DNA from: Candidatus Saccharimonadota bacterium
GTDB taxonomy: Bacteria; Patescibacteriota; Saccharimonadia; Saccharimonadales; Saccharimonadaceae
Reading direction: 5' to 3'
DNA length: 38,254 nt
NCBI GenBank assembly: GCA_027492735.1
Contig: JAPUEE010000024.1
Location: 1-38,254 of the forward strand
Below the pieces are notes generated by a model that saw nothing but the letters and a program-made list of their open reading frames with translations, did not search any database and was not told the DNA's origin. Made by a program: the position numbers and the translations under genes. Shown here one piece after another: positions 1 to 38,254 of the stretch; positions within the stretch are counted from its first letter, which is position 1; every line of letters begins with the position of its first letter.

Positions 1-51
1 AATTTGACCCCACTCTCCGGCATCGGAGCCTGGTGTTGGTAGACGAGTCAT
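1..51 (-). CDS. 5' end of an unidentified protein, runs off the window
   Basis: Only the first 17 codons are present: MTRLPTPGSDAGEWGQI. The ATG at 51 is preceded by a GGAGGT Shine-Dalgarno about 10 nt upstream (near 62-68), which makes the start convincing. From memory, N-termini of the form LPTPGxDxGxWG are common on secreted, tail-fibre-like or beta-helix surface proteins, where they precede a long repetitive or receptor-binding part. That family link is inference from a very short stretch. The gene lies behind a promoter with a 14-G run in its spacer (separate entry), an arrangement typical of phase-variable surface proteins. Confidence 0.6.
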   Translation of the reverse strand, partial: MTRLPTPGSDAGEWGQI

Positions 52-111
52 GATAGTGTTATACCTCCGTTTTTCAAAAATACTACTCTGTTAATGCTTA
101 TGTATTGTACT

Positions 112-141
112 ATTATAGCACCCCCCCCCCCCCCATCTGAA
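112..141 (-). promoter_or_regulatory. Promoter with 14-G homopolymer spacer, probable phase-variable switch
   Basis: Read on the minus strand, an extended -10 (TGC TATAAT, 120-112) is immediately preceded by an uninterrupted run of 14 G (134-121), and TTCAGA (141-136) matches 4 of 6 bases of a -35 box. The spacer is 18 bp in this assembly and consists of the G run plus TGC plus one base. Gain or loss of G by slippage would change the spacer length directly, as known for Neisseria porA and opc and Bordetella fim promoters. The predicted start of transcription is near 105, about 54 nt before the ATG at 51. Confidence 0.65.
121..134. repeat. Mononucleotide run, 14 C on plus strand / 14 G on minus
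   Basis: Fourteen consecutive C are seen on the plus strand. I noticed no other mononucleotide run of this length in the window. It is intergenic, between truB and the partial gene, and sits exactly where the spacer of the promoter for the partial gene would be. The true length in a population may vary, and sequencing error at homopolymers could also shift the count. Confidence 0.95.
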
Positions 142-179
142 GCAAGATACTTTAGATTAAGCAATGAGGGGGTCGAGGT

Positions 180-839
180 TTACTTTTCTATTTTTATGGT
201 TTCGCTGCTATTGATATCGTATGAACCAACTCTGGTACGGCGTAGTTCTGTAGTATAAGCGCCAGTACCTAGCGAGTCACCGATGTCTTTGGCGAGTGTT
301 CGAATATACGTACCAGATGATACACGCGTACAAATAGTCATGAGCGGATATTCGTAGCCGAGCAGCTCGATACTGTAGATTTCAACTTCTCGGGATGGCA
401 TCTCTATAGGCTGTCCGGTTCGTGCCAATTTATATGCTCGCTGTCCATTGATCTTTATGGCCGAAAAGACAGGTGGGGTTTGCGTAATCTTGCCCAGGAA
501 TGTCTCGACCGTCTGCCTCACCCGATGCTCGGTCGGGATATTCTGCACCGTCTGCTCAGTGATTTCACCCTCTGGATCACCGGTTGATGATGTAGCACCC
601 AACCTAATAGTTGCCTCATAGACTTTGTCTAATTTAGAGAATTCACTAGCTCGACGAGTGAACGTGCCACTAAGTAGAATCATTAACCCTGTCGCAAACG
701 GATCTAGAGTTCCGGTGTGTCCGACTTTGACTTTCCGTCCCGCCTGTTCGGATAGCTGACGACGAACCCTAGCAACAACTCCAAACGATGAAATACCGGC
801 GGGTTTATCAGCTAAAATGATTCGATCAAATTGTTCCAA
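180..839 (-). CDS. truB: tRNA pseudouridine(55) synthase TruB
   Basis: This enzyme isomerises U55 to pseudouridine in the T-loop of tRNAs. The N-terminus has the family pattern (IILADKPAGISSFGVV) and the catalytic motif GHTGTLDPFATG with Asp46. Later blocks YEATIRLG, PPVFSAIKINGQRAY and VSSGTYIRTLAKDIG are also typical. At 219 residues it lacks the C-terminal PUA-type part of the roughly 300-residue enzymes. The start codon is TTG: no ATG lies near the conserved N-terminus, and a TGA-TACAAT box (856-848) ends 8 nt upstream, so the mRNA may be leaderless. It follows the DHH-family gene by 22 bp, matching the widespread rbfA-DHH-truB order. Confidence 0.93.
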   Translation of the reverse strand: MEQFDRIILADKPAGISSFGVVARVRRQLSEQAGRKVKVGHTGTLDPFATGLMILLSGTFTRRASEFSKLDKVYEATIRLGATSSTGDPEGEITEQTVQNIPTEHRVRQTVETFLGKITQTPPVFSAIKINGQRAYKLARTGQPIEMPSREVEIYSIELLGYEYPLMTICTRVSSGTYIRTLAKDIGDSLGTGAYTTELRRTRVGSYDINSSETIKIEK

Positions 840-847
840 TAGCCCCT

Positions 848-856
848 ATTGTATCA
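848..856 (-). promoter_or_regulatory. Extended -10 element directly ahead of truB
   Basis: TGA-TACAAT on the minus strand lies between the stop of the DHH gene and the TTG start of truB, with an 8-nt gap (AGGGGCTA) to the start codon. The gap would place the transcript start at or next to the initiation codon. AGGGG is too close to the start to act as a normal Shine-Dalgarno. Confidence 0.4.
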
Positions 857-861
857 TTTAA

Positions 862-2697
862 TTACTGACCTGGTATGCGATACTGCGCTGGATCATCCGA
901 AGCTGTATCTACCGGAGGAAAGAGCGTACTAGCCTCTGGTTGAGCTGTCGTGGCAGGCTCAGGTAGTGAGGAGACAGTAGTAGGAACTGGTGGTAAATCA
1001 AATGTTGGCACAGTAGTAGATGGTGGCAACGTACCTACATCAGGTAGCGGCATCGGTGGCGGTGGAGGCAACGGTAAATCAAAGTTAGCCGGCGGTAGTG
1101 GTGGCATAGTAGTGTCAACCGAGCTAGGTTCTGTAGTTATCTGAGTAGGAGATGGCAATTCAGCTGCTACAGTCTGCGCATCAGTAACCTGTCCTGCAGT
1201 AGTTTCAGCTGGTTGAGCTGCCGATAGCGCTGCTGTCAAATCATCGTTAGTCGTATTTTCTAATGGAGGTACATCAGATGATAACGTTGGCTGAGTGACT
1301 GGCGCAGATACTGGACTCGGTAGCTTTGTGGTCACCACGTTCGGATTCGTATCAATCATTGGAGATACCGGTGGAGCAGTTGCTATATCACCGACATGCG
1401 ACAAAGGAGCCGAGGCTACGCTCTGCAGAGGCGTTTCGTCTGACTGGGTTGCAGCACTGAGAGGATTAGTAATTCGCTCTTCGACATATGGCATACCATG
1501 AGATAATTGCGGTCCGTCATCAATAGTAGTGCTCAGATCATCGAGTACTGGCTGTGTCGCATTAGCCGCCACGACAGTGTCGAGGGCTGTTTCAGTGGGA
1601 TCACTTTCGACTACGGAGGTAGATTCTGGCCTAGGCTCTGGTTTAGGTGCCAAGCTAGCCTCGGTTAATTGAGATTCGGCAACCGCTAGAGCATCGGCGC
1701 TTCTCTGTTCTGCTAGACGCCGCGTTTCTGCTTCGACCATGTCATTCATAGTGTCTGCAATATCTGGCTGCTTTACAAGATCGACTTCGGGCTCGATAGT
1801 AGACTGGCTCGGTTCACTTGCCACAGCGGTCTCAGCGTGATTCAATGCTAGCTCGCTACCACTATTCGCGCTAGGGTTAGTTTCGGCTGTTCCGCTGGCA
1901 AGGTCCAACCCCTCGGTTGCTGCCGCAAGTTCGGAGGAGATTAATTGCTGATTAGCTCCCTTTGCCATTAAATTAGCCGCCAATGTCATAACCGACGGAG
2001 ACGTTTTTTCGTTACGGAATTGATCAGTCGCAGCAACTATTCCAGTTAACAAAGAGGTCGCCGTTTGCTCATCGAGTAGAGGTTTTTCCTTGGTGTCTAG
2101 GCCGCCGATCAGACTGGCTACCATTTCTGAAAAACTGCTCGCTTCCGGCTTTTGCCAATTGATTGACCCTAGGGAGCCTTCGGTCGCATCAATATTGATC
2201 GTCGCGACAGTAGCATCATGGAAAATTCGACCATGTGCAGCAATTGCTGCATCGAGGTCTTCTTTTTTATCAACACCAACCGCTATAACTAATTCAACAT
2301 TGAATTCGCCTTCGCTAAAGCTCAGATCGGTTTCTGAAATCGTCGTGCGATAAGGAGTAATAAGGACTTTTACGATATCGCCATCAACTTTGAAACGTAG
2401 CCGATCGGCCTTTTGTTTGTCGAGAGAAATGATAAAATCACGCAAGCTATCGGCGTTATTTTCAAAGGTTTTTTCCGGCTCTAGAAAGTTTATGGCCGAT
2501 GGCATGACGCCACTGAACACTGCTGTGGCGTGTTTTTCCATCTTGTCGAGCGCTAGCGTCAAAGCCAATGCCGCAGCCAATTGATCAACACTCGGATCAC
2601 GCGAAACCGTAATCAAGATATTGCTCAGTGACTTTATTTTAGCCGCTATTTGCGTTTCAGCAGATTTGTCGACCGAAGTTTTTGATTTATCGTTCAT
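862..2697 (-). CDS. Degenerate DHH-family (NrnA-like) protein with long Ser/Thr/Pro-rich tail
   Basis: Residues 20-260 keep the layout of NrnA-like DHH phosphoesterases: an N-terminal Rossmann-like start (ILITVSRDPSVDQLAAALAL, 27-46), a second strand (VELVIAVGVDKKED, 134-147), and a block like the fourth motif (TSLLTGIVAATDQFRN, 214-229). The metal-binding residues are largely gone: the DHH triplet position reads NIDAT (168-172), and the usual TDTG reads AATD. Residues 265-611 are low complexity, rich in Ser, Thr, Pro, Ala and acidic residues, ending in proline runs. No signal peptide or membrane segment is seen. A DHH gene just upstream of truB is conserved synteny. I infer a pseudoenzyme with a binding or scaffold role; the function is unknown. 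Confidence 0.65.
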   Translation of the reverse strand: MNDKSKTSVDKSAETQIAAKIKSLSNILITVSRDPSVDQLAAALALTLALDKMEKHATAVFSGVMPSAINFLEPEKTFENNADSLRDFIISLDKQKADRLRFKVDGDIVKVLITPYRTTISETDLSFSEGEFNVELVIAVGVDKKEDLDAAIAAHGRIFHDATVATINIDATEGSLGSINWQKPEASSFSEMVASLIGGLDTKEKPLLDEQTATSLLTGIVAATDQFRNEKTSPSVMTLAANLMAKGANQQLISSELAAATEGLDLASGTAETNPSANSGSELALNHAETAVASEPSQSTIEPEVDLVKQPDIADTMNDMVEAETRRLAEQRSADALAVAESQLTEASLAPKPEPRPESTSVVESDPTETALDTVVAANATQPVLDDLSTTIDDGPQLSHGMPYVEERITNPLSAATQSDETPLQSVASAPLSHVGDIATAPPVSPMIDTNPNVVTTKLPSPVSAPVTQPTLSSDVPPLENTTNDDLTAALSAAQPAETTAGQVTDAQTVAAELPSPTQITTEPSSVDTTMPPLPPANFDLPLPPPPPMPLPDVGTLPPSTTVPTFDLPPVPTTVSSLPEPATTAQPEASTLFPPVDTASDDPAQYRIPGQ

Positions 2698-2721
2698 TTT
2701 TTAATAATCCTTTATGGTGTA

Positions 2722-2751
2722 ATTTTAACATAACCATTTGATTATAGTCAA
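2722..2751 (-). promoter_or_regulatory. Promoter of the DHH-family gene
   Basis: On the minus strand: -35 TTGACT (2751-2746), 18-bp spacer, extended -10 TGT-TAAAAT (2730-2722). Transcription would start about 18 nt before the ATG at 2697, leaving room for the AAAGGA motif seen upstream of that start. Its -35 box lies 4 bp from the -35 box of the rpsT promoter on the other strand. Confidence 0.65.
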
Positions 2752-2755
2752 GCGA

Positions 2756-2784
2756 TTGACCTCTGCTCGATTTTGCTGTATAAT
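2756..2784 (+). promoter_or_regulatory. Promoter of rpsT
   Basis: TTGACC (2756-2761), a 17-bp spacer and a perfect TATAAT (2779-2784). It is close to consensus, as expected for a ribosomal protein gene. The leader to the ATG at 2844 is about 53 nt and contains AAAGGAG at the right distance. Confidence 0.85.
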
Positions 2785-2843
2785 CGCGTAGTTAAATGAT
2801 AACGCGTCAACGGTCTTAGGATCGCCGCGAAAGGAGTAATTCT

Positions 2844-3233
2844 ATGCCGATTATTAAATCAGCAGTCAAAAAAATGCGCCAGGATCAAAAGCGCTATGCG
2901 CAGAACCTACGCACTAAACGAGCGTTACGCACAGCTGTCAAAGCGTTCGAAACAAAGCCAACTTTCGATACCTTACGCGCGGCCCAGAGTGCTATCGATA
3001 CTGCAGTAAAAAAGAACGTTCTAACCAAAGCTGCAGCTGGTCGTCGCATGTCTCATTTGTCAGCTACCGCAAAAGCTGCGGGCGTTAAGATCCCAGTCGC
3101 TACTAAAAAGGCCGCTCCAAAAGCTACTGCAACTAAAGCTGCTGCCAAGCCAGCTGCCAAGAAAGCACCAGCTAAAGCAACCACTACCACCAAAAAAGCT
3201 CCGGCAAAGAAACCGGCCGCTAAAAAAGCTTAG
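2844..3233 (+). CDS. rpsT: Small ribosomal subunit protein bS20 with basic C-terminal tail
   Basis: bS20 binds 16S rRNA in the body of the 30S subunit. Residues 1-83 match the family: SAVKKMRQDQKRYAQNLRTK at the N-terminus, then the helical core with KKNVLTKAAAGRRMSHL. Residues 84-129 form an extra tail made almost only of Lys, Ala, Pro and Thr (PAKKAPAKA-like units), resembling histone H1 or mycobacterial HupB tails; normal bS20 is about 87 residues. The start is fixed by AAAGGAG 8 nt upstream of the ATG. The gene stands alone between a strong promoter and a terminator. Confidence 0.95.
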   Translation: MPIIKSAVKKMRQDQKRYAQNLRTKRALRTAVKAFETKPTFDTLRAAQSAIDTAVKKNVLTKAAAGRRMSHLSATAKAAGVKIPVATKKAAPKATATKAAAKPAAKKAPAKATTTTKKAPAKKPAAKKA

Positions 3234-3247
3234 TCATTAGAAACTTG

Positions 3248-3283
3248 AAATAGTCCGCGCTCAAAAAGTCGGACTATTTTTAT
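3248..3283 (+). terminator. Rho-independent terminator after rpsT
   Basis: A 10-bp perfect stem (AAATAGTCCG 3248-3257 with CGGACTATTT 3270-3279) with a 12-nt loop runs into a short T stretch. It overlaps the stop codon of holA on the opposite strand, so it may separate the convergent transcripts. Confidence 0.8.
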
Positions 3284-4203
3284 ATCTTGCCGATCGCAAT
3301 GGAAATCAAGGCCCACGCTTCGGTTGGGCGAGACAGCTTGATTTTTGCATCAGTGGCAGCTAACAGTGCCGCGATTTGCTTTACACGTTCTTTTTGCTGT
3401 TCTGAGTCCCCTATACGCCGCGCTACTTCACCCATTTTTGACAATTGGAAAGGGTGGATTTTTAATGTTGATGCTACATCTCTCTGACCAGCCCCATGTA
3501 TGGCAGCAGCGAGAGCAAACGCCTGGCTCGCTAATAGTCCCATAAACTTGTTCGGGTCTTCGAGGCTTGCTAATTTTTCTAGCTCCACAAGAGCCACTTC
3601 GCGCCGGCCCGAGATGACTTGTTCAAAAATCATAAATGCATTGGCTTCTAGATTAGGCTCGACATACTGACGCACCAGCTGTGGTGTTACTACTTGGTCG
3701 AGCGTTCGTAATTTAGCAACTTCCATGGCTAAACGCCACTCGTCACCGCCCGTTGCACTAATCAATTCATCAACTGCCGTTGATTTGTATTCTAGACCGC
3801 TAGACGCTAGTTCTTGGCGAAGCCAGTCAGCCAGCTCATGACCTTTTAATAACTGAAACTCTCTGACCGACGCAGAAGCTTTTAACGCCTTGAACGTCTT
3901 GGTTCGTTTATCTGGAGAAGTAACTGCTATTATTAGAGAGGTCCCGTCAACTACTCGATCCAGATTTTCGCCCACGGTCACCCAGGCAGCACTATTACGA
4001 TCGAGATCCTCGAGCACAATGAGCCGCTCGGGGGCAAATAGATTTACATTAACGATATCAGCAATGAGACGCTGTGGTTCAATATCGCTACCGTCCATCT
4101 GAGTAACCGCATCAGTACCATGCTTCCTCGTAAAAGCTGCCACTAATTCATCAACTGCCCGTTTCCTGAGCAAGTTATTTTCACCATAATAAAGATAGAT
4201 CAC
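3280..4203 (-). CDS. holA: DNA polymerase III subunit delta
   Basis: The clamp-loader delta subunit opens the beta clamp for loading onto DNA. The N-terminus (MIYLYYGENNLLRKRAVDELVAAF) is the usual delta start, followed by the divergent AAA+ fold (VNLFAPERLIVLEDLD, about 52-67; GTSLIIAVTSPDKRTKTFKAL) and the C-terminal collar helices (LEANAFMIFEQVISGRREVAL; AFALAAAIHGAGQ; KIHPFQLSKMGEVAR). At 307 residues it is slightly shorter than E. coli HolA (343). Its ATG overlaps the stop of the upstream unknown gene by 4 nt, so the two are co-transcribed. Confidence 0.88.
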   Translation of the reverse strand: MIYLYYGENNLLRKRAVDELVAAFTRKHGTDAVTQMDGSDIEPQRLIADIVNVNLFAPERLIVLEDLDRNSAAWVTVGENLDRVVDGTSLIIAVTSPDKRTKTFKALKASASVREFQLLKGHELADWLRQELASSGLEYKSTAVDELISATGGDEWRLAMEVAKLRTLDQVVTPQLVRQYVEPNLEANAFMIFEQVISGRREVALVELEKLASLEDPNKFMGLLASQAFALAAAIHGAGQRDVASTLKIHPFQLSKMGEVARRIGDSEQQKERVKQIAALLAATDAKIKLSRPTEAWALISIAIGKI

Positions 4204-4718
4204 GACTCTATTGTACTGGATTCCCTTGTCGTCATAAAGTCAGGAGATAAGATGCCTTCGTTAATGGCGAGCGCTGCGATCGCTTTTTGCTCGCCCGAAT
4301 AGTCAAACATGCCGCCGTCTTCTGGGTGAAAACCAACTTTATGATCTGGATATAGCAGCCCGAGGATAGCATATTGCGGCATCACTGGTGTCGCCTTGAA
4401 TGTTGCGTCATTATTCATATTTGATTCCATAGCCTCTACCCGATCCTCAAATGAACCTACGTTTTCATCTTTGTAATAGCGAGCTCGAATAGTATCGAGG
4501 AATTGTTCGCGTCTAGCCCTGACAGCTCCGACCAAGGCAAGTCTCTCTGTTATATCGAGATGACTAGCCAATTGACTAGCTAGTTCTGCTAATTGATAGC
4601 GATCACGGCTACCCGCATAAGCATCCCACCTTACAATCTCATCTTTTGTCCGGGCCTCATCAAAGTCATCCGGTACTGTATCGGTGATGATTGAAAAGCT
4701 TCCTACATCTATAGCCAT
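4200..4718 (-). CDS. Unknown protein translated with holA
   Basis: I do not recognise this 172-residue protein. It is soluble and acidic, without signal peptide or membrane segment. A helical middle (YQLAELASQLASHLDITERLALVGAVRARREQFLDTIRARYY, about 41-82) is followed by a loop and a C-terminal part with MPQYAILGLLYPDHKVGFHPEDGG. The overlap of 4 nt with holA implies co-expression and perhaps a replication link, which is inference. No Shine-Dalgarno is visible before the ATG; an extended -10 (TGT-TATAAT, 4756-4748) lies 29 nt upstream. Confidence 0.7.
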   Translation of the reverse strand: MAIDVGSFSIITDTVPDDFDEARTKDEIVRWDAYAGSRDRYQLAELASQLASHLDITERLALVGAVRARREQFLDTIRARYYKDENVGSFEDRVEAMESNMNNDATFKATPVMPQYAILGLLYPDHKVGFHPEDGGMFDYSGEQKAIAALAINEGILSPDFMTTRESSTIES

Positions 4719-4747
4719 ATCATTGTATTTTCTAAGATTACTTAACC

Positions 4748-4774
4748 ATTATAACACTTGTAGTCAATAGTCAA
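4748..4774 (-). promoter_or_regulatory. Promoter of the unknown gene-holA operon
   Basis: Minus strand TGT-TATAAT (4756-4748) is an extended -10. A TTGACT lies at 4774-4769 (spacer only 15 bp), with a second TTGACT copy 7 bp closer. The extended -10 is the strong part of this call. Confidence 0.5.
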
Positions 4775-4812
4775 GGGGGTTCTCAGTAAATTAACCATCT
4801 TTGGTGTATAAT

Positions 4813-4842
4813 TTGACACTTTGAGATTAACTGTGCTATTAT
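4813..4842 (+). promoter_or_regulatory. Strong promoter of the structured RNA/leader
   Basis: A perfect -35 TTGACA (4813-4818), 18-bp spacer, and extended -10 TGC-TATTAT (4834-4842). Transcription should start near 4849-4850. It is among the best promoters in the window yet lies 166 nt before the next start codon, so it serves the RNA described in the next entry. Confidence 0.8.
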
Positions 4843-4848
4843 TTGCTC

Positions 4849-4994
4849 TACAATGACCCATTTAGCCAAAGCGCAGAACTTGTTGTCCCTCAGCCTACCC
4901 GGGCTGTGCTTTAGCAATACTGAAGCCACCACCTAAACGGTGAACCGCACAGCCCTCAGACAAAGTGGTTTCAGCGAATGAAACTACTTTTTTT
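4849..4994 (+). ncRNA. Candidate small RNA or cis-acting attenuator, unclassified
   Basis: About 145 nt between a consensus promoter and an intrinsic terminator, with no protein of its own. Visible pairings: a perfect 9-bp helix GGGCTGTGC (4901-4909) with GCACAGCCC (4947-4955), inside it TTTAG (4910-4914) with CTAAA (4933-4937) or CACC with GGTG. Alternatives exist: GGCTG (4902-4906) can pair instead with CAGCC (4891-4895), and CTGAAGCCAC (4920-4929) can pair over 10 bp (one G-U) with the 5' arm of the terminator (4965-4974). Such mutually exclusive helices are the mark of an attenuator or riboswitch for the gene at 5016. A free-standing sRNA is the alternative. I could not match it to 6S, SRP, tmRNA or a named riboswitch. 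Confidence 0.6.
4964..4994 (+). terminator. Rho-independent terminator of the structured RNA
   Basis: Stem AGTGGTTTCA (4964-4973) with TGAAACTACT (4979-4988), one G-U pair, 5-nt loop GCGAA, followed by seven T (4988-4994). It lies 21 nt before the ATG of the 76-residue protein, so read-through decides whether that gene is expressed from the 4813 promoter. Confidence 0.85.
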
Positions 4995-5015
4995 AAATCT
5001 CGAAAGGATATCACT

Positions 5016-5246
5016 ATGAATGCAGATAAGTCTAGTTATGCTGAGCCGATCGTAAATGGCACCATTAAAGATGTACATGGAAATGAATATGAGGTCGTAA
5101 ATGGTAAAGTAGGTCGTCTTATCGATCCATCCCATGATCGGCAAGAGATGATGGTTGACGATCGACCACATCATTCAGGAGAAGCTGGGGCAACTGCAGC
5201 GAAAATGACTGTTGAGATGGTCTACCAGGCCGACCGTAGTGTATAA
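5016..5246 (+). CDS. Unknown 76-residue protein downstream of the structured leader
   Basis: I recognise no family. The ATG at 5016 is preceded by AAAGGAT, 8 nt upstream; an in-frame GTG at 4965 is inside the terminator stem and is not a credible start. The protein is hydrophilic with a short repeat-like beta pattern (IVNGTIKDVHGNEYEVVNGKVGRLI, 11-35; VNG occurs twice) and a His/Asp-rich middle (SHDRQEMMVDDRPHHSGEAG). No membrane segment. Its TAA directly abuts the stop of mutM on the other strand with no base between. Expression probably depends on the attenuator-like leader. Confidence 0.6.
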   Translation: MNADKSSYAEPIVNGTIKDVHGNEYEVVNGKVGRLIDPSHDRQEMMVDDRPHHSGEAGATAAKMTVEMVYQADRSV

Positions 5247-6125
5247 CTACAAGGATTTGGGTGGCTGTTGACATACCGGACAAATATGCGTACCGCGTCC
5301 AGCCACTCGAATTTTTTCGATAATAGTACCGCAACGTGGGCAGGCTAGCCCCTCTCGACGGAAAACATTAACGAACAAATCGAGATAGTTACCCCTAGAT
5401 CCATCAGCCTTGACGTAATTTTGCATCGAGCTGCCGCCAGACTCTATCGATGTAGTCATGGCCGTAATTGCCCCTTTTAGTATGGATGCTAGCTGACTAT
5501 CCGTGAGATCGCGAACTCTCGTCTCTGGATGGATCTTGGCTAGCCACAAAGCCTCGTCAGCATAAATATTGCCGATACCGGCCACGACAGACTGATCCAA
5601 AATTGCTGCCTTGATCGTCGTATTATTACGTCGACGGACTCTGGTTAGGAATTCTTTTGCGGGATGACCAATTAATGGCTCTGGGCCAAGTTTACTAATA
5701 AATTCTAGTTCATCAATGGTAATCGTCGGTAGTAATTTGATCCAACCAAATTTTCGCTGATCGTTAAAAAATAGCTTTGCGCCGTCATCGAGAACGAAAT
5801 AAACTCTGGTTGATGTATTTGGTAGGTCGTCAACGAATGACTCATTTGGATGGCCGCCGGCCCAATTTTCGGCACCACGCAAGATTATCTGTCCTGTCAT
5901 CTTTAAATGGAGTACTAACGAATAGTCGGTCGATAAATCTATCATCAATACTTTGGCGCGGCGGCGAATGTTTTTTATCGTGGATCCGACAATAAATTGT
6001 TTTATGTCTTCGCTGCTCCCATGAAACGATTTTTCGTTCGAAATAACGACATCCATAATTTGACGCCCAACCAGTATCGGTTCTAAACCCCGACGAATTG
6101 TCTCGACTTCTGGTAGTTCAGGCAT
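5247..6125 (-). CDS. mutM: Formamidopyrimidine-DNA glycosylase (Fpg/MutM)
   Basis: This bifunctional glycosylase/AP lyase removes 8-oxoguanine and ring-opened purines. The mature N-terminal PELPEVETIRRGL gives the catalytic Pro2 and Glu3; LVLHLKMTGQ holds the conserved Lys. The helix-two-turn-helix (LDQSVVAGIGNIYADEALW) and the C-terminal zinc finger are intact: CPRCG and, 20 residues on, CPVCQ. The 292-residue length is normal. The start overlaps the end of the HAD gene by 8 nt. It is the last gene of the ftsK-dut-HAD-mutM unit and, with dut, gives that unit a role in keeping the DNA free of damaged or wrong bases. Confidence 0.96.
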   Translation of the reverse strand: MPELPEVETIRRGLEPILVGRQIMDVVISNEKSFHGSSEDIKQFIVGSTIKNIRRRAKVLMIDLSTDYSLVLHLKMTGQIILRGAENWAGGHPNESFVDDLPNTSTRVYFVLDDGAKLFFNDQRKFGWIKLLPTITIDELEFISKLGPEPLIGHPAKEFLTRVRRRNNTTIKAAILDQSVVAGIGNIYADEALWLAKIHPETRVRDLTDSQLASILKGAITAMTTSIESGGSSMQNYVKADGSRGNYLDLFVNVFRREGLACPRCGTIIEKIRVAGRGTHICPVCQQPPKSL

Positions 6126-6699
6126 TGCTAGTTGAATCCTTGGCTAGTATTTTGGTTAGGTTAGTTTGAAATTCGGCAAAGTTTCGATAGACAATACCTT
6201 GCATACCAACAGACTCAGCAGCTGTTATATTTCGTTCGCTATCATCCACAAATACGCACTCCTGTGGTATGACGCCTAAATGATCGACTGCCAGAAGGTA
6301 CATCTCTCGATCAGGCTTGATCATTCGTACTTTGTAGGACAATATAACGTCATCGAAATACTTGTCCATGTCCTCGGGCGAGAAAAAGCTTTCAACTAGC
6401 CCACTAGCGGCATTGCTGAGTATACCAGTTTTATATGTATGCCGAAGCTCTAGAATAAACGTCAGCAACTCCTCGTTACGGCGAGCTTTTGCGTGTGCAG
6501 CAGCAATACTAGTTCTATCACCACCGATGAGCGGCAAGATTTGATTGTCACGCTCTACATTGGTAATATTCCCGCTATCAGCTAAATCGCTAATCGATAG
6601 AAACACCTTTTTATCCTGATCCGATAGATTGCGTAACAGAGTTGTATATACCGGATCAACCAAGACACCGAAATTATCAAAGATAATAGCTCGTATCAT
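6118..6699 (-). CDS. HAD-superfamily hydrolase with atypical motif I
   Basis: The 193-residue protein from ATG 6699 begins MIRAIIFDNFGVLVD, which is HAD motif I. GILSNAAS provides the motif II region and KPDREMYLLAVDHLG plus ECVFVDDSERNITAAESVG motifs III and IV. The architecture is that of subfamily IA with a helical cap. The second Asp of the usual DxD is replaced (D-N-F), as in YihX-like and epoxide-hydrolase-type branches, so classical phosphatase activity is uncertain. I chose 6699 over an upstream in-frame start because it overlaps the dut stop as ATGA and begins right at the domain. Substrate unknown. Confidence 0.8.
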   Translation of the reverse strand: MIRAIIFDNFGVLVDPVYTTLLRNLSDQDKKVFLSISDLADSGNITNVERDNQILPLIGGDRTSIAAAHAKARRNEELLTFILELRHTYKTGILSNAASGLVESFFSPEDMDKYFDDVILSYKVRMIKPDREMYLLAVDHLGVIPQECVFVDDSERNITAAESVGMQGIVYRNFAEFQTNLTKILAKDSTSNA

Positions 6700-7130
6700 A
6701 GTCCAGTGCTTCCAAAACCGCCCTGCGCCCGCTCGGTCTCCGATAGCTCTGAAACTTCTTCCCACTCAACTGTCTCATGCTTTGCGACAACACCTTGGGC
6801 GATACGCATACCTGGCTCTATAACAAAGTCAGTGGCGCCGTTATTTAATAAGCCAATCATCATTTCGCCACGATAATCAGCATCAATGGTGCCGATAGCA
6901 TTAACTGGTAAGACACGGTGCCTAAAGGCCAACCCTGATCGTGGTCGAATCTGCAGTTCATAGCCAGCAGGAATTTCTACAGCAACTCCCGTCGAAATAG
7001 TTTCGAAAGTTCCTGGTTTGATAACAACCGGGTCGATGATGGCTGCATGAAAATCAAAGCCAGCTGCAAGCGACGTCTGATACTCAGGCAATATCGCATA
7101 ATCTAACACTTTCTTTATCTTGATTTTCAT
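6696..7130 (-). CDS. dut: dUTP diphosphatase
   Basis: Hydrolyses dUTP to dUMP and PPi, keeping uracil out of DNA. All five motifs of the trimeric family are present in order: AAGFDFHAA (22-30), RPRSGLAFR, GTIDADYRGEMMIGL, GMRIAQGVV and the C-terminal GGFGSTGL, which closes over the active site. The 144 residues are the normal length. It follows ftsK with one base between stop and start, the Shine-Dalgarno-like GGGGAATGA lying inside the end of ftsK. The downstream HAD gene overlaps by 4 nt. Confidence 0.96.
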   Translation of the reverse strand: MKIKIKKVLDYAILPEYQTSLAAGFDFHAAIIDPVVIKPGTFETISTGVAVEIPAGYELQIRPRSGLAFRHRVLPVNAIGTIDADYRGEMMIGLLNNGATDFVIEPGMRIAQGVVAKHETVEWEEVSELSETERAQGGFGSTGL

Positions 7131-7131
7131 A

Positions 7132-9303
7132 TCATTCCCCTAATTCATCGAGCGAGCTAATGAGCACATCTCGTGGTCGACTGCCATCCTGCGGACCAAT
7201 AACACCGTTCTCTTCCATTTCTTCCATGATACGAGCCGCCTTGCTATAGCCAATACGGAGGCGACGCTGTAATAATGAAGTGCTAGCCTTACCTGCTTCG
7301 ATAACGACACGCACCGCATCTTTGTATTCGTCATCGCCCGATCCATCAAAGTCCATGATGACACCGCCACGATCATTAATCTGCACTTGTTGCGAAATAA
7401 TGTCGGCGTTATATTCTGGCGGACGTTGCAGACGAAGATAATCGGTGATTTTAACCACTTCTTCGTCTGATAGAAATGCTCCTTGGACACGTTTCGGCTT
7501 GGACATTGAAGGCGTGAGCAACAACATATCACCTTGGCCAAGTAGTTTTTCAGCTCCGGCTTGATCGAGAATAGTTCGCGAGTCAACTTGGCTCGCTACC
7601 GTAAAGGCAATCCTCGCTGGCACGTTGGCTTTGATGAGGCCAGTAATAACATTTACCGATGGACGTTGCGTCGCTAGCACCAGATGAATACCGACCGCAC
7701 GAGCCTTCTGGGCAATGCGGACGATGAGTGCCTCGACATCACGTTTTGCCATCATCATGAGGTCAGCCATTTCATCAACGACGATCACAATATATGGCAT
7801 AGCTTCGCCTGTTTTCTTTTGATTGTATGATTTAATATCACGCACACGCTCTTCACTCAGCAAACTATAGCGTCGCTCCATTTCTCCAACTGCCCATTTC
7901 AAAGCACCAATTGTTTTATCTGGTTCGGTAATAACTGGCGTTAGCAGATGCGGTATATCGTCATATGGTCGCATTTCAACCTGTTTTGGATCAACGAGAA
8001 TCAATTTCATATCAGCCGGTGAATTGCGATATAACAGCGAACACAACAACGAATTCAACATGACCGATTTACCTGAGCCAGTCTGACCGGCAATCACGAT
8101 ATGAGGCATTTTATTCAATTCCCCGATAACTGGGTCGCCCGAGATATCGAGACCAATCGAGAATGCCAAGGGTTCGCGACTAGATTTCCAAGCATCAGAG
8201 TTTAAGATGCCGTGGAGTCTAACATCAGCTGGCTTCATATTGGGTACTTCGATGCCCACCGATCGTTTACCTGGAATTGGCGCCTCTATACGTAGCGTCG
8301 GAGCAGCTAGGTTCAGTGCCAACGAGCTATCGAGAGCCGTAATTCGAGATAATTTAACACCACTCGGTGGTTTCAGAGTGTATTGTGTAACCTTTGGTCC
8401 GATATTAACGCCTTCCATCTCGACGTTGATATTAAATTCAGCCAGAGTATCGTGAATAATTTCAGCATTATGTTTGACATCACCAGGATCGGCTGGATTC
8501 TTCTTTTTCGAGAGTAGATCGAGCGATGGAAATTCCCAATCCGGATCCGAAGCTAGTGTTAGTGCTGTTTTTTCCTCGGGCTTTGTTTTGGCTTTTTCAG
8601 AAGATTCTAGATCATCACGTCGATTATCGAGGTCGACCGTCTCAACACCTTTATTTAGCTTTAGATTTAAGGGTTTATGCTCTATTGCTTCACTGATTTT
8701 GACGCCTTTGGCAATTTTAGCATTCTGCTCGTCGATAGCTGCATCTTCGCGACGGAAAAATGCTACAACGCGATCAAAAACAGCCTTTGGCGAAATGCTC
8801 AGAACAAATAATGACAAAACGAGAATTAATACCGACAACACTAGAGCCGCCATCGGTACATTGAGGAATCTGAGCAATGTATCAGCAATAATCCAGCCAA
8901 AGATTCCGCCGCCATTGCCAGCAAATGCTTCGGCTTGTCTCGTTGGGTCTTCGATCAATAGTTGGAACAGACCCGAGAAAAATAACAAGAATAGTGTTGT
9001 TGCTACCCAAATTGCACTCGGTAGTCGATTATCTTCATTGCGAAAAATCTGAATAGCCTGCCATAGAAATACAAAAGGCACAACAAAGGCCGTCCAACCG
9101 ATGAGCCATCGCAAACCGTTAGCAAAACTAACGGGGAAAATACCGCCAACATCGAATAATCCTATGCCAACTGTCAAAGCAACGACAATGAGAAATATTG
9201 CACCGACTTGCGACCAAAACCCACTCGGTACGCTATGTTCGAGTTTGTCGATTTTCTTGGCATTTTTGGGTGGGCGACCTGGCCCGCGCTTCTTGGCACT
9301 CAT
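7132..9303 (-). CDS. ftsK: DNA translocase FtsK/SpoIIIE
   Basis: Hexameric pump that clears chromosome DNA through the division septum. An N-terminal basic patch (KKRGPGRPPKNAKK, 4-17) with an AT-hook-like GRP core precedes about four membrane helices (about 30-175), a short acidic/charged linker, then the motor: Walker A GQTGSGKS near 406, Walker B IVIVVDEMADLM near 507. The C-terminal gamma domain with SLLQRRLRIGYSKAARIMEEM binds oriented KOPS/SRS-type sites. At 723 residues the linker is short. First gene of the ftsK-dut-HAD-mutM unit. TGC-TATAAT ends only 6 nt before its ATG, so the transcript is probably leaderless. Confidence 0.95.
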   Translation of the reverse strand: MSAKKRGPGRPPKNAKKIDKLEHSVPSGFWSQVGAIFLIVVALTVGIGLFDVGGIFPVSFANGLRWLIGWTAFVVPFVFLWQAIQIFRNEDNRLPSAIWVATTLFLLFFSGLFQLLIEDPTRQAEAFAGNGGGIFGWIIADTLLRFLNVPMAALVLSVLILVLSLFVLSISPKAVFDRVVAFFRREDAAIDEQNAKIAKGVKISEAIEHKPLNLKLNKGVETVDLDNRRDDLESSEKAKTKPEEKTALTLASDPDWEFPSLDLLSKKKNPADPGDVKHNAEIIHDTLAEFNINVEMEGVNIGPKVTQYTLKPPSGVKLSRITALDSSLALNLAAPTLRIEAPIPGKRSVGIEVPNMKPADVRLHGILNSDAWKSSREPLAFSIGLDISGDPVIGELNKMPHIVIAGQTGSGKSVMLNSLLCSLLYRNSPADMKLILVDPKQVEMRPYDDIPHLLTPVITEPDKTIGALKWAVGEMERRYSLLSEERVRDIKSYNQKKTGEAMPYIVIVVDEMADLMMMAKRDVEALIVRIAQKARAVGIHLVLATQRPSVNVITGLIKANVPARIAFTVASQVDSRTILDQAGAEKLLGQGDMLLLTPSMSKPKRVQGAFLSDEEVVKITDYLRLQRPPEYNADIISQQVQINDRGGVIMDFDGSGDDEYKDAVRVVIEAGKASTSLLQRRLRIGYSKAARIMEEMEENGVIGPQDGSRPRDVLISSLDELGE

Positions 9304-9309
9304 AGCTCA

Positions 9310-9338
9310 ATTATAGCATTGACTAGGCAAGTAGTAAA
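9310..9338 (-). promoter_or_regulatory. Promoter of ftsK, implying a leaderless mRNA
   Basis: Minus strand: TTTACT (9338-9333), 17-bp spacer, extended -10 TGC-TATAAT (9318-9310), then TGAGCT and the ATG at 9303. A start of transcription 7 nt after the -10 falls on the A of the start codon. Confidence 0.75.
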
Positions 9339-9353
9339 ACTGGTTATGTCTGA

Positions 9354-11108
9354 CTAGGCCTCGATACCTATATCTGATTTACGCAAGTCATGTAGTTTGC
9401 CAGCTGGCAACAACGTAGCGGCAATGACAGTCGCCGCCAAAGATAGTCCAAACGATATCCAAAAAACTTGCTGCAAGCTATCCGCAAAAGCCTTTGTTAC
9501 CTTGGCGTAAAACTCATCGGCTGCCTGTTTAGTCTGCTTTGAAGCTATAGTACGTTGCGGCTCAGGTAGTTTTTCTAGGGATTTCTCTATCGATTCATTA
9601 ATCTGATTTTTGATTGATGGTTCATTGAGACTGACGGCGAGGTTAGCATCAACTGCTTGTCCACCAAGAATCTGGCTAGACTGAGGCGATTTTGTGAGTT
9701 CGGTGATAAATGGCATAGTCGACACCGAACCGAGACCAACAGCCACTCCGGCTGTCAAAATACTGCCCATAACAGCCGTACCAATCGTTGACCCTAGCGA
9801 GCGGAAGAGCTGCGACGAGCTCGTAGCTGCTCCTAGTTCACTTTGTTTGAACTGATTCTGGACGGCATTATTAATAGTCGGCATACATTGCCCCATACCG
9901 AGGCCGGCAATTGCCATAGCAATAGCTTCGAACCAATAGGGCGAATCTGACGTTAAACGAGTCATCATGAACATAGATAGTGTCAAAACCGCCAAACCTA
10001 GTACCATCTGTAGTTTATAGCGGCCCGTTTTCGTCATGATAATACCACCAGTCGCCGAAGAAACCGACATAGCGATAACGAACGGCAAAAGCATTAGGCC
10101 ACTATCAGTAGCACTCGCGCCAAATACTTGCTGGTTAAATTGCGTTAAATAGAGGATGCCCGCCATAAAAGCTGCACCAAACAACCCCATAATGATCATG
10201 CTGTAACGGAACGTTGGGTTGCGGAAAAAGGTTAGTGGAATAATTGGTGACTTCGCCTTTCGCTCAGCGAAGATAAAGCCCACTAGAGAGATAGCTGATA
10301 CACCGAGCAACACTGTGCGCACAACAGTTAAACTAACGCCCGAGTCGATAATGCTTTTAAAGATCGACTCTGTATTATCAACACCGAGAATCAGTGTCGA
10401 GAGCATCAGCGTCAAAAACGCTGCGCCCAAATAATCAATGACGTGCCGTTTCTCATGCTTAATATGAGGACAGTATACCCAAATCAAGATAAAGGATAGG
10501 ATACCAATAGGTATATTGATCCAAAAATTCCACCGCCAGTCAGTAGTCAAACCAAACACGGTATGAGCATCCGTAAAGAATCCTCCGAGGAGTGGGCCAG
10601 CCACTGATGATAACGCAAAAACTGCACCGATCAATCCCTGCCAACGACCGCGCTCGCGAGGTGTAAATAGGTCTCCAATAATAGTGAAGGCATTCGCAAA
10701 AATGATACCGGCGCCTATACCCTGTAATGCTCGAAAGAGGATGAATGAAGTTATATCCTGAGCCATTCCGCTCAGTAATGAGGCGACCGTAAATATCGCA
10801 ACACCAATAATGAGCAGCTTCTTGCGACCAAACATGTCGGATAATTTGCCAGCAAGAGGCACGGCTACTGTCATAGTTAACATATACGCCGTCACAACCC
10901 AGCTAAGACTGCTGAAACTCTGGAAGTCTTCGACAATTTTGCCAAGTGCGGCTGCAATAATAGTTTGATCTAACGATACTAGGAACATTGCGCTCATAAC
11001 CGCCAGCATAACGATGACTTTTTGCCTGGTTGAGATATGATGCAGAGCTGGCTTGTGATCATGTTGATCATGAGCCGATTTTTTGACAGCTTGATTCGTA
11101 TTACTCAT
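9354..11108 (-). CDS. MFS multidrug exporter, DHA2 (EmrB/QacA) type, 14 TM
   Basis: Drug:H+ antiporter of the 14-helix family. The cytoplasmic start is followed by a first helix with SLDQTIIAAALGKIVEDF, the conserved motif of helix 1 in this family, then LAGKLSDMFGRKKLLIIG (motif A) and GIGAGIIFANAFTIIGDLFTPRERGRWQG. The central helices include GPLLGGFF (motif C-like). An external loop of about 90 residues, rich in charged helices (IKNQINESIEKSLEKLPEPQ), precedes the last helix, which is normal for EmrB-like proteins. 584 residues. The upstream region holds AGAGG and a TAGTTTA element (11147-11153) like the half-site in the marR operator; that link is weak. Confidence 0.88.
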   Translation of the reverse strand: MSNTNQAVKKSAHDQHDHKPALHHISTRQKVIVMLAVMSAMFLVSLDQTIIAAALGKIVEDFQSFSSLSWVVTAYMLTMTVAVPLAGKLSDMFGRKKLLIIGVAIFTVASLLSGMAQDITSFILFRALQGIGAGIIFANAFTIIGDLFTPRERGRWQGLIGAVFALSSVAGPLLGGFFTDAHTVFGLTTDWRWNFWINIPIGILSFILIWVYCPHIKHEKRHVIDYLGAAFLTLMLSTLILGVDNTESIFKSIIDSGVSLTVVRTVLLGVSAISLVGFIFAERKAKSPIIPLTFFRNPTFRYSMIIMGLFGAAFMAGILYLTQFNQQVFGASATDSGLMLLPFVIAMSVSSATGGIIMTKTGRYKLQMVLGLAVLTLSMFMMTRLTSDSPYWFEAIAMAIAGLGMGQCMPTINNAVQNQFKQSELGAATSSSQLFRSLGSTIGTAVMGSILTAGVAVGLGSVSTMPFITELTKSPQSSQILGGQAVDANLAVSLNEPSIKNQINESIEKSLEKLPEPQRTIASKQTKQAADEFYAKVTKAFADSLQQVFWISFGLSLAATVIAATLLPAGKLHDLRKSDIGIEA

Positions 11109-11169
11109 ATATTTAAATACCCTCTTTCTACGTGTAACAGTCTACTAGTTTACTGCGTTTTGATTATTA

Positions 11170-12939
11170 TTACCAGCCGCCACCGCCGCCACCGCCACCG
11201 CCGCCGCCAGAAAAACCACCGCCACCTGAACCACCGGAGGAAGATGAGCTGGCTCCGCTCGAGCTAATCGAGGTTGTCAAGCTATTCATAGAACTAGTAA
11301 AAGCCGCTGCGTTAAATGCCATTAGATTTGCACCACTATACCAATCTGGGGTAGTGTTGGCCGATTCGTACAGTTGACCGAGTCGCTGATTCCATTCCTT
11401 TTCCTGACCAAATAAGATGGCATACGGTAATAGTCGCTCATAAAGTTTGACCATCTGCCCTGCATCATTCGCATTCACTCCGGACTTTTCAGCTCCTTCT
11501 GGACTTTGTAGCATCTTGAGGCGCTCCTCTTCGGCAACCGAAATATACATCTTGAGACCCAGTAAGTAACGACGTAACGCCAAGCCTTCGTCCGTGAGCG
11601 GCCTAATAACGGCTCCCATAATATAGATTACCAGCGCTATTACGACCAACGATATACTTAGCAATACAATACCGAGGACTAGTGCTACATGACCTAGTTT
11701 ATATAGTTTAGATGAGACAGTTTTATCTTTGGCTTTCAGCCCGTAGGTTTTTTCTATTAATATCTGTGTCTTACTCGTGTTGTCTTGCAACCTCCTTGCG
11801 ACAGAAACACTTCTCGATAAATCTTTCGAACTCACCTCACGACCAACCTCAACAGTACCAAATAGATCCTTTAGAATCTCTTGTTCCTCTGGACGAAGCA
11901 TCTGGTCAATCGGACGAATAATTTTGAATGTGTATTCAGCAGACCTAAATGTACTCTTTGGCCTCGTTTCATAAATTGCAATGAAATGACGTACTGCGAG
12001 ATCAATCAGCTGTGCAGTAAATCCTTTGTATGAACTGATAATATCGGCAGATACGGTTACGCTAGCATTGCCGGGTGGTATATACTCTGGAATAATTGTA
12101 CCGAGCTCTTTTCGACGAGTCGAACTATTTACAAAACGAACGATCGCTATAATTAGTATTACGATAGCTATGGGTATGGTTGCTAGCTGTAACCACTGCC
12201 AGTATACGGCAAGTCTCTCAGTTAGTGACTGTTTATAAACACCAAATGTATCTTTTTGGAAGCCAACCGCAACCGTAATGTTGCCGCCAATCCCTAAATT
12301 AGTCGCTGAAGTTGTAAAGGTATTACCAGTTTGCGTCAATGTACATGTATCCGATGATTGATACCCACCCTGATAACAAGCTGCATCACCGCTCAAGGCG
12401 CTAGCTAGACTATCATCAATCTCTAGTTTGACACTGAGCGCGTTGATCGGTACTTGCCAAGCTGTACCATTTGTATCCCAATAAAATTCATCTCTATCTG
12501 TGTTGGCAAAAAATCTTGTGACATCGTGTTGTGTATAGGTAATATTGTAGGTTTGTGTCCCATAAACATATTTGTTGGCATCGCCAATACGCAACACCGT
12601 ATAATCTCCACTCTGATAGGTAGTGTAGTTCCAGCTACCGCCAAGGTTATCGGTTATAGCGATGTTGTTCAGATTAGTTGGATGGCCATCATAATTAGTT
12701 GGTATATACCGCTCGATACCATGGTTAACACTACCGATAGATGGAAATTCCGCCGTTATTGTTTCGTCAGTAACGAGAACTGATCGATTCTCGTCGTCAC
12801 GCGTTAAATGGTAGTCAATCGTATAATTAGATATGACAAAATCGTTGAGCGACTCAGCCTGTGCACTTGGAGCAGTGACTCCCGCATTAATAACGAGAGC
12901 TAGTATGGCGGCTAGAACGAGAGATGATAGACGTTTCAT
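11170..12939 (-). CDS. DUF2207 family exported membrane protein with Gly-rich tail
   Basis: A signal peptide (MKRLSSLVLAAILALVINAG, cleavage probably after SAQA) leads to an extracellular beta-rich DUF2207 domain (about 30-230; NDFVISNYTIDYHLTRDDENRS), one helix (LATIPIAIVILIIAIVRFV, near 250), a cytoplasmic winged part, two more helices (ALVLGIVLLSISLVVIALVIYIMGAVI, near 430), and a Ser/Gly-rich end with an 11-Gly run. This is the standard layout of the family, which is widespread but of unknown function. TGC-TAGAAT ends 8 nt before the ATG, with no Shine-Dalgarno, again suggesting a leaderless mRNA. Confidence 0.8.
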   Translation of the reverse strand: MKRLSSLVLAAILALVINAGVTAPSAQAESLNDFVISNYTIDYHLTRDDENRSVLVTDETITAEFPSIGSVNHGIERYIPTNYDGHPTNLNNIAITDNLGGSWNYTTYQSGDYTVLRIGDANKYVYGTQTYNITYTQHDVTRFFANTDRDEFYWDTNGTAWQVPINALSVKLEIDDSLASALSGDAACYQGGYQSSDTCTLTQTGNTFTTSATNLGIGGNITVAVGFQKDTFGVYKQSLTERLAVYWQWLQLATIPIAIVILIIAIVRFVNSSTRRKELGTIIPEYIPPGNASVTVSADIISSYKGFTAQLIDLAVRHFIAIYETRPKSTFRSAEYTFKIIRPIDQMLRPEEQEILKDLFGTVEVGREVSSKDLSRSVSVARRLQDNTSKTQILIEKTYGLKAKDKTVSSKLYKLGHVALVLGIVLLSISLVVIALVIYIMGAVIRPLTDEGLALRRYLLGLKMYISVAEEERLKMLQSPEGAEKSGVNANDAGQMVKLYERLLPYAILFGQEKEWNQRLGQLYESANTTPDWYSGANLMAFNAAAFTSSMNSLTTSISSSGASSSSSGGSGGGGFSGGGGGGGGGGGW

Positions 12940-12947
12940 ATAGGACT

Positions 12948-12956
12948 ATTCTAGCA
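12948..12956 (-). promoter_or_regulatory. Extended -10 of the DUF2207 gene
   Basis: Minus strand TGC-TAGAAT (12956-12948), 8 nt before the ATG at 12939. I see no convincing -35. The spacing leaves a leader of at most about 2 nt. Confidence 0.5.
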
Positions 12957-12990
12957 CAATCGAATGCCCCATTAGGGTTTCCTAGATAAT

Positions 12991-13515
12991 CTACAGTACG
13001 TCAAGAGCGGCGGTGATTTTGCTCGTTGCTTCGCCATCTGCAATTACTGACCCATCAGGCTGGAGGTCTTTCATAAAGTAAAGCTCTGCAGAAGATTTGA
13101 GGTCTAGTTTGACCACAGTGGCTAATTCACGAATAGCAGCCAGCGCTTTCGATCCACCAGACCAACCATATGATACGACAACTACTGGCTTGTCATTCCA
13201 TTCGACAAACAATGAATCAATCGCGTTCTTTTCGATTGCAGATAGATTATGATTATATTCTGGAGTAACCAGGATTACTACATCAGAGCCACTCACCGCG
13301 TCGCTCCATTTTTGTACTATCTCGTTCTCGATTTTATATTCAGGATTAGACGGTGGGTATTCATTATCAAAAAACGGTAGCTGCAGTTCAGCCAAGTCAA
13401 CCGCCTCTACCGAGATGTCTTTTCGAGTAGCTAAATCTGAATTAACTAGAGTTGTAACTTTGTCGGCTACCCGACCTTTTCGGGCGCTACCAATAACCAC
13501 TAAAACCTTTTTCAT
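12991..13515 (-). CDS. NAD(P)H-dependent FMN reductase
   Basis: Flavodoxin-fold reductase of the NADPH_dep_FMN_red family (ArsH/ChrR/YhdA type), probably acting on quinones or other electrophiles. The N-terminal MKKVLVVIGSARKGRVADKV forms the FMN phosphate loop; VVILVTPEYNHNLSAIEKNAID (about 79-100) is the diagnostic PEYN-containing segment; VVVVSYGWSGGSKALAAIREL follows. 174 residues, normal for the family. The start is supported by AAGGAGG 5 nt upstream. A 13-bp palindrome overlaps its -10 region (separate entry). Confidence 0.88.
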   Translation of the reverse strand: MKKVLVVIGSARKGRVADKVTTLVNSDLATRKDISVEAVDLAELQLPFFDNEYPPSNPEYKIENEIVQKWSDAVSGSDVVILVTPEYNHNLSAIEKNAIDSLFVEWNDKPVVVVSYGWSGGSKALAAIRELATVVKLDLKSSAELYFMKDLQPDGSVIADGEATSKITAALDVL

Positions 13516-13526
13516 TGTCCTCCTTG

Positions 13527-13542
13527 ATAATAGTTAAACTAT
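13527..13542 (-). promoter_or_regulatory. Palindrome over the -10 of the FMN reductase gene
   Basis: ATAGTT-T-AACTAT on the minus strand (13542-13530) overlaps TATTAT (13532-13527), the likely -10. Its ATAGTTTA half is shared with the palindrome in the marR promoter at 28740-28760. It may be a repressor site; AT-rich chance is the alternative. Confidence 0.4.
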
Positions 13543-13578
13543 TTCTATCCTATCACATTCACTGATGCTATGCCATAT

Positions 13579-13606
13579 AAAAAAGGCAGGAAATTCCTGC
13601 CTTTTT
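13579..13606 (-). terminator. Rho-independent terminator after hdeD, usable in both directions
   Basis: GGCAGG (13585-13590) pairs with CCTGCC (13596-13601), loop AAATT, flanked by A6 on one side and T5 on the other. It separates the HdeD-like gene from the FMN reductase gene. Confidence 0.9.
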
Positions 13607-13622
13607 GCTATTCGGATAACTA

Positions 13623-14180
13623 CTACTCGATACTGCGAACACGAAATGCTAGCCCGATATTGAGAGCACCGCTGAGCAGCATGTAGAAGCCAAGCGCCCA
13701 TACGAAAACTAATCCAGATGCTACCGGATGAGCCAGTACTGCAATACCGGCGGCTACACCAACTAGTCCCATGAGTATATAGAACCATCGGTTGACCTTC
13801 ACCTCAGAATCCGTGGCAAACAAGCCGACCAAGAAGTCCACAACACCACGTGCAACTAACGTAAAACCGACTGTCAAAATAATAACAGCCGCCGATACGG
13901 CAGGATTGCGCAGCAAAAAGATACCGAGACCCAATGCTGCTAGGCTAAAGATCGATTCAACCCACCACAAATTTGAACGCCCAATACCCAAGAAACTGTG
14001 GACCAAGCTAACCAATCCCCAGACCAAAACGAATACACCGAATAGTTTAATAAAGACCGCGGCGGTTAAACCTGGCCAAAATAGCGCAGCTATGCCAAAT
14101 AGAGCTGCTATTACACCTTCTACCACTAGCACTCCGGCTAGCATATCACGCGCTTTATTTTCCAACTCACGTTTTGCCAT
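13623..14180 (-). CDS. HdeD/DUF308 family membrane protein
   Basis: Six hydrophobic helices in three pairs, each with the internal-repeat pattern of HdeD proteins (LLRNPAVSAAVIILTVGFTLVARGVVDFL; VLAHPVASGLVFVWALGFYMLLSGALNIGLAF). 185 residues is the normal length. In E. coli HdeD is linked to acid resistance at high cell density; here the role is inferred to be stress-related only by family. The start is certain: the ATG is preceded by AAGGAGGTGAT (14194-14184), complementary over 11 bases to the usual 3' end of 16S rRNA. Monocistronic, between a good promoter and a strong terminator. Confidence 0.9.
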   Translation of the reverse strand: MAKRELENKARDMLAGVLVVEGVIAALFGIAALFWPGLTAAVFIKLFGVFVLVWGLVSLVHSFLGIGRSNLWWVESIFSLAALGLGIFLLRNPAVSAAVIILTVGFTLVARGVVDFLVGLFATDSEVKVNRWFYILMGLVGVAAGIAVLAHPVASGLVFVWALGFYMLLSGALNIGLAFRVRSIE

Positions 14181-14218
14181 ACTATCACCTCCTTATTGTG
14201 ATTAATGACTGTAGCCAC

Positions 14219-14247
14219 AGTATACAACCTGATAGCAACCTTGTCTA
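14219..14247 (-). promoter_or_regulatory. Promoter of the hdeD-like gene
   Basis: Minus strand TAGACA (14247-14242), 17-bp spacer, TATACT (14224-14219); each hexamer matches 5 of 6 consensus bases. The leader of about 32 nt carries the perfect Shine-Dalgarno at 14194-14184. Confidence 0.75.
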
Positions 14248-14267
14248 TCTACTATTATCTGCTCTCG

Positions 14268-14296
14268 TTGAAATTACTGCCTTTACCGCTTATAAT
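14268..14296 (+). promoter_or_regulatory. Promoter of the trehalase gene, leaderless type
   Basis: TTGAAA, a 17-bp spacer and TATAAT (14291-14296) are followed by 8 nt (TGATAGCA) and the ATG at 14305. No Shine-Dalgarno fits in the gap, so the mRNA should begin at or within about 2 nt of the start codon. Confidence 0.7.
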
Positions 14297-14304
14297 TGAT
14301 AGCA

Positions 14305-15888
14305 ATGGCTGAAAAGAAATCAATTATTCCAAAAACCATCCGGGCAAATATCGTTAAAACTGCTGGTATCGCTGCAATAAAACCACGCGATCCCGACGAA
14401 GTATTCGACGAATTATTCCGCGATATCCAAACTGCAGAAATCTTTAATGATAATAAAATCTTTATCGATCTAATCCCGAAAAAAAGCCCTCTCCTCATAA
14501 TGCGTGCCTATCGTCTGGAGCGAAAACGACCTGATTTTGACTTAGCGGATTTTGTTGGTCGTCATTTTTACAACCTAGAAAAACATCACGGGCGTACTCA
14601 GACCACACCAAACACTGATGTAGAAACGTATATCACCGAGCTGTGGCAAGAGCTCACTGTCACTAATCGCCGAAATCGCGGCTCTTTGCTAGCGCTGCCA
14701 TATGAATATGTCGTACCCGGCGGTCGATTCCAGGAACAGTTTTACTGGGATACTTACTTTATCATGCTCGGATTAGCACACGAGAAACAGTGGTCATTAG
14801 TCGAAGGAATGATAAAGAACTACACCTATATGATCCGACGATTTGGCTTCATTCCGACCGCTAACCGATCATACTTTCTCAGTCGTTCGCAACCACCTTT
14901 CTTTTCCCACATGATAGAGCTGCTCGCAAAACATCGTGGCAAGTATACTGTCGTTGAATACCTACCCTATCTATTAAAAGAACGTCAGTTTTGGATGCGA
15001 GGGCAGAGCACGCTGAAGAACGAATTTTCCGCAACGAGACGCGTCGTACGGCTCGGAGACAAAACTCTCGTAAATCGATATTTTGATAATCGGTCATCAC
15101 CTCGACCCGATACCTATATCCAAGATACCTCACGCGCCGCCACAACACCCGAAGACTATCACAGCACCATGTATCTCCACTTGCGAGCCGCTGCCGAATC
15201 GGGTTGGGATTTTAGTTCACGCTGGTTCAAAGATCCACACGATATCAATACCATACATACCACTGATATCGTACCTGTCGATTTGAATTGTCTGCTCTAT
15301 CATCTAGAATCAATGATTGCAGACGCCTATCGTCTCATTAAACAGGAGCGTCTGGCAAAAACCTATAAAACTGCAGCAAAGCGACGAGCGGCAGCTATCG
15401 AACGCTATTGCTGGGATGAACAACGTCAGTTTTACTATGATTACGATTTCGTAGAGAAGCAGAGAACCTCTTCAGATACGTTAGCCGCGATATTTCCACT
15501 CTATGTTGGTATCGCCAGTAAACAGCAGGCCGCCGCAGTAGCACATAAACTCGAAAAAGATTTTCTAAAGCTCGGTGGACTCGTTACAACTCTCGTTAGC
15601 AACGACCAACAGTGGGACTCACCAAATGGCTGGGCTCCGCTCCACCATATCGCAATCGAGAGCCTCAGACGCTATGGCTATAGCGAACTCGCAGAAACTA
15701 TCCGTGAGCGGTGGCTAGCGACAAATCAGCTCGTTTTTGACACACATCGCAAATTCATCGAGAAATATGATGTAATCGCTCCTGGAAAATTAGGCGGCGG
15801 CGGTGAATATGAATTGCAAGATGGCTTTGGCTGGACAAACGGCGTATTTGAGATACTCCTAGCCGATAACGATACTCCGCAAATATAA
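14305..15888 (+). CDS. Trehalase, glycoside hydrolase family 37
   Basis: Hydrolyses alpha,alpha-trehalose to two glucose. Both family signatures are present: PGGRFQEQFYWDTYF (about 138-152) and QWDSPNGWAPLHH (about 434-446). RSQPPFFSHMI, the glycine-rich GGGGEYELQDGFGWTNGV near the C-terminus and the DRAATTPEDY-like segment around the catalytic Asp also fit. 527 residues. There is no signal peptide, so it acts in the cytoplasm on imported trehalose. The ATG at 14305 is preferred over an in-frame TTG at 14296 that lies inside the -10 box. Zwf follows 77 bp downstream on the same strand. Confidence 0.9.
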   Translation: MAEKKSIIPKTIRANIVKTAGIAAIKPRDPDEVFDELFRDIQTAEIFNDNKIFIDLIPKKSPLLIMRAYRLERKRPDFDLADFVGRHFYNLEKHHGRTQTTPNTDVETYITELWQELTVTNRRNRGSLLALPYEYVVPGGRFQEQFYWDTYFIMLGLAHEKQWSLVEGMIKNYTYMIRRFGFIPTANRSYFLSRSQPPFFSHMIELLAKHRGKYTVVEYLPYLLKERQFWMRGQSTLKNEFSATRRVVRLGDKTLVNRYFDNRSSPRPDTYIQDTSRAATTPEDYHSTMYLHLRAAAESGWDFSSRWFKDPHDINTIHTTDIVPVDLNCLLYHLESMIADAYRLIKQERLAKTYKTAAKRRAAAIERYCWDEQRQFYYDYDFVEKQRTSSDTLAAIFPLYVGIASKQQAAAVAHKLEKDFLKLGGLVTTLVSNDQQWDSPNGWAPLHHIAIESLRRYGYSELAETIRERWLATNQLVFDTHRKFIEKYDVIAPGKLGGGGEYELQDGFGWTNGVFEILLADNDTPQI

Positions 15889-15914
15889 ATCGGTGCTTTA
15901 TTAGAGGTGAGCTC

Positions 15915-15943
15915 TTTACACTATCGACATAATGATCTATATT
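15915..15943 (+). promoter_or_regulatory. Promoter of zwf
   Basis: TTTACA (15915-15920), 17-bp spacer, TATATT (15938-15943), each 5 of 6. Transcript start near 15950 leaves a leader of about 16 nt before the ATG at 15966. Confidence 0.6.
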
Positions 15944-15965
15944 TTAAGGTACCTTGATAGATACT

Positions 15966-17333
15966 ATGACAAAGAACCAACCCCTGCAGATTATCATATT
16001 TGGCGTCACCGGTGATTTGGCACGACGCAAATTGTTGCCGGCTCTGTATCACCTCATCCAGTCTGGAGACTTACCGAACGATACCAGAATTATCGGTATT
16101 ACTCGCCATACGACTACCGAAAAAGATATTCTCGAAGGTATGACGCGGTTTATATCGGAACCAGCAGAACCACGAATCTTACGTAAACTCGCGCGCATGA
16201 TTACTATTCGTAGAATGGATGTAACGAGCGCCAAGGACTACAAAATGCTACTTTCCGACCTGCGAGAATCGACTCAATCTGGTTCGCAACGGCTCTACTA
16301 TTTGTCTATTCCAGCTCAGGCATTTCCTGGTATCGTTAGCAACCTAGGAACAACTGGCCATAATAAAAAATTCCGAGTAGAATCGTGCCCACCAAAATTG
16401 CTCGTCGAGAAACCTTTTGGTCACGACACCGACTCGGCGAGAGCATTGATCAACCTAACCAAAGAGCACTTTGATGAAACTCAGATTTTTCGTATCGACC
16501 ATTACATCGCCAAGGAAACCGCACAGAATATTCTCACGTTTCGATTTGAAAATCCACTATTTGAATCAATTTGGAATTCGCACCACGTCGCATCAATCAA
16601 GCTATCAGCTATTGAAACGATTGGCATCGAAGGCCGGGGGGCTTTTTACGATCAAACTGGTGCCTTGCGTGATATTATTCAGAGTCATCTCCTCCAGGTG
16701 CTCGCATTGATAGCTATGGAGCGCCCGCTCAATTTCGGAAGTACTGAGATTCATCGTAGTAAACAACGATTACTCGATAGTATTATGCCAATCGAAGCCG
16801 ACGAGGTTACCGCTCGCACAACTCGTGGCCAATATGAAGGCTACCAAGCTGAAGCTGACAGTGCCGGCTCGTCGACAGAGACTTTTGCCCGTATCGATGT
16901 GACCATCAACAACGAACAGTGGCGCAAAACGCCGATCACCATCCAGGCTGGTAAAGGTCTATCGGATAAATACACCGAGGCACTCGTTACCTTTCGTCCA
17001 ACCGAAGATGCTGCCGGTCCAAACGCTCTCATTTTCCGATTACAACCAAATGAAGGTATTACGATCGAACTACAGGCCAAAAAACCCGGTACATCAAACA
17101 CAACTGAGACAGTAACGATGGATTTTGATTACGAACGAGCATTTTCCGATCGCCAAGCCGAAGCCTATGAGCGTGTTATTATCGATGCCATTCGTGGCGA
17201 TCAATCACTCTTTGCCTCTAGCCGCGAGGTAATGACGTCGTGGAAAATCATTCAAACGATTTTGGATACGTGGCAATCAGCTAGCGACGATCTTGTCGTG
17301 TATTCTCTCGGAACATCACCCGATAACCTCTAG
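15966..17333 (+). CDS. zwf: Glucose-6-phosphate 1-dehydrogenase
   Basis: Oxidises glucose 6-phosphate to 6-phosphogluconolactone and makes NADPH, the first step of the oxidative pentose phosphate route. The N-terminal nucleotide-binding motif is GVTGDLARRKLLPAL; EKPFG and the substrate motif RIDHYIAKE (variant of RIDHYLGKE, with the active-site His) follow; the beta+alpha domain runs to the end. 455 residues from the ATG at 15966, slightly short of the usual 480-490. A TTG at 15954 would add four residues and is less likely. Together with the upstream trehalase it forms a route from trehalose to NADPH, provided a glucokinase exists elsewhere. Confidence 0.95.
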   Translation: MTKNQPLQIIIFGVTGDLARRKLLPALYHLIQSGDLPNDTRIIGITRHTTTEKDILEGMTRFISEPAEPRILRKLARMITIRRMDVTSAKDYKMLLSDLRESTQSGSQRLYYLSIPAQAFPGIVSNLGTTGHNKKFRVESCPPKLLVEKPFGHDTDSARALINLTKEHFDETQIFRIDHYIAKETAQNILTFRFENPLFESIWNSHHVASIKLSAIETIGIEGRGAFYDQTGALRDIIQSHLLQVLALIAMERPLNFGSTEIHRSKQRLLDSIMPIEADEVTARTTRGQYEGYQAEADSAGSSTETFARIDVTINNEQWRKTPITIQAGKGLSDKYTEALVTFRPTEDAAGPNALIFRLQPNEGITIELQAKKPGTSNTTETVTMDFDYERAFSDRQAEAYERVIIDAIRGDQSLFASSREVMTSWKIIQTILDTWQSASDDLVVYSLGTSPDNL

Positions 17334-17374
17334 CGACTCTATCGACCATCTTTTTATTATGGTAGTATAAACTT

Positions 17375-18208
17375 ATGGTTTATCTGCAAAGATCACTTGC
17401 TGCTATCGACCGATTCATCAGAACTACACTGAGGGTTCCTTTTCGGTTACACGTTAGATATAAACGTATCGTGTCACCGACTGCACCAACCTACGTAATG
17501 ATTCACGGATTAGCCGACACTGGTAATTTATGGCGACCTGTTATCAATATGCTGCCAGACAACGTAAATTATATCGTGTTAGATCTGCTAGGGCACGGTG
17601 ACTCACGGCATTTTTTGGGACAGGTTTATCGTAGTGATTATCAAGCCAGAAATGTCCTCGCGACCTGTCTGACACTAGGTTGTATTGGACCGTATACCTT
17701 TATCGGACATTCTTTTGGTAGTATTGTCGCTATCAAATGCGCCAAACAATACCCTAATACTAAACGATTGATCCTTTGTTCACCACCCCTCTACACTAGA
17801 TCAATAAGCGATCGACGACTGGATCTCAACGATACCGAGTCGATACTCTTTGAAATCTACCGCCAAAGCCTCAAGCATCCGAAAGGTACTGTCGCCATAT
17901 ATAACCTCATTAATGCATTGCATCTAGGCGGTCCATCGAGAACAGCCCTTCGCAAGGAAACGTTTTGGGCTTTTAGAGAAACGCTCTACTCTGGTATCAT
18001 GAATCAGAAAGCCGCCGATGATTTGAAACGATTGAAATTACCTATCGACATTGTTTACGGAAAACTTGATCCGCTCATCATCAGTAAAAATATTACTGCT
18101 ATCGCCGAACATCGACCGAATATAAAGGTCAAAGCAACGTTGAGTGATCACGCTCTACGTGGTCCTATGGTAAAAGCCATTAAAAATGTACTGGCTAATT
18201 CAAATTAG
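17375..18208 (+). CDS. Alpha/beta hydrolase
   Basis: Alpha/beta-hydrolase fold enzyme of unknown substrate. MIHGLADTGNLWRPV forms the oxyanion region; GHGDSR and GHSFGSIVA carry the nucleophile elbow (Ser in GHSFGS, about 113); GKLDPL supplies the acid and SDHALRGP the catalytic His near 260. No clear signal peptide; the first 30 residues are basic and amphipathic, which could touch the membrane. 277 residues. TATAAA lies 3 nt before the ATG and TATTAT 14 nt before it; no Shine-Dalgarno is seen. It converges on trxB with 7 bp between the stops. Confidence 0.85.
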   Translation: MVYLQRSLAAIDRFIRTTLRVPFRLHVRYKRIVSPTAPTYVMIHGLADTGNLWRPVINMLPDNVNYIVLDLLGHGDSRHFLGQVYRSDYQARNVLATCLTLGCIGPYTFIGHSFGSIVAIKCAKQYPNTKRLILCSPPLYTRSISDRRLDLNDTESILFEIYRQSLKHPKGTVAIYNLINALHLGGPSRTALRKETFWAFRETLYSGIMNQKAADDLKRLKLPIDIVYGKLDPLIISKNITAIAEHRPNIKVKATLSDHALRGPMVKAIKNVLANSN

Positions 18209-18215
18209 ACTATAA

Positions 18216-19151
18216 CTATTCTTTGCTTTCGAGATATTGGCGCATTTTTAGAGCTGCCGTTGCACCATCGCCAACTGCTGCTGCGATTTGCATCGTTGCA
18301 CCTTCTCGGACATCACCAGCTACAAAGACGCCAGGCATAGAGGTTTCGAGGTCAGTATTAGCCTTGATAAATCCTTGATCATCTAGCGCAATATCACTAT
18401 CTGCGAGGAACCACGTGTTTGGTATTAGGCCAATAAATATAAAGACACCGTCAGCATGTACCATGCTTTGTTCATCAGTGTGTTTATTTCGAATCTTTGC
18501 ACCAACAACAATATCATTCTCGGCTACGATTTCATCTACCAATACATTGGTATGAACGGTAATTTTATCTTTTGCTTCTTCAAGTTTTCGGAGCAGTACT
18601 TCTGAGGCGCGCAGTTCACTGCGAACCAATAAGTCAATGTGTGTCGCAAATCGTGTCAAAAACAGAGCTTCTTGGACACCACTATTGCCACCGCCAACCA
18701 CGATGAGTCGTTTTTCTTTGTAAAAAGCGCCGTCGCAGGTTGCACAATAATGAACGCCCTTTGCAAAATACTCTTCCTCGCCAGGCACACCAAGTTTACG
18801 ATGATCACTGCCGGTAGCAATTAGTACTGATCGAGCCAATACTTCGCCGCCATCAACCAGCAACTTGATAGTGCCTCCTGATCGCTCAATCTTTTCAACT
18901 GTGCCGAATTCGATTTTTGCGCCAAAACGTTCGGCCTGTTCACGCAGCTCGTCAGCTAGCTGTAACCCTGCGACACCTTGTGCATAACCAGGATAATTAT
19001 CGATCCAGTCGGTCGTAGCAGCTAGTCCGCCAACAATTGCTTTTTCATATAATACTGTTTCAATTTCTTCGCGGGTTGTATAAATTGCCGCCGTTAGCGC
19101 TGCCGGGCCAGCACCAATCATAACCACATCGTGAATAGTTTGTTCTGCCAT
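18216..19151 (-). CDS. trxB: Thioredoxin-disulfide reductase
   Basis: FAD-dependent enzyme that reduces thioredoxin with NADPH. MIGAGPAALTAAIYTTRE binds FAD, CATCDGAFY (about 137-145) is the redox CxxC centre, VVGGGNSGVQEALFL binds NADPH, and GVFVAGDVREGATMQIAAAVGDGATAA is the C-terminal FAD motif. 311 residues, the normal length. TGG-TATAAT (19169-19161) ends 9 nt before the ATG, so it is another near-leaderless gene. It would use NADPH made by the neighbouring Zwf and feed MsrB. Confidence 0.95.
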   Translation of the reverse strand: MAEQTIHDVVMIGAGPAALTAAIYTTREEIETVLYEKAIVGGLAATTDWIDNYPGYAQGVAGLQLADELREQAERFGAKIEFGTVEKIERSGGTIKLLVDGGEVLARSVLIATGSDHRKLGVPGEEEYFAKGVHYCATCDGAFYKEKRLIVVGGGNSGVQEALFLTRFATHIDLLVRSELRASEVLLRKLEEAKDKITVHTNVLVDEIVAENDIVVGAKIRNKHTDEQSMVHADGVFIFIGLIPNTWFLADSDIALDDQGFIKANTDLETSMPGVFVAGDVREGATMQIAAAVGDGATAALKMRQYLESKE

Positions 19152-19160
19152 AATATAACT

Positions 19161-19169
19161 ATTATACCA
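19161..19169 (-). promoter_or_regulatory. Extended -10 of trxB
   Basis: Minus strand TGG-TATAAT, 9 nt before the ATG at 19151. A leader of only 0-3 nt follows from the spacing. Confidence 0.6.
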
Positions 19170-19197
19170 TTAGTACACTAGCTAGTGCTCGCTATTC

Positions 19198-20796
19198 TTA
19201 CTCTACAGCGGTCTGAAAGCGAACTGCTTTATATTGATAGTTGTTGTCGATTGAGTTATAGATCGCCACGGAATCAATCTGTCGCCAATTATGAGCAATC
19301 GATGGCGGCTTGATTTCGTCATCATTACCCGTACTGCCAAAATACCATACGATCGGATGTTGTTTTATAAAAGCATCGAGATCTTTGATTTTGAACTGAT
19401 CGTGGTCCTTTAGCATATCGAGTGAGCCGTATTTATATTCAGTGGTCTGATCCAGGAAATAGATGGGGTGATTATTACTATTATAAAAAATCGCTTCATA
19501 AAATATCCATGGATCAGTCGCGATGAGTGGCTCTCCTGGTTTAGCTTTTTCCGCGATTGTAGTGATCAATTGTTTGGTTCGAATCGAGGTACTCGTGATT
19601 TTATTGTAGTTTCCATAATAATATACTCTATCTATACCGATTCCAAACGATACCAGAATCAATATCGTCATCACGAGTGGTAGCCAGGTAGGTTTTGCTC
19701 GTTTCTTTTTGCTGTACATAACTGCTACCGCTAGCAGTAGAGTGAGCGCAACGATCGACGGCATGAGGTATCGATCAATAAAGGACGACGTGAGAGGCGG
19801 CATCGACAGCAGTAGCAAAATGAGTGGCGGGACGACAGCCAGACAACTAATTAACAGTATATTTTGCCGATCTTTCTTTGATTCTATATTGCGATACATT
19901 CGATATAGCAACACTATAGATCCAACCACTATCGCAAAATAGAGCAATACTAGCCACGATTCAACTTTGTTGTGATCCAGATACATTAATATATTTGTAA
20001 GATAGTTAGTGAATGTATCTGCCGATATAGTAGGGATCCAAAAGCCCGCCTGGAGAACGCTAAACTGATGTATGGCCGTTGGTAGCCAGAATGCAAAGAT
20101 ACCGACCGCGAGTACATGTGTCCAGATCCATGATGCATCGAAAAAGTTTTTCGCTAATTTTTTACCGCGGACACCATCAATTCTCAGCTTTATCCATCGC
20201 CAGACCCAATGAGATAACCACACTAGCGCAATGAAATAATGCGTTAGCATACCAGCTACGAGCAATAGTCCATATGTAACCCAATATTTGCGACTATTTG
20301 TAGCCATAGCCCGGAATAATACGTAGGTCGCACCGAGAGCAATAGCTGCAACAAGTGTATACATGCGCGCTTCTTCGCCAAATCGGATGAGCATTGGCGA
20401 TAAGGCCAATAGCCATGCGCCAAGTATCGCGGTGCGACGGTTAAACAGCTTCTTTAGTAATACAAATCCCAGGATAATTGTTACGACGCCAAACACCATG
20501 CTAAACGATCTAAACCCGACCTCGTCTGTACCAAAAATCGAAGTCCAGCCCTTTACTAGCCAATAATACAGCGGCGGATGCATATCGTTGCCCGTATAAT
20601 GAGCGATTTCTGAAACATTAAACCTGGTAATATATGCTGTAAAGGCTTCGTCGAACCAAATCGACCACGTGGCCAGTCGCGCGCCAACTAGACCAAGATA
20701 TGCCAAGATAGCACTGAGCAGCATAGCTACGTCAATATGTGGCCATGCCATTAGTTTATTACCCCAGTTTTTGAGCCCGTTTGATAGTTTATTCAT
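19198..20796 (-). CDS. GT-C fold glycosyltransferase (family 39/PMT-like), polytopic
   Basis: Membrane glycosyltransferase using a polyprenyl-phosphate sugar. About 10-11 helices; the first external loop has the acidic catalytic pattern (WSIWFDEAFTAYI, near 45) and HPPLYYWLVKGWTSIFG (about 70-90), both typical of the PMT/ArnT/DUF2029 superfamily; FGEEARMYTLVAAI follows. The C-terminal about 110 residues are extracytoplasmic. I place the start at ATG 20796 (532 residues) because two upstream ATGs (20811, 20808) lie in or before the -10 box. Likely mannosyl- or glucosyltransferase of envelope polymers; acceptor unknown. Confidence 0.8.
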   Translation of the reverse strand: MNKLSNGLKNWGNKLMAWPHIDVAMLLSAILAYLGLVGARLATWSIWFDEAFTAYITRFNVSEIAHYTGNDMHPPLYYWLVKGWTSIFGTDEVGFRSFSMVFGVVTIILGFVLLKKLFNRRTAILGAWLLALSPMLIRFGEEARMYTLVAAIALGATYVLFRAMATNSRKYWVTYGLLLVAGMLTHYFIALVWLSHWVWRWIKLRIDGVRGKKLAKNFFDASWIWTHVLAVGIFAFWLPTAIHQFSVLQAGFWIPTISADTFTNYLTNILMYLDHNKVESWLVLLYFAIVVGSIVLLYRMYRNIESKKDRQNILLISCLAVVPPLILLLLSMPPLTSSFIDRYLMPSIVALTLLLAVAVMYSKKKRAKPTWLPLVMTILILVSFGIGIDRVYYYGNYNKITSTSIRTKQLITTIAEKAKPGEPLIATDPWIFYEAIFYNSNNHPIYFLDQTTEYKYGSLDMLKDHDQFKIKDLDAFIKQHPIVWYFGSTGNDDEIKPPSIAHNWRQIDSVAIYNSIDNNYQYKAVRFQTAVE

Positions 20797-20806
20797 ACTT
20801 AATTCC

Positions 20807-20815
20807 ATCATACCA
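20807..20815 (-). promoter_or_regulatory. Extended -10 of the GT-C gene
   Basis: Minus strand TGG-TATGAT (20815-20807), 10 nt before the ATG at 20796. It shares a 48-bp intergenic space with the divergent -10 at 20829-20837. Confidence 0.5.
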
Positions 20816-20828
20816 TATATCTCTGATG

Positions 20829-20837
20829 TGATATAAT
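20829..20837 (+). promoter_or_regulatory. Extended -10 of the GH13 gene, leaderless GTG start
   Basis: TGA-TATAAT (20829-20837), then CCTCTT and the GTG at 20844. The 6-nt gap is the same as at ftsK. No Shine-Dalgarno is present. Confidence 0.7.
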
Positions 20838-20843
20838 CCTCTT

Positions 20844-22235
20844 GTGATTAAAAAGTCCAGAGCATCTAATCGATTATACGAAATAAATACCGCAACCTAT
20901 TTGCGCAAATTATCGGATAGATATGGTCGCCCTATTACTCTAGCAAGTATTCCCGACGAGGAACTCGTTCGAATTTCAGACAACGGTTTCGATGCTGTCT
21001 GGCTGATGGGCATATGGCAACGTAGTCATTTCGCCGTCAATTTAGCGCTAGCGAATCAACCGCTCCTAGACGAAGCTCATACCCTAGTGTCAGATTTTAA
21101 AACTGATGACGTCATTGGCTCTGCCTATTCGATACAATCCTATGCGATAAATGAGCAATTCGGTAACGAGTCGGAATTACAGGAACTACGGCAGCGATTG
21201 TCTACCTATGGATTAGGACTCATTCTAGATTTCGTGCCGAATCATACCGGCTTTGACCATGACTGGGTTACGTCGCATGCCGAGCGATATATCCTAGGAG
21301 ACTCAGAGCAATTAAACAGCCGCCCGGACCAATATCGTCCGTACAATAGTCATATTATTGCTAATGGACGTGATCCTAAACTCGGTAGTTGGTCTGATGT
21401 TGCTCAGCTCAATGCTTTTTCACCATCATATCGCCAGGGTAGTATCGAGACTCTCGATTATATTGCCACGTTATGTGACGGTGTCCGCTGCGATATGGCC
21501 ATGCTACTCACTAACGATATTTTCGCGAGCACGTGGGGTGCTAGCGCTGGTTCGATTCCTGAAACTGAATACTGGCAAGAAGTCATTTCGGCAGTTCGTA
21601 GTATACATCCAGACTTTCTATTTATCGCCGAATGCTACTGGAAAACAAACGCTTTACTTCTCGGCCAAGGCTTTGACTATTGTTATGACAAAGATTTTTA
21701 CGACCTCCTAGTTAAAGGCTTGACCTCCGAAATTGTTGACCATTTAGTAAAAACGAGCGACATAGCCTCGCACCAAGTTTATTTTCTCGAAAATCATGAC
21801 GAGCCGCGAGCTGCTGCAACTTTTACGATAGAAAAACAAAAAGCCGCTGCTTACATAGTTAATTCGCTACCCGGTCTATTTTTGGTATACGAAGGACAGA
21901 CGACTGGTTATGCAGCTAAAATTCCGGTTCACCTGGGGCATGAGCCAGACTTGCCGACCAATCAGGACATTACTCATTATTACGACACCTTGCTGAGAAC
22001 GCCCCGCGACTCTACTCTGACTTGGAAATCATTCGGTAACAGCTCAGTTCTCATCGGCTCTAATGATACAGGTATAGATACTCTCATAAACTATAGCGAT
22101 AAACCAGTCGATATCGATCTAGCTACTATTTCCGTTGACCCTATTGCATTCAAGTCGTTCTATGATGCTAGCGAGCTACAAGCTCATGGCAATATATTGA
22201 CTCTAGCCCCGTGGCAGATAGCCATCGTTCGATAA
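20844..22235 (+). CDS. Alpha-amylase family glycosidase (GH13)
   Basis: GH13 TIM-barrel enzyme. The four conserved regions are seen: LDFVPNHTG (I), DGVRCDMAML with the nucleophile Asp (II), LFIAECYWK with the acid/base Glu (III), and YFLENHDEPR with the transition-state Asp (IV). A short C-terminal beta domain ends the 463 residues. No signal peptide, so it works in the cytoplasm. Substrate could be maltooligosaccharide, sucrose-like or trehalose-related glucosides; the sequence does not decide. The start is GTG, set by the -10 box 6 nt upstream. Confidence 0.88.
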   Translation: MIKKSRASNRLYEINTATYLRKLSDRYGRPITLASIPDEELVRISDNGFDAVWLMGIWQRSHFAVNLALANQPLLDEAHTLVSDFKTDDVIGSAYSIQSYAINEQFGNESELQELRQRLSTYGLGLILDFVPNHTGFDHDWVTSHAERYILGDSEQLNSRPDQYRPYNSHIIANGRDPKLGSWSDVAQLNAFSPSYRQGSIETLDYIATLCDGVRCDMAMLLTNDIFASTWGASAGSIPETEYWQEVISAVRSIHPDFLFIAECYWKTNALLLGQGFDYCYDKDFYDLLVKGLTSEIVDHLVKTSDIASHQVYFLENHDEPRAAATFTIEKQKAAAYIVNSLPGLFLVYEGQTTGYAAKIPVHLGHEPDLPTNQDITHYYDTLLRTPRDSTLTWKSFGNSSVLIGSNDTGIDTLINYSDKPVDIDLATISVDPIAFKSFYDASELQAHGNILTLAPWQIAIVR

Positions 22236-22259
22236 ATCACGGCCAATGCGGCAATAAAA

Positions 22260-23573
22260 CTACGCTTTTTCGTATGATACTGACAGTCGACGGTACGATT
22301 TTGTAAAGAACGCTGCAGCGGCGGCAATTGCCATAATTATCCCCGCAACCAAAAATACCAACGCGATACCTCGCCCCTCACCCGTACCAAGTAGCGGCGC
22401 CAAGGCAGTGGCACCTTCTGGAGACTTGGCATACGGAATGATGATAAACTCAGCAATAGGTGCAACAACGAATGCTGTGATCGGTGCTGCTGCTGATTCA
22501 AACGCCTGAGCGAATCCAAAAACTCGACCTTGTCGTTTATACGGCACAACCTTTTGTATCACCGTCTGCTCAGCTGCTTCCATCGCTGGAATCATCAGCA
22601 TATACAGCCACATACCGATCGCAAACAACCACTGCCACTCCCGAATGGTAAAGAACGCACCAATCAATCCCATGATAGTCGCAAGCCGTAATAGTGTCTT
22701 GAGTGGATTTTTTCCGAGTCCAAACTTCGCCACTAAAATACCGCCGATGACAAAACCTGTGCTCGTCACGCCCAGCACGATCCCCCATGTCTCCACAGAA
22801 AATAACGTCAGACCATAGGGATCCATCAGCGCCATATAAACACCGCCGATAAAATTATTAAAAGTTGAAAAGATGAGGAGCGCAAATAGTCCAGGCACTG
22901 CCCCGATCGCAGCAATACTGCCTCTAATGTCTACTTTTTTGTTAGCCAACTCTGGGTCATGCACGATCTCTTTCTCTGGAATCTGTACAAAGTAGATATG
23001 GATGAGTGCAAGTGCCGTCAGAATAACGGCAATCACCAGCGTCCACCCCATGCCGAGAAACCCAATGGCGAGACCACTAAATACACTGGTGATAATAAAA
23101 CCGATTCCCGTCACCGTTCCCACCAACCCGTTAGCATTGGCCCGTTTGTCCTTTTCTACCAGCAGTGTCACCGTCGTCGATAGAGCGATATTACGCATGT
23201 TTTCAACCACCGCACCCGCCAGAATTACTCCAATAAATAGCCAGAGTAACGGATTAGTAATATCGAGTAGATGGGCTGTCGGCAATGTAAGATACATAAC
23301 CCCAGCCAGAGCAAATGCTACCAATGTAAAAGTGCTGGAAAAGATAAACACGCTCTTTTTCCGGTGACGGTCGACAACCGTACCAAAGATAATACTAAAC
23401 ACCGCCACAAACAGCATGTAGGCACCACCAACAACGCCTGTCGCTAGCACTGACTTAGTCTCGAGATAGATCCAGAAGATGAGCGCAAACCATAGAAAAC
23501 TCGTCGTTATATTGGCTATCAACGTATTGACAAGAATCTGATAGAACGAGCGCATAGTAGTCATCTTTTTCAT
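22260..23573 (-). CDS. MFS transporter, 12 TM
   Basis: Twelve hydrophobic helices with motif A-like FGTVVDRHRKKSVFIFSS between helices 2 and 3. The second half contains FGLGKNPLKTLLRLATIMGL and VVPYKRQGRVFGFAQAFESAAAPI, typical of MFS drug or metabolite exporters of the MFS_3/YfiS kind. 437 residues. AGGAG 7 nt before the ATG supports the start at 23573. Substrate unknown. Confidence 0.82.
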   Translation of the reverse strand: MKKMTTMRSFYQILVNTLIANITTSFLWFALIFWIYLETKSVLATGVVGGAYMLFVAVFSIIFGTVVDRHRKKSVFIFSSTFTLVAFALAGVMYLTLPTAHLLDITNPLLWLFIGVILAGAVVENMRNIALSTTVTLLVEKDKRANANGLVGTVTGIGFIITSVFSGLAIGFLGMGWTLVIAVILTALALIHIYFVQIPEKEIVHDPELANKKVDIRGSIAAIGAVPGLFALLIFSTFNNFIGGVYMALMDPYGLTLFSVETWGIVLGVTSTGFVIGGILVAKFGLGKNPLKTLLRLATIMGLIGAFFTIREWQWLFAIGMWLYMLMIPAMEAAEQTVIQKVVPYKRQGRVFGFAQAFESAAAPITAFVVAPIAEFIIIPYAKSPEGATALAPLLGTGEGRGIALVFLVAGIIMAIAAAAAFFTKSYRRLSVSYEKA

Positions 23574-23591
23574 AAGCTTCTCCTAATTTAA

Positions 23592-24509
23592 CTAGATATT
23601 AGCCACCGCCCCCGGTTTAGCTTTGTACTGTTTTCGACAGTTATCGGTGTGGAAGAGCAGATCTGGATTCTCTTTACACGTATCACAGACTAGCATCAAG
23701 AGATTACATGTCGGCAGGGCGCAATTTTCGAAATTACTCGTCAGTGCGGTGCAGTGGATGCATTCGCCAATCTTTTTGGCATGATCACTAAACTCCATAG
23801 CCATACGATTATCAAATACGTACAACGAACCTTCCCACAGACCATCGTCACCATATTCCTCACCGTATTTCACAATACCACCATCGATTTGATAGACATC
23901 TTTGAAACCGCGCTTTTTCATCATAGCGGAGATTACCTCACAGCGAATGCCGCCTGTACAGTACGTAATCACCTTTTTATCTTTTATATTGTCGTATTTG
24001 TCGCTCTCGAGCTCAGCAATAAAATCGCGCGAGGTATTCGTATTCGGCACCACAGCGTTTTTGAACTTGCCAATACTCGCCTCGTGTTCATTGCGACCGT
24101 CAAAGAACACGACGTCATCGCCATATTTTTCAACCATTTCGTTTACCTGGCGCGGTTTAATGTGCTGGCCACCGCCAATAACACCGTCCATATCAACATC
24201 GAATTCATCTTCGCTATTTTTAAAACCAACCAATTCTCGACGATTTTTTACCTTTAGGCGAGGAAAGTCGTCACGAGAACCTTCCGACCATTTAAATACT
24301 GTGTTTTTAAATGCCGGATACATTTTAGTTTCTTTGATGTATTCTTTGAGATCTTTCATCTCACCACCCACCGTACCGTTAAGTCCATGAGGTGACACTA
24401 ATATACGACCCTTTAGATTGAGACGAGTACAGAGAGTTTTTTGCCATAGTTTCACCGCCTCTGGATCTGACAAAGAAGCAAACTTATAATACAGCAATAT
24501 CTTTTGCAT
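23592..24509 (-). CDS. trhO: tRNA uridine(34) hydroxylase, rhodanese-like (TrhO/YceA)
   Basis: O2-dependent hydroxylation of U34 in tRNAs to 5-hydroxyuridine. N-terminal acylphosphatase-like UPF0176 part (about 1-95; NLKGRILVSPHGLNGTVGG), rhodanese domain with the catalytic loop YCTGGIRCE (Cys near 182), and a C-terminal Cys-rich segment (CIHC, CALPTCN, CDTC) typical of this family. 305 residues. TGC-TAAAAT ends 6 nt before the ATG, right after the stop of the ABC gene, so it has its own leaderless-type promoter rather than depending on the ABC operon. Confidence 0.92.
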   Translation of the reverse strand: MQKILLYYKFASLSDPEAVKLWQKTLCTRLNLKGRILVSPHGLNGTVGGEMKDLKEYIKETKMYPAFKNTVFKWSEGSRDDFPRLKVKNRRELVGFKNSEDEFDVDMDGVIGGGQHIKPRQVNEMVEKYGDDVVFFDGRNEHEASIGKFKNAVVPNTNTSRDFIAELESDKYDNIKDKKVITYCTGGIRCEVISAMMKKRGFKDVYQIDGGIVKYGEEYGDDGLWEGSLYVFDNRMAMEFSDHAKKIGECIHCTALTSNFENCALPTCNLLMLVCDTCKENPDLLFHTDNCRKQYKAKPGAVANI

Positions 24510-24515
24510 GACTCT

Positions 24516-24524
24516 ATTTTAGCA
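24516..24524 (-). promoter_or_regulatory. Extended -10 of trhO
   Basis: Minus strand TGC-TAAAAT (24524-24516), then AGAGTC and ATG at 24509. It lies 2 bp downstream of the ABC exporter stop codon. Confidence 0.6.
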
Positions 24525-24525
24525 G

Positions 24526-26532
24526 CTATTCTGTTGCGCCAGCAAATTGACTATTATATAGCCCAGCATAGAAACCATGTTGTCGCATCAACGAAGTATG
24601 ATCACCTTGCTCAATGACGTTACCGTCTTTCATAACGAGGATGAGATCCGCATCACGAATCGTTGATAGTCGATGGGCAATCACAAAGCTCGTTTTATTT
24701 TTCATCAGATTGTCCATAGCTTTTTGAATCAAGACTTCAGTACGTGTATCGACCGAGCTGGTGGCTTCATCGAGTATCAACATTGGTGTTTTCGCAAGCA
24801 TCGCTCTCGCTATAGTTAGTAGCTGCTTTTCACCTTGGGAAATGTTATTAGCTTCTTCGTTCAATTTCATATCGTAGCCACCCGGCAGCGAGTGGACAAA
24901 GTGATCAACATGAGCCTCTTTGGCCGTCTCAATCATCTGATCTTCAGTGGCATTCGGCGCTCCATAGGTGATATTGTCACGAATCGTGCCGCTAAATAGC
25001 CACGTATCTTGCAAAACCATGCCGAATAGTTTGCGGACATCTTCGCGCTTCATATTTTTTATACTAACGCCATCAATCGTAATATCGCCGCTACCAACTT
25101 CGTAAAAACGCATCAGTAGGTTAACGAGTGTTGTCTTGCCAGCGCCAGTTGGGCCAACAATAGCAATCCGATGGCCCGGTTCTATTGTTGCAGAGAGGCC
25201 TTTGATCACTGGTTTCTTTGGGTCATACCCGAATACTACATTATCAAACACAACTCGACCTTTGACATCTCCGATGCTATCAGGATTCGAAGTATCGACA
25301 ATCTGTTCTGTCTCGTCCAAGAACTCAAAGACTCGTTCTGCCGCTGCCGCGGTCGACTGCAGCACATTCGCTATATTTGCCGTTTGCATGATTGGCTGGT
25401 TAAACTGCTGTACATACTGGATAAAGGCCTGAATGTCGCCGATTTTAATATGCCCGTTGATCGCCAACCAACCACCGGCAACGGCGACACCAACATAGCC
25501 TAGGTTACCAACAAAGTTCATCAGCGGGAACATCAATCCCGAAAAGAACTGGGCTCGCCACGCACTATGATACAGTTTGTCATTAATAGTATTGAATTTT
25601 GCGACAGAAGCTTTTTCACCATTAAAGACGCGCATGACCTGATGCCCGGCATACATTTCCTCGACATGACCATTGATGTTACCGAGTAGCTCTTGCTGAC
25701 GCACAAACTGTACCTGAGATTTCTTTGTGATCATCATAATGAGTACAAAACTGATAGGCAAGATCAAGATAGTAATGAGCGTGAGCACCCAGCTAATTGA
25801 CAGCATCATAACGATGATACCGATAATCATGACAACTGAAGTGACGATTTGCGACAAGCTTTGATTGAGTGTTTGCGAAATAGTATCGACGTCATTAGTT
25901 ACCCTACTGAGAACTTCGCCGTAAGTTCGTTTGTCAAAATAACTGAGCGGTAGGCGGTTTATCTTGCTAGAGATATCACGGCGCAAATTGTACGTAACCT
26001 TTTGGGTAATATTAGTCATAATCCATCCTTGGATATAACTAAACAATGCGCTAAATAGATAGAGCCCGAGCAGTAATATCACGATATCCCTAATAGCATC
26101 AAAATGAAAACTGGGACGAGTGGTGAGATCGAGTGATTTAATCGCATCTAATTGATTACTAGGAATCTTACTGCGCTCCGACTCTGGCATTTGATTGATT
26201 ATGTCCGCGCCGGTCGTGCCTTTTGGTAGCTTGACACCCTCAGGCAGCTTCTCCGTAATGGTGTCGTAGGCCTTCATCCTGACATAATCATCAACAATTT
26301 GGTTCGTAGCGTTACCCATAATTTTTGGACTAGCAATGGCAAACGCTGTGCTAGCGATAACAAAGAGTAGAACTACTGCCATTTGCCATCTATACAGTTT
26401 GAGATGATCCGCTAGCTTCTTTATGGTGCCTTTGAAATCACGTGCTTTTTCAGCAGGCGCACCTACCGGACCGCCACCAAATCCACCGAACCCACGTGGG
26501 CGATGAGACTGAGATTCAGGCTTCTTTTCCAT
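24526..26532 (-). CDS. ABC exporter half-transporter, subunit with the catalytic Glu (BmrD/LmrD-like)
   Basis: One half of a heterodimeric multidrug exporter. A Gly-rich N-terminus and six-helix membrane domain (about 45-380) with a roughly 60-residue external insertion after helix 1 (ITEKLPEGVKLPKGTTGADI), as in BmrD-type subunits. NBD: Walker A GPTGAGKTTL, a degenerate signature NISQGEKQ in place of LSGGQ, Walker B MLILDEATSSVD with the catalytic Glu, switch His in FVIAHRLSTIRDAD. 668 residues. The ATG overlaps the stop of the partner gene by one base (TAATG). The altered signature matches the partner's altered Walker B, giving one inactive ATP site. Confidence 0.93.
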   Translation of the reverse strand: MEKKPESQSHRPRGFGGFGGGPVGAPAEKARDFKGTIKKLADHLKLYRWQMAVVLLFVIASTAFAIASPKIMGNATNQIVDDYVRMKAYDTITEKLPEGVKLPKGTTGADIINQMPESERSKIPSNQLDAIKSLDLTTRPSFHFDAIRDIVILLLGLYLFSALFSYIQGWIMTNITQKVTYNLRRDISSKINRLPLSYFDKRTYGEVLSRVTNDVDTISQTLNQSLSQIVTSVVMIIGIIVMMLSISWVLTLITILILPISFVLIMMITKKSQVQFVRQQELLGNINGHVEEMYAGHQVMRVFNGEKASVAKFNTINDKLYHSAWRAQFFSGLMFPLMNFVGNLGYVGVAVAGGWLAINGHIKIGDIQAFIQYVQQFNQPIMQTANIANVLQSTAAAAERVFEFLDETEQIVDTSNPDSIGDVKGRVVFDNVVFGYDPKKPVIKGLSATIEPGHRIAIVGPTGAGKTTLVNLLMRFYEVGSGDITIDGVSIKNMKREDVRKLFGMVLQDTWLFSGTIRDNITYGAPNATEDQMIETAKEAHVDHFVHSLPGGYDMKLNEEANNISQGEKQLLTIARAMLAKTPMLILDEATSSVDTRTEVLIQKAMDNLMKNKTSFVIAHRLSTIRDADLILVMKDGNVIEQGDHTSLMRQHGFYAGLYNSQFAGATE

Positions 26533-28292
26533 TACTTGGCCTCCTTTCCATCCGCTTCAATGGCAGCAAGCTCCTCGTCCGATAACTGAGAGTAAGCGAT
26601 CTCTTTGTAGACTTTGTTCTTTTTCATTAGTTCACTATGTGTACCCTGACCTACAATTTTCCCCTCATCGAGAACGATGATGTTATCAGCATTCATGATC
26701 GTACTGATACGCTGACCAACAATCAATACCGTTTTATCTTTTGTCTCAGATTCTAATGCTTTTCTGAGAGCCGCATCAGTTTTAAAATCGAGCGCCGAAA
26801 ACGAGTCGTCGAATAGATAGACGTTAGGTTTGACTGCGAGTGCCCTAGCAATCGACAAACGTTGTTTCTGTCCACCTGATACATTCGAGCCACCCTGAGC
26901 GATATCGCTATCGATACCGTTTTCGAGCTTCTGTACGAATTCATTGACCTGCGCAGTTTTTGTCGCCTTATTAATGTCTAGCTCCGAGGCTTTTTTATTG
27001 CCGTAGGAAACGTTACTTTTGACTGTTCCTGAAAATAGCACACCTTTTTGTGGCACATAGCCAATCTGTCCGTAGAGATCTTTGAGGCGCAGATCACGTA
27101 CGTCAACACCATCTAGCAGGACCTGGCCAGCAGATACATCATAAAAACGAGGTATCAGGCCAATGAGCGTCGACTTACCGCTACCAGTACTACCGATAAA
27201 TGCTGTGGTTTGTCCTGGCTCTGCGGTAAAATTAATGCCTGAAAGCACTGGGCTGTCGGCATCTGGATACGTAAACGTCACGTCACGAAATTCAATTTTG
27301 CCATGACCATCGCGACTTAGTTTTTTCGGATTTTTTGGATCATGGATAGTAGGTTCTGTTTCAATTACTTCACCAACTCGCTTGGCAGAAACTGATGCTC
27401 GTGGAATCATAATAAAGATAATTGAAATCATGAGGAACGACATGATAACCTGGGTAGCATACTGCATAAAGGCCATCATATTGCCGATCTCTACCGTGTC
27501 ATTGCTCACCAGCTGTGCGCCAAACCAAACAATAGCGATCAGAGCAACGTTCATGAGGAGCATCATAAATGGCTGTAGAATAATCATCAGGCGATTAACG
27601 AATAAATTCAATCGCATCAAATCTCGGTTGGCACCATCGAATTTTTTCTCCTCGACCTTTTCGTTGTTAAAAGCCCGAACTACCCGCAAACCTGTTAGAT
27701 TCTCACGTGTTACGAGGTTTAATTTATCAACCATTTTCTGGAGAACTTTGAATTTAGGCAGGGCAAAGATGAACAAAAAGATAATGACTGCAAGCAGTGC
27801 CACAACTGAGACCGCTATAATCCAGCTCAGCTCGGGTGCATTTTGGATAGCATTTTGGAGAGCACCAATCGCCATAAAGGGCGCCATGAGAACTAATCGA
27901 AAGATCATAACTGTCACTGTCTGAATCTGCTGAATGTCATTGGTTGAACGAGTGATCAGTGACGCAGTTGAAAACTTGTTGAATTCAGCTACTGAAAAAC
28001 TTTCTACCTTTTCAAAAACTTTCCGTCTAATATCTCGCGCAAAGCTAGTAGCAATACGAGCAGCCAGATAGCCGACACCAACCGCAGCAATACCACCACC
28101 GAGCGTAATGAGCAACATGAGGCCGCCATTTACATAGATAGCTTTCATGTCTTCAGTAATAATGCCTTCGTTAATGATCTTTGCCATATAGTCTGGTAAC
28201 TGGAGGTTAGCCATTACCTGTAAATACGTCAAGATCACCAGTGGGATTATGAGCCATATATATGGCTTTAGATATTTAAACAGCTTAATCAT
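26532..28292 (-). CDS. ABC exporter half-transporter, subunit with degenerate Walker B (BmrC/LmrC-like)
   Basis: Partner of the preceding ABC subunit. Six helices (about 10-310), then NBD with Walker A GSTGSGKSTL, canonical signature NVSGGQKQRL, and Walker B VYLFDDSFSALD where the catalytic Glu is Asp; the switch region reads IVGQRISTI, with Gln replacing the usual His. These changes mark the degenerate site half in asymmetric exporters such as TM287/288, LmrCD and BmrCD. 586 residues. It overlaps the MarR gene as ATGA (28289-28292), so regulator and pump are one operon. Confidence 0.93.
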   Translation of the reverse strand: MIKLFKYLKPYIWLIIPLVILTYLQVMANLQLPDYMAKIINEGIITEDMKAIYVNGGLMLLITLGGGIAAVGVGYLAARIATSFARDIRRKVFEKVESFSVAEFNKFSTASLITRSTNDIQQIQTVTVMIFRLVLMAPFMAIGALQNAIQNAPELSWIIAVSVVALLAVIIFLFIFALPKFKVLQKMVDKLNLVTRENLTGLRVVRAFNNEKVEEKKFDGANRDLMRLNLFVNRLMIILQPFMMLLMNVALIAIVWFGAQLVSNDTVEIGNMMAFMQYATQVIMSFLMISIIFIMIPRASVSAKRVGEVIETEPTIHDPKNPKKLSRDGHGKIEFRDVTFTYPDADSPVLSGINFTAEPGQTTAFIGSTGSGKSTLIGLIPRFYDVSAGQVLLDGVDVRDLRLKDLYGQIGYVPQKGVLFSGTVKSNVSYGNKKASELDINKATKTAQVNEFVQKLENGIDSDIAQGGSNVSGGQKQRLSIARALAVKPNVYLFDDSFSALDFKTDAALRKALESETKDKTVLIVGQRISTIMNADNIIVLDEGKIVGQGTHSELMKKNKVYKEIAYSQLSDEELAAIEADGKEAK

Positions 28293-28729
28293 TTTCGAAT
28301 CTCCTTTGCTCTACCCACTAATTTTGCCGTTATCGTTTCTATCTGTTTCAGCTCTTCATCGGTCAACAAATCAAAGAGTTGTGTCATCTGTCTAGCTCCC
28401 CCGCGACGAACGCGCTTTAGATGTCGAATTCCATTGCGCGATAAATCAACATAGGCGACTCGTCGATCTTTCTCATCCTGGGTTCGCTCAACGAAACCTT
28501 GCTCAATGAGACTGTCGAGCAACTGCGTCGCAGCACTTTTTGATACCCCGAGAGCTAGTGCTACCTCGCTCATTGTTTTGCGGCCCTCGTGCATCAATAA
28601 CATCAGAACTGATGCTTGGGTCATTGTCACACCAAAGTGCCGATGGGAAAAGCGACTACCATGGTGATAGGCGCGTTTGATAGCATGAAAATTCTTGAAT
28701 ATAGCTTCGATATGTTGTTCGCGATTCAT
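28289..28729 (-). CDS. MarR family regulator of the ABC exporter operon
   Basis: Winged-helix repressor, 146 residues. The recognition part TMSEVALALGVSKSAATQLLDSLIEQGFVERTQDEKDRRVAYVDLSRNG (about 73-122) includes the helix-turn-helix and the wing with DRRVAYV. First gene of the three-gene operon with the two ABC subunits. The promoter contains a 21-bp palindrome over spacer and -10, the classic place for autorepression, so drug-like ligands probably release it and induce the pump. No Shine-Dalgarno is evident before the ATG. Confidence 0.92.
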   Translation of the reverse strand: MNREQHIEAIFKNFHAIKRAYHHGSRFSHRHFGVTMTQASVLMLLMHEGRKTMSEVALALGVSKSAATQLLDSLIEQGFVERTQDEKDRRVAYVDLSRNGIRHLKRVRRGGARQMTQLFDLLTDEELKQIETITAKLVGRAKEIRK

Positions 28730-28739
28730 AATTCAGCAG

Positions 28740-28770
28740 ATAGTTTAGCAGCTAAACTATTTCGTGTCAA
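28740..28770 (-). promoter_or_regulatory. Promoter and 21-bp palindromic operator of the MarR/ABC operon
   Basis: Minus strand: perfect TTGACA (28770-28765), 17-bp spacer, extended -10 TGC-TAAACT (28750-28742). Arms ATAGTTTAGC and GCTAAACTAT flank one central base (28740-28760), a perfect inverted repeat covering the -10 and part of the spacer. A MarR dimer bound here would block RNA polymerase. Confidence 0.85.
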
Positions 28771-28805
28771 CTATTTTTGAATTAAATATAATAAACCACT
28801 ACTAC

Positions 28806-29249
28806 CTATTGTCCGGATTTTTCGACTACAACGTCAACCACTACACCGTCCTCGATATAGAAATTTAATCGCCCTTCGACGAATGACATATCAGCTGGCA
28901 ACGGTTCGCCATCGCGCTCTACAACTCGAGCTGGTACGTTTTCAGAACGAGCTTTGTTCAATGCGGCCTGTTCGCCGAGCCCAATATAGGCTTTCTCGTC
29001 GCCTTCAGGCTTGTTTTCTTTGGGTAGAGATTGAGACTCGTTAGTATAGGTTTTTCCATTAAACGAACATTGCTCGGGATACGTTTCCATCACTCGTCCA
29101 CTCGCAGCTTTGCACTCAGTAAAGTTTGTAACATTAGTGCCAGGATTCATGAGGACCCATGCTATGACTACAGCGATGAGAGCGCCAATACCCGCCAGAG
29201 TTATTGTCCAGACCGATCGTTTTGACATACTTTTTACCGAATTTGCCAT
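28806..29249 (-). CDS. Membrane-anchored protein with peptidase-inhibitor I78-like domain
   Basis: An N-terminal anchor (VWTITLAGIGALIAVVIAWVLM, 13-34) puts the rest outside. Residues 40-70 form a two-Cys module (FTECKAASGRVMETYPEQCSF) often seen in small exported proteins. Residues 85-147 (YIGLGEQAALNKARSENVPARVVERDGEPL, then MSFVEGRLNFYIEDGVVVDV) fit the I78 inhibitor pattern GLxExxAxxxA...RVVxRDG...RLNxxxxxGxVxxV; that family includes elastase inhibitors. The domain call rests on pattern memory only. AAGGAGG 5 nt before the ATG fixes the start. Role inferred: binding or inhibiting external proteases. Confidence 0.65.
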   Translation of the reverse strand: MANSVKSMSKRSVWTITLAGIGALIAVVIAWVLMNPGTNVTNFTECKAASGRVMETYPEQCSFNGKTYTNESQSLPKENKPEGDEKAYIGLGEQAALNKARSENVPARVVERDGEPLPADMSFVEGRLNFYIEDGVVVDVVVEKSGQ

Positions 29250-29315
29250 GAGTCCTCCTTATCGATATATGATTCTATTGTACTACGAAGCGAGAGGAGG
29301 TACACTATATACTGT

Positions 29316-29633
29316 ATGAAATTACCAGCTGGCACCGTCCATAACAACGTTCCGAGCGATCTAGCAAAAGCTCTGTCGAGAGACAAAGAAGCTCTGGCTG
29401 CCTGGTCGGACATTACGCCCCTAGCTCGCAACGAGTGGATTTGCTGGACTATCACACCAAAGCAGCAAAAAACTCGCGACGAACATGTTAGTAGAGTCGT
29501 AAGCGAGCTCAAAGAAGGTATTCGTCGACCCTGTTGCTGGATGGGCTGCGTCCATCGCACCGACAAAGAGATTAGTCCGTCAGTTCGTGGTATTTTAGGT
29601 AAAAAGGTCAAAACATATGTCAAAGAAAATTAG
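29316..29633 (+). CDS. YdeI/OmpD-associated family protein
   Basis: 105 residues matching the C-terminal module of YdeI/DUF1905-associated proteins: AWSDITPLARNEWICWTITPKQQKTRDEHVSRVVSEL (about 29-65) follows the pattern F-x-x-LxxSxRxExxxWIxxAKxxxTRxxRIxxxxxxL. Then a Cys-rich stretch (RRPCCWMGCVH) that is unusual for the family. The function is poorly known; in Salmonella YdeI is linked to resistance to cationic peptides. GGAGG lies 16 nt before the ATG, longer than usual. The 3' end overlaps tspO by 17 nt. Confidence 0.7.
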   Translation: MKLPAGTVHNNVPSDLAKALSRDKEALAAWSDITPLARNEWICWTITPKQQKTRDEHVSRVVSELKEGIRRPCCWMGCVHRTDKEISPSVRGILGKKVKTYVKEN

Positions 29634-30084
29634 TATCTTTGCCTTTTCTATTTTCGTCTCATTAATTGCAGGCGGTATCGGCTCTATCGCAACTATACCA
29701 AATATTCCCTCGTGGTATGCTCAGCTCGACAAACCTCCGCTGTTACCACCAAATGAACTATTCGGTCCGGTGTGGACAGCACTATATATTCTAATAGGTA
29801 TAGCTCTGGGATTAATCATCCTGCATAAAGCCAATAACAAAAAAGGCGCCTATTGGTGGTTCGGCGTACAGTTAGCGTTGAACACACTGTGGTCAGTCGT
29901 CTTCTTTGGTTTACATCAACCATGGGCTGCAGCTGTGATTATTGTAGCCCTCATTGTATCAATTGTTGTAACTATGAAAAAGTTCCACAAACTAGTTCCA
30001 GCAACACTCTGGTTATTCTTGCCTTATCTAGCATGGGTATGTTTTGCTACCTACCTCAATGTTGGCGTAGCTGTACTGAACTAG
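29617..30084 (+). CDS. tspO: TspO/MBR family membrane protein
   Basis: Five-helix tryptophan-rich sensory protein, known to bind porphyrins and cholesterol-like ligands. Family motifs: WYAQLDKPPLLPPNELFGPVWTALYILIGIALG (about 33-65), then WWFGVQLALNTLWSVVFFGLHQPWAAAVII and LWLFLPYLAWVCFATYLNVGVAVLN at the C-terminus. 155 residues, normal. Overlaps the upstream YdeI-like gene by 17 nt, so translation is likely coupled. It converges on the DUF488 gene with a 4-nt overlap of the stops. Confidence 0.95.
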   Translation: MSKKISIFAFSIFVSLIAGGIGSIATIPNIPSWYAQLDKPPLLPPNELFGPVWTALYILIGIALGLIILHKANNKKGAYWWFGVQLALNTLWSVVFFGLHQPWAAAVIIVALIVSIVVTMKKFHKLVPATLWLFLPYLAWVCFATYLNVGVAVLN

Positions 30085-30425
30085 GAGAGATACTTCTGCA
30101 GTACCGCAGCTTCGTTATTTGCCTCGTCTCGAGCGCCATACAATAACGTCACCTTGTCGTGACTACGCCAGTTGGCAATATTATTTGGCGTTTCAGGATT
30201 CTGCTCTACCTCACTAATATACCGCTCGGCAAATTCTGTGAATTTTGCCGGATCATGCGCAAACCACTTGCGTAAATCCGTGCTAGGGGCAATATCTTTT
30301 GCCCATTCGTCGAGAGAGGCTTTCTCCTTACTGATACCACGCGGCCACAATCGATCAACTAATACACGATAGCCATCGCTCAGATCAGCTGGTTTATAGA
30401 TTCTTTTGATGAAAAACTGAGTCAT
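30081..30425 (-). CDS. DUF488 family protein (YeaO-like)
   Basis: Small soluble protein of 114 residues with the YeaO/DUF488 core: KRIYKPADLSDGYRVLVDRLWPRGISKEKASLDEWAKDIAPSTDLRKWFAHDPAKF (about 8-63), and VTLLYGARDEANNEAAVL at the end. The function is unknown. TATAAT (30437-30432) ends 6 nt before the ATG, with no Shine-Dalgarno, so a leaderless mRNA is likely; the box sits just after the mpg stop codon. Confidence 0.88.
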   Translation of the reverse strand: MTQFFIKRIYKPADLSDGYRVLVDRLWPRGISKEKASLDEWAKDIAPSTDLRKWFAHDPAKFTEFAERYISEVEQNPETPNNIANWRSHDKVTLLYGARDEANNEAAVLQKYLS

Positions 30426-30431
30426 AATTCC

Positions 30432-30437
30432 ATTATA
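30432..30437 (-). promoter_or_regulatory. -10 box of the DUF488 gene
   Basis: Minus strand perfect TATAAT, then GGAATT and ATG at 30425. No TGn and no clear -35. Confidence 0.5.
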
Positions 30438-30440
30438 CTA

Positions 30441-31010
30441 TTACTTTTTCGACACATATGGACTATTGGTGATATAAAACCGTCGTAGCTCATGTACGGC
30501 CTTTGATATACCGATGCGTTTACCAACCGTAATTTCAGCATCCGAAAGTTCGGGTCGCTTGATTAGCATGACTGGAGGTTCAGCTAGGTTGTGACCACTG
30601 AGCGTTCTATCAATTTCTAGCGCTGCACAAATTTTTCCTGGACCGTTTGTTATATTGACACCTTTCATATTTCGCCGTCGCTCTATGCTAGCAATCCCCT
30701 CCATCGGCTCGACAGCACGAATCAACACGCCTGATCCATAGCCTTCTGGTCCACACACCACATTGCAGCAATGGTGTATCCCGTAGGTGAAATAGACGTA
30801 TAGATGACCAGCACTTTGAAACATTGCGTCATTGCGCTTGCTACGACCATTAAATGTATGGCTAGCCTCGTCTGTCTGGTCATAGGCCTCTGTCTCGACA
30901 ATTCGCACACGAATCTCCTCGTTATCAATATAGCGCACCAGCTCACACCCTAATAGACGTCTCGCAGCTGCCTCGGCTGGTATATCAAGCCACGAAAAGT
31001 TATTTGTCAT
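30441..31010 (-). CDS. 3-methyladenine DNA glycosylase (Mpg/AAG type)
   Basis: Excises alkylated purines from DNA. ARRLLGCELV near the start, VETEAYDQTDEASHTFNGRSKRNDAMF with the catalytic Glu (about 40-66), GHLYVYFTYGIHHCCNVVCG, then VLIRAVEPMEGI, and TNGPGKICAALEID. 189 residues is normal for the bacterial AAG-type enzymes. Its ATG overlaps the DUF1697 stop by 4 nt, giving a chaB-DUF1697-mpg unit. Confidence 0.93.
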   Translation of the reverse strand: MTNNFSWLDIPAEAAARRLLGCELVRYIDNEEIRVRIVETEAYDQTDEASHTFNGRSKRNDAMFQSAGHLYVYFTYGIHHCCNVVCGPEGYGSGVLIRAVEPMEGIASIERRRNMKGVNITNGPGKICAALEIDRTLSGHNLAEPPVMLIKRPELSDAEITVGKRIGISKAVHELRRFYITNSPYVSKK

Positions 31011-31564
31011 GCAGCTATGCCTCGGACAAGTTCCGCGAGCTTCTTGGCGGTGTTGATGTTACGAATAGTCATGTTGCTATAAAGACTACTGCCAATCAGT
31101 TTTTGTAAGCTACCTTTCAACTGATTGGAACGGGTAATATTCGCTATAACCGCCCCATCGACGTATATCATAGTTTCGATGTCAGGATTGTGGCCGAGTT
31201 TTTCTAATATATCCGGCGTATTGATTTCATCAAATAAATAGAGGACATCTGACTTCTGGCCGGATTTATCAGGTTTTGGTGAGTCGTTGGTCCAATCAGC
31301 CGGGATAGCGTTAGCGATCGCTCGTATCTTATCCCCTGATATCACCAGCGTAGGAATATCGAATCCAAAATGTTTCTCGAGCGCCGCTCGCACCTTGCCT
31401 GACTGCACTGCATTATCACTAGTAAATACCGCGTTGCCGGAATTAATATAAATCACCACGTCACGAAATCCCAGACCCTCTAATACATGACGAAACTCGT
31501 CTTTTGGCACTCTATGGTTCCCACCAACATTGATCCCTCTCAGTAGCGCTACGTATTTCATCAT
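31007..31564 (-). CDS. DUF1697 family protein
   Basis: MMKYVALLRGINVGGNHRVPKDEFRHVLEGLGFRDVVIYINSGNAVF is the family N-terminus, and the rest (LEKHFGFDIPTLVISGDKIRAIANAIP) fits. 185 residues from ATG 31564, which overlaps the chaB stop as ATGA; a further upstream in-frame ATG would lie within chaB. The function is unknown. Genes of this family often travel with small stress genes, as here. Confidence 0.85.
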   Translation of the reverse strand: MMKYVALLRGINVGGNHRVPKDEFRHVLEGLGFRDVVIYINSGNAVFTSDNAVQSGKVRAALEKHFGFDIPTLVISGDKIRAIANAIPADWTNDSPKPDKSGQKSDVLYLFDEINTPDILEKLGHNPDIETMIYVDGAVIANITRSNQLKGSLQKLIGSSLYSNMTIRNINTAKKLAELVRGIAA

Positions 31565-31794
31565 TTGGTTAATGGATGCCATTTACCATCGTCGCCTTTT
31601 TCGTATTTGTTCTTTACTGCCGCCCAAGCTACCCGACGCGCCGTTTCCTCTCGATCCGCATCACCTCTGCGATCTTCGGGGTCCTTATATTCATCGTAAG
31701 CGCTATTAAACGCCTCGCGAAAAATATCCTGGGCATGTTTTGGTAATACATTTGTTACGTTGTCTGGTAGGTCCGCGTTTGATTTGTACGGCAT
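31561..31794 (-). CDS. ChaB family protein
   Basis: 77 residues: SNADLPDNVTNVLPKHAQDIFREAFNSAYDEY is the ChaB core, followed by RRVAWAAVKNKYEKGDDGKWHPL at the C-terminus, also typical. In E. coli ChaB sits with the cation antiporter ChaA, which is not seen here. AAGGAGG 8 nt upstream of the ATG fixes the start. Leads a small operon with DUF1697 and mpg. Confidence 0.92.
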   Translation of the reverse strand: MPYKSNADLPDNVTNVLPKHAQDIFREAFNSAYDEYKDPEDRRGDADREETARRVAWAAVKNKYEKGDDGKWHPLTK

Positions 31795-31850
31795 AATTAC
31801 CTCCTTGCTTTGACTTTCGTCTTATATAGCTACACGATTTATAATCTAGG

Positions 31851-32309
31851 CTAATATTCGGCTACTATGATCTTGTGTTGATTCATGAGCGTTTTATATG
31901 CACCTGGTTTTTTCATCAGCTCATTCATGTTTTCTGGTACAATTTGCCAGCTCAGACCAAATTTGTCTTTGCACCAGCCGCATTGTTCGTTTTCAGGATA
32001 TGCTGAAAGTTTATCCCAGAAATAATCAATCTCGGCCTGGTCTCTGCACGGCACACTAAACGACACTGCTTCGCTGTGCGTAAACTCCGGCCCAGCATTA
32101 ATTGCCACGAACCGCGTGCCCAGAATTTCAAATTCGACTGTCAGCGGTTGGCCCGCCAGAGTTAATTGAAAATCTGCGAGACCTTCCTCGGCGCTAGCAG
32201 GATAATATTCTGTCGAGATAATCTTGCTATCGGGAAATACTGATACGTAAAACTCGGCCGCTTCCCGCGCATTGCCGTTGAACCATAAATTGGGGGTTAT
32301 CTTTTGCAT
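31851..32309 (-). CDS. PhnB-like VOC superfamily protein
   Basis: 152 residues of the glyoxalase/bleomycin-resistance fold in the PhnB/3-demethylubiquinone-methyltransferase-like group: ITPNLWFNGNAREAAEFYVSVFPDSKI (4-30), then FVAINAGPEFTHSEAVSFSVPCRDQAEIDYFWDKL and CGWCKDKFGLSWQIVPENM. The function is unknown. AAGGAG precedes the ATG. A TATAAT (32378-32373) lies about 64 nt upstream of the start. Confidence 0.87.
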   Translation of the reverse strand: MQKITPNLWFNGNAREAAEFYVSVFPDSKIISTEYYPASAEEGLADFQLTLAGQPLTVEFEILGTRFVAINAGPEFTHSEAVSFSVPCRDQAEIDYFWDKLSAYPENEQCGWCKDKFGLSWQIVPENMNELMKKPGAYKTLMNQHKIIVAEY

Positions 32310-32372
32310 GATTATACTCCTTTCTTGAGTATTTTGTGATAATGAATACCAGGAAATAATCCTTATTGAATT

Positions 32373-32378
32373 ATTATA
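32373..32378 (-). promoter_or_regulatory. Probable -10 of the VOC gene
   Basis: A perfect TATAAT on the minus strand in the 108-bp gap between the bestrophin-like gene and the VOC gene. No good -35 at 16-18 bp. The leader would be about 57 nt and contains AAGGAG. Confidence 0.35.
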
Positions 32379-32417
32379 CTACGTGTAATAAAAGCATTCT
32401 CTCTCTCGCTTATTGCT

Positions 32418-33203
32418 TTAGCGTTGTCGTTTGGCATTATGTTCTTTTCCCTCTGACACCAGATAGTTCTTTGCTTCCCGCAAAAGAAACAAGCTCACAT
32501 CATCTCTAGTCTCACCTTTCCCTCGGAATGGAACGCTGATATGCTGAATCAATAAGAGAATATACACCATAATAAAGGTGATGACCCCGACAATAAATAG
32601 TCCGCCATAAAAGGGATCGATATTGGTACATACCAACAGTCCAATAATGAGAACGACAATCGCCCTTATCAAAAAGAATGCCGATGGAATAAATTGTATA
32701 CGCTGAATATAATTCACCCGAAATAAGTTGCGCATCAGCTGAGTCTGCTGGGTCTTTAGTTTAACGACAAAATTTGGCGGCACACCCGCTTGCTCCATTT
32801 CCATGAACGATACCTGTAGCTGGGCAATTTCTCTCCGCGCCTTTTTGCGATTTATGCGCGTTCCTTCGCGAAATGCCCTGAGAACATCGAGGAGGCTGCG
32901 TCGAAAATGATCGAGATTAAACTCTGGATAGTATTTATGAGTGTCTTTGGCGTCATTATACATATCCTCTATGTTCGAGGCAAATTCTGCCGGAATACGC
33001 TCACTCTCTTTGTAATCCGCTATCGCGGTCGATAGGACAAAGCCGAGAACGAATATGGCACTCGATACCACGCTATTATGAAGCGACGTCTGTTCGATAA
33101 ATTCAAAACCGAAATAGTGCATGGCATACTTGATTGGCAATACCAAGAGCGCCGCGAATAACGCCCACAAAAATATCCTGTAATTCCTAAGTAGTCGTTG
33201 CAT
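32418..33203 (-). CDS. Four-helix membrane protein, bestrophin/DUF4239-like
   Basis: 261 residues. Two helices at the start ([39 protein letters not shown]), a cytoplasmic helical region rich in charge (about 67-165), two helices near 175-220 ([40 protein letters not shown]), and a basic end. The layout and [23 protein letters not shown] recall bestrophin-like anion channels or DUF4239. The assignment is tentative. It begins inside the last codons of msrB (17-nt overlap). Confidence 0.55.
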
Positions 33204-33579
33204 GTTTTATCCCATTCTCTTGTTCAACAAACCTCAGCGAAACCGAGTTCACGCAATGACGCACATTCTTCGGCGTCAAATACTCACCCTCAAATACATG
33301 GCCCAAGTGCCCGCCGCAGTTCGCACAGGTAATCTCTGTACGCTGACCATCAGCATCGAGCACTCGTTTCACAGCACCCGGTATTTCATCGTCAAAACTC
33401 GGCCAACCACAGTGCGAGTCAAACTTATCTTGTGATCGATATAATGGAGTGTCGCATTGACGACAGACAAATATCCCAGGCCTTCGCTCGTCAAGCAATG
33501 TTCCGCTAAATGGCAGTTCAGTTCCTTTGCCGATTATGACGCGTTTTTCTTCATCATTGAGATTATGTAACTTTATCAT
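33187..33579 (-). CDS. msrB: Peptide-methionine (R)-S-oxide reductase
   Basis: Reduces methionine R-sulfoxide in proteins, using thioredoxin. Two zinc CxxC pairs ([16 protein letters not shown]), HCGWPSF in the middle, and the catalytic Cys in [11 protein letters not shown] near the end. The 130 residues from ATG 33579 are normal. GGAG 7 nt upstream supports this start; an upstream ATG at 33612 adds 11 non-family residues. TrxB in this window is a likely electron source through thioredoxin. Confidence 0.94.
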
Positions 33580-33654
33580 GCCTATCTCCGCAGTACATCC
33601 ACGAACCGACATTAAAATAACTGCTTGTAAGCCTATAAGTTGCCATATAGCCTC

Positions 33655-33861
33655 CTATTTGCCGGAGTCGGTCTTGTCCTTGACCTTGTCGAGTACATCG
33701 TTGACTTTTTTGCCAACCTGGTCCCCGATCTCTTCGGCTTTATCTTTCAGATTACCGGTAATCTGTTCTAGCTTGCCTTTTGCTTCAAGTTTTTCATCGC
33801 CTGTTACCTTACCGACAGCCTCTTTTGCCGACCCTTCAAGTTTGTCACCTAGTCCACTCAT
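33655..33861 (-). CDS. CsbD-like stress protein
   Basis: 68 residues, highly charged and helical: MSGLGDKLEGSAKEAVGKVT, then DEKLEAKGKLEQITGNLKDKAEEIGDQ, the CsbD/YjbJ pattern. Homologues rise under general stress; the molecular role is unknown. AAGGAG precedes the ATG. A good promoter lies 35 bp upstream (next entry). Confidence 0.92.
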   Translation of the reverse strand: MSGLGDKLEGSAKEAVGKVTGDEKLEAKGKLEQITGNLKDKAEEIGDQVGKKVNDVLDKVKDKTDSGK

Positions 33862-33876
33862 GGAATACTCCTTTCG

Positions 33877-34050
33877 TTACTGGTTACGTACACCTATTAT
33901 AGCAGATGATAGTTTCTTCGTCAGGGCTACCGCCCCAGTGACGGCAGCTAAATAAATCAGATAATTTACAAAAATCGTCGAACCTCGACCGCCTGTTCGA
34001 TACAGCGTAATCGTCAGCTCAGCATCCGGGTAGTAGTTAATGGTAATCAT
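33877..34050 (-). CDS. Possible 57-residue single-helix membrane protein
   Basis: An open frame from ATG 34050 to TAA 33877: MITINYYPDAELTITLYRTG, then GRGSTIFVNYLIYLAAVTGAV with one membrane helix (about 26-44), and a short basic end (LTKKLSSAIIGVRNQ). It lies on the same strand as its neighbours and fills the otherwise empty space before csbD. Against it: no clear Shine-Dalgarno or close -10, and the csbD promoter lies inside its 3' part. I do not recognise it. Confidence 0.35.
   Translation of the reverse strand: MITINYYPDAELTITLYRTGGRGSTIFVNYLIYLAAVTGAVALTKKLSSAIIGVRNQ
33896..33924 (-). promoter_or_regulatory. Promoter of csbD
   Basis: Minus strand CTGACG (33924-33919), 17-bp spacer, extended -10 TGC-TATAAT (33904-33896). 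Transcription would start near 33889, 28 nt before the ATG at 33861. Confidence 0.7.
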
Positions 34051-34143
34051 CCTAAAAGGAAAGCCCCGATGCTCAATTTCCTAGTAACAGAGAGTGTTAT
34101 TTAACTGCTTGTATTTTAGTTTGGTTTAATAGAGCAGTTTGAC

Positions 34144-34227
34144 TTGTCCGGATATTGTCCGGATATTGTCCGGATAGATTACTATTAACAGAGGTACGCT
34201 GCGTCCGGATATTGTCCGGATAGATTA
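34144..34227. repeat. Tandem 11-bp repeats in two blocks
   Basis: The unit TTGTCCGGATA occurs three times head to tail (34144-34154, 34155-34165, 34166-34176), each with the palindromic core TCCGGA. A second block has GTCCGGATA (34203-34211) and a full unit (34212-34222). Both blocks end in GATTA, so a 25-bp string is exactly repeated at 34157-34181 and 34203-34227. The last GATTA includes the stop codon of the AlbA_2 gene. Iteron-like or operator-like; no known family recognised. Confidence 0.95.
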
Positions 34228-35634
34228 GTCACTTAAAACGTACTTAGTCCCCGGACCCCTACCTTCAACCCTGATAATTCCATACTTCATCATCTCATTG
34301 AGTTCGCGTCGTGCCTTACGGTCATCATATACACTAGTCATATGATTAACATCACAATATTCTCTGTTGGATATACTGCCATGGTTTTTGATATGTACTA
34401 AAGCATTTTGCTGAGTGTCTTTTAGCGAATACCGATCAGCTATATCTTTTACCCATTCTTTATCTTTATTTGAGTGTGGAGAAGAGAAAAATAACGTAGC
34501 CTTAAAACTACCGGAGATGTTTTCGAATAACGGGTCCAGTAAGCCTTTATTCCTAGCAGCCTGCTTTATTGTTAATATTCCACGTGCACTTTTATCTGTA
34601 ATCTTGAATACTTTTAACATCTCCATCAGATTGGGGTTTCTTGCCTTGGAATCAGTCTTGTCTAGATCATCGATTGCAACCAGGCTTTCTCCAGGATTAG
34701 ATAGCTCAATTCTATCAGAATATAAGTCAACATTAACACATGAGTTAGATATCGAGTAGTCTCGATGGGCAATAGCATTTGCCAATGCTTCACGCAGAGC
34801 AGCTTCTGGCAAAATATATTGATCCTCGCGCAAGCCAGTCCCTGCGTTTAACGTACCTTCTACAGGTAGTTTAGATTTTATATGCTCAAATGCCTCTATG
34901 AATTGCTTTCTTATGTCACCGTGAAATTCGTTCCTTTCATTATAAATTTTTGTTAAATCGTCTCCTACCTTACTTGTACCAGCAAAATACCTGAAATCTA
35001 TATAGACATTGTTCAGTGTCTCGTCGATCTTATTATTCACACCAAAACCAATCAGGCCAAATACAGTTAGTTTGCCTTCTCTTAACGCTTTTAATTTAGT
35101 AAGTTTAGTTTCCGTGTCTAGACCGTCAATACCAGCTAGACCAGTTTTTGATATATATTCATCAACTTTGGTGTCGTCAACTAATTCTTTAATATTGCCA
35201 TTGACTGGTTGATTTTCACCGCCTCCGCTCGCGCCAGCAAACATACTCTTTTTCTGTTCATCGGTAGCTAGAACCGTTGTTGCCCCTTGGCGTATATACA
35301 CTTTTTTCTCGCCAACTTTCTTGCTAAAGATTGGCTTATCATAAAACGGAGATTCTTTTATATCAAGCTCAACCCATGCCCCATTACACTCGATATTAAC
35401 AGAAATCGGCCTGTTGAACTTATCATTACTAATTAAAGTAGAAACGTCTTTCTGTAGTTTATCGAGAATTTCACGACTTAGCCCTATCTCCCGACCATCA
35501 TCACTTACACCTAGCAGTATCTTACCGCCACGTGTATTTGCAAAAGCACTCATAGGCTGCCATAAATTGTCAGGTAGGGCGCCGTTCTCGCAGCTCTTAA
35601 ATTCAGTGTCTAGATTCTCGATAAGTCTGTGCAT
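34225..35634 (-). CDS. Schlafen/AlbA_2 domain DNA-binding protein with HATPase-like C-terminus
   Basis: 469 residues from ATG 35634. The N-terminal AlbA_2 domain starts ENLDTEFKSCENGALPDNLWQPMSAFANTRGGKILLGVSDDGREIG and runs to about 130. The second half has the HATPase_c_4 type block PEAALREALANAIAHRDYS and the segment RIELSNPG; the C-terminal 70 residues look like a winged helix (ALVHIKNHGSISNREYCDVN). Such proteins act as transcription regulators or defence-associated factors. The gene is more AT-rich than its neighbours and lies beside tRNA-Asn, signs of transfer. I prefer 35634 over 35694, whose first 20 residues are hydrophobic and off-family. Confidence 0.82.
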   Translation of the reverse strand: MHRLIENLDTEFKSCENGALPDNLWQPMSAFANTRGGKILLGVSDDGREIGLSREILDKLQKDVSTLISNDKFNRPISVNIECNGAWVELDIKESPFYDKPIFSKKVGEKKVYIRQGATTVLATDEQKKSMFAGASGGGENQPVNGNIKELVDDTKVDEYISKTGLAGIDGLDTETKLTKLKALREGKLTVFGLIGFGVNNKIDETLNNVYIDFRYFAGTSKVGDDLTKIYNERNEFHGDIRKQFIEAFEHIKSKLPVEGTLNAGTGLREDQYILPEAALREALANAIAHRDYSISNSCVNVDLYSDRIELSNPGESLVAIDDLDKTDSKARNPNLMEMLKVFKITDKSARGILTIKQAARNKGLLDPLFENISGSFKATLFFSSPHSNKDKEWVKDIADRYSLKDTQQNALVHIKNHGSISNREYCDVNHMTSVYDDRKARRELNEMMKYGIIRVEGRGPGTKYVLSD

Positions 35635-35649
35635 ACTATCAATAGTATA
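35633..35649 (-). promoter_or_regulatory. -10 box and palindrome at the start of the AlbA_2 gene
   Basis: Minus strand TATACT (35649-35644) ends 9 nt before the ATG. ATACTAT and ATAGTAT (35633-35648, 2-nt centre) form a perfect inverted repeat that covers the -10 and the first bases of the start codon. This could be an autoregulatory site for the gene's own winged helix. Confidence 0.45.
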
Positions 35650-35686
35650 CCTCTGACACAATAAAAACACCAGAAATGAAAAGTGC

Positions 35687-35702
35687 CAGACCATTTGGTC
35701 TG
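35687..35702 (-). terminator. Terminator hairpin after tRNA-Asn
   Basis: CAGACC and GGTCTG pair around a 4-nt loop (AAAT on the minus strand), extendable by two pairs, followed by GCACTTTTCATTT. It lies 10 bp past the CCA end of the tRNA. The T tract is interrupted, so it may be moderate. Confidence 0.65.
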
Positions 35703-35712
35703 ACGTTTTTCA

Positions 35713-35787
35713 TGGCTCCGGAGGCCGGATTCGAACCGGCGACCAATTGGTTAACAGCCAACTGCGCTACCGCTGCGCTACTCCGGA
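35713..35787 (-). tRNA. tRNA-Asn (anticodon GTT)
   Basis: Read on the minus strand, 75 nt with encoded CCA. Acceptor stem TCCGGAG/CTCCGGA, D stem GCGC/GCGC, anticodon stem GTTGG/CCAAT with loop CTGTTAA (anticodon GTT), T stem GCCGG/CCGGC with TTCGAAT, discriminator G. The fold is complete. It has its own promoter and a hairpin terminator, and borders the probably acquired AlbA_2 gene. Confidence 0.97.
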
Positions 35788-35798
35788 ATACAGCAGCA

Positions 35799-35827
35799 AT
35801 TATACCGAGTTTACCTACCACAGTCAA
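35799..35827 (-). promoter_or_regulatory. Promoter of tRNA-Asn
   Basis: Minus strand TTGACT (35827-35822), exact 17-bp spacer, TATAAT (35804-35799), ending 11 bp before the mature 5' end. The -35 lies 8 bp past the LCP gene stop. Confidence 0.85.
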
Positions 35828-35835
35828 GGCGAGTA

Positions 35836-37515
35836 TTAATTTGTATCACTAGCGCCAAATACAATAACGAAATCTACATCTTTTTTGGCAGTATAGCCAG
35901 ATAATTGGCCTTCTTTGACCTTGACGCTGTATTTGTCAGCTAGTGCTTTGGCTGTAGCCGATTTATCCTCGTTGAGTTGATAGATGGTTACCGCTTTGTC
36001 GCTAGACTCCGGTGCATTAGTGATAGCTGCTACTTTATAGCCAGCATCCTCTAGATCGGTCGCTTTTTCCTGAGCGAGGCCATACACCCCAGAGCCATTC
36101 AACACATCAATGACTGCCTTTTCGCGCTTCACAGGATCGCTGGTTAAATTATCACTGACATATTCGTGGATCTCGGAATAGTCATACGTTCCAGCAGTCG
36201 GAACAACGACGCTCATCGCATTCACCGTGTCAATTGCCATCAAATCAGGGCCATCTGTTCGGCCAGTCATCGGTAATGAAATAATCGATTCAGTTTTGAG
36301 ATTCGATGCTAGATCTAGCAAAGTCTGAATCTCAGAACTTTTGAAACTAGTCTGTAAATTATCACCGAGAGCATCAATGAGGGAGTTAACAGCTACTGGA
36401 TTCGCGAGAGTTCCGACGCTAAGCGCCTTGGTCCTGAGCGCAGCCAGGATCTTTTGTTGGTACATCTCTCGGTCAAAGTTACCGCTCGCGAGACCATAGC
36501 CACCATGGCTGTTTCGTGAGCGAGCCAATGCCAATGCACGCTCGCCGTCCAAATGCACTTCACCATTCGGATAACGCACTTTGGTCGCCACATCATAAAT
36601 TCCACGCGGGTCTTTACTGTCGATTGTGACATCGACACCACCTACCGCGTCAACCGTCTTGATCAGTGCCGTCCAGTCAGCATGTATGTAATATTGGATA
36701 TCGAGACCCAAGATCTCACCGGCTTTTTTCTGTAATTCCTTAGCGCCGGCTTCGGGACTCTTTTTATTGTCCGTATAGCCACAATAGTAGGACTCATTTA
36801 GTTTTCCAGCCGATGTTCCGAGAGCTTTACACGGTCGCTTGACGTAAAGGTCGCGTGGCAGGCTCATCATATAGGCATCGTGTTTATCCTGATCAACGCT
36901 GAGCACCATAATCGAGTCTGTTAAAAATGCACCGTCCCACGCGTCTTCGCTCATCGTATAACCACTGGTACCGAAAATGAGGATATTCGTACGGCCATTT
37001 TCATCCTCGGCCAATTTCGCCTTTGACGTAAATGCATCGAGTATGTTGCCTTGGAATATTTTACCGCCAGCCGATAGGAATCGGAAGGCCAAAAAACCTC
37101 CCATGATGATCAAAACTGCAACAATCGCCAGAATCGTCCATTTAACGTAGTGTCGTTTGTGTTTTTTCGATTTATCCTTGGTCTTTTTAGCTTTTCTGTC
37201 CTTTTTCGGACGACGACGTCTAATTGGTTCCGTCGAAACTGCAGGTATTTCAGTGGTCGAACCAAGATTATTCAGAGTTTCCTCAATTTCGGTATCGATA
37301 CCTGCAGGCTGTATCTGTTGGTGCGGCTGTGGTTTTGGTCTAGCGGCTACCGATACAGGCTGTCTATCTAGTGTGTGATGTGGAGCCGGCTGTCGACCTT
37401 TTGATGAGGAGTTGTTTGTATCAATAAAAACTCGCCGATTAGCACCATTACCCGATAACACGTCGTCGCGTCGTCGTAATGTGAACCCGTCAATCGATTG
37501 CCGTCTTTTATCCAT
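35836..37515 (-). CDS. LytR-CpsA-Psr (LCP) family wall-polymer ligase with LytR_C domain
   Basis: Transfers polyprenyl-linked glycopolymers onto the cell wall. A long cytoplasmic part (1-122) ends in a strongly basic stretch (KKDRKAKKTKDKSKKHKRHY); one helix (WTILAIVAVLIIMGGFLAF, about 126-144); LCP domain with MSLPRDLYV, VGGVDVTIDSKD and LARSRNSHGGYG plus NFDREMYQQKIL, the Arg/Asp residues that bind pyrophosphate; C-terminal LytR_C (VIDVLNGSGVYGLAQEKATD to VIVFG). 559 residues. TGG-TAAAAT (37534-37526) ends 10 nt before the ATG. Divergent from the sugar transferase with 57 bp between. Confidence 0.93.
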   Translation of the reverse strand: MDKRRQSIDGFTLRRRDDVLSGNGANRRVFIDTNNSSSKGRQPAPHHTLDRQPVSVAARPKPQPHQQIQPAGIDTEIEETLNNLGSTTEIPAVSTEPIRRRRPKKDRKAKKTKDKSKKHKRHYVKWTILAIVAVLIIMGGFLAFRFLSAGGKIFQGNILDAFTSKAKLAEDENGRTNILIFGTSGYTMSEDAWDGAFLTDSIMVLSVDQDKHDAYMMSLPRDLYVKRPCKALGTSAGKLNESYYCGYTDNKKSPEAGAKELQKKAGEILGLDIQYYIHADWTALIKTVDAVGGVDVTIDSKDPRGIYDVATKVRYPNGEVHLDGERALALARSRNSHGGYGLASGNFDREMYQQKILAALRTKALSVGTLANPVAVNSLIDALGDNLQTSFKSSEIQTLLDLASNLKTESIISLPMTGRTDGPDLMAIDTVNAMSVVVPTAGTYDYSEIHEYVSDNLTSDPVKREKAVIDVLNGSGVYGLAQEKATDLEDAGYKVAAITNAPESSDKAVTIYQLNEDKSATAKALADKYSVKVKEGQLSGYTAKKDVDFVIVFGASDTN

Positions 37516-37525
37516 TAGCCTGTCA

Positions 37526-37534
37526 ATTTTACCA
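37526..37534 (-). promoter_or_regulatory. Extended -10 of the LCP gene
   Basis: Minus strand TGG-TAAAAT, 10 nt before the ATG at 37515; leader of about 3 nt predicted. Confidence 0.5.
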
Positions 37535-37557
37535 GAATTTATGACTTACGACAAATA

Positions 37558-37566
37558 TGTTATGAT
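37558..37566 (+). promoter_or_regulatory. Extended -10 of the sugar transferase gene, leaderless type
   Basis: TGT-TATGAT (37558-37566), then TATACT and the ATG at 37573. The 6-nt gap equals that at ftsK, GH13 and trhO. The two divergent -10 boxes of this intergenic region are 23 bp apart. Confidence 0.6.
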
Positions 37567-37572
37567 TATACT

Positions 37573-38254
37573 ATGCGAGATAGAGCTTCTCTAAAATTCA
37601 AACTCTTCTTGATTGTAGGTGATGTACTAGCAGTAGTTGGCGCCTACGTTCTGGCCTATGTTATCCGCGTTAAAGTTAGCGATGTTCCTACCGCAGATGT
37701 GGTTCTGGCACGACCGTATCTCTATGCACTACTAACGCTGTTACCGTTTGTTATTATCTGGTTTAGCTTGATTGGAACGTACCGATCAGCACCCCAAAAA
37801 ATACTCGCCCAAGCTGGTAGACTGCTCTCCGGTGCCTTGGGCGCAATGCTCTTTATGGTAACCGTTGACTATTTTCATAATCAACCCATATTCCCGGCCA
37901 AGCTCGTACCAATTTACGGTCTAGTCTTTAGCATCTTATTTCTCTGCGTCTCGCGAGGCACGTTATACCTGCTCCGTTACCTACGCCAGCGGAAAAATCT
38001 CGGTGAATATCAATATGTGATGATTGTGGGGAGTAACGATACCGCTAGAGACATTGTGGCCTACGTGGGTCAGCGAAATAATAACTACAAAATCCATAGT
38101 GTCATTGGCGATCGTCGACTAAAATTTACCACCCACAAAGACATCGCGTCGGCCATACGCAGCCACAACCCTGATATCATTATCCAGGTAGCTACCGCTG
38201 ATCAGCCTGTAATAGATCGCGATTTGCTAGAGTATGCGCAAAAGAATTTCGTAG
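37573..38254 (+). CDS. Polyprenyl-phosphate sugar-1-phosphate transferase, N-terminal part (runs off the window)
   Basis: 227 codons are present. Four or five membrane helices (LFLIVGDVLAVVGAYVLAYVI; LLTLLPFVIIWFSLIG; LLSGALGAMLFMVTV; PIYGLVFSILFLCVSRGTLYLL) precede a cytoplasmic Rossmann-like CoA_binding_3 domain (YQYVMIVGSNDTARDIVAYV, then DIIIQVATADQP). This is the N-terminal layout of WbaP/EpsE/WcaJ initiating transferases; the catalytic domain would lie beyond the right edge. It would start a glycan on undecaprenyl phosphate, and the divergent LCP protein would attach the finished polymer. The ATG is set by the -10 box 6 nt upstream. Confidence 0.85.
   Translation, partial: MRDRASLKFKLFLIVGDVLAVVGAYVLAYVIRVKVSDVPTADVVLARPYLYALLTLLPFVIIWFSLIGTYRSAPQKILAQAGRLLSGALGAMLFMVTVDYFHNQPIFPAKLVPIYGLVFSILFLCVSRGTLYLLRYLRQRKNLGEYQYVMIVGSNDTARDIVAYVGQRNNNYKIHSVIGDRRLKFTTHKDIASAIRSHNPDIIIQVATADQPVIDRDLLEYAQKNFV

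Follow-up and report, generated by a model that had tools for sequence, protein, structure and literature searches.

Poly-G tracts in Saccharibacteria promoters: a putative multi-locus switch of fibre-like and pilin genes

Introduction

A run of fourteen G residues lies inside a promoter at the very edge of a contig from a Saccharibacteria draft genome, ahead of a gene that leaves the assembly after its first 17 codons. It raises the question of whether such a run is a switch, a fixed piece of promoter structure or an error of sequencing. The window, by which we mean the whole stretch of DNA analysed (38,254 nucleotides), had been attributed to a CPR bacterium in an earlier note made from the sequence, and this attribution is supported, as the family is the one that also contains 'Candidatus Saccharibacteria bacterium RGIG4362' (L091).

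The question matters because it touches on the means by which ultrasmall epibionts recognise their bacterial hosts, move between them and share them. Regulation in reduced epibiont genomes is almost unknown (PMC11665869), and a stochastic, multi-locus switch of fibres and pilins would, if true, account for differences between single cells in how they bind hosts, with no regulators needed.

We propose that in these bacteria slippage at multiple loci makes the transcription of fibre and pilin genes phase-variable, a reading that we consider probable on the strength of the sequence comparisons described here.

The promoter at the contig end

On the forward strand the run is C14 at positions 121-134, which is G14 on the minus strand. 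Read along the minus strand, the order is ...TTGCTTCAGAT-G14-TGC-TATAAT..., then GGAGGT at 68-63 and an ATG at 51-49. The features of the locus are:

1 to 51, minus strand: opening 17 codons (MTRLPTPGSDAGEWGQI) of a gene of the LPxPGxD family, assigned by N-terminus comparison; the remainder lies beyond the contig
63 to 68, minus strand: ribosome-binding site GGAGGT, from the sequence
112 to 120, minus strand: extended -10, TGC-TATAAT, with the hexamer at 112-117 and TGC at 120-118, from the sequence and a consensus scan
121 to 134, minus strand: G14 homopolymer, a putative slippage tract in the promoter spacer, from the sequence and a genome-wide count of G runs
136 to 141, minus strand: first -35 candidate, TTCAGA, with a spacer of 18 bp, from the promoter scan; the choice of the earlier note
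140 to 145, minus strand: second -35 candidate, TTGCTT, with a spacer of 22 bp, from the sequence and from sister cassettes with a TTGAC-type -35
180 to 839, minus strand: truB, the upstream neighbour, for context only (Pfam TruB_N, 1.1e-48)

The sequence and the promoter scan agree that a poly-G tract lies within a promoter spacer, where the earlier note had placed it, and the extended -10 that it described is present at 112-120 of the minus strand and belongs to the same pair in the scan. This pair, TTCAGA/TATAAT, matches the consensus at 10 of 12 positions and has the TG. The weak -35 of the note, TTCAGA, does exist at a spacing of 18 bp, but TTGCTT (145-140) is as plausible; it would set the G14 promoter far off the usual 17-bp spacing. 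The -35 is thus ambiguous, and with two candidates the ON or OFF state of G14 is not readable from the sequence. The description of the spacer as holding nothing else was too simple, since it consists of T, G14 and TGC.

A run of G8 is expected 0.18 times by chance in the window, and the window shares with porA-type promoters a homopolymer of at least about 8 bases between -35 and -10. The neighbouring truB ends ahead of the poly-G promoter and is not under its control, and the frame that begins at the ATG (MTRLPTPGSDAGEWGQI) is open up to the contig edge.

The contig ends 120 bases from the tract, several of the genome's other tracts are also near contig ends, and the assembly is a draft of 26 contigs. 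These facts are what one would expect if the tracts were assembly or sequencing artefacts, produced by two-colour-chemistry errors or homopolymer miscalls. The breaks have another explanation, however. The start of the window gene is identical, at 17 of 17 residues, to that of a copy on contig C6, and C6 and the window contig (C24) terminate in an identical stretch of 51 bases, so that both contigs break because the gene start is common to the two.

Sister tracts in the same genome

The genome to which C24 belongs has 816,744 bases and is 97.6% complete. It holds 15 distinct G runs of at least G10, of which 12 lie in a promoter spacer, and together with two G9 runs these give 14 promoter-spacer tracts, 13 of them with a TTGAC -35. 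In 13 sister promoters a G9-G13 run stands between TTGAC and the -10. That the window might contain a single odd promoter is ruled out by these other runs and sister promoters.

Nine of the 14 tracts are upstream of LPxPGxD genes (C3, C4, C6, C11, C15 twice, C22, C24 and C26) and three are upstream of type IV pilins (C13 twice and C21). The other two (C5 and C17) reach contig ends and share their cassette with a C15 LPxPGxD promoter. The LPxPGxD N-terminus occurs at 10 places in the genome, and the tenth copy, at C4:103861, has a plain promoter with an 18-bp spacer and no G run.

As a separate observation, a G11 run at L058 (G000:C22:2278) precedes a broken pilin start (GRGFTIVELLS, then a stop), perhaps the remnant of a decayed switchable pilin.

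Spread among relatives and beyond

We searched the 245 genomes of the window's Saccharibacteria family with the pattern TTGAC-N(1-10)-G9-N(0-9)-TANNNT, using the reversed pattern as a control. The placement of the tracts is beyond chance, as the family gave 147 matches against 3 for the control and the window genome 15 against 0. The family matches fall in 36 of the 245 genomes and 22 of 61 genera. Artefactual runs would hardly keep one position relative to promoter elements across 36 genomes with a reversed control that is nearly empty. The runs are, moreover, internal, with unique flanks on either side, and their G residues are on the non-template strand of the downstream gene. Directionality, position and control together rule out the artefact reading, to which we attach next to no probability.

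The poly-C version of the pattern matched 22 times (control 2) against 147 for poly-G, and G on the non-template strand is therefore preferred over C. Such a strong strand preference, and the length of the G14 run itself, would be consistent with a G-quadruplex or the site of a G-specific regulator being what acts, rather than spacing. Most tracts are only G9-G10, however, which is less than a stable intramolecular quadruplex of three tetrads needs, and their close confinement to the interval between -35 and -10 agrees with control by spacing, so that we regard this alternative as very unlikely.

Genome G072 has seven promoters whose poly-C tracts take a form of their own (TTGACAAGA-C9/C10-ATTGTG-TATAAT type), in which the C run adjoins the -35 and not the -10.

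Of 380 genomes drawn from across the phylum, 12 matched, two within the family (the window genome and G010) and 10 outside it. A scan of named genomes found the layout, among the matches listed, also in gut Bacilli, Clostridia and others, so the promoter poly-G device is not exclusive to Saccharibacteria. The matches listed include rabbit Bacilli, Clostridia, Ancillula, Spirochaetota and gut and termite-gut bacteria, and the ORFs that follow the listed tracts in gut and termite-gut bacteria often have starts that resemble signal peptides.

When orthologous tracts were compared across genomes, the sole identical pair was G087:C16 and G140:C14, which looks like a misbinned or shared contig. The tract and gene start of RGIG4362 (L091) are the same as those of G238:C35, in a genome of the window's family. 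It was also observed that L251 and L265, in genomes of different genera, are identical over a tract locus of 600 bp, for which misbinning of a contig or a recent transfer is the probable cause, and that G087:C6:281517-281547 carries an interrupted tract (GGAGGGGGGG) ahead of an LPxPGxD gene, possibly a locked switch.

Genes downstream of the tracts

The window gene carries the N-terminal motif MTRLPTPGSDxGxWGxI, and its start is 82-94% identical to eight copies other than that on C6. The contig holds 17 codons of the gene itself, and collagen-like bodies are known from its paralogues, in which Pfam finds collagen repeats (PF01391, 2.1e-30) and also fn3. None of the LPxPGxD starts looks like a signal peptide. 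The N-terminus is present in 62 of the 245 family genomes, in up to 20 copies per genome. At the LPxPGxD loci inspected in other genera a G run is mostly missing, and the tract therefore seems to have been added to a wider gene family.

Searches with the N-terminal module and a short flank gave zero matches in Pfam, PHROGs and NCBIfam. By tblastn the module is found in Streptomyces phages, where 33-36 residues align at 47-61% identity with a best E of 2e-6, and there it heads proteins with other bodies, one of them with a pectate-lyase-like fold. We note the form LPxPGxD...WG..LND[YF]L as common to Saccharibacteria collagen-like proteins and Streptomyces phage proteins (L048:3862-5313, P0001-P0003). 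As the hosts of cultured Saccharibacteria are Actinobacteria (PMC10633639), a module common to these proteins and actinophage proteins hints at a role in host binding without establishing it. The earlier note had taken the gene to encode a surface or fibre-type protein. The collagen repeats of the paralogues and the phage-like module argue for a fibre type, whereas a surface location sits less easily with paralogues that have no signal peptide. Its further suggestion, that switching the protein might help to evade immunity, is without support, and it is more natural to think of varied attachment to bacterial hosts.

The pilin targets carry the prepilin GFTxxE N-methylation motif, with PF07963 matching one of the C13 copies at 6.5e-6 and the C21 copy at 2e-6, and with matches to TIGR02532 as well. 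In N. lyticus type IV pilins drive host binding, and type IV pilus mutants have host-binding phenotypes (PMC12206443).

Across the family, 110 ORFs downstream of tracts were classifiable, as LPxPGxD (16), pilin (11) or having an N-terminal TM or signal stretch (36). By a simple heuristic, 47 of the 110 are without an N-terminal TM or signal stretch, many of these being from genus g21, and an N-terminal hydrophobic stretch is found in 29 of 147 background ORFs by such a heuristic. Genus g21 (G020, G072, G096; L227-L246, L256-L258) has many poly-G promoters before soluble proteins without an N-terminal TM or signal stretch.

Mismatch repair and tract length

The MutS domain PF00488 is absent from the window genome and from 244 of the 245 family genomes, the single match being weak (31 bits), and 11 of the 14 genomes used as controls contain it. 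In line with this, published work saw no evidence for MutS or MutL in Saccharibacteria (PMC8406219). In the absence of MutS homopolymers should slip often; being family-wide, the absence cannot explain why tracts occur in only some genera.

Cassettes with near-identical flanks within the window genome differ in their tracts, with G12 at the C5 end, G13 on C17 and G10 on C15 in one set, and G11 on C3 and G10 on C11 in another, these lengths being uncertain by about 1 because short-read assemblies miscount homopolymers (PMC4577077). A G075 cassette, TTGACACCCCCTCC-Gn-TACCAT, is found with G10 and with G7. In other duplicate cassettes the tract lengths are equal.

Spacer length

Ordinary TTGACA/TATAAT promoters of tract-bearing genomes have a 17-bp spacer in 96 of 137 cases among the matches listed, which come from part of the 18 genomes searched and cover spacers of 16 to 22 bp. 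Poly-G promoters whose tract abuts the -10 have it in 3 of 53 (Fisher p about 6e-17 against the ordinary promoters among the matches listed, a baseline that is a sample with stricter hexamers than the poly-G set). The possibility that this depletion is an artefact of requiring G9 was rejected, as it persisted at a threshold of G5-G6. TGN precedes the -10 in 101 of 142 ordinary promoters of related genomes, among the matches listed.

When tracts as short as G6 are counted, given a good -10 box (n=58), 18 have spacers of 15-16 bp, two of 17 bp and 32 of 18-19 bp, and the tails of poly-G spacers extend to 20-21 bp. Among tracts directly next to the -10 the commonest lengths are G9-G10 and few tracts have G6-G8, which is the reverse of random decay, and tracts reach G17 in relatives. 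There is no correlation (Spearman 0.09) to indicate that the remainder of the spacer compensates for the number of G. Either the assembled state is usually 1-2 bases away from the optimal spacing, or the optimum itself is moved by poly-G.

The second of these options could mean that the tract is a fixed structural spacer, in which the unusual twist and rise of poly-G make 18-19 bp optimal, the promoter is constitutive or regulated by a factor, and length is conserved. The 32 of 58 promoters at 18-19 bp rather than 17 are consistent with this, as are the many tracts of exactly G9 or G10 and the preference for non-template G over C (147 and 22 matches, respectively). A fixed length would not, however, be expected to give another cluster, of 18 among the 58, at 15-16 bp, tails to 20-21 bp, relatives with G17 or near-identical cassettes that differ by 1-3 G within one genome, and in tract-bearing cells without MutS such runs should be unstable. 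We therefore consider a fixed spacer unlikely, if less so than the quadruplex or the artefact.

Proposed mechanism

We return to phase variation by slippage as the preferred reading. The G run would gain or lose bases in replication, and without MutS these slippage errors would escape the usual mismatch repair. Each change of the tract would shift the distance between -35 and -10 and hence recognition by RNA polymerase, so that expression of each fibre or pilin gene may vary at random, from cell to cell, between high, low and off. With LPxPGxD collagen-like fibre paralogues and type IV pilins as the targets, a clone could display many combinations of host-contact proteins. Slippage within the population, transcription that depends on tract length, a surface location of the products and their role in host attachment are steps that we infer.

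A bolder version, to which we would give even chances, is a genome-wide combinatorial display in part of the Saccharibacteria. At least a dozen poly-G promoters, unstable without mismatch repair, would independently switch phage-fibre-like receptor-binding proteins and pilins, one clone would present many host-binding types, and the assembled state would usually be 1-2 bases off the active spacing. A multi-locus switch of fibres and pilins would also predict that draft assemblies of Saccharibacteria break or miscount at tract loci and so hide a variable gene set. Cultured Saccharibacteria can be naturally transformed and are amenable to allelic exchange (PMC10633639).

Comparison with known systems

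The literature searched holds no report of promoter poly-G switching in Saccharibacteria or other CPR bacteria. Its sole case of slippage-type hypervariation in a CPR bacterium is a hypervariable repeat gene of Gracilibacteria (PMC6851277), which differs in that 9-base coding repeats vary in one gene there, and here the homopolymers are in promoters. Helicobacter canadensis has many poly-G tracts whose lengths vary in reads, five of them candidates in possible promoters (PMC2823697), but its tracts are mostly intragenic, whereas the pattern searched here is one of promoters.

The target genes have their own likeness to known proteins. BRock gp186 and LuckySocke gp41 of Streptomyces phages share the start MxRLPxxxxDxGxWxxxLNDFLLxEHNNDGTL, followed by a different body, although these are phage genes and were not seen under poly-G control.

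At opc of N. meningitidis a promoter-region homopolymer of C controls a surface structure. The same type of control is cited for fim of Bordetella pertussis in PMC3899988. Both differ from the present case in being poly-C, which is rare here (22 matches against 147). The closest known system is porA of Neisseria meningitidis, which has a poly-G spacer (van der Ende 1995, as described in PMC3899988). There, as here, poly-G lies between -35 and -10, and in porA one-base changes alter the transcription of a surface protein. That system concerns one promoter, whereas at least 14, with putative switching, are found here in a 0.8-Mb Saccharibacteria genome without MutS, and the targets are fibre-like and pilin genes. 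The type of mechanism is thus known from porA, and what appears to be new is its presence in Saccharibacteria, together with the scale and the targets.

Follow-up and report, generated by a model that had tools for sequence, protein, structure and literature searches.

Leader attenuators and the locus under study

The attenuators of the enterobacterial trp, his, leu and ilv systems combine a leader open reading frame (ORF), in which a codon run for one amino acid is found, with a protecting helix, an antiterminator and a terminator that are mutually exclusive, and in the Leu and Phe leader families of Rfam one leader scaffold serves more than one amino acid. In Actinobacteria, leaders with Leu or Ile/Val/Leu runs are described ahead of leuA, ilvB and leuS, and the LEU element is portrayed as a pseudoknot in which the Leu run pairs with the Shine-Dalgarno box of leuA (PMC1262725). 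The Corynebacterium ilvB-II motif is described as having a conserved upstream ORF rich in branched-chain amino acids, for which attenuation of a biosynthetic gene has been proposed (PMC10272879).

The locus considered here lies in a stretch of 38,254 nt from a Candidatus Saccharimonadota bacterium (assembly GCA_027492735.1, contig JAPUEE010000024.1), which is referred to in full as the window and belongs to a genome (G000) of 0.82 Mb in 26 contigs, 97.6% complete. An element on its plus strand is very probably a ribosome-mediated, leucine-responsive transcription attenuator with a leaderless leader ORF. The ORF, its codon run and the mutually exclusive helices were computed from the sequence, as were the covariation of these helices and the match between codon run and pathway in relatives; for the locus itself, we infer that the leader would be transcribed and translated, that the ribosome would stall on it and that leucine would be the signal.

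The leader in the window

The features of the leader are as follows.

4813-4842, plus strand: predicted promoter, with a -35 box TTGACA (4813-4818), an 18-nt spacer and an extended -10 box TG-n-TATTAT (4837-4842)
4853-4936, plus strand: leaderless leader ORF, 27 codons and TAA (MTHLAKAQNLLSLSLPGLCFSNTEATT), in the frame common to relatives
4880-4906, plus strand: specifier run, with Leu codons TTG (4880), TTG (4883), CTC (4889), CTA (4895) and CTG (4904)
4901-4909 (GGGCTGTGC) with 4947-4955 (GCACAGCCC), plus strand: helix P1, nine perfect pairs, from fold and covariation; its 5' strand forms the codons G-L-C
4910-4914 with 4920-4924, plus strand: helix P2, from fold and covariation; contains part of the antiterminator 5' strand
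4927-4930 (or 4930-4933), CACC, with 4939-4942, GGTG, plus strand: helix P3; the leader stop codon TAA (4934-4936) lies in its loop
4920-4929 with 4965-4974, plus strand: antiterminator, ten pairs including one G-U, mutually exclusive with P2 and the terminator
4962-4994, plus strand: intrinsic terminator, a stem of 12 pairs at 4962-4990 and seven T at 4988-4994

An earlier note on this DNA had described a near-perfect promoter, a 9-bp perfect helix, a 10-bp antiterminator and a terminator 21 nt ahead of a small gene, which starts at 5016, and each of these was recovered at its place, one antiterminator pair being G-U. The promoter matches 11 of 12 consensus letters, with TG ahead of the -10 box; across the region, five promoter-like sites occur against 5.2 expected from shuffles, which is no excess. 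Transcription is predicted to start at about 4849-4850, and the leader AUG lies 3-4 nt further on. What the earlier note overlooked was the leader ORF, whose stop codon falls inside the RNA's own hairpin and whose codon usage by itself is not gene-like (-0.154 bits per codon). The window therefore holds a short ORF with start and stop codons ahead of a gene (4853-4936), five codons for one amino acid, leucine, within 4880-4906, and an antiterminator and intrinsic terminator that cannot coexist. Leucine as the signal rests on this codon run, because what the switch precedes is an orphan and not a leucine gene.

The window sequence alone makes a moderate case for a structured switch, and it is the relatives that settle the matter. 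A helix as long as P1 appears in 9 of 500 shuffles, an antiterminator pairing as strong in 10 of 2000 shuffled leaders and a run as long in 101 of 2000, and the fold z-score is -3.34 with the terminator and -1.97 without it. Two partners had also been proposed for GGCTG at 4902-4906; the second, CAGCC at 4891-4895, does exist in the window, yet it is retained in only 53 of the 93 family members described below and is therefore not a defining part of the element. The window fold shows in addition a 5' pairing of 4868-4876 with 4904-4913, which lies outside the proposed model.

A family of related leaders

BLASTN of the leader against 394 genomes of the taxonomic family returned, besides the window, only short matches that were taken as chance (250 genomes at E ≤ 1, own included; nine contexts inspected and the ORFs of two read), and true relatives were missed by it. 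A covariance model of the window leader alone (R1) reached, at E ≤ 1, 7 of 198 genomes (the window's own among them, and two of the seven taken as chance). It found matches in four other genera (G033, G028, G045 and G135), with best E-values between 1e-8 and 4e-5, and several copies are present in two of these four genomes. In each of these first relatives, a short ORF begins 6-12 nt beyond a -10 box and ends inside the hairpin, with leader peptides such as MINFNQRNFSLLLGLMLPRLCFSLIEARA, MANNQLDNLVVVVAVPRLCFSLIEARA, MNLNRTQFFFNFVFPRLCSDLIEARV and MSFNHRYYLTYGYRRLCLELIEARA, beside MTHLAKAQNLLSLSLPGLCFSNTEATT in the window. A model of eight sequences (R2) gave 15 matches in 8 of the 394 genomes of the taxonomic family and, across the order, matches at E ≤ 0.01 in 73 of 294 genomes and 49 of 144 genera, where about three chance matches are expected at E 0.01 per genome.

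Re-scoring of the listed R2 matches gave 94, of which 93 are distinct, the duplicate (L171 2872-2975, identical to L194) having been dropped before all counts of 93. Four weak members, namely L238 (which has an in-frame stop), L239, L241 and L242, may be false but are counted among the 93, and L149, L150 and a minus-strand window match were left out of alignments A3 and A4. The window's genome has one attenuator copy, and genome G028 carries five (Leu twice, Val, Phe and Tyr). A second match in the window's genome (E 0.245) looks by eye like a tRNA.

Nothing convincing was found outside the order in 192 genomes of the wider phylum, some of them from the order itself. Six of these genomes matched, three being the window and two known members; the matches in G027, G602 and G705 (E 0.0015-0.0088) were taken as chance, and the two that were translated are without the leader motif. 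A further model (R3) run over 27 of 80 named MutM loci gave one weak match (E 0.085), searches of phage and plasmid DNA gave only short matches that were taken as chance, and a pattern scan of viral contigs found nothing.

The leader reading frame in the family

Nearly all members share one ORF plan, in which a run of a single amino acid, mostly Leu or Ile and in a few members Phe, Tyr or Val, is followed by ...GLCFSMVEA*. Over the stretch that reaches from 12 codons upstream of GLC to 8 codons downstream of it, the leader frame is open in 89 of the 93 members, against 21 and 6 for the other two frames. In 71 of 93 members, a start codon in a frame open to GLC follows TAnnnT at a distance of 5-12 nt, against 2 and 4 in the other frames. 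Leu accounts for 37.5% and Ile for 10.6% of the nine codons ahead of GLC in the leader frame, compared with 11.7% and 2.6% in the next frame and 3.9% and 2.2% in the remaining one. When the dominant residue is defined as one that fills at least three of these nine codons, it is Leu in 62 members, Ile in 11, Phe in 3, Tyr in 2 and Val in 1, with 14 mixed.

One member departs from the plan: in L163 (G028 C12 14595-14694), the Tyr run is in the ATG frame and the usual ...EAR ending is in another frame, which may reflect a frameshift, an assembly error or a loosened constraint.

Covariation of the competing helices

A covariance-model check with homologous leaders, which the earlier note had proposed, was run and revealed compensatory changes in the helices and in the antiterminator. 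In the eight-sequence alignment, 90% of antiterminator cells are paired and 5 of the 10 pairs have changed on both sides, a number of double changes equalled by 0 of 500 shuffles, and slid versions of the pairing reach at most 52% paired; for P1 and P2 together, 92% of cells are paired and 4 of 14 pairs are doubly changed (1 of 500 shuffles). In the 93-member alignment, which was fitted to P1, P2, P3 and the terminator, double changes occur at all 26 pairs of these helices (0 of 500 shuffles), and all nine P1 pairs are doubly changed in some member, with 97.0% of cells paired. P3 is present in relatives with many pair types and varies freely.

The antiterminator pairing was not fitted in the 93-member alignment. 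The mean duplex energy of members with their own partner strand is -14.05 kcal/mol, against -11.83 kcal/mol with the partners of other members, and none of 5000 permutations in which the partners were re-dealt reached the own pairing, in a test that ignores kinship. The own partner is better than the median of the others in 67 of the 93 members and not in 26. Examples of co-changed variants are ACUGAGGCC/GGCCUCAGU, ACCGAGACC/GGUUUCGGU and GUUGGAGCC/GGCUCCGAC. The earlier note was right to see competing terminator and antiterminator helices in front of a small gene, and these are conserved and covary in relatives.

The stretch GGTGAACCGC at 4939-4948 resembles the T-box motif GGUGGNACCGCG, so that a T-box element might be considered; the likeness is one of letters only, the stretch is not conserved in the eight-sequence alignment and a search up to E 10 gave no T-box match, which leaves this reading a negligible probability.

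Codon runs and downstream genes

A tblastn search places leuA, ilvA, ilvB or ridA no more than about 2.6 kb downstream of 34 members, and for part of the 34 the gene products were confirmed with Pfam and NCBIfam. Leu runs precede leuA, and Ile/Val runs precede ilvA, ilvB or ridA, the last being a gene linked to isoleucine synthesis. At least two Ile/Val codons among the nine are found in 0 of 16 members in which leuA comes first and in 16 of 18 in which an ilv gene or ridA does (Fisher p 7e-8, in a test that ignores kinship), the exceptions being L224 and L229. The Phe run FFFFFAF of L162 precedes a DAHP synthase gene (TIGR00034, 244 bits, cut-off 173), the Tyr run of L163 precedes a 232-residue protein with a weak dehydrogenase-like match, and small ORFs come next after the runs of Val and Tyr and after most of those of Phe (L152, L151, L160, L154 and L156).

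These results bear on two other readings of the element. The earlier note had seen the logic of a riboswitch or attenuator, and in the former case P1, P2 and P3 would form an aptamer whose ligand shifts the balance between terminator and antiterminator. A three-way junction and switching helices that covary would fit a riboswitch, and the absence of an Rfam match would suit a new class; however, the conserved core consists of codons of the one frame that stays open in 89 of 93 members, P3 is freely variable, the part that changes with the pathway is a codon run upstream of P1 and not a pocket, and codons plus helices explain the conservation. A ligand-binding riboswitch is accordingly very unlikely, and a leader that is an open frame with a one-amino-acid codon run, matching the downstream pathway in relatives, is better read as an attenuator. 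The element might also be a free-standing, terminated small RNA of about 145 nt that acts elsewhere, for which its own promoter and terminator would be expected and the ORF behind it would be a bystander. No promoter-like site was found between the terminator and this ORF on the same strand, though, and the antiterminator pairing, unneeded in a pure small RNA, has been preserved by co-change, while relatives precede genes of matching pathways; this reading is highly improbable.

The first ORF after the attenuator has at most 160 residues in 68 of the 93 members, L178 among them being a cut-off LeuA. At least 18 of the 68 have a gene for biosynthesis or for an M20 peptidase close by and at least 24 have only rplJ, and for 26 none of the sought genes is present in the downstream DNA, which is short for some.

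The first ORFs of L169, L179, L188, L191, L192, L220 and L224 encode recurring small proteins, 56-78 residues long, that contain ...GTE...P... and end in a sequence resembling FxANxP or FWxxGV. Most of these loci have rplJ downstream of the ORF; several of the proteins are related to each other by phmmer, and the one compared with Pfam (L191) has no match there. An attenuator and a small ORF lie before rplJ-rplL in L168-L170, L176, L179, L188-L189 and others, and at other loci ilvA, leuA or an M20 peptidase gene stands between the attenuator and rplJ-rplL. It looks as if the biosynthetic gene has been lost and the attenuator retained at these rplJ-rplL loci.

Proposed mechanism and fold tests

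In the attenuator model for the window, RNA polymerase would start just ahead of the AUG of the leaderless 27-codon ORF. With leucine plentiful, the ribosome would reach the stop codon at 4934 and cover 4920-4929, the terminator 5' strand (4965-4974) would pair with its own 3' strand and transcription would stop at about 4994. With leucyl-tRNA scarce, the ribosome would stall on the Leu codon at 4895 or at 4904, where it covers the P1 5' strand; with P1 and P2 blocked, 4920-4929 would be free to pair with 4965-4974, so that the terminator would be pre-empted and the 76-codon gene transcribed.

Folding was computed with the 3' edge of the ribosome assumed to lie 14 nt downstream of the first nucleotide in the A-site codon. 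In transcripts whose 3' end lies at 4976-4984, the antiterminator probability in the window is 0.99-1.00 with a stall at codon 15 or 18 and falls from 0.44 to 0.16 with a stall at codon 13; with a stall at codons 10-11 it is 0.00. The complete terminator wins in every ribosome state, and the decision must therefore be kinetic. Across the family, masking of the P1 5' strand raises the mean antiterminator probability from 0.35 to 0.90, with full switching in 48 of the 89 members tested (the four excluded from the 93 have an antiterminator run shorter than 6); the 41 that do not switch fully fail to do so mostly because the antiterminator is already favoured.

When the window leader is folded with no ribosome on it, the antiterminator prevails (0.97-0.90) until almost all of the terminator has been made; a leader that is not translated might therefore allow read-through, in contrast to a clean trp-type design. 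This behaviour would suit an attenuator that senses a general failure of translation, such as a block of initiation or the action of antibiotics, rather than leucine, as would a target that is not a leucine gene. Against such a sensor, the codon run shifts with the pathway in relatives, as expected for the sensing of one charged tRNA, and a general response is considered unlikely beside a leucine-responsive one.

In L146/L159 and L148/L161, the predicted folds allow codons at the 5' end of the leader (CTTCAATCAA-like) to pair with the antiterminator strand, possibly as a default-off pairing.

The 76-codon gene and the mutM-holA locus

Two further ORFs accompany the leader.

5016-5246, plus strand: 76-codon ORF with gene-like codon usage, the sole gene behind the attenuator, with AAAGGA at 5003-5008 upstream
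4200-4718, minus strand: 172-codon ORF with gene-like codon usage (z 5.04), part of an insert of about 1 kb between mutM and holA

The 76-codon gene is probably real, its codon usage being gene-like against nucleotide shuffles (z 3.38). Its protein has no relative in the 100 genomes searched (own genome included), further searches of genome contigs, phages, plasmids and viral contigs gave its own genome or nothing, and no match was obtained in Pfam, NCBIfam or PHROGs. A single-sequence AlphaFold model of it is weak (pLDDT 65.7, pTM 0.31). Relatives of the 172-residue protein were sought in 198 genomes (own included), and only its own genome was returned.

In the relatives L036, L039, L040 and L042, mutM is directly followed by holA, and in L034 an extra ORF lies between them. 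About 1 kb separates the two genes in the window, where the insert consists of the minus-strand 172-codon ORF and then the divergent leader with the 76-codon ORF; the stop codons of the latter ORF and of mutM abut.

Probable amino acid sensing in reduced bacteria

Ultrasmall Saccharibacteria-type bacteria are thought to depend on hosts for many amino acids (PMC8406219). A widespread, hitherto unlisted attenuator family would read out which amino acids these bacteria sense and which genes respond. The orphan and dozens of comparable small ORFs gain a testable expression condition, and for each copy the signal can be read beforehand from its codon run. In G028, a single leaderless scaffold occurs with different amino acid specificities within one genome. 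It is a tentative and somewhat doubtful proposal that this one scaffold is a re-targetable reporter of amino acid starvation, used in up to five copies per genome with the codon run swapped, and that its main output in many lineages, the window included, has ceased to be a biosynthetic enzyme and is a small, fast-evolving protein made only on shortage, which perhaps draws nutrients from the host.

Comparison with known systems

The attenuator family represents regulation that is known in kind; what is new is the family itself, which is not in Rfam, and its design. The earlier note could match the element to no named class, and among 4227 Rfam families, only a tRNA reaches the gathering threshold in the window, three sub-threshold matches to 4720-5260 at E up to 10 include no leader, and only a tRNA reaches the gathering score in ten member loci. 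No report of such an attenuator was found in the Saccharibacteria/Patescibacteria literature among open-licence papers. The Leu and Phe leaders of Rfam share with the family the use of a scaffold for several amino acids, but no Rfam leader reaches the gathering score in the window or the ten loci.

The ilvB-II motif follows a similar upstream-ORF logic; it belongs to another lineage and, as described, is tied to ilvB alone (PMC10272879). The LEU element as described (PMC1262725) differs in that here the run precedes P1 and control would be exerted by an intrinsic terminator. The present family resembles the enterobacterial attenuators in its leader run of one amino acid and its mutually exclusive protector, antiterminator and terminator. 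It differs from them in a leaderless ORF whose AUG lies a few nucleotides after the predicted 5' end, in one conserved scaffold whose codon run is switched between Leu, Ile, Val, Phe and Tyr, and in its many small-protein targets and its occurrence in reduced bacteria of the Saccharibacteria type.
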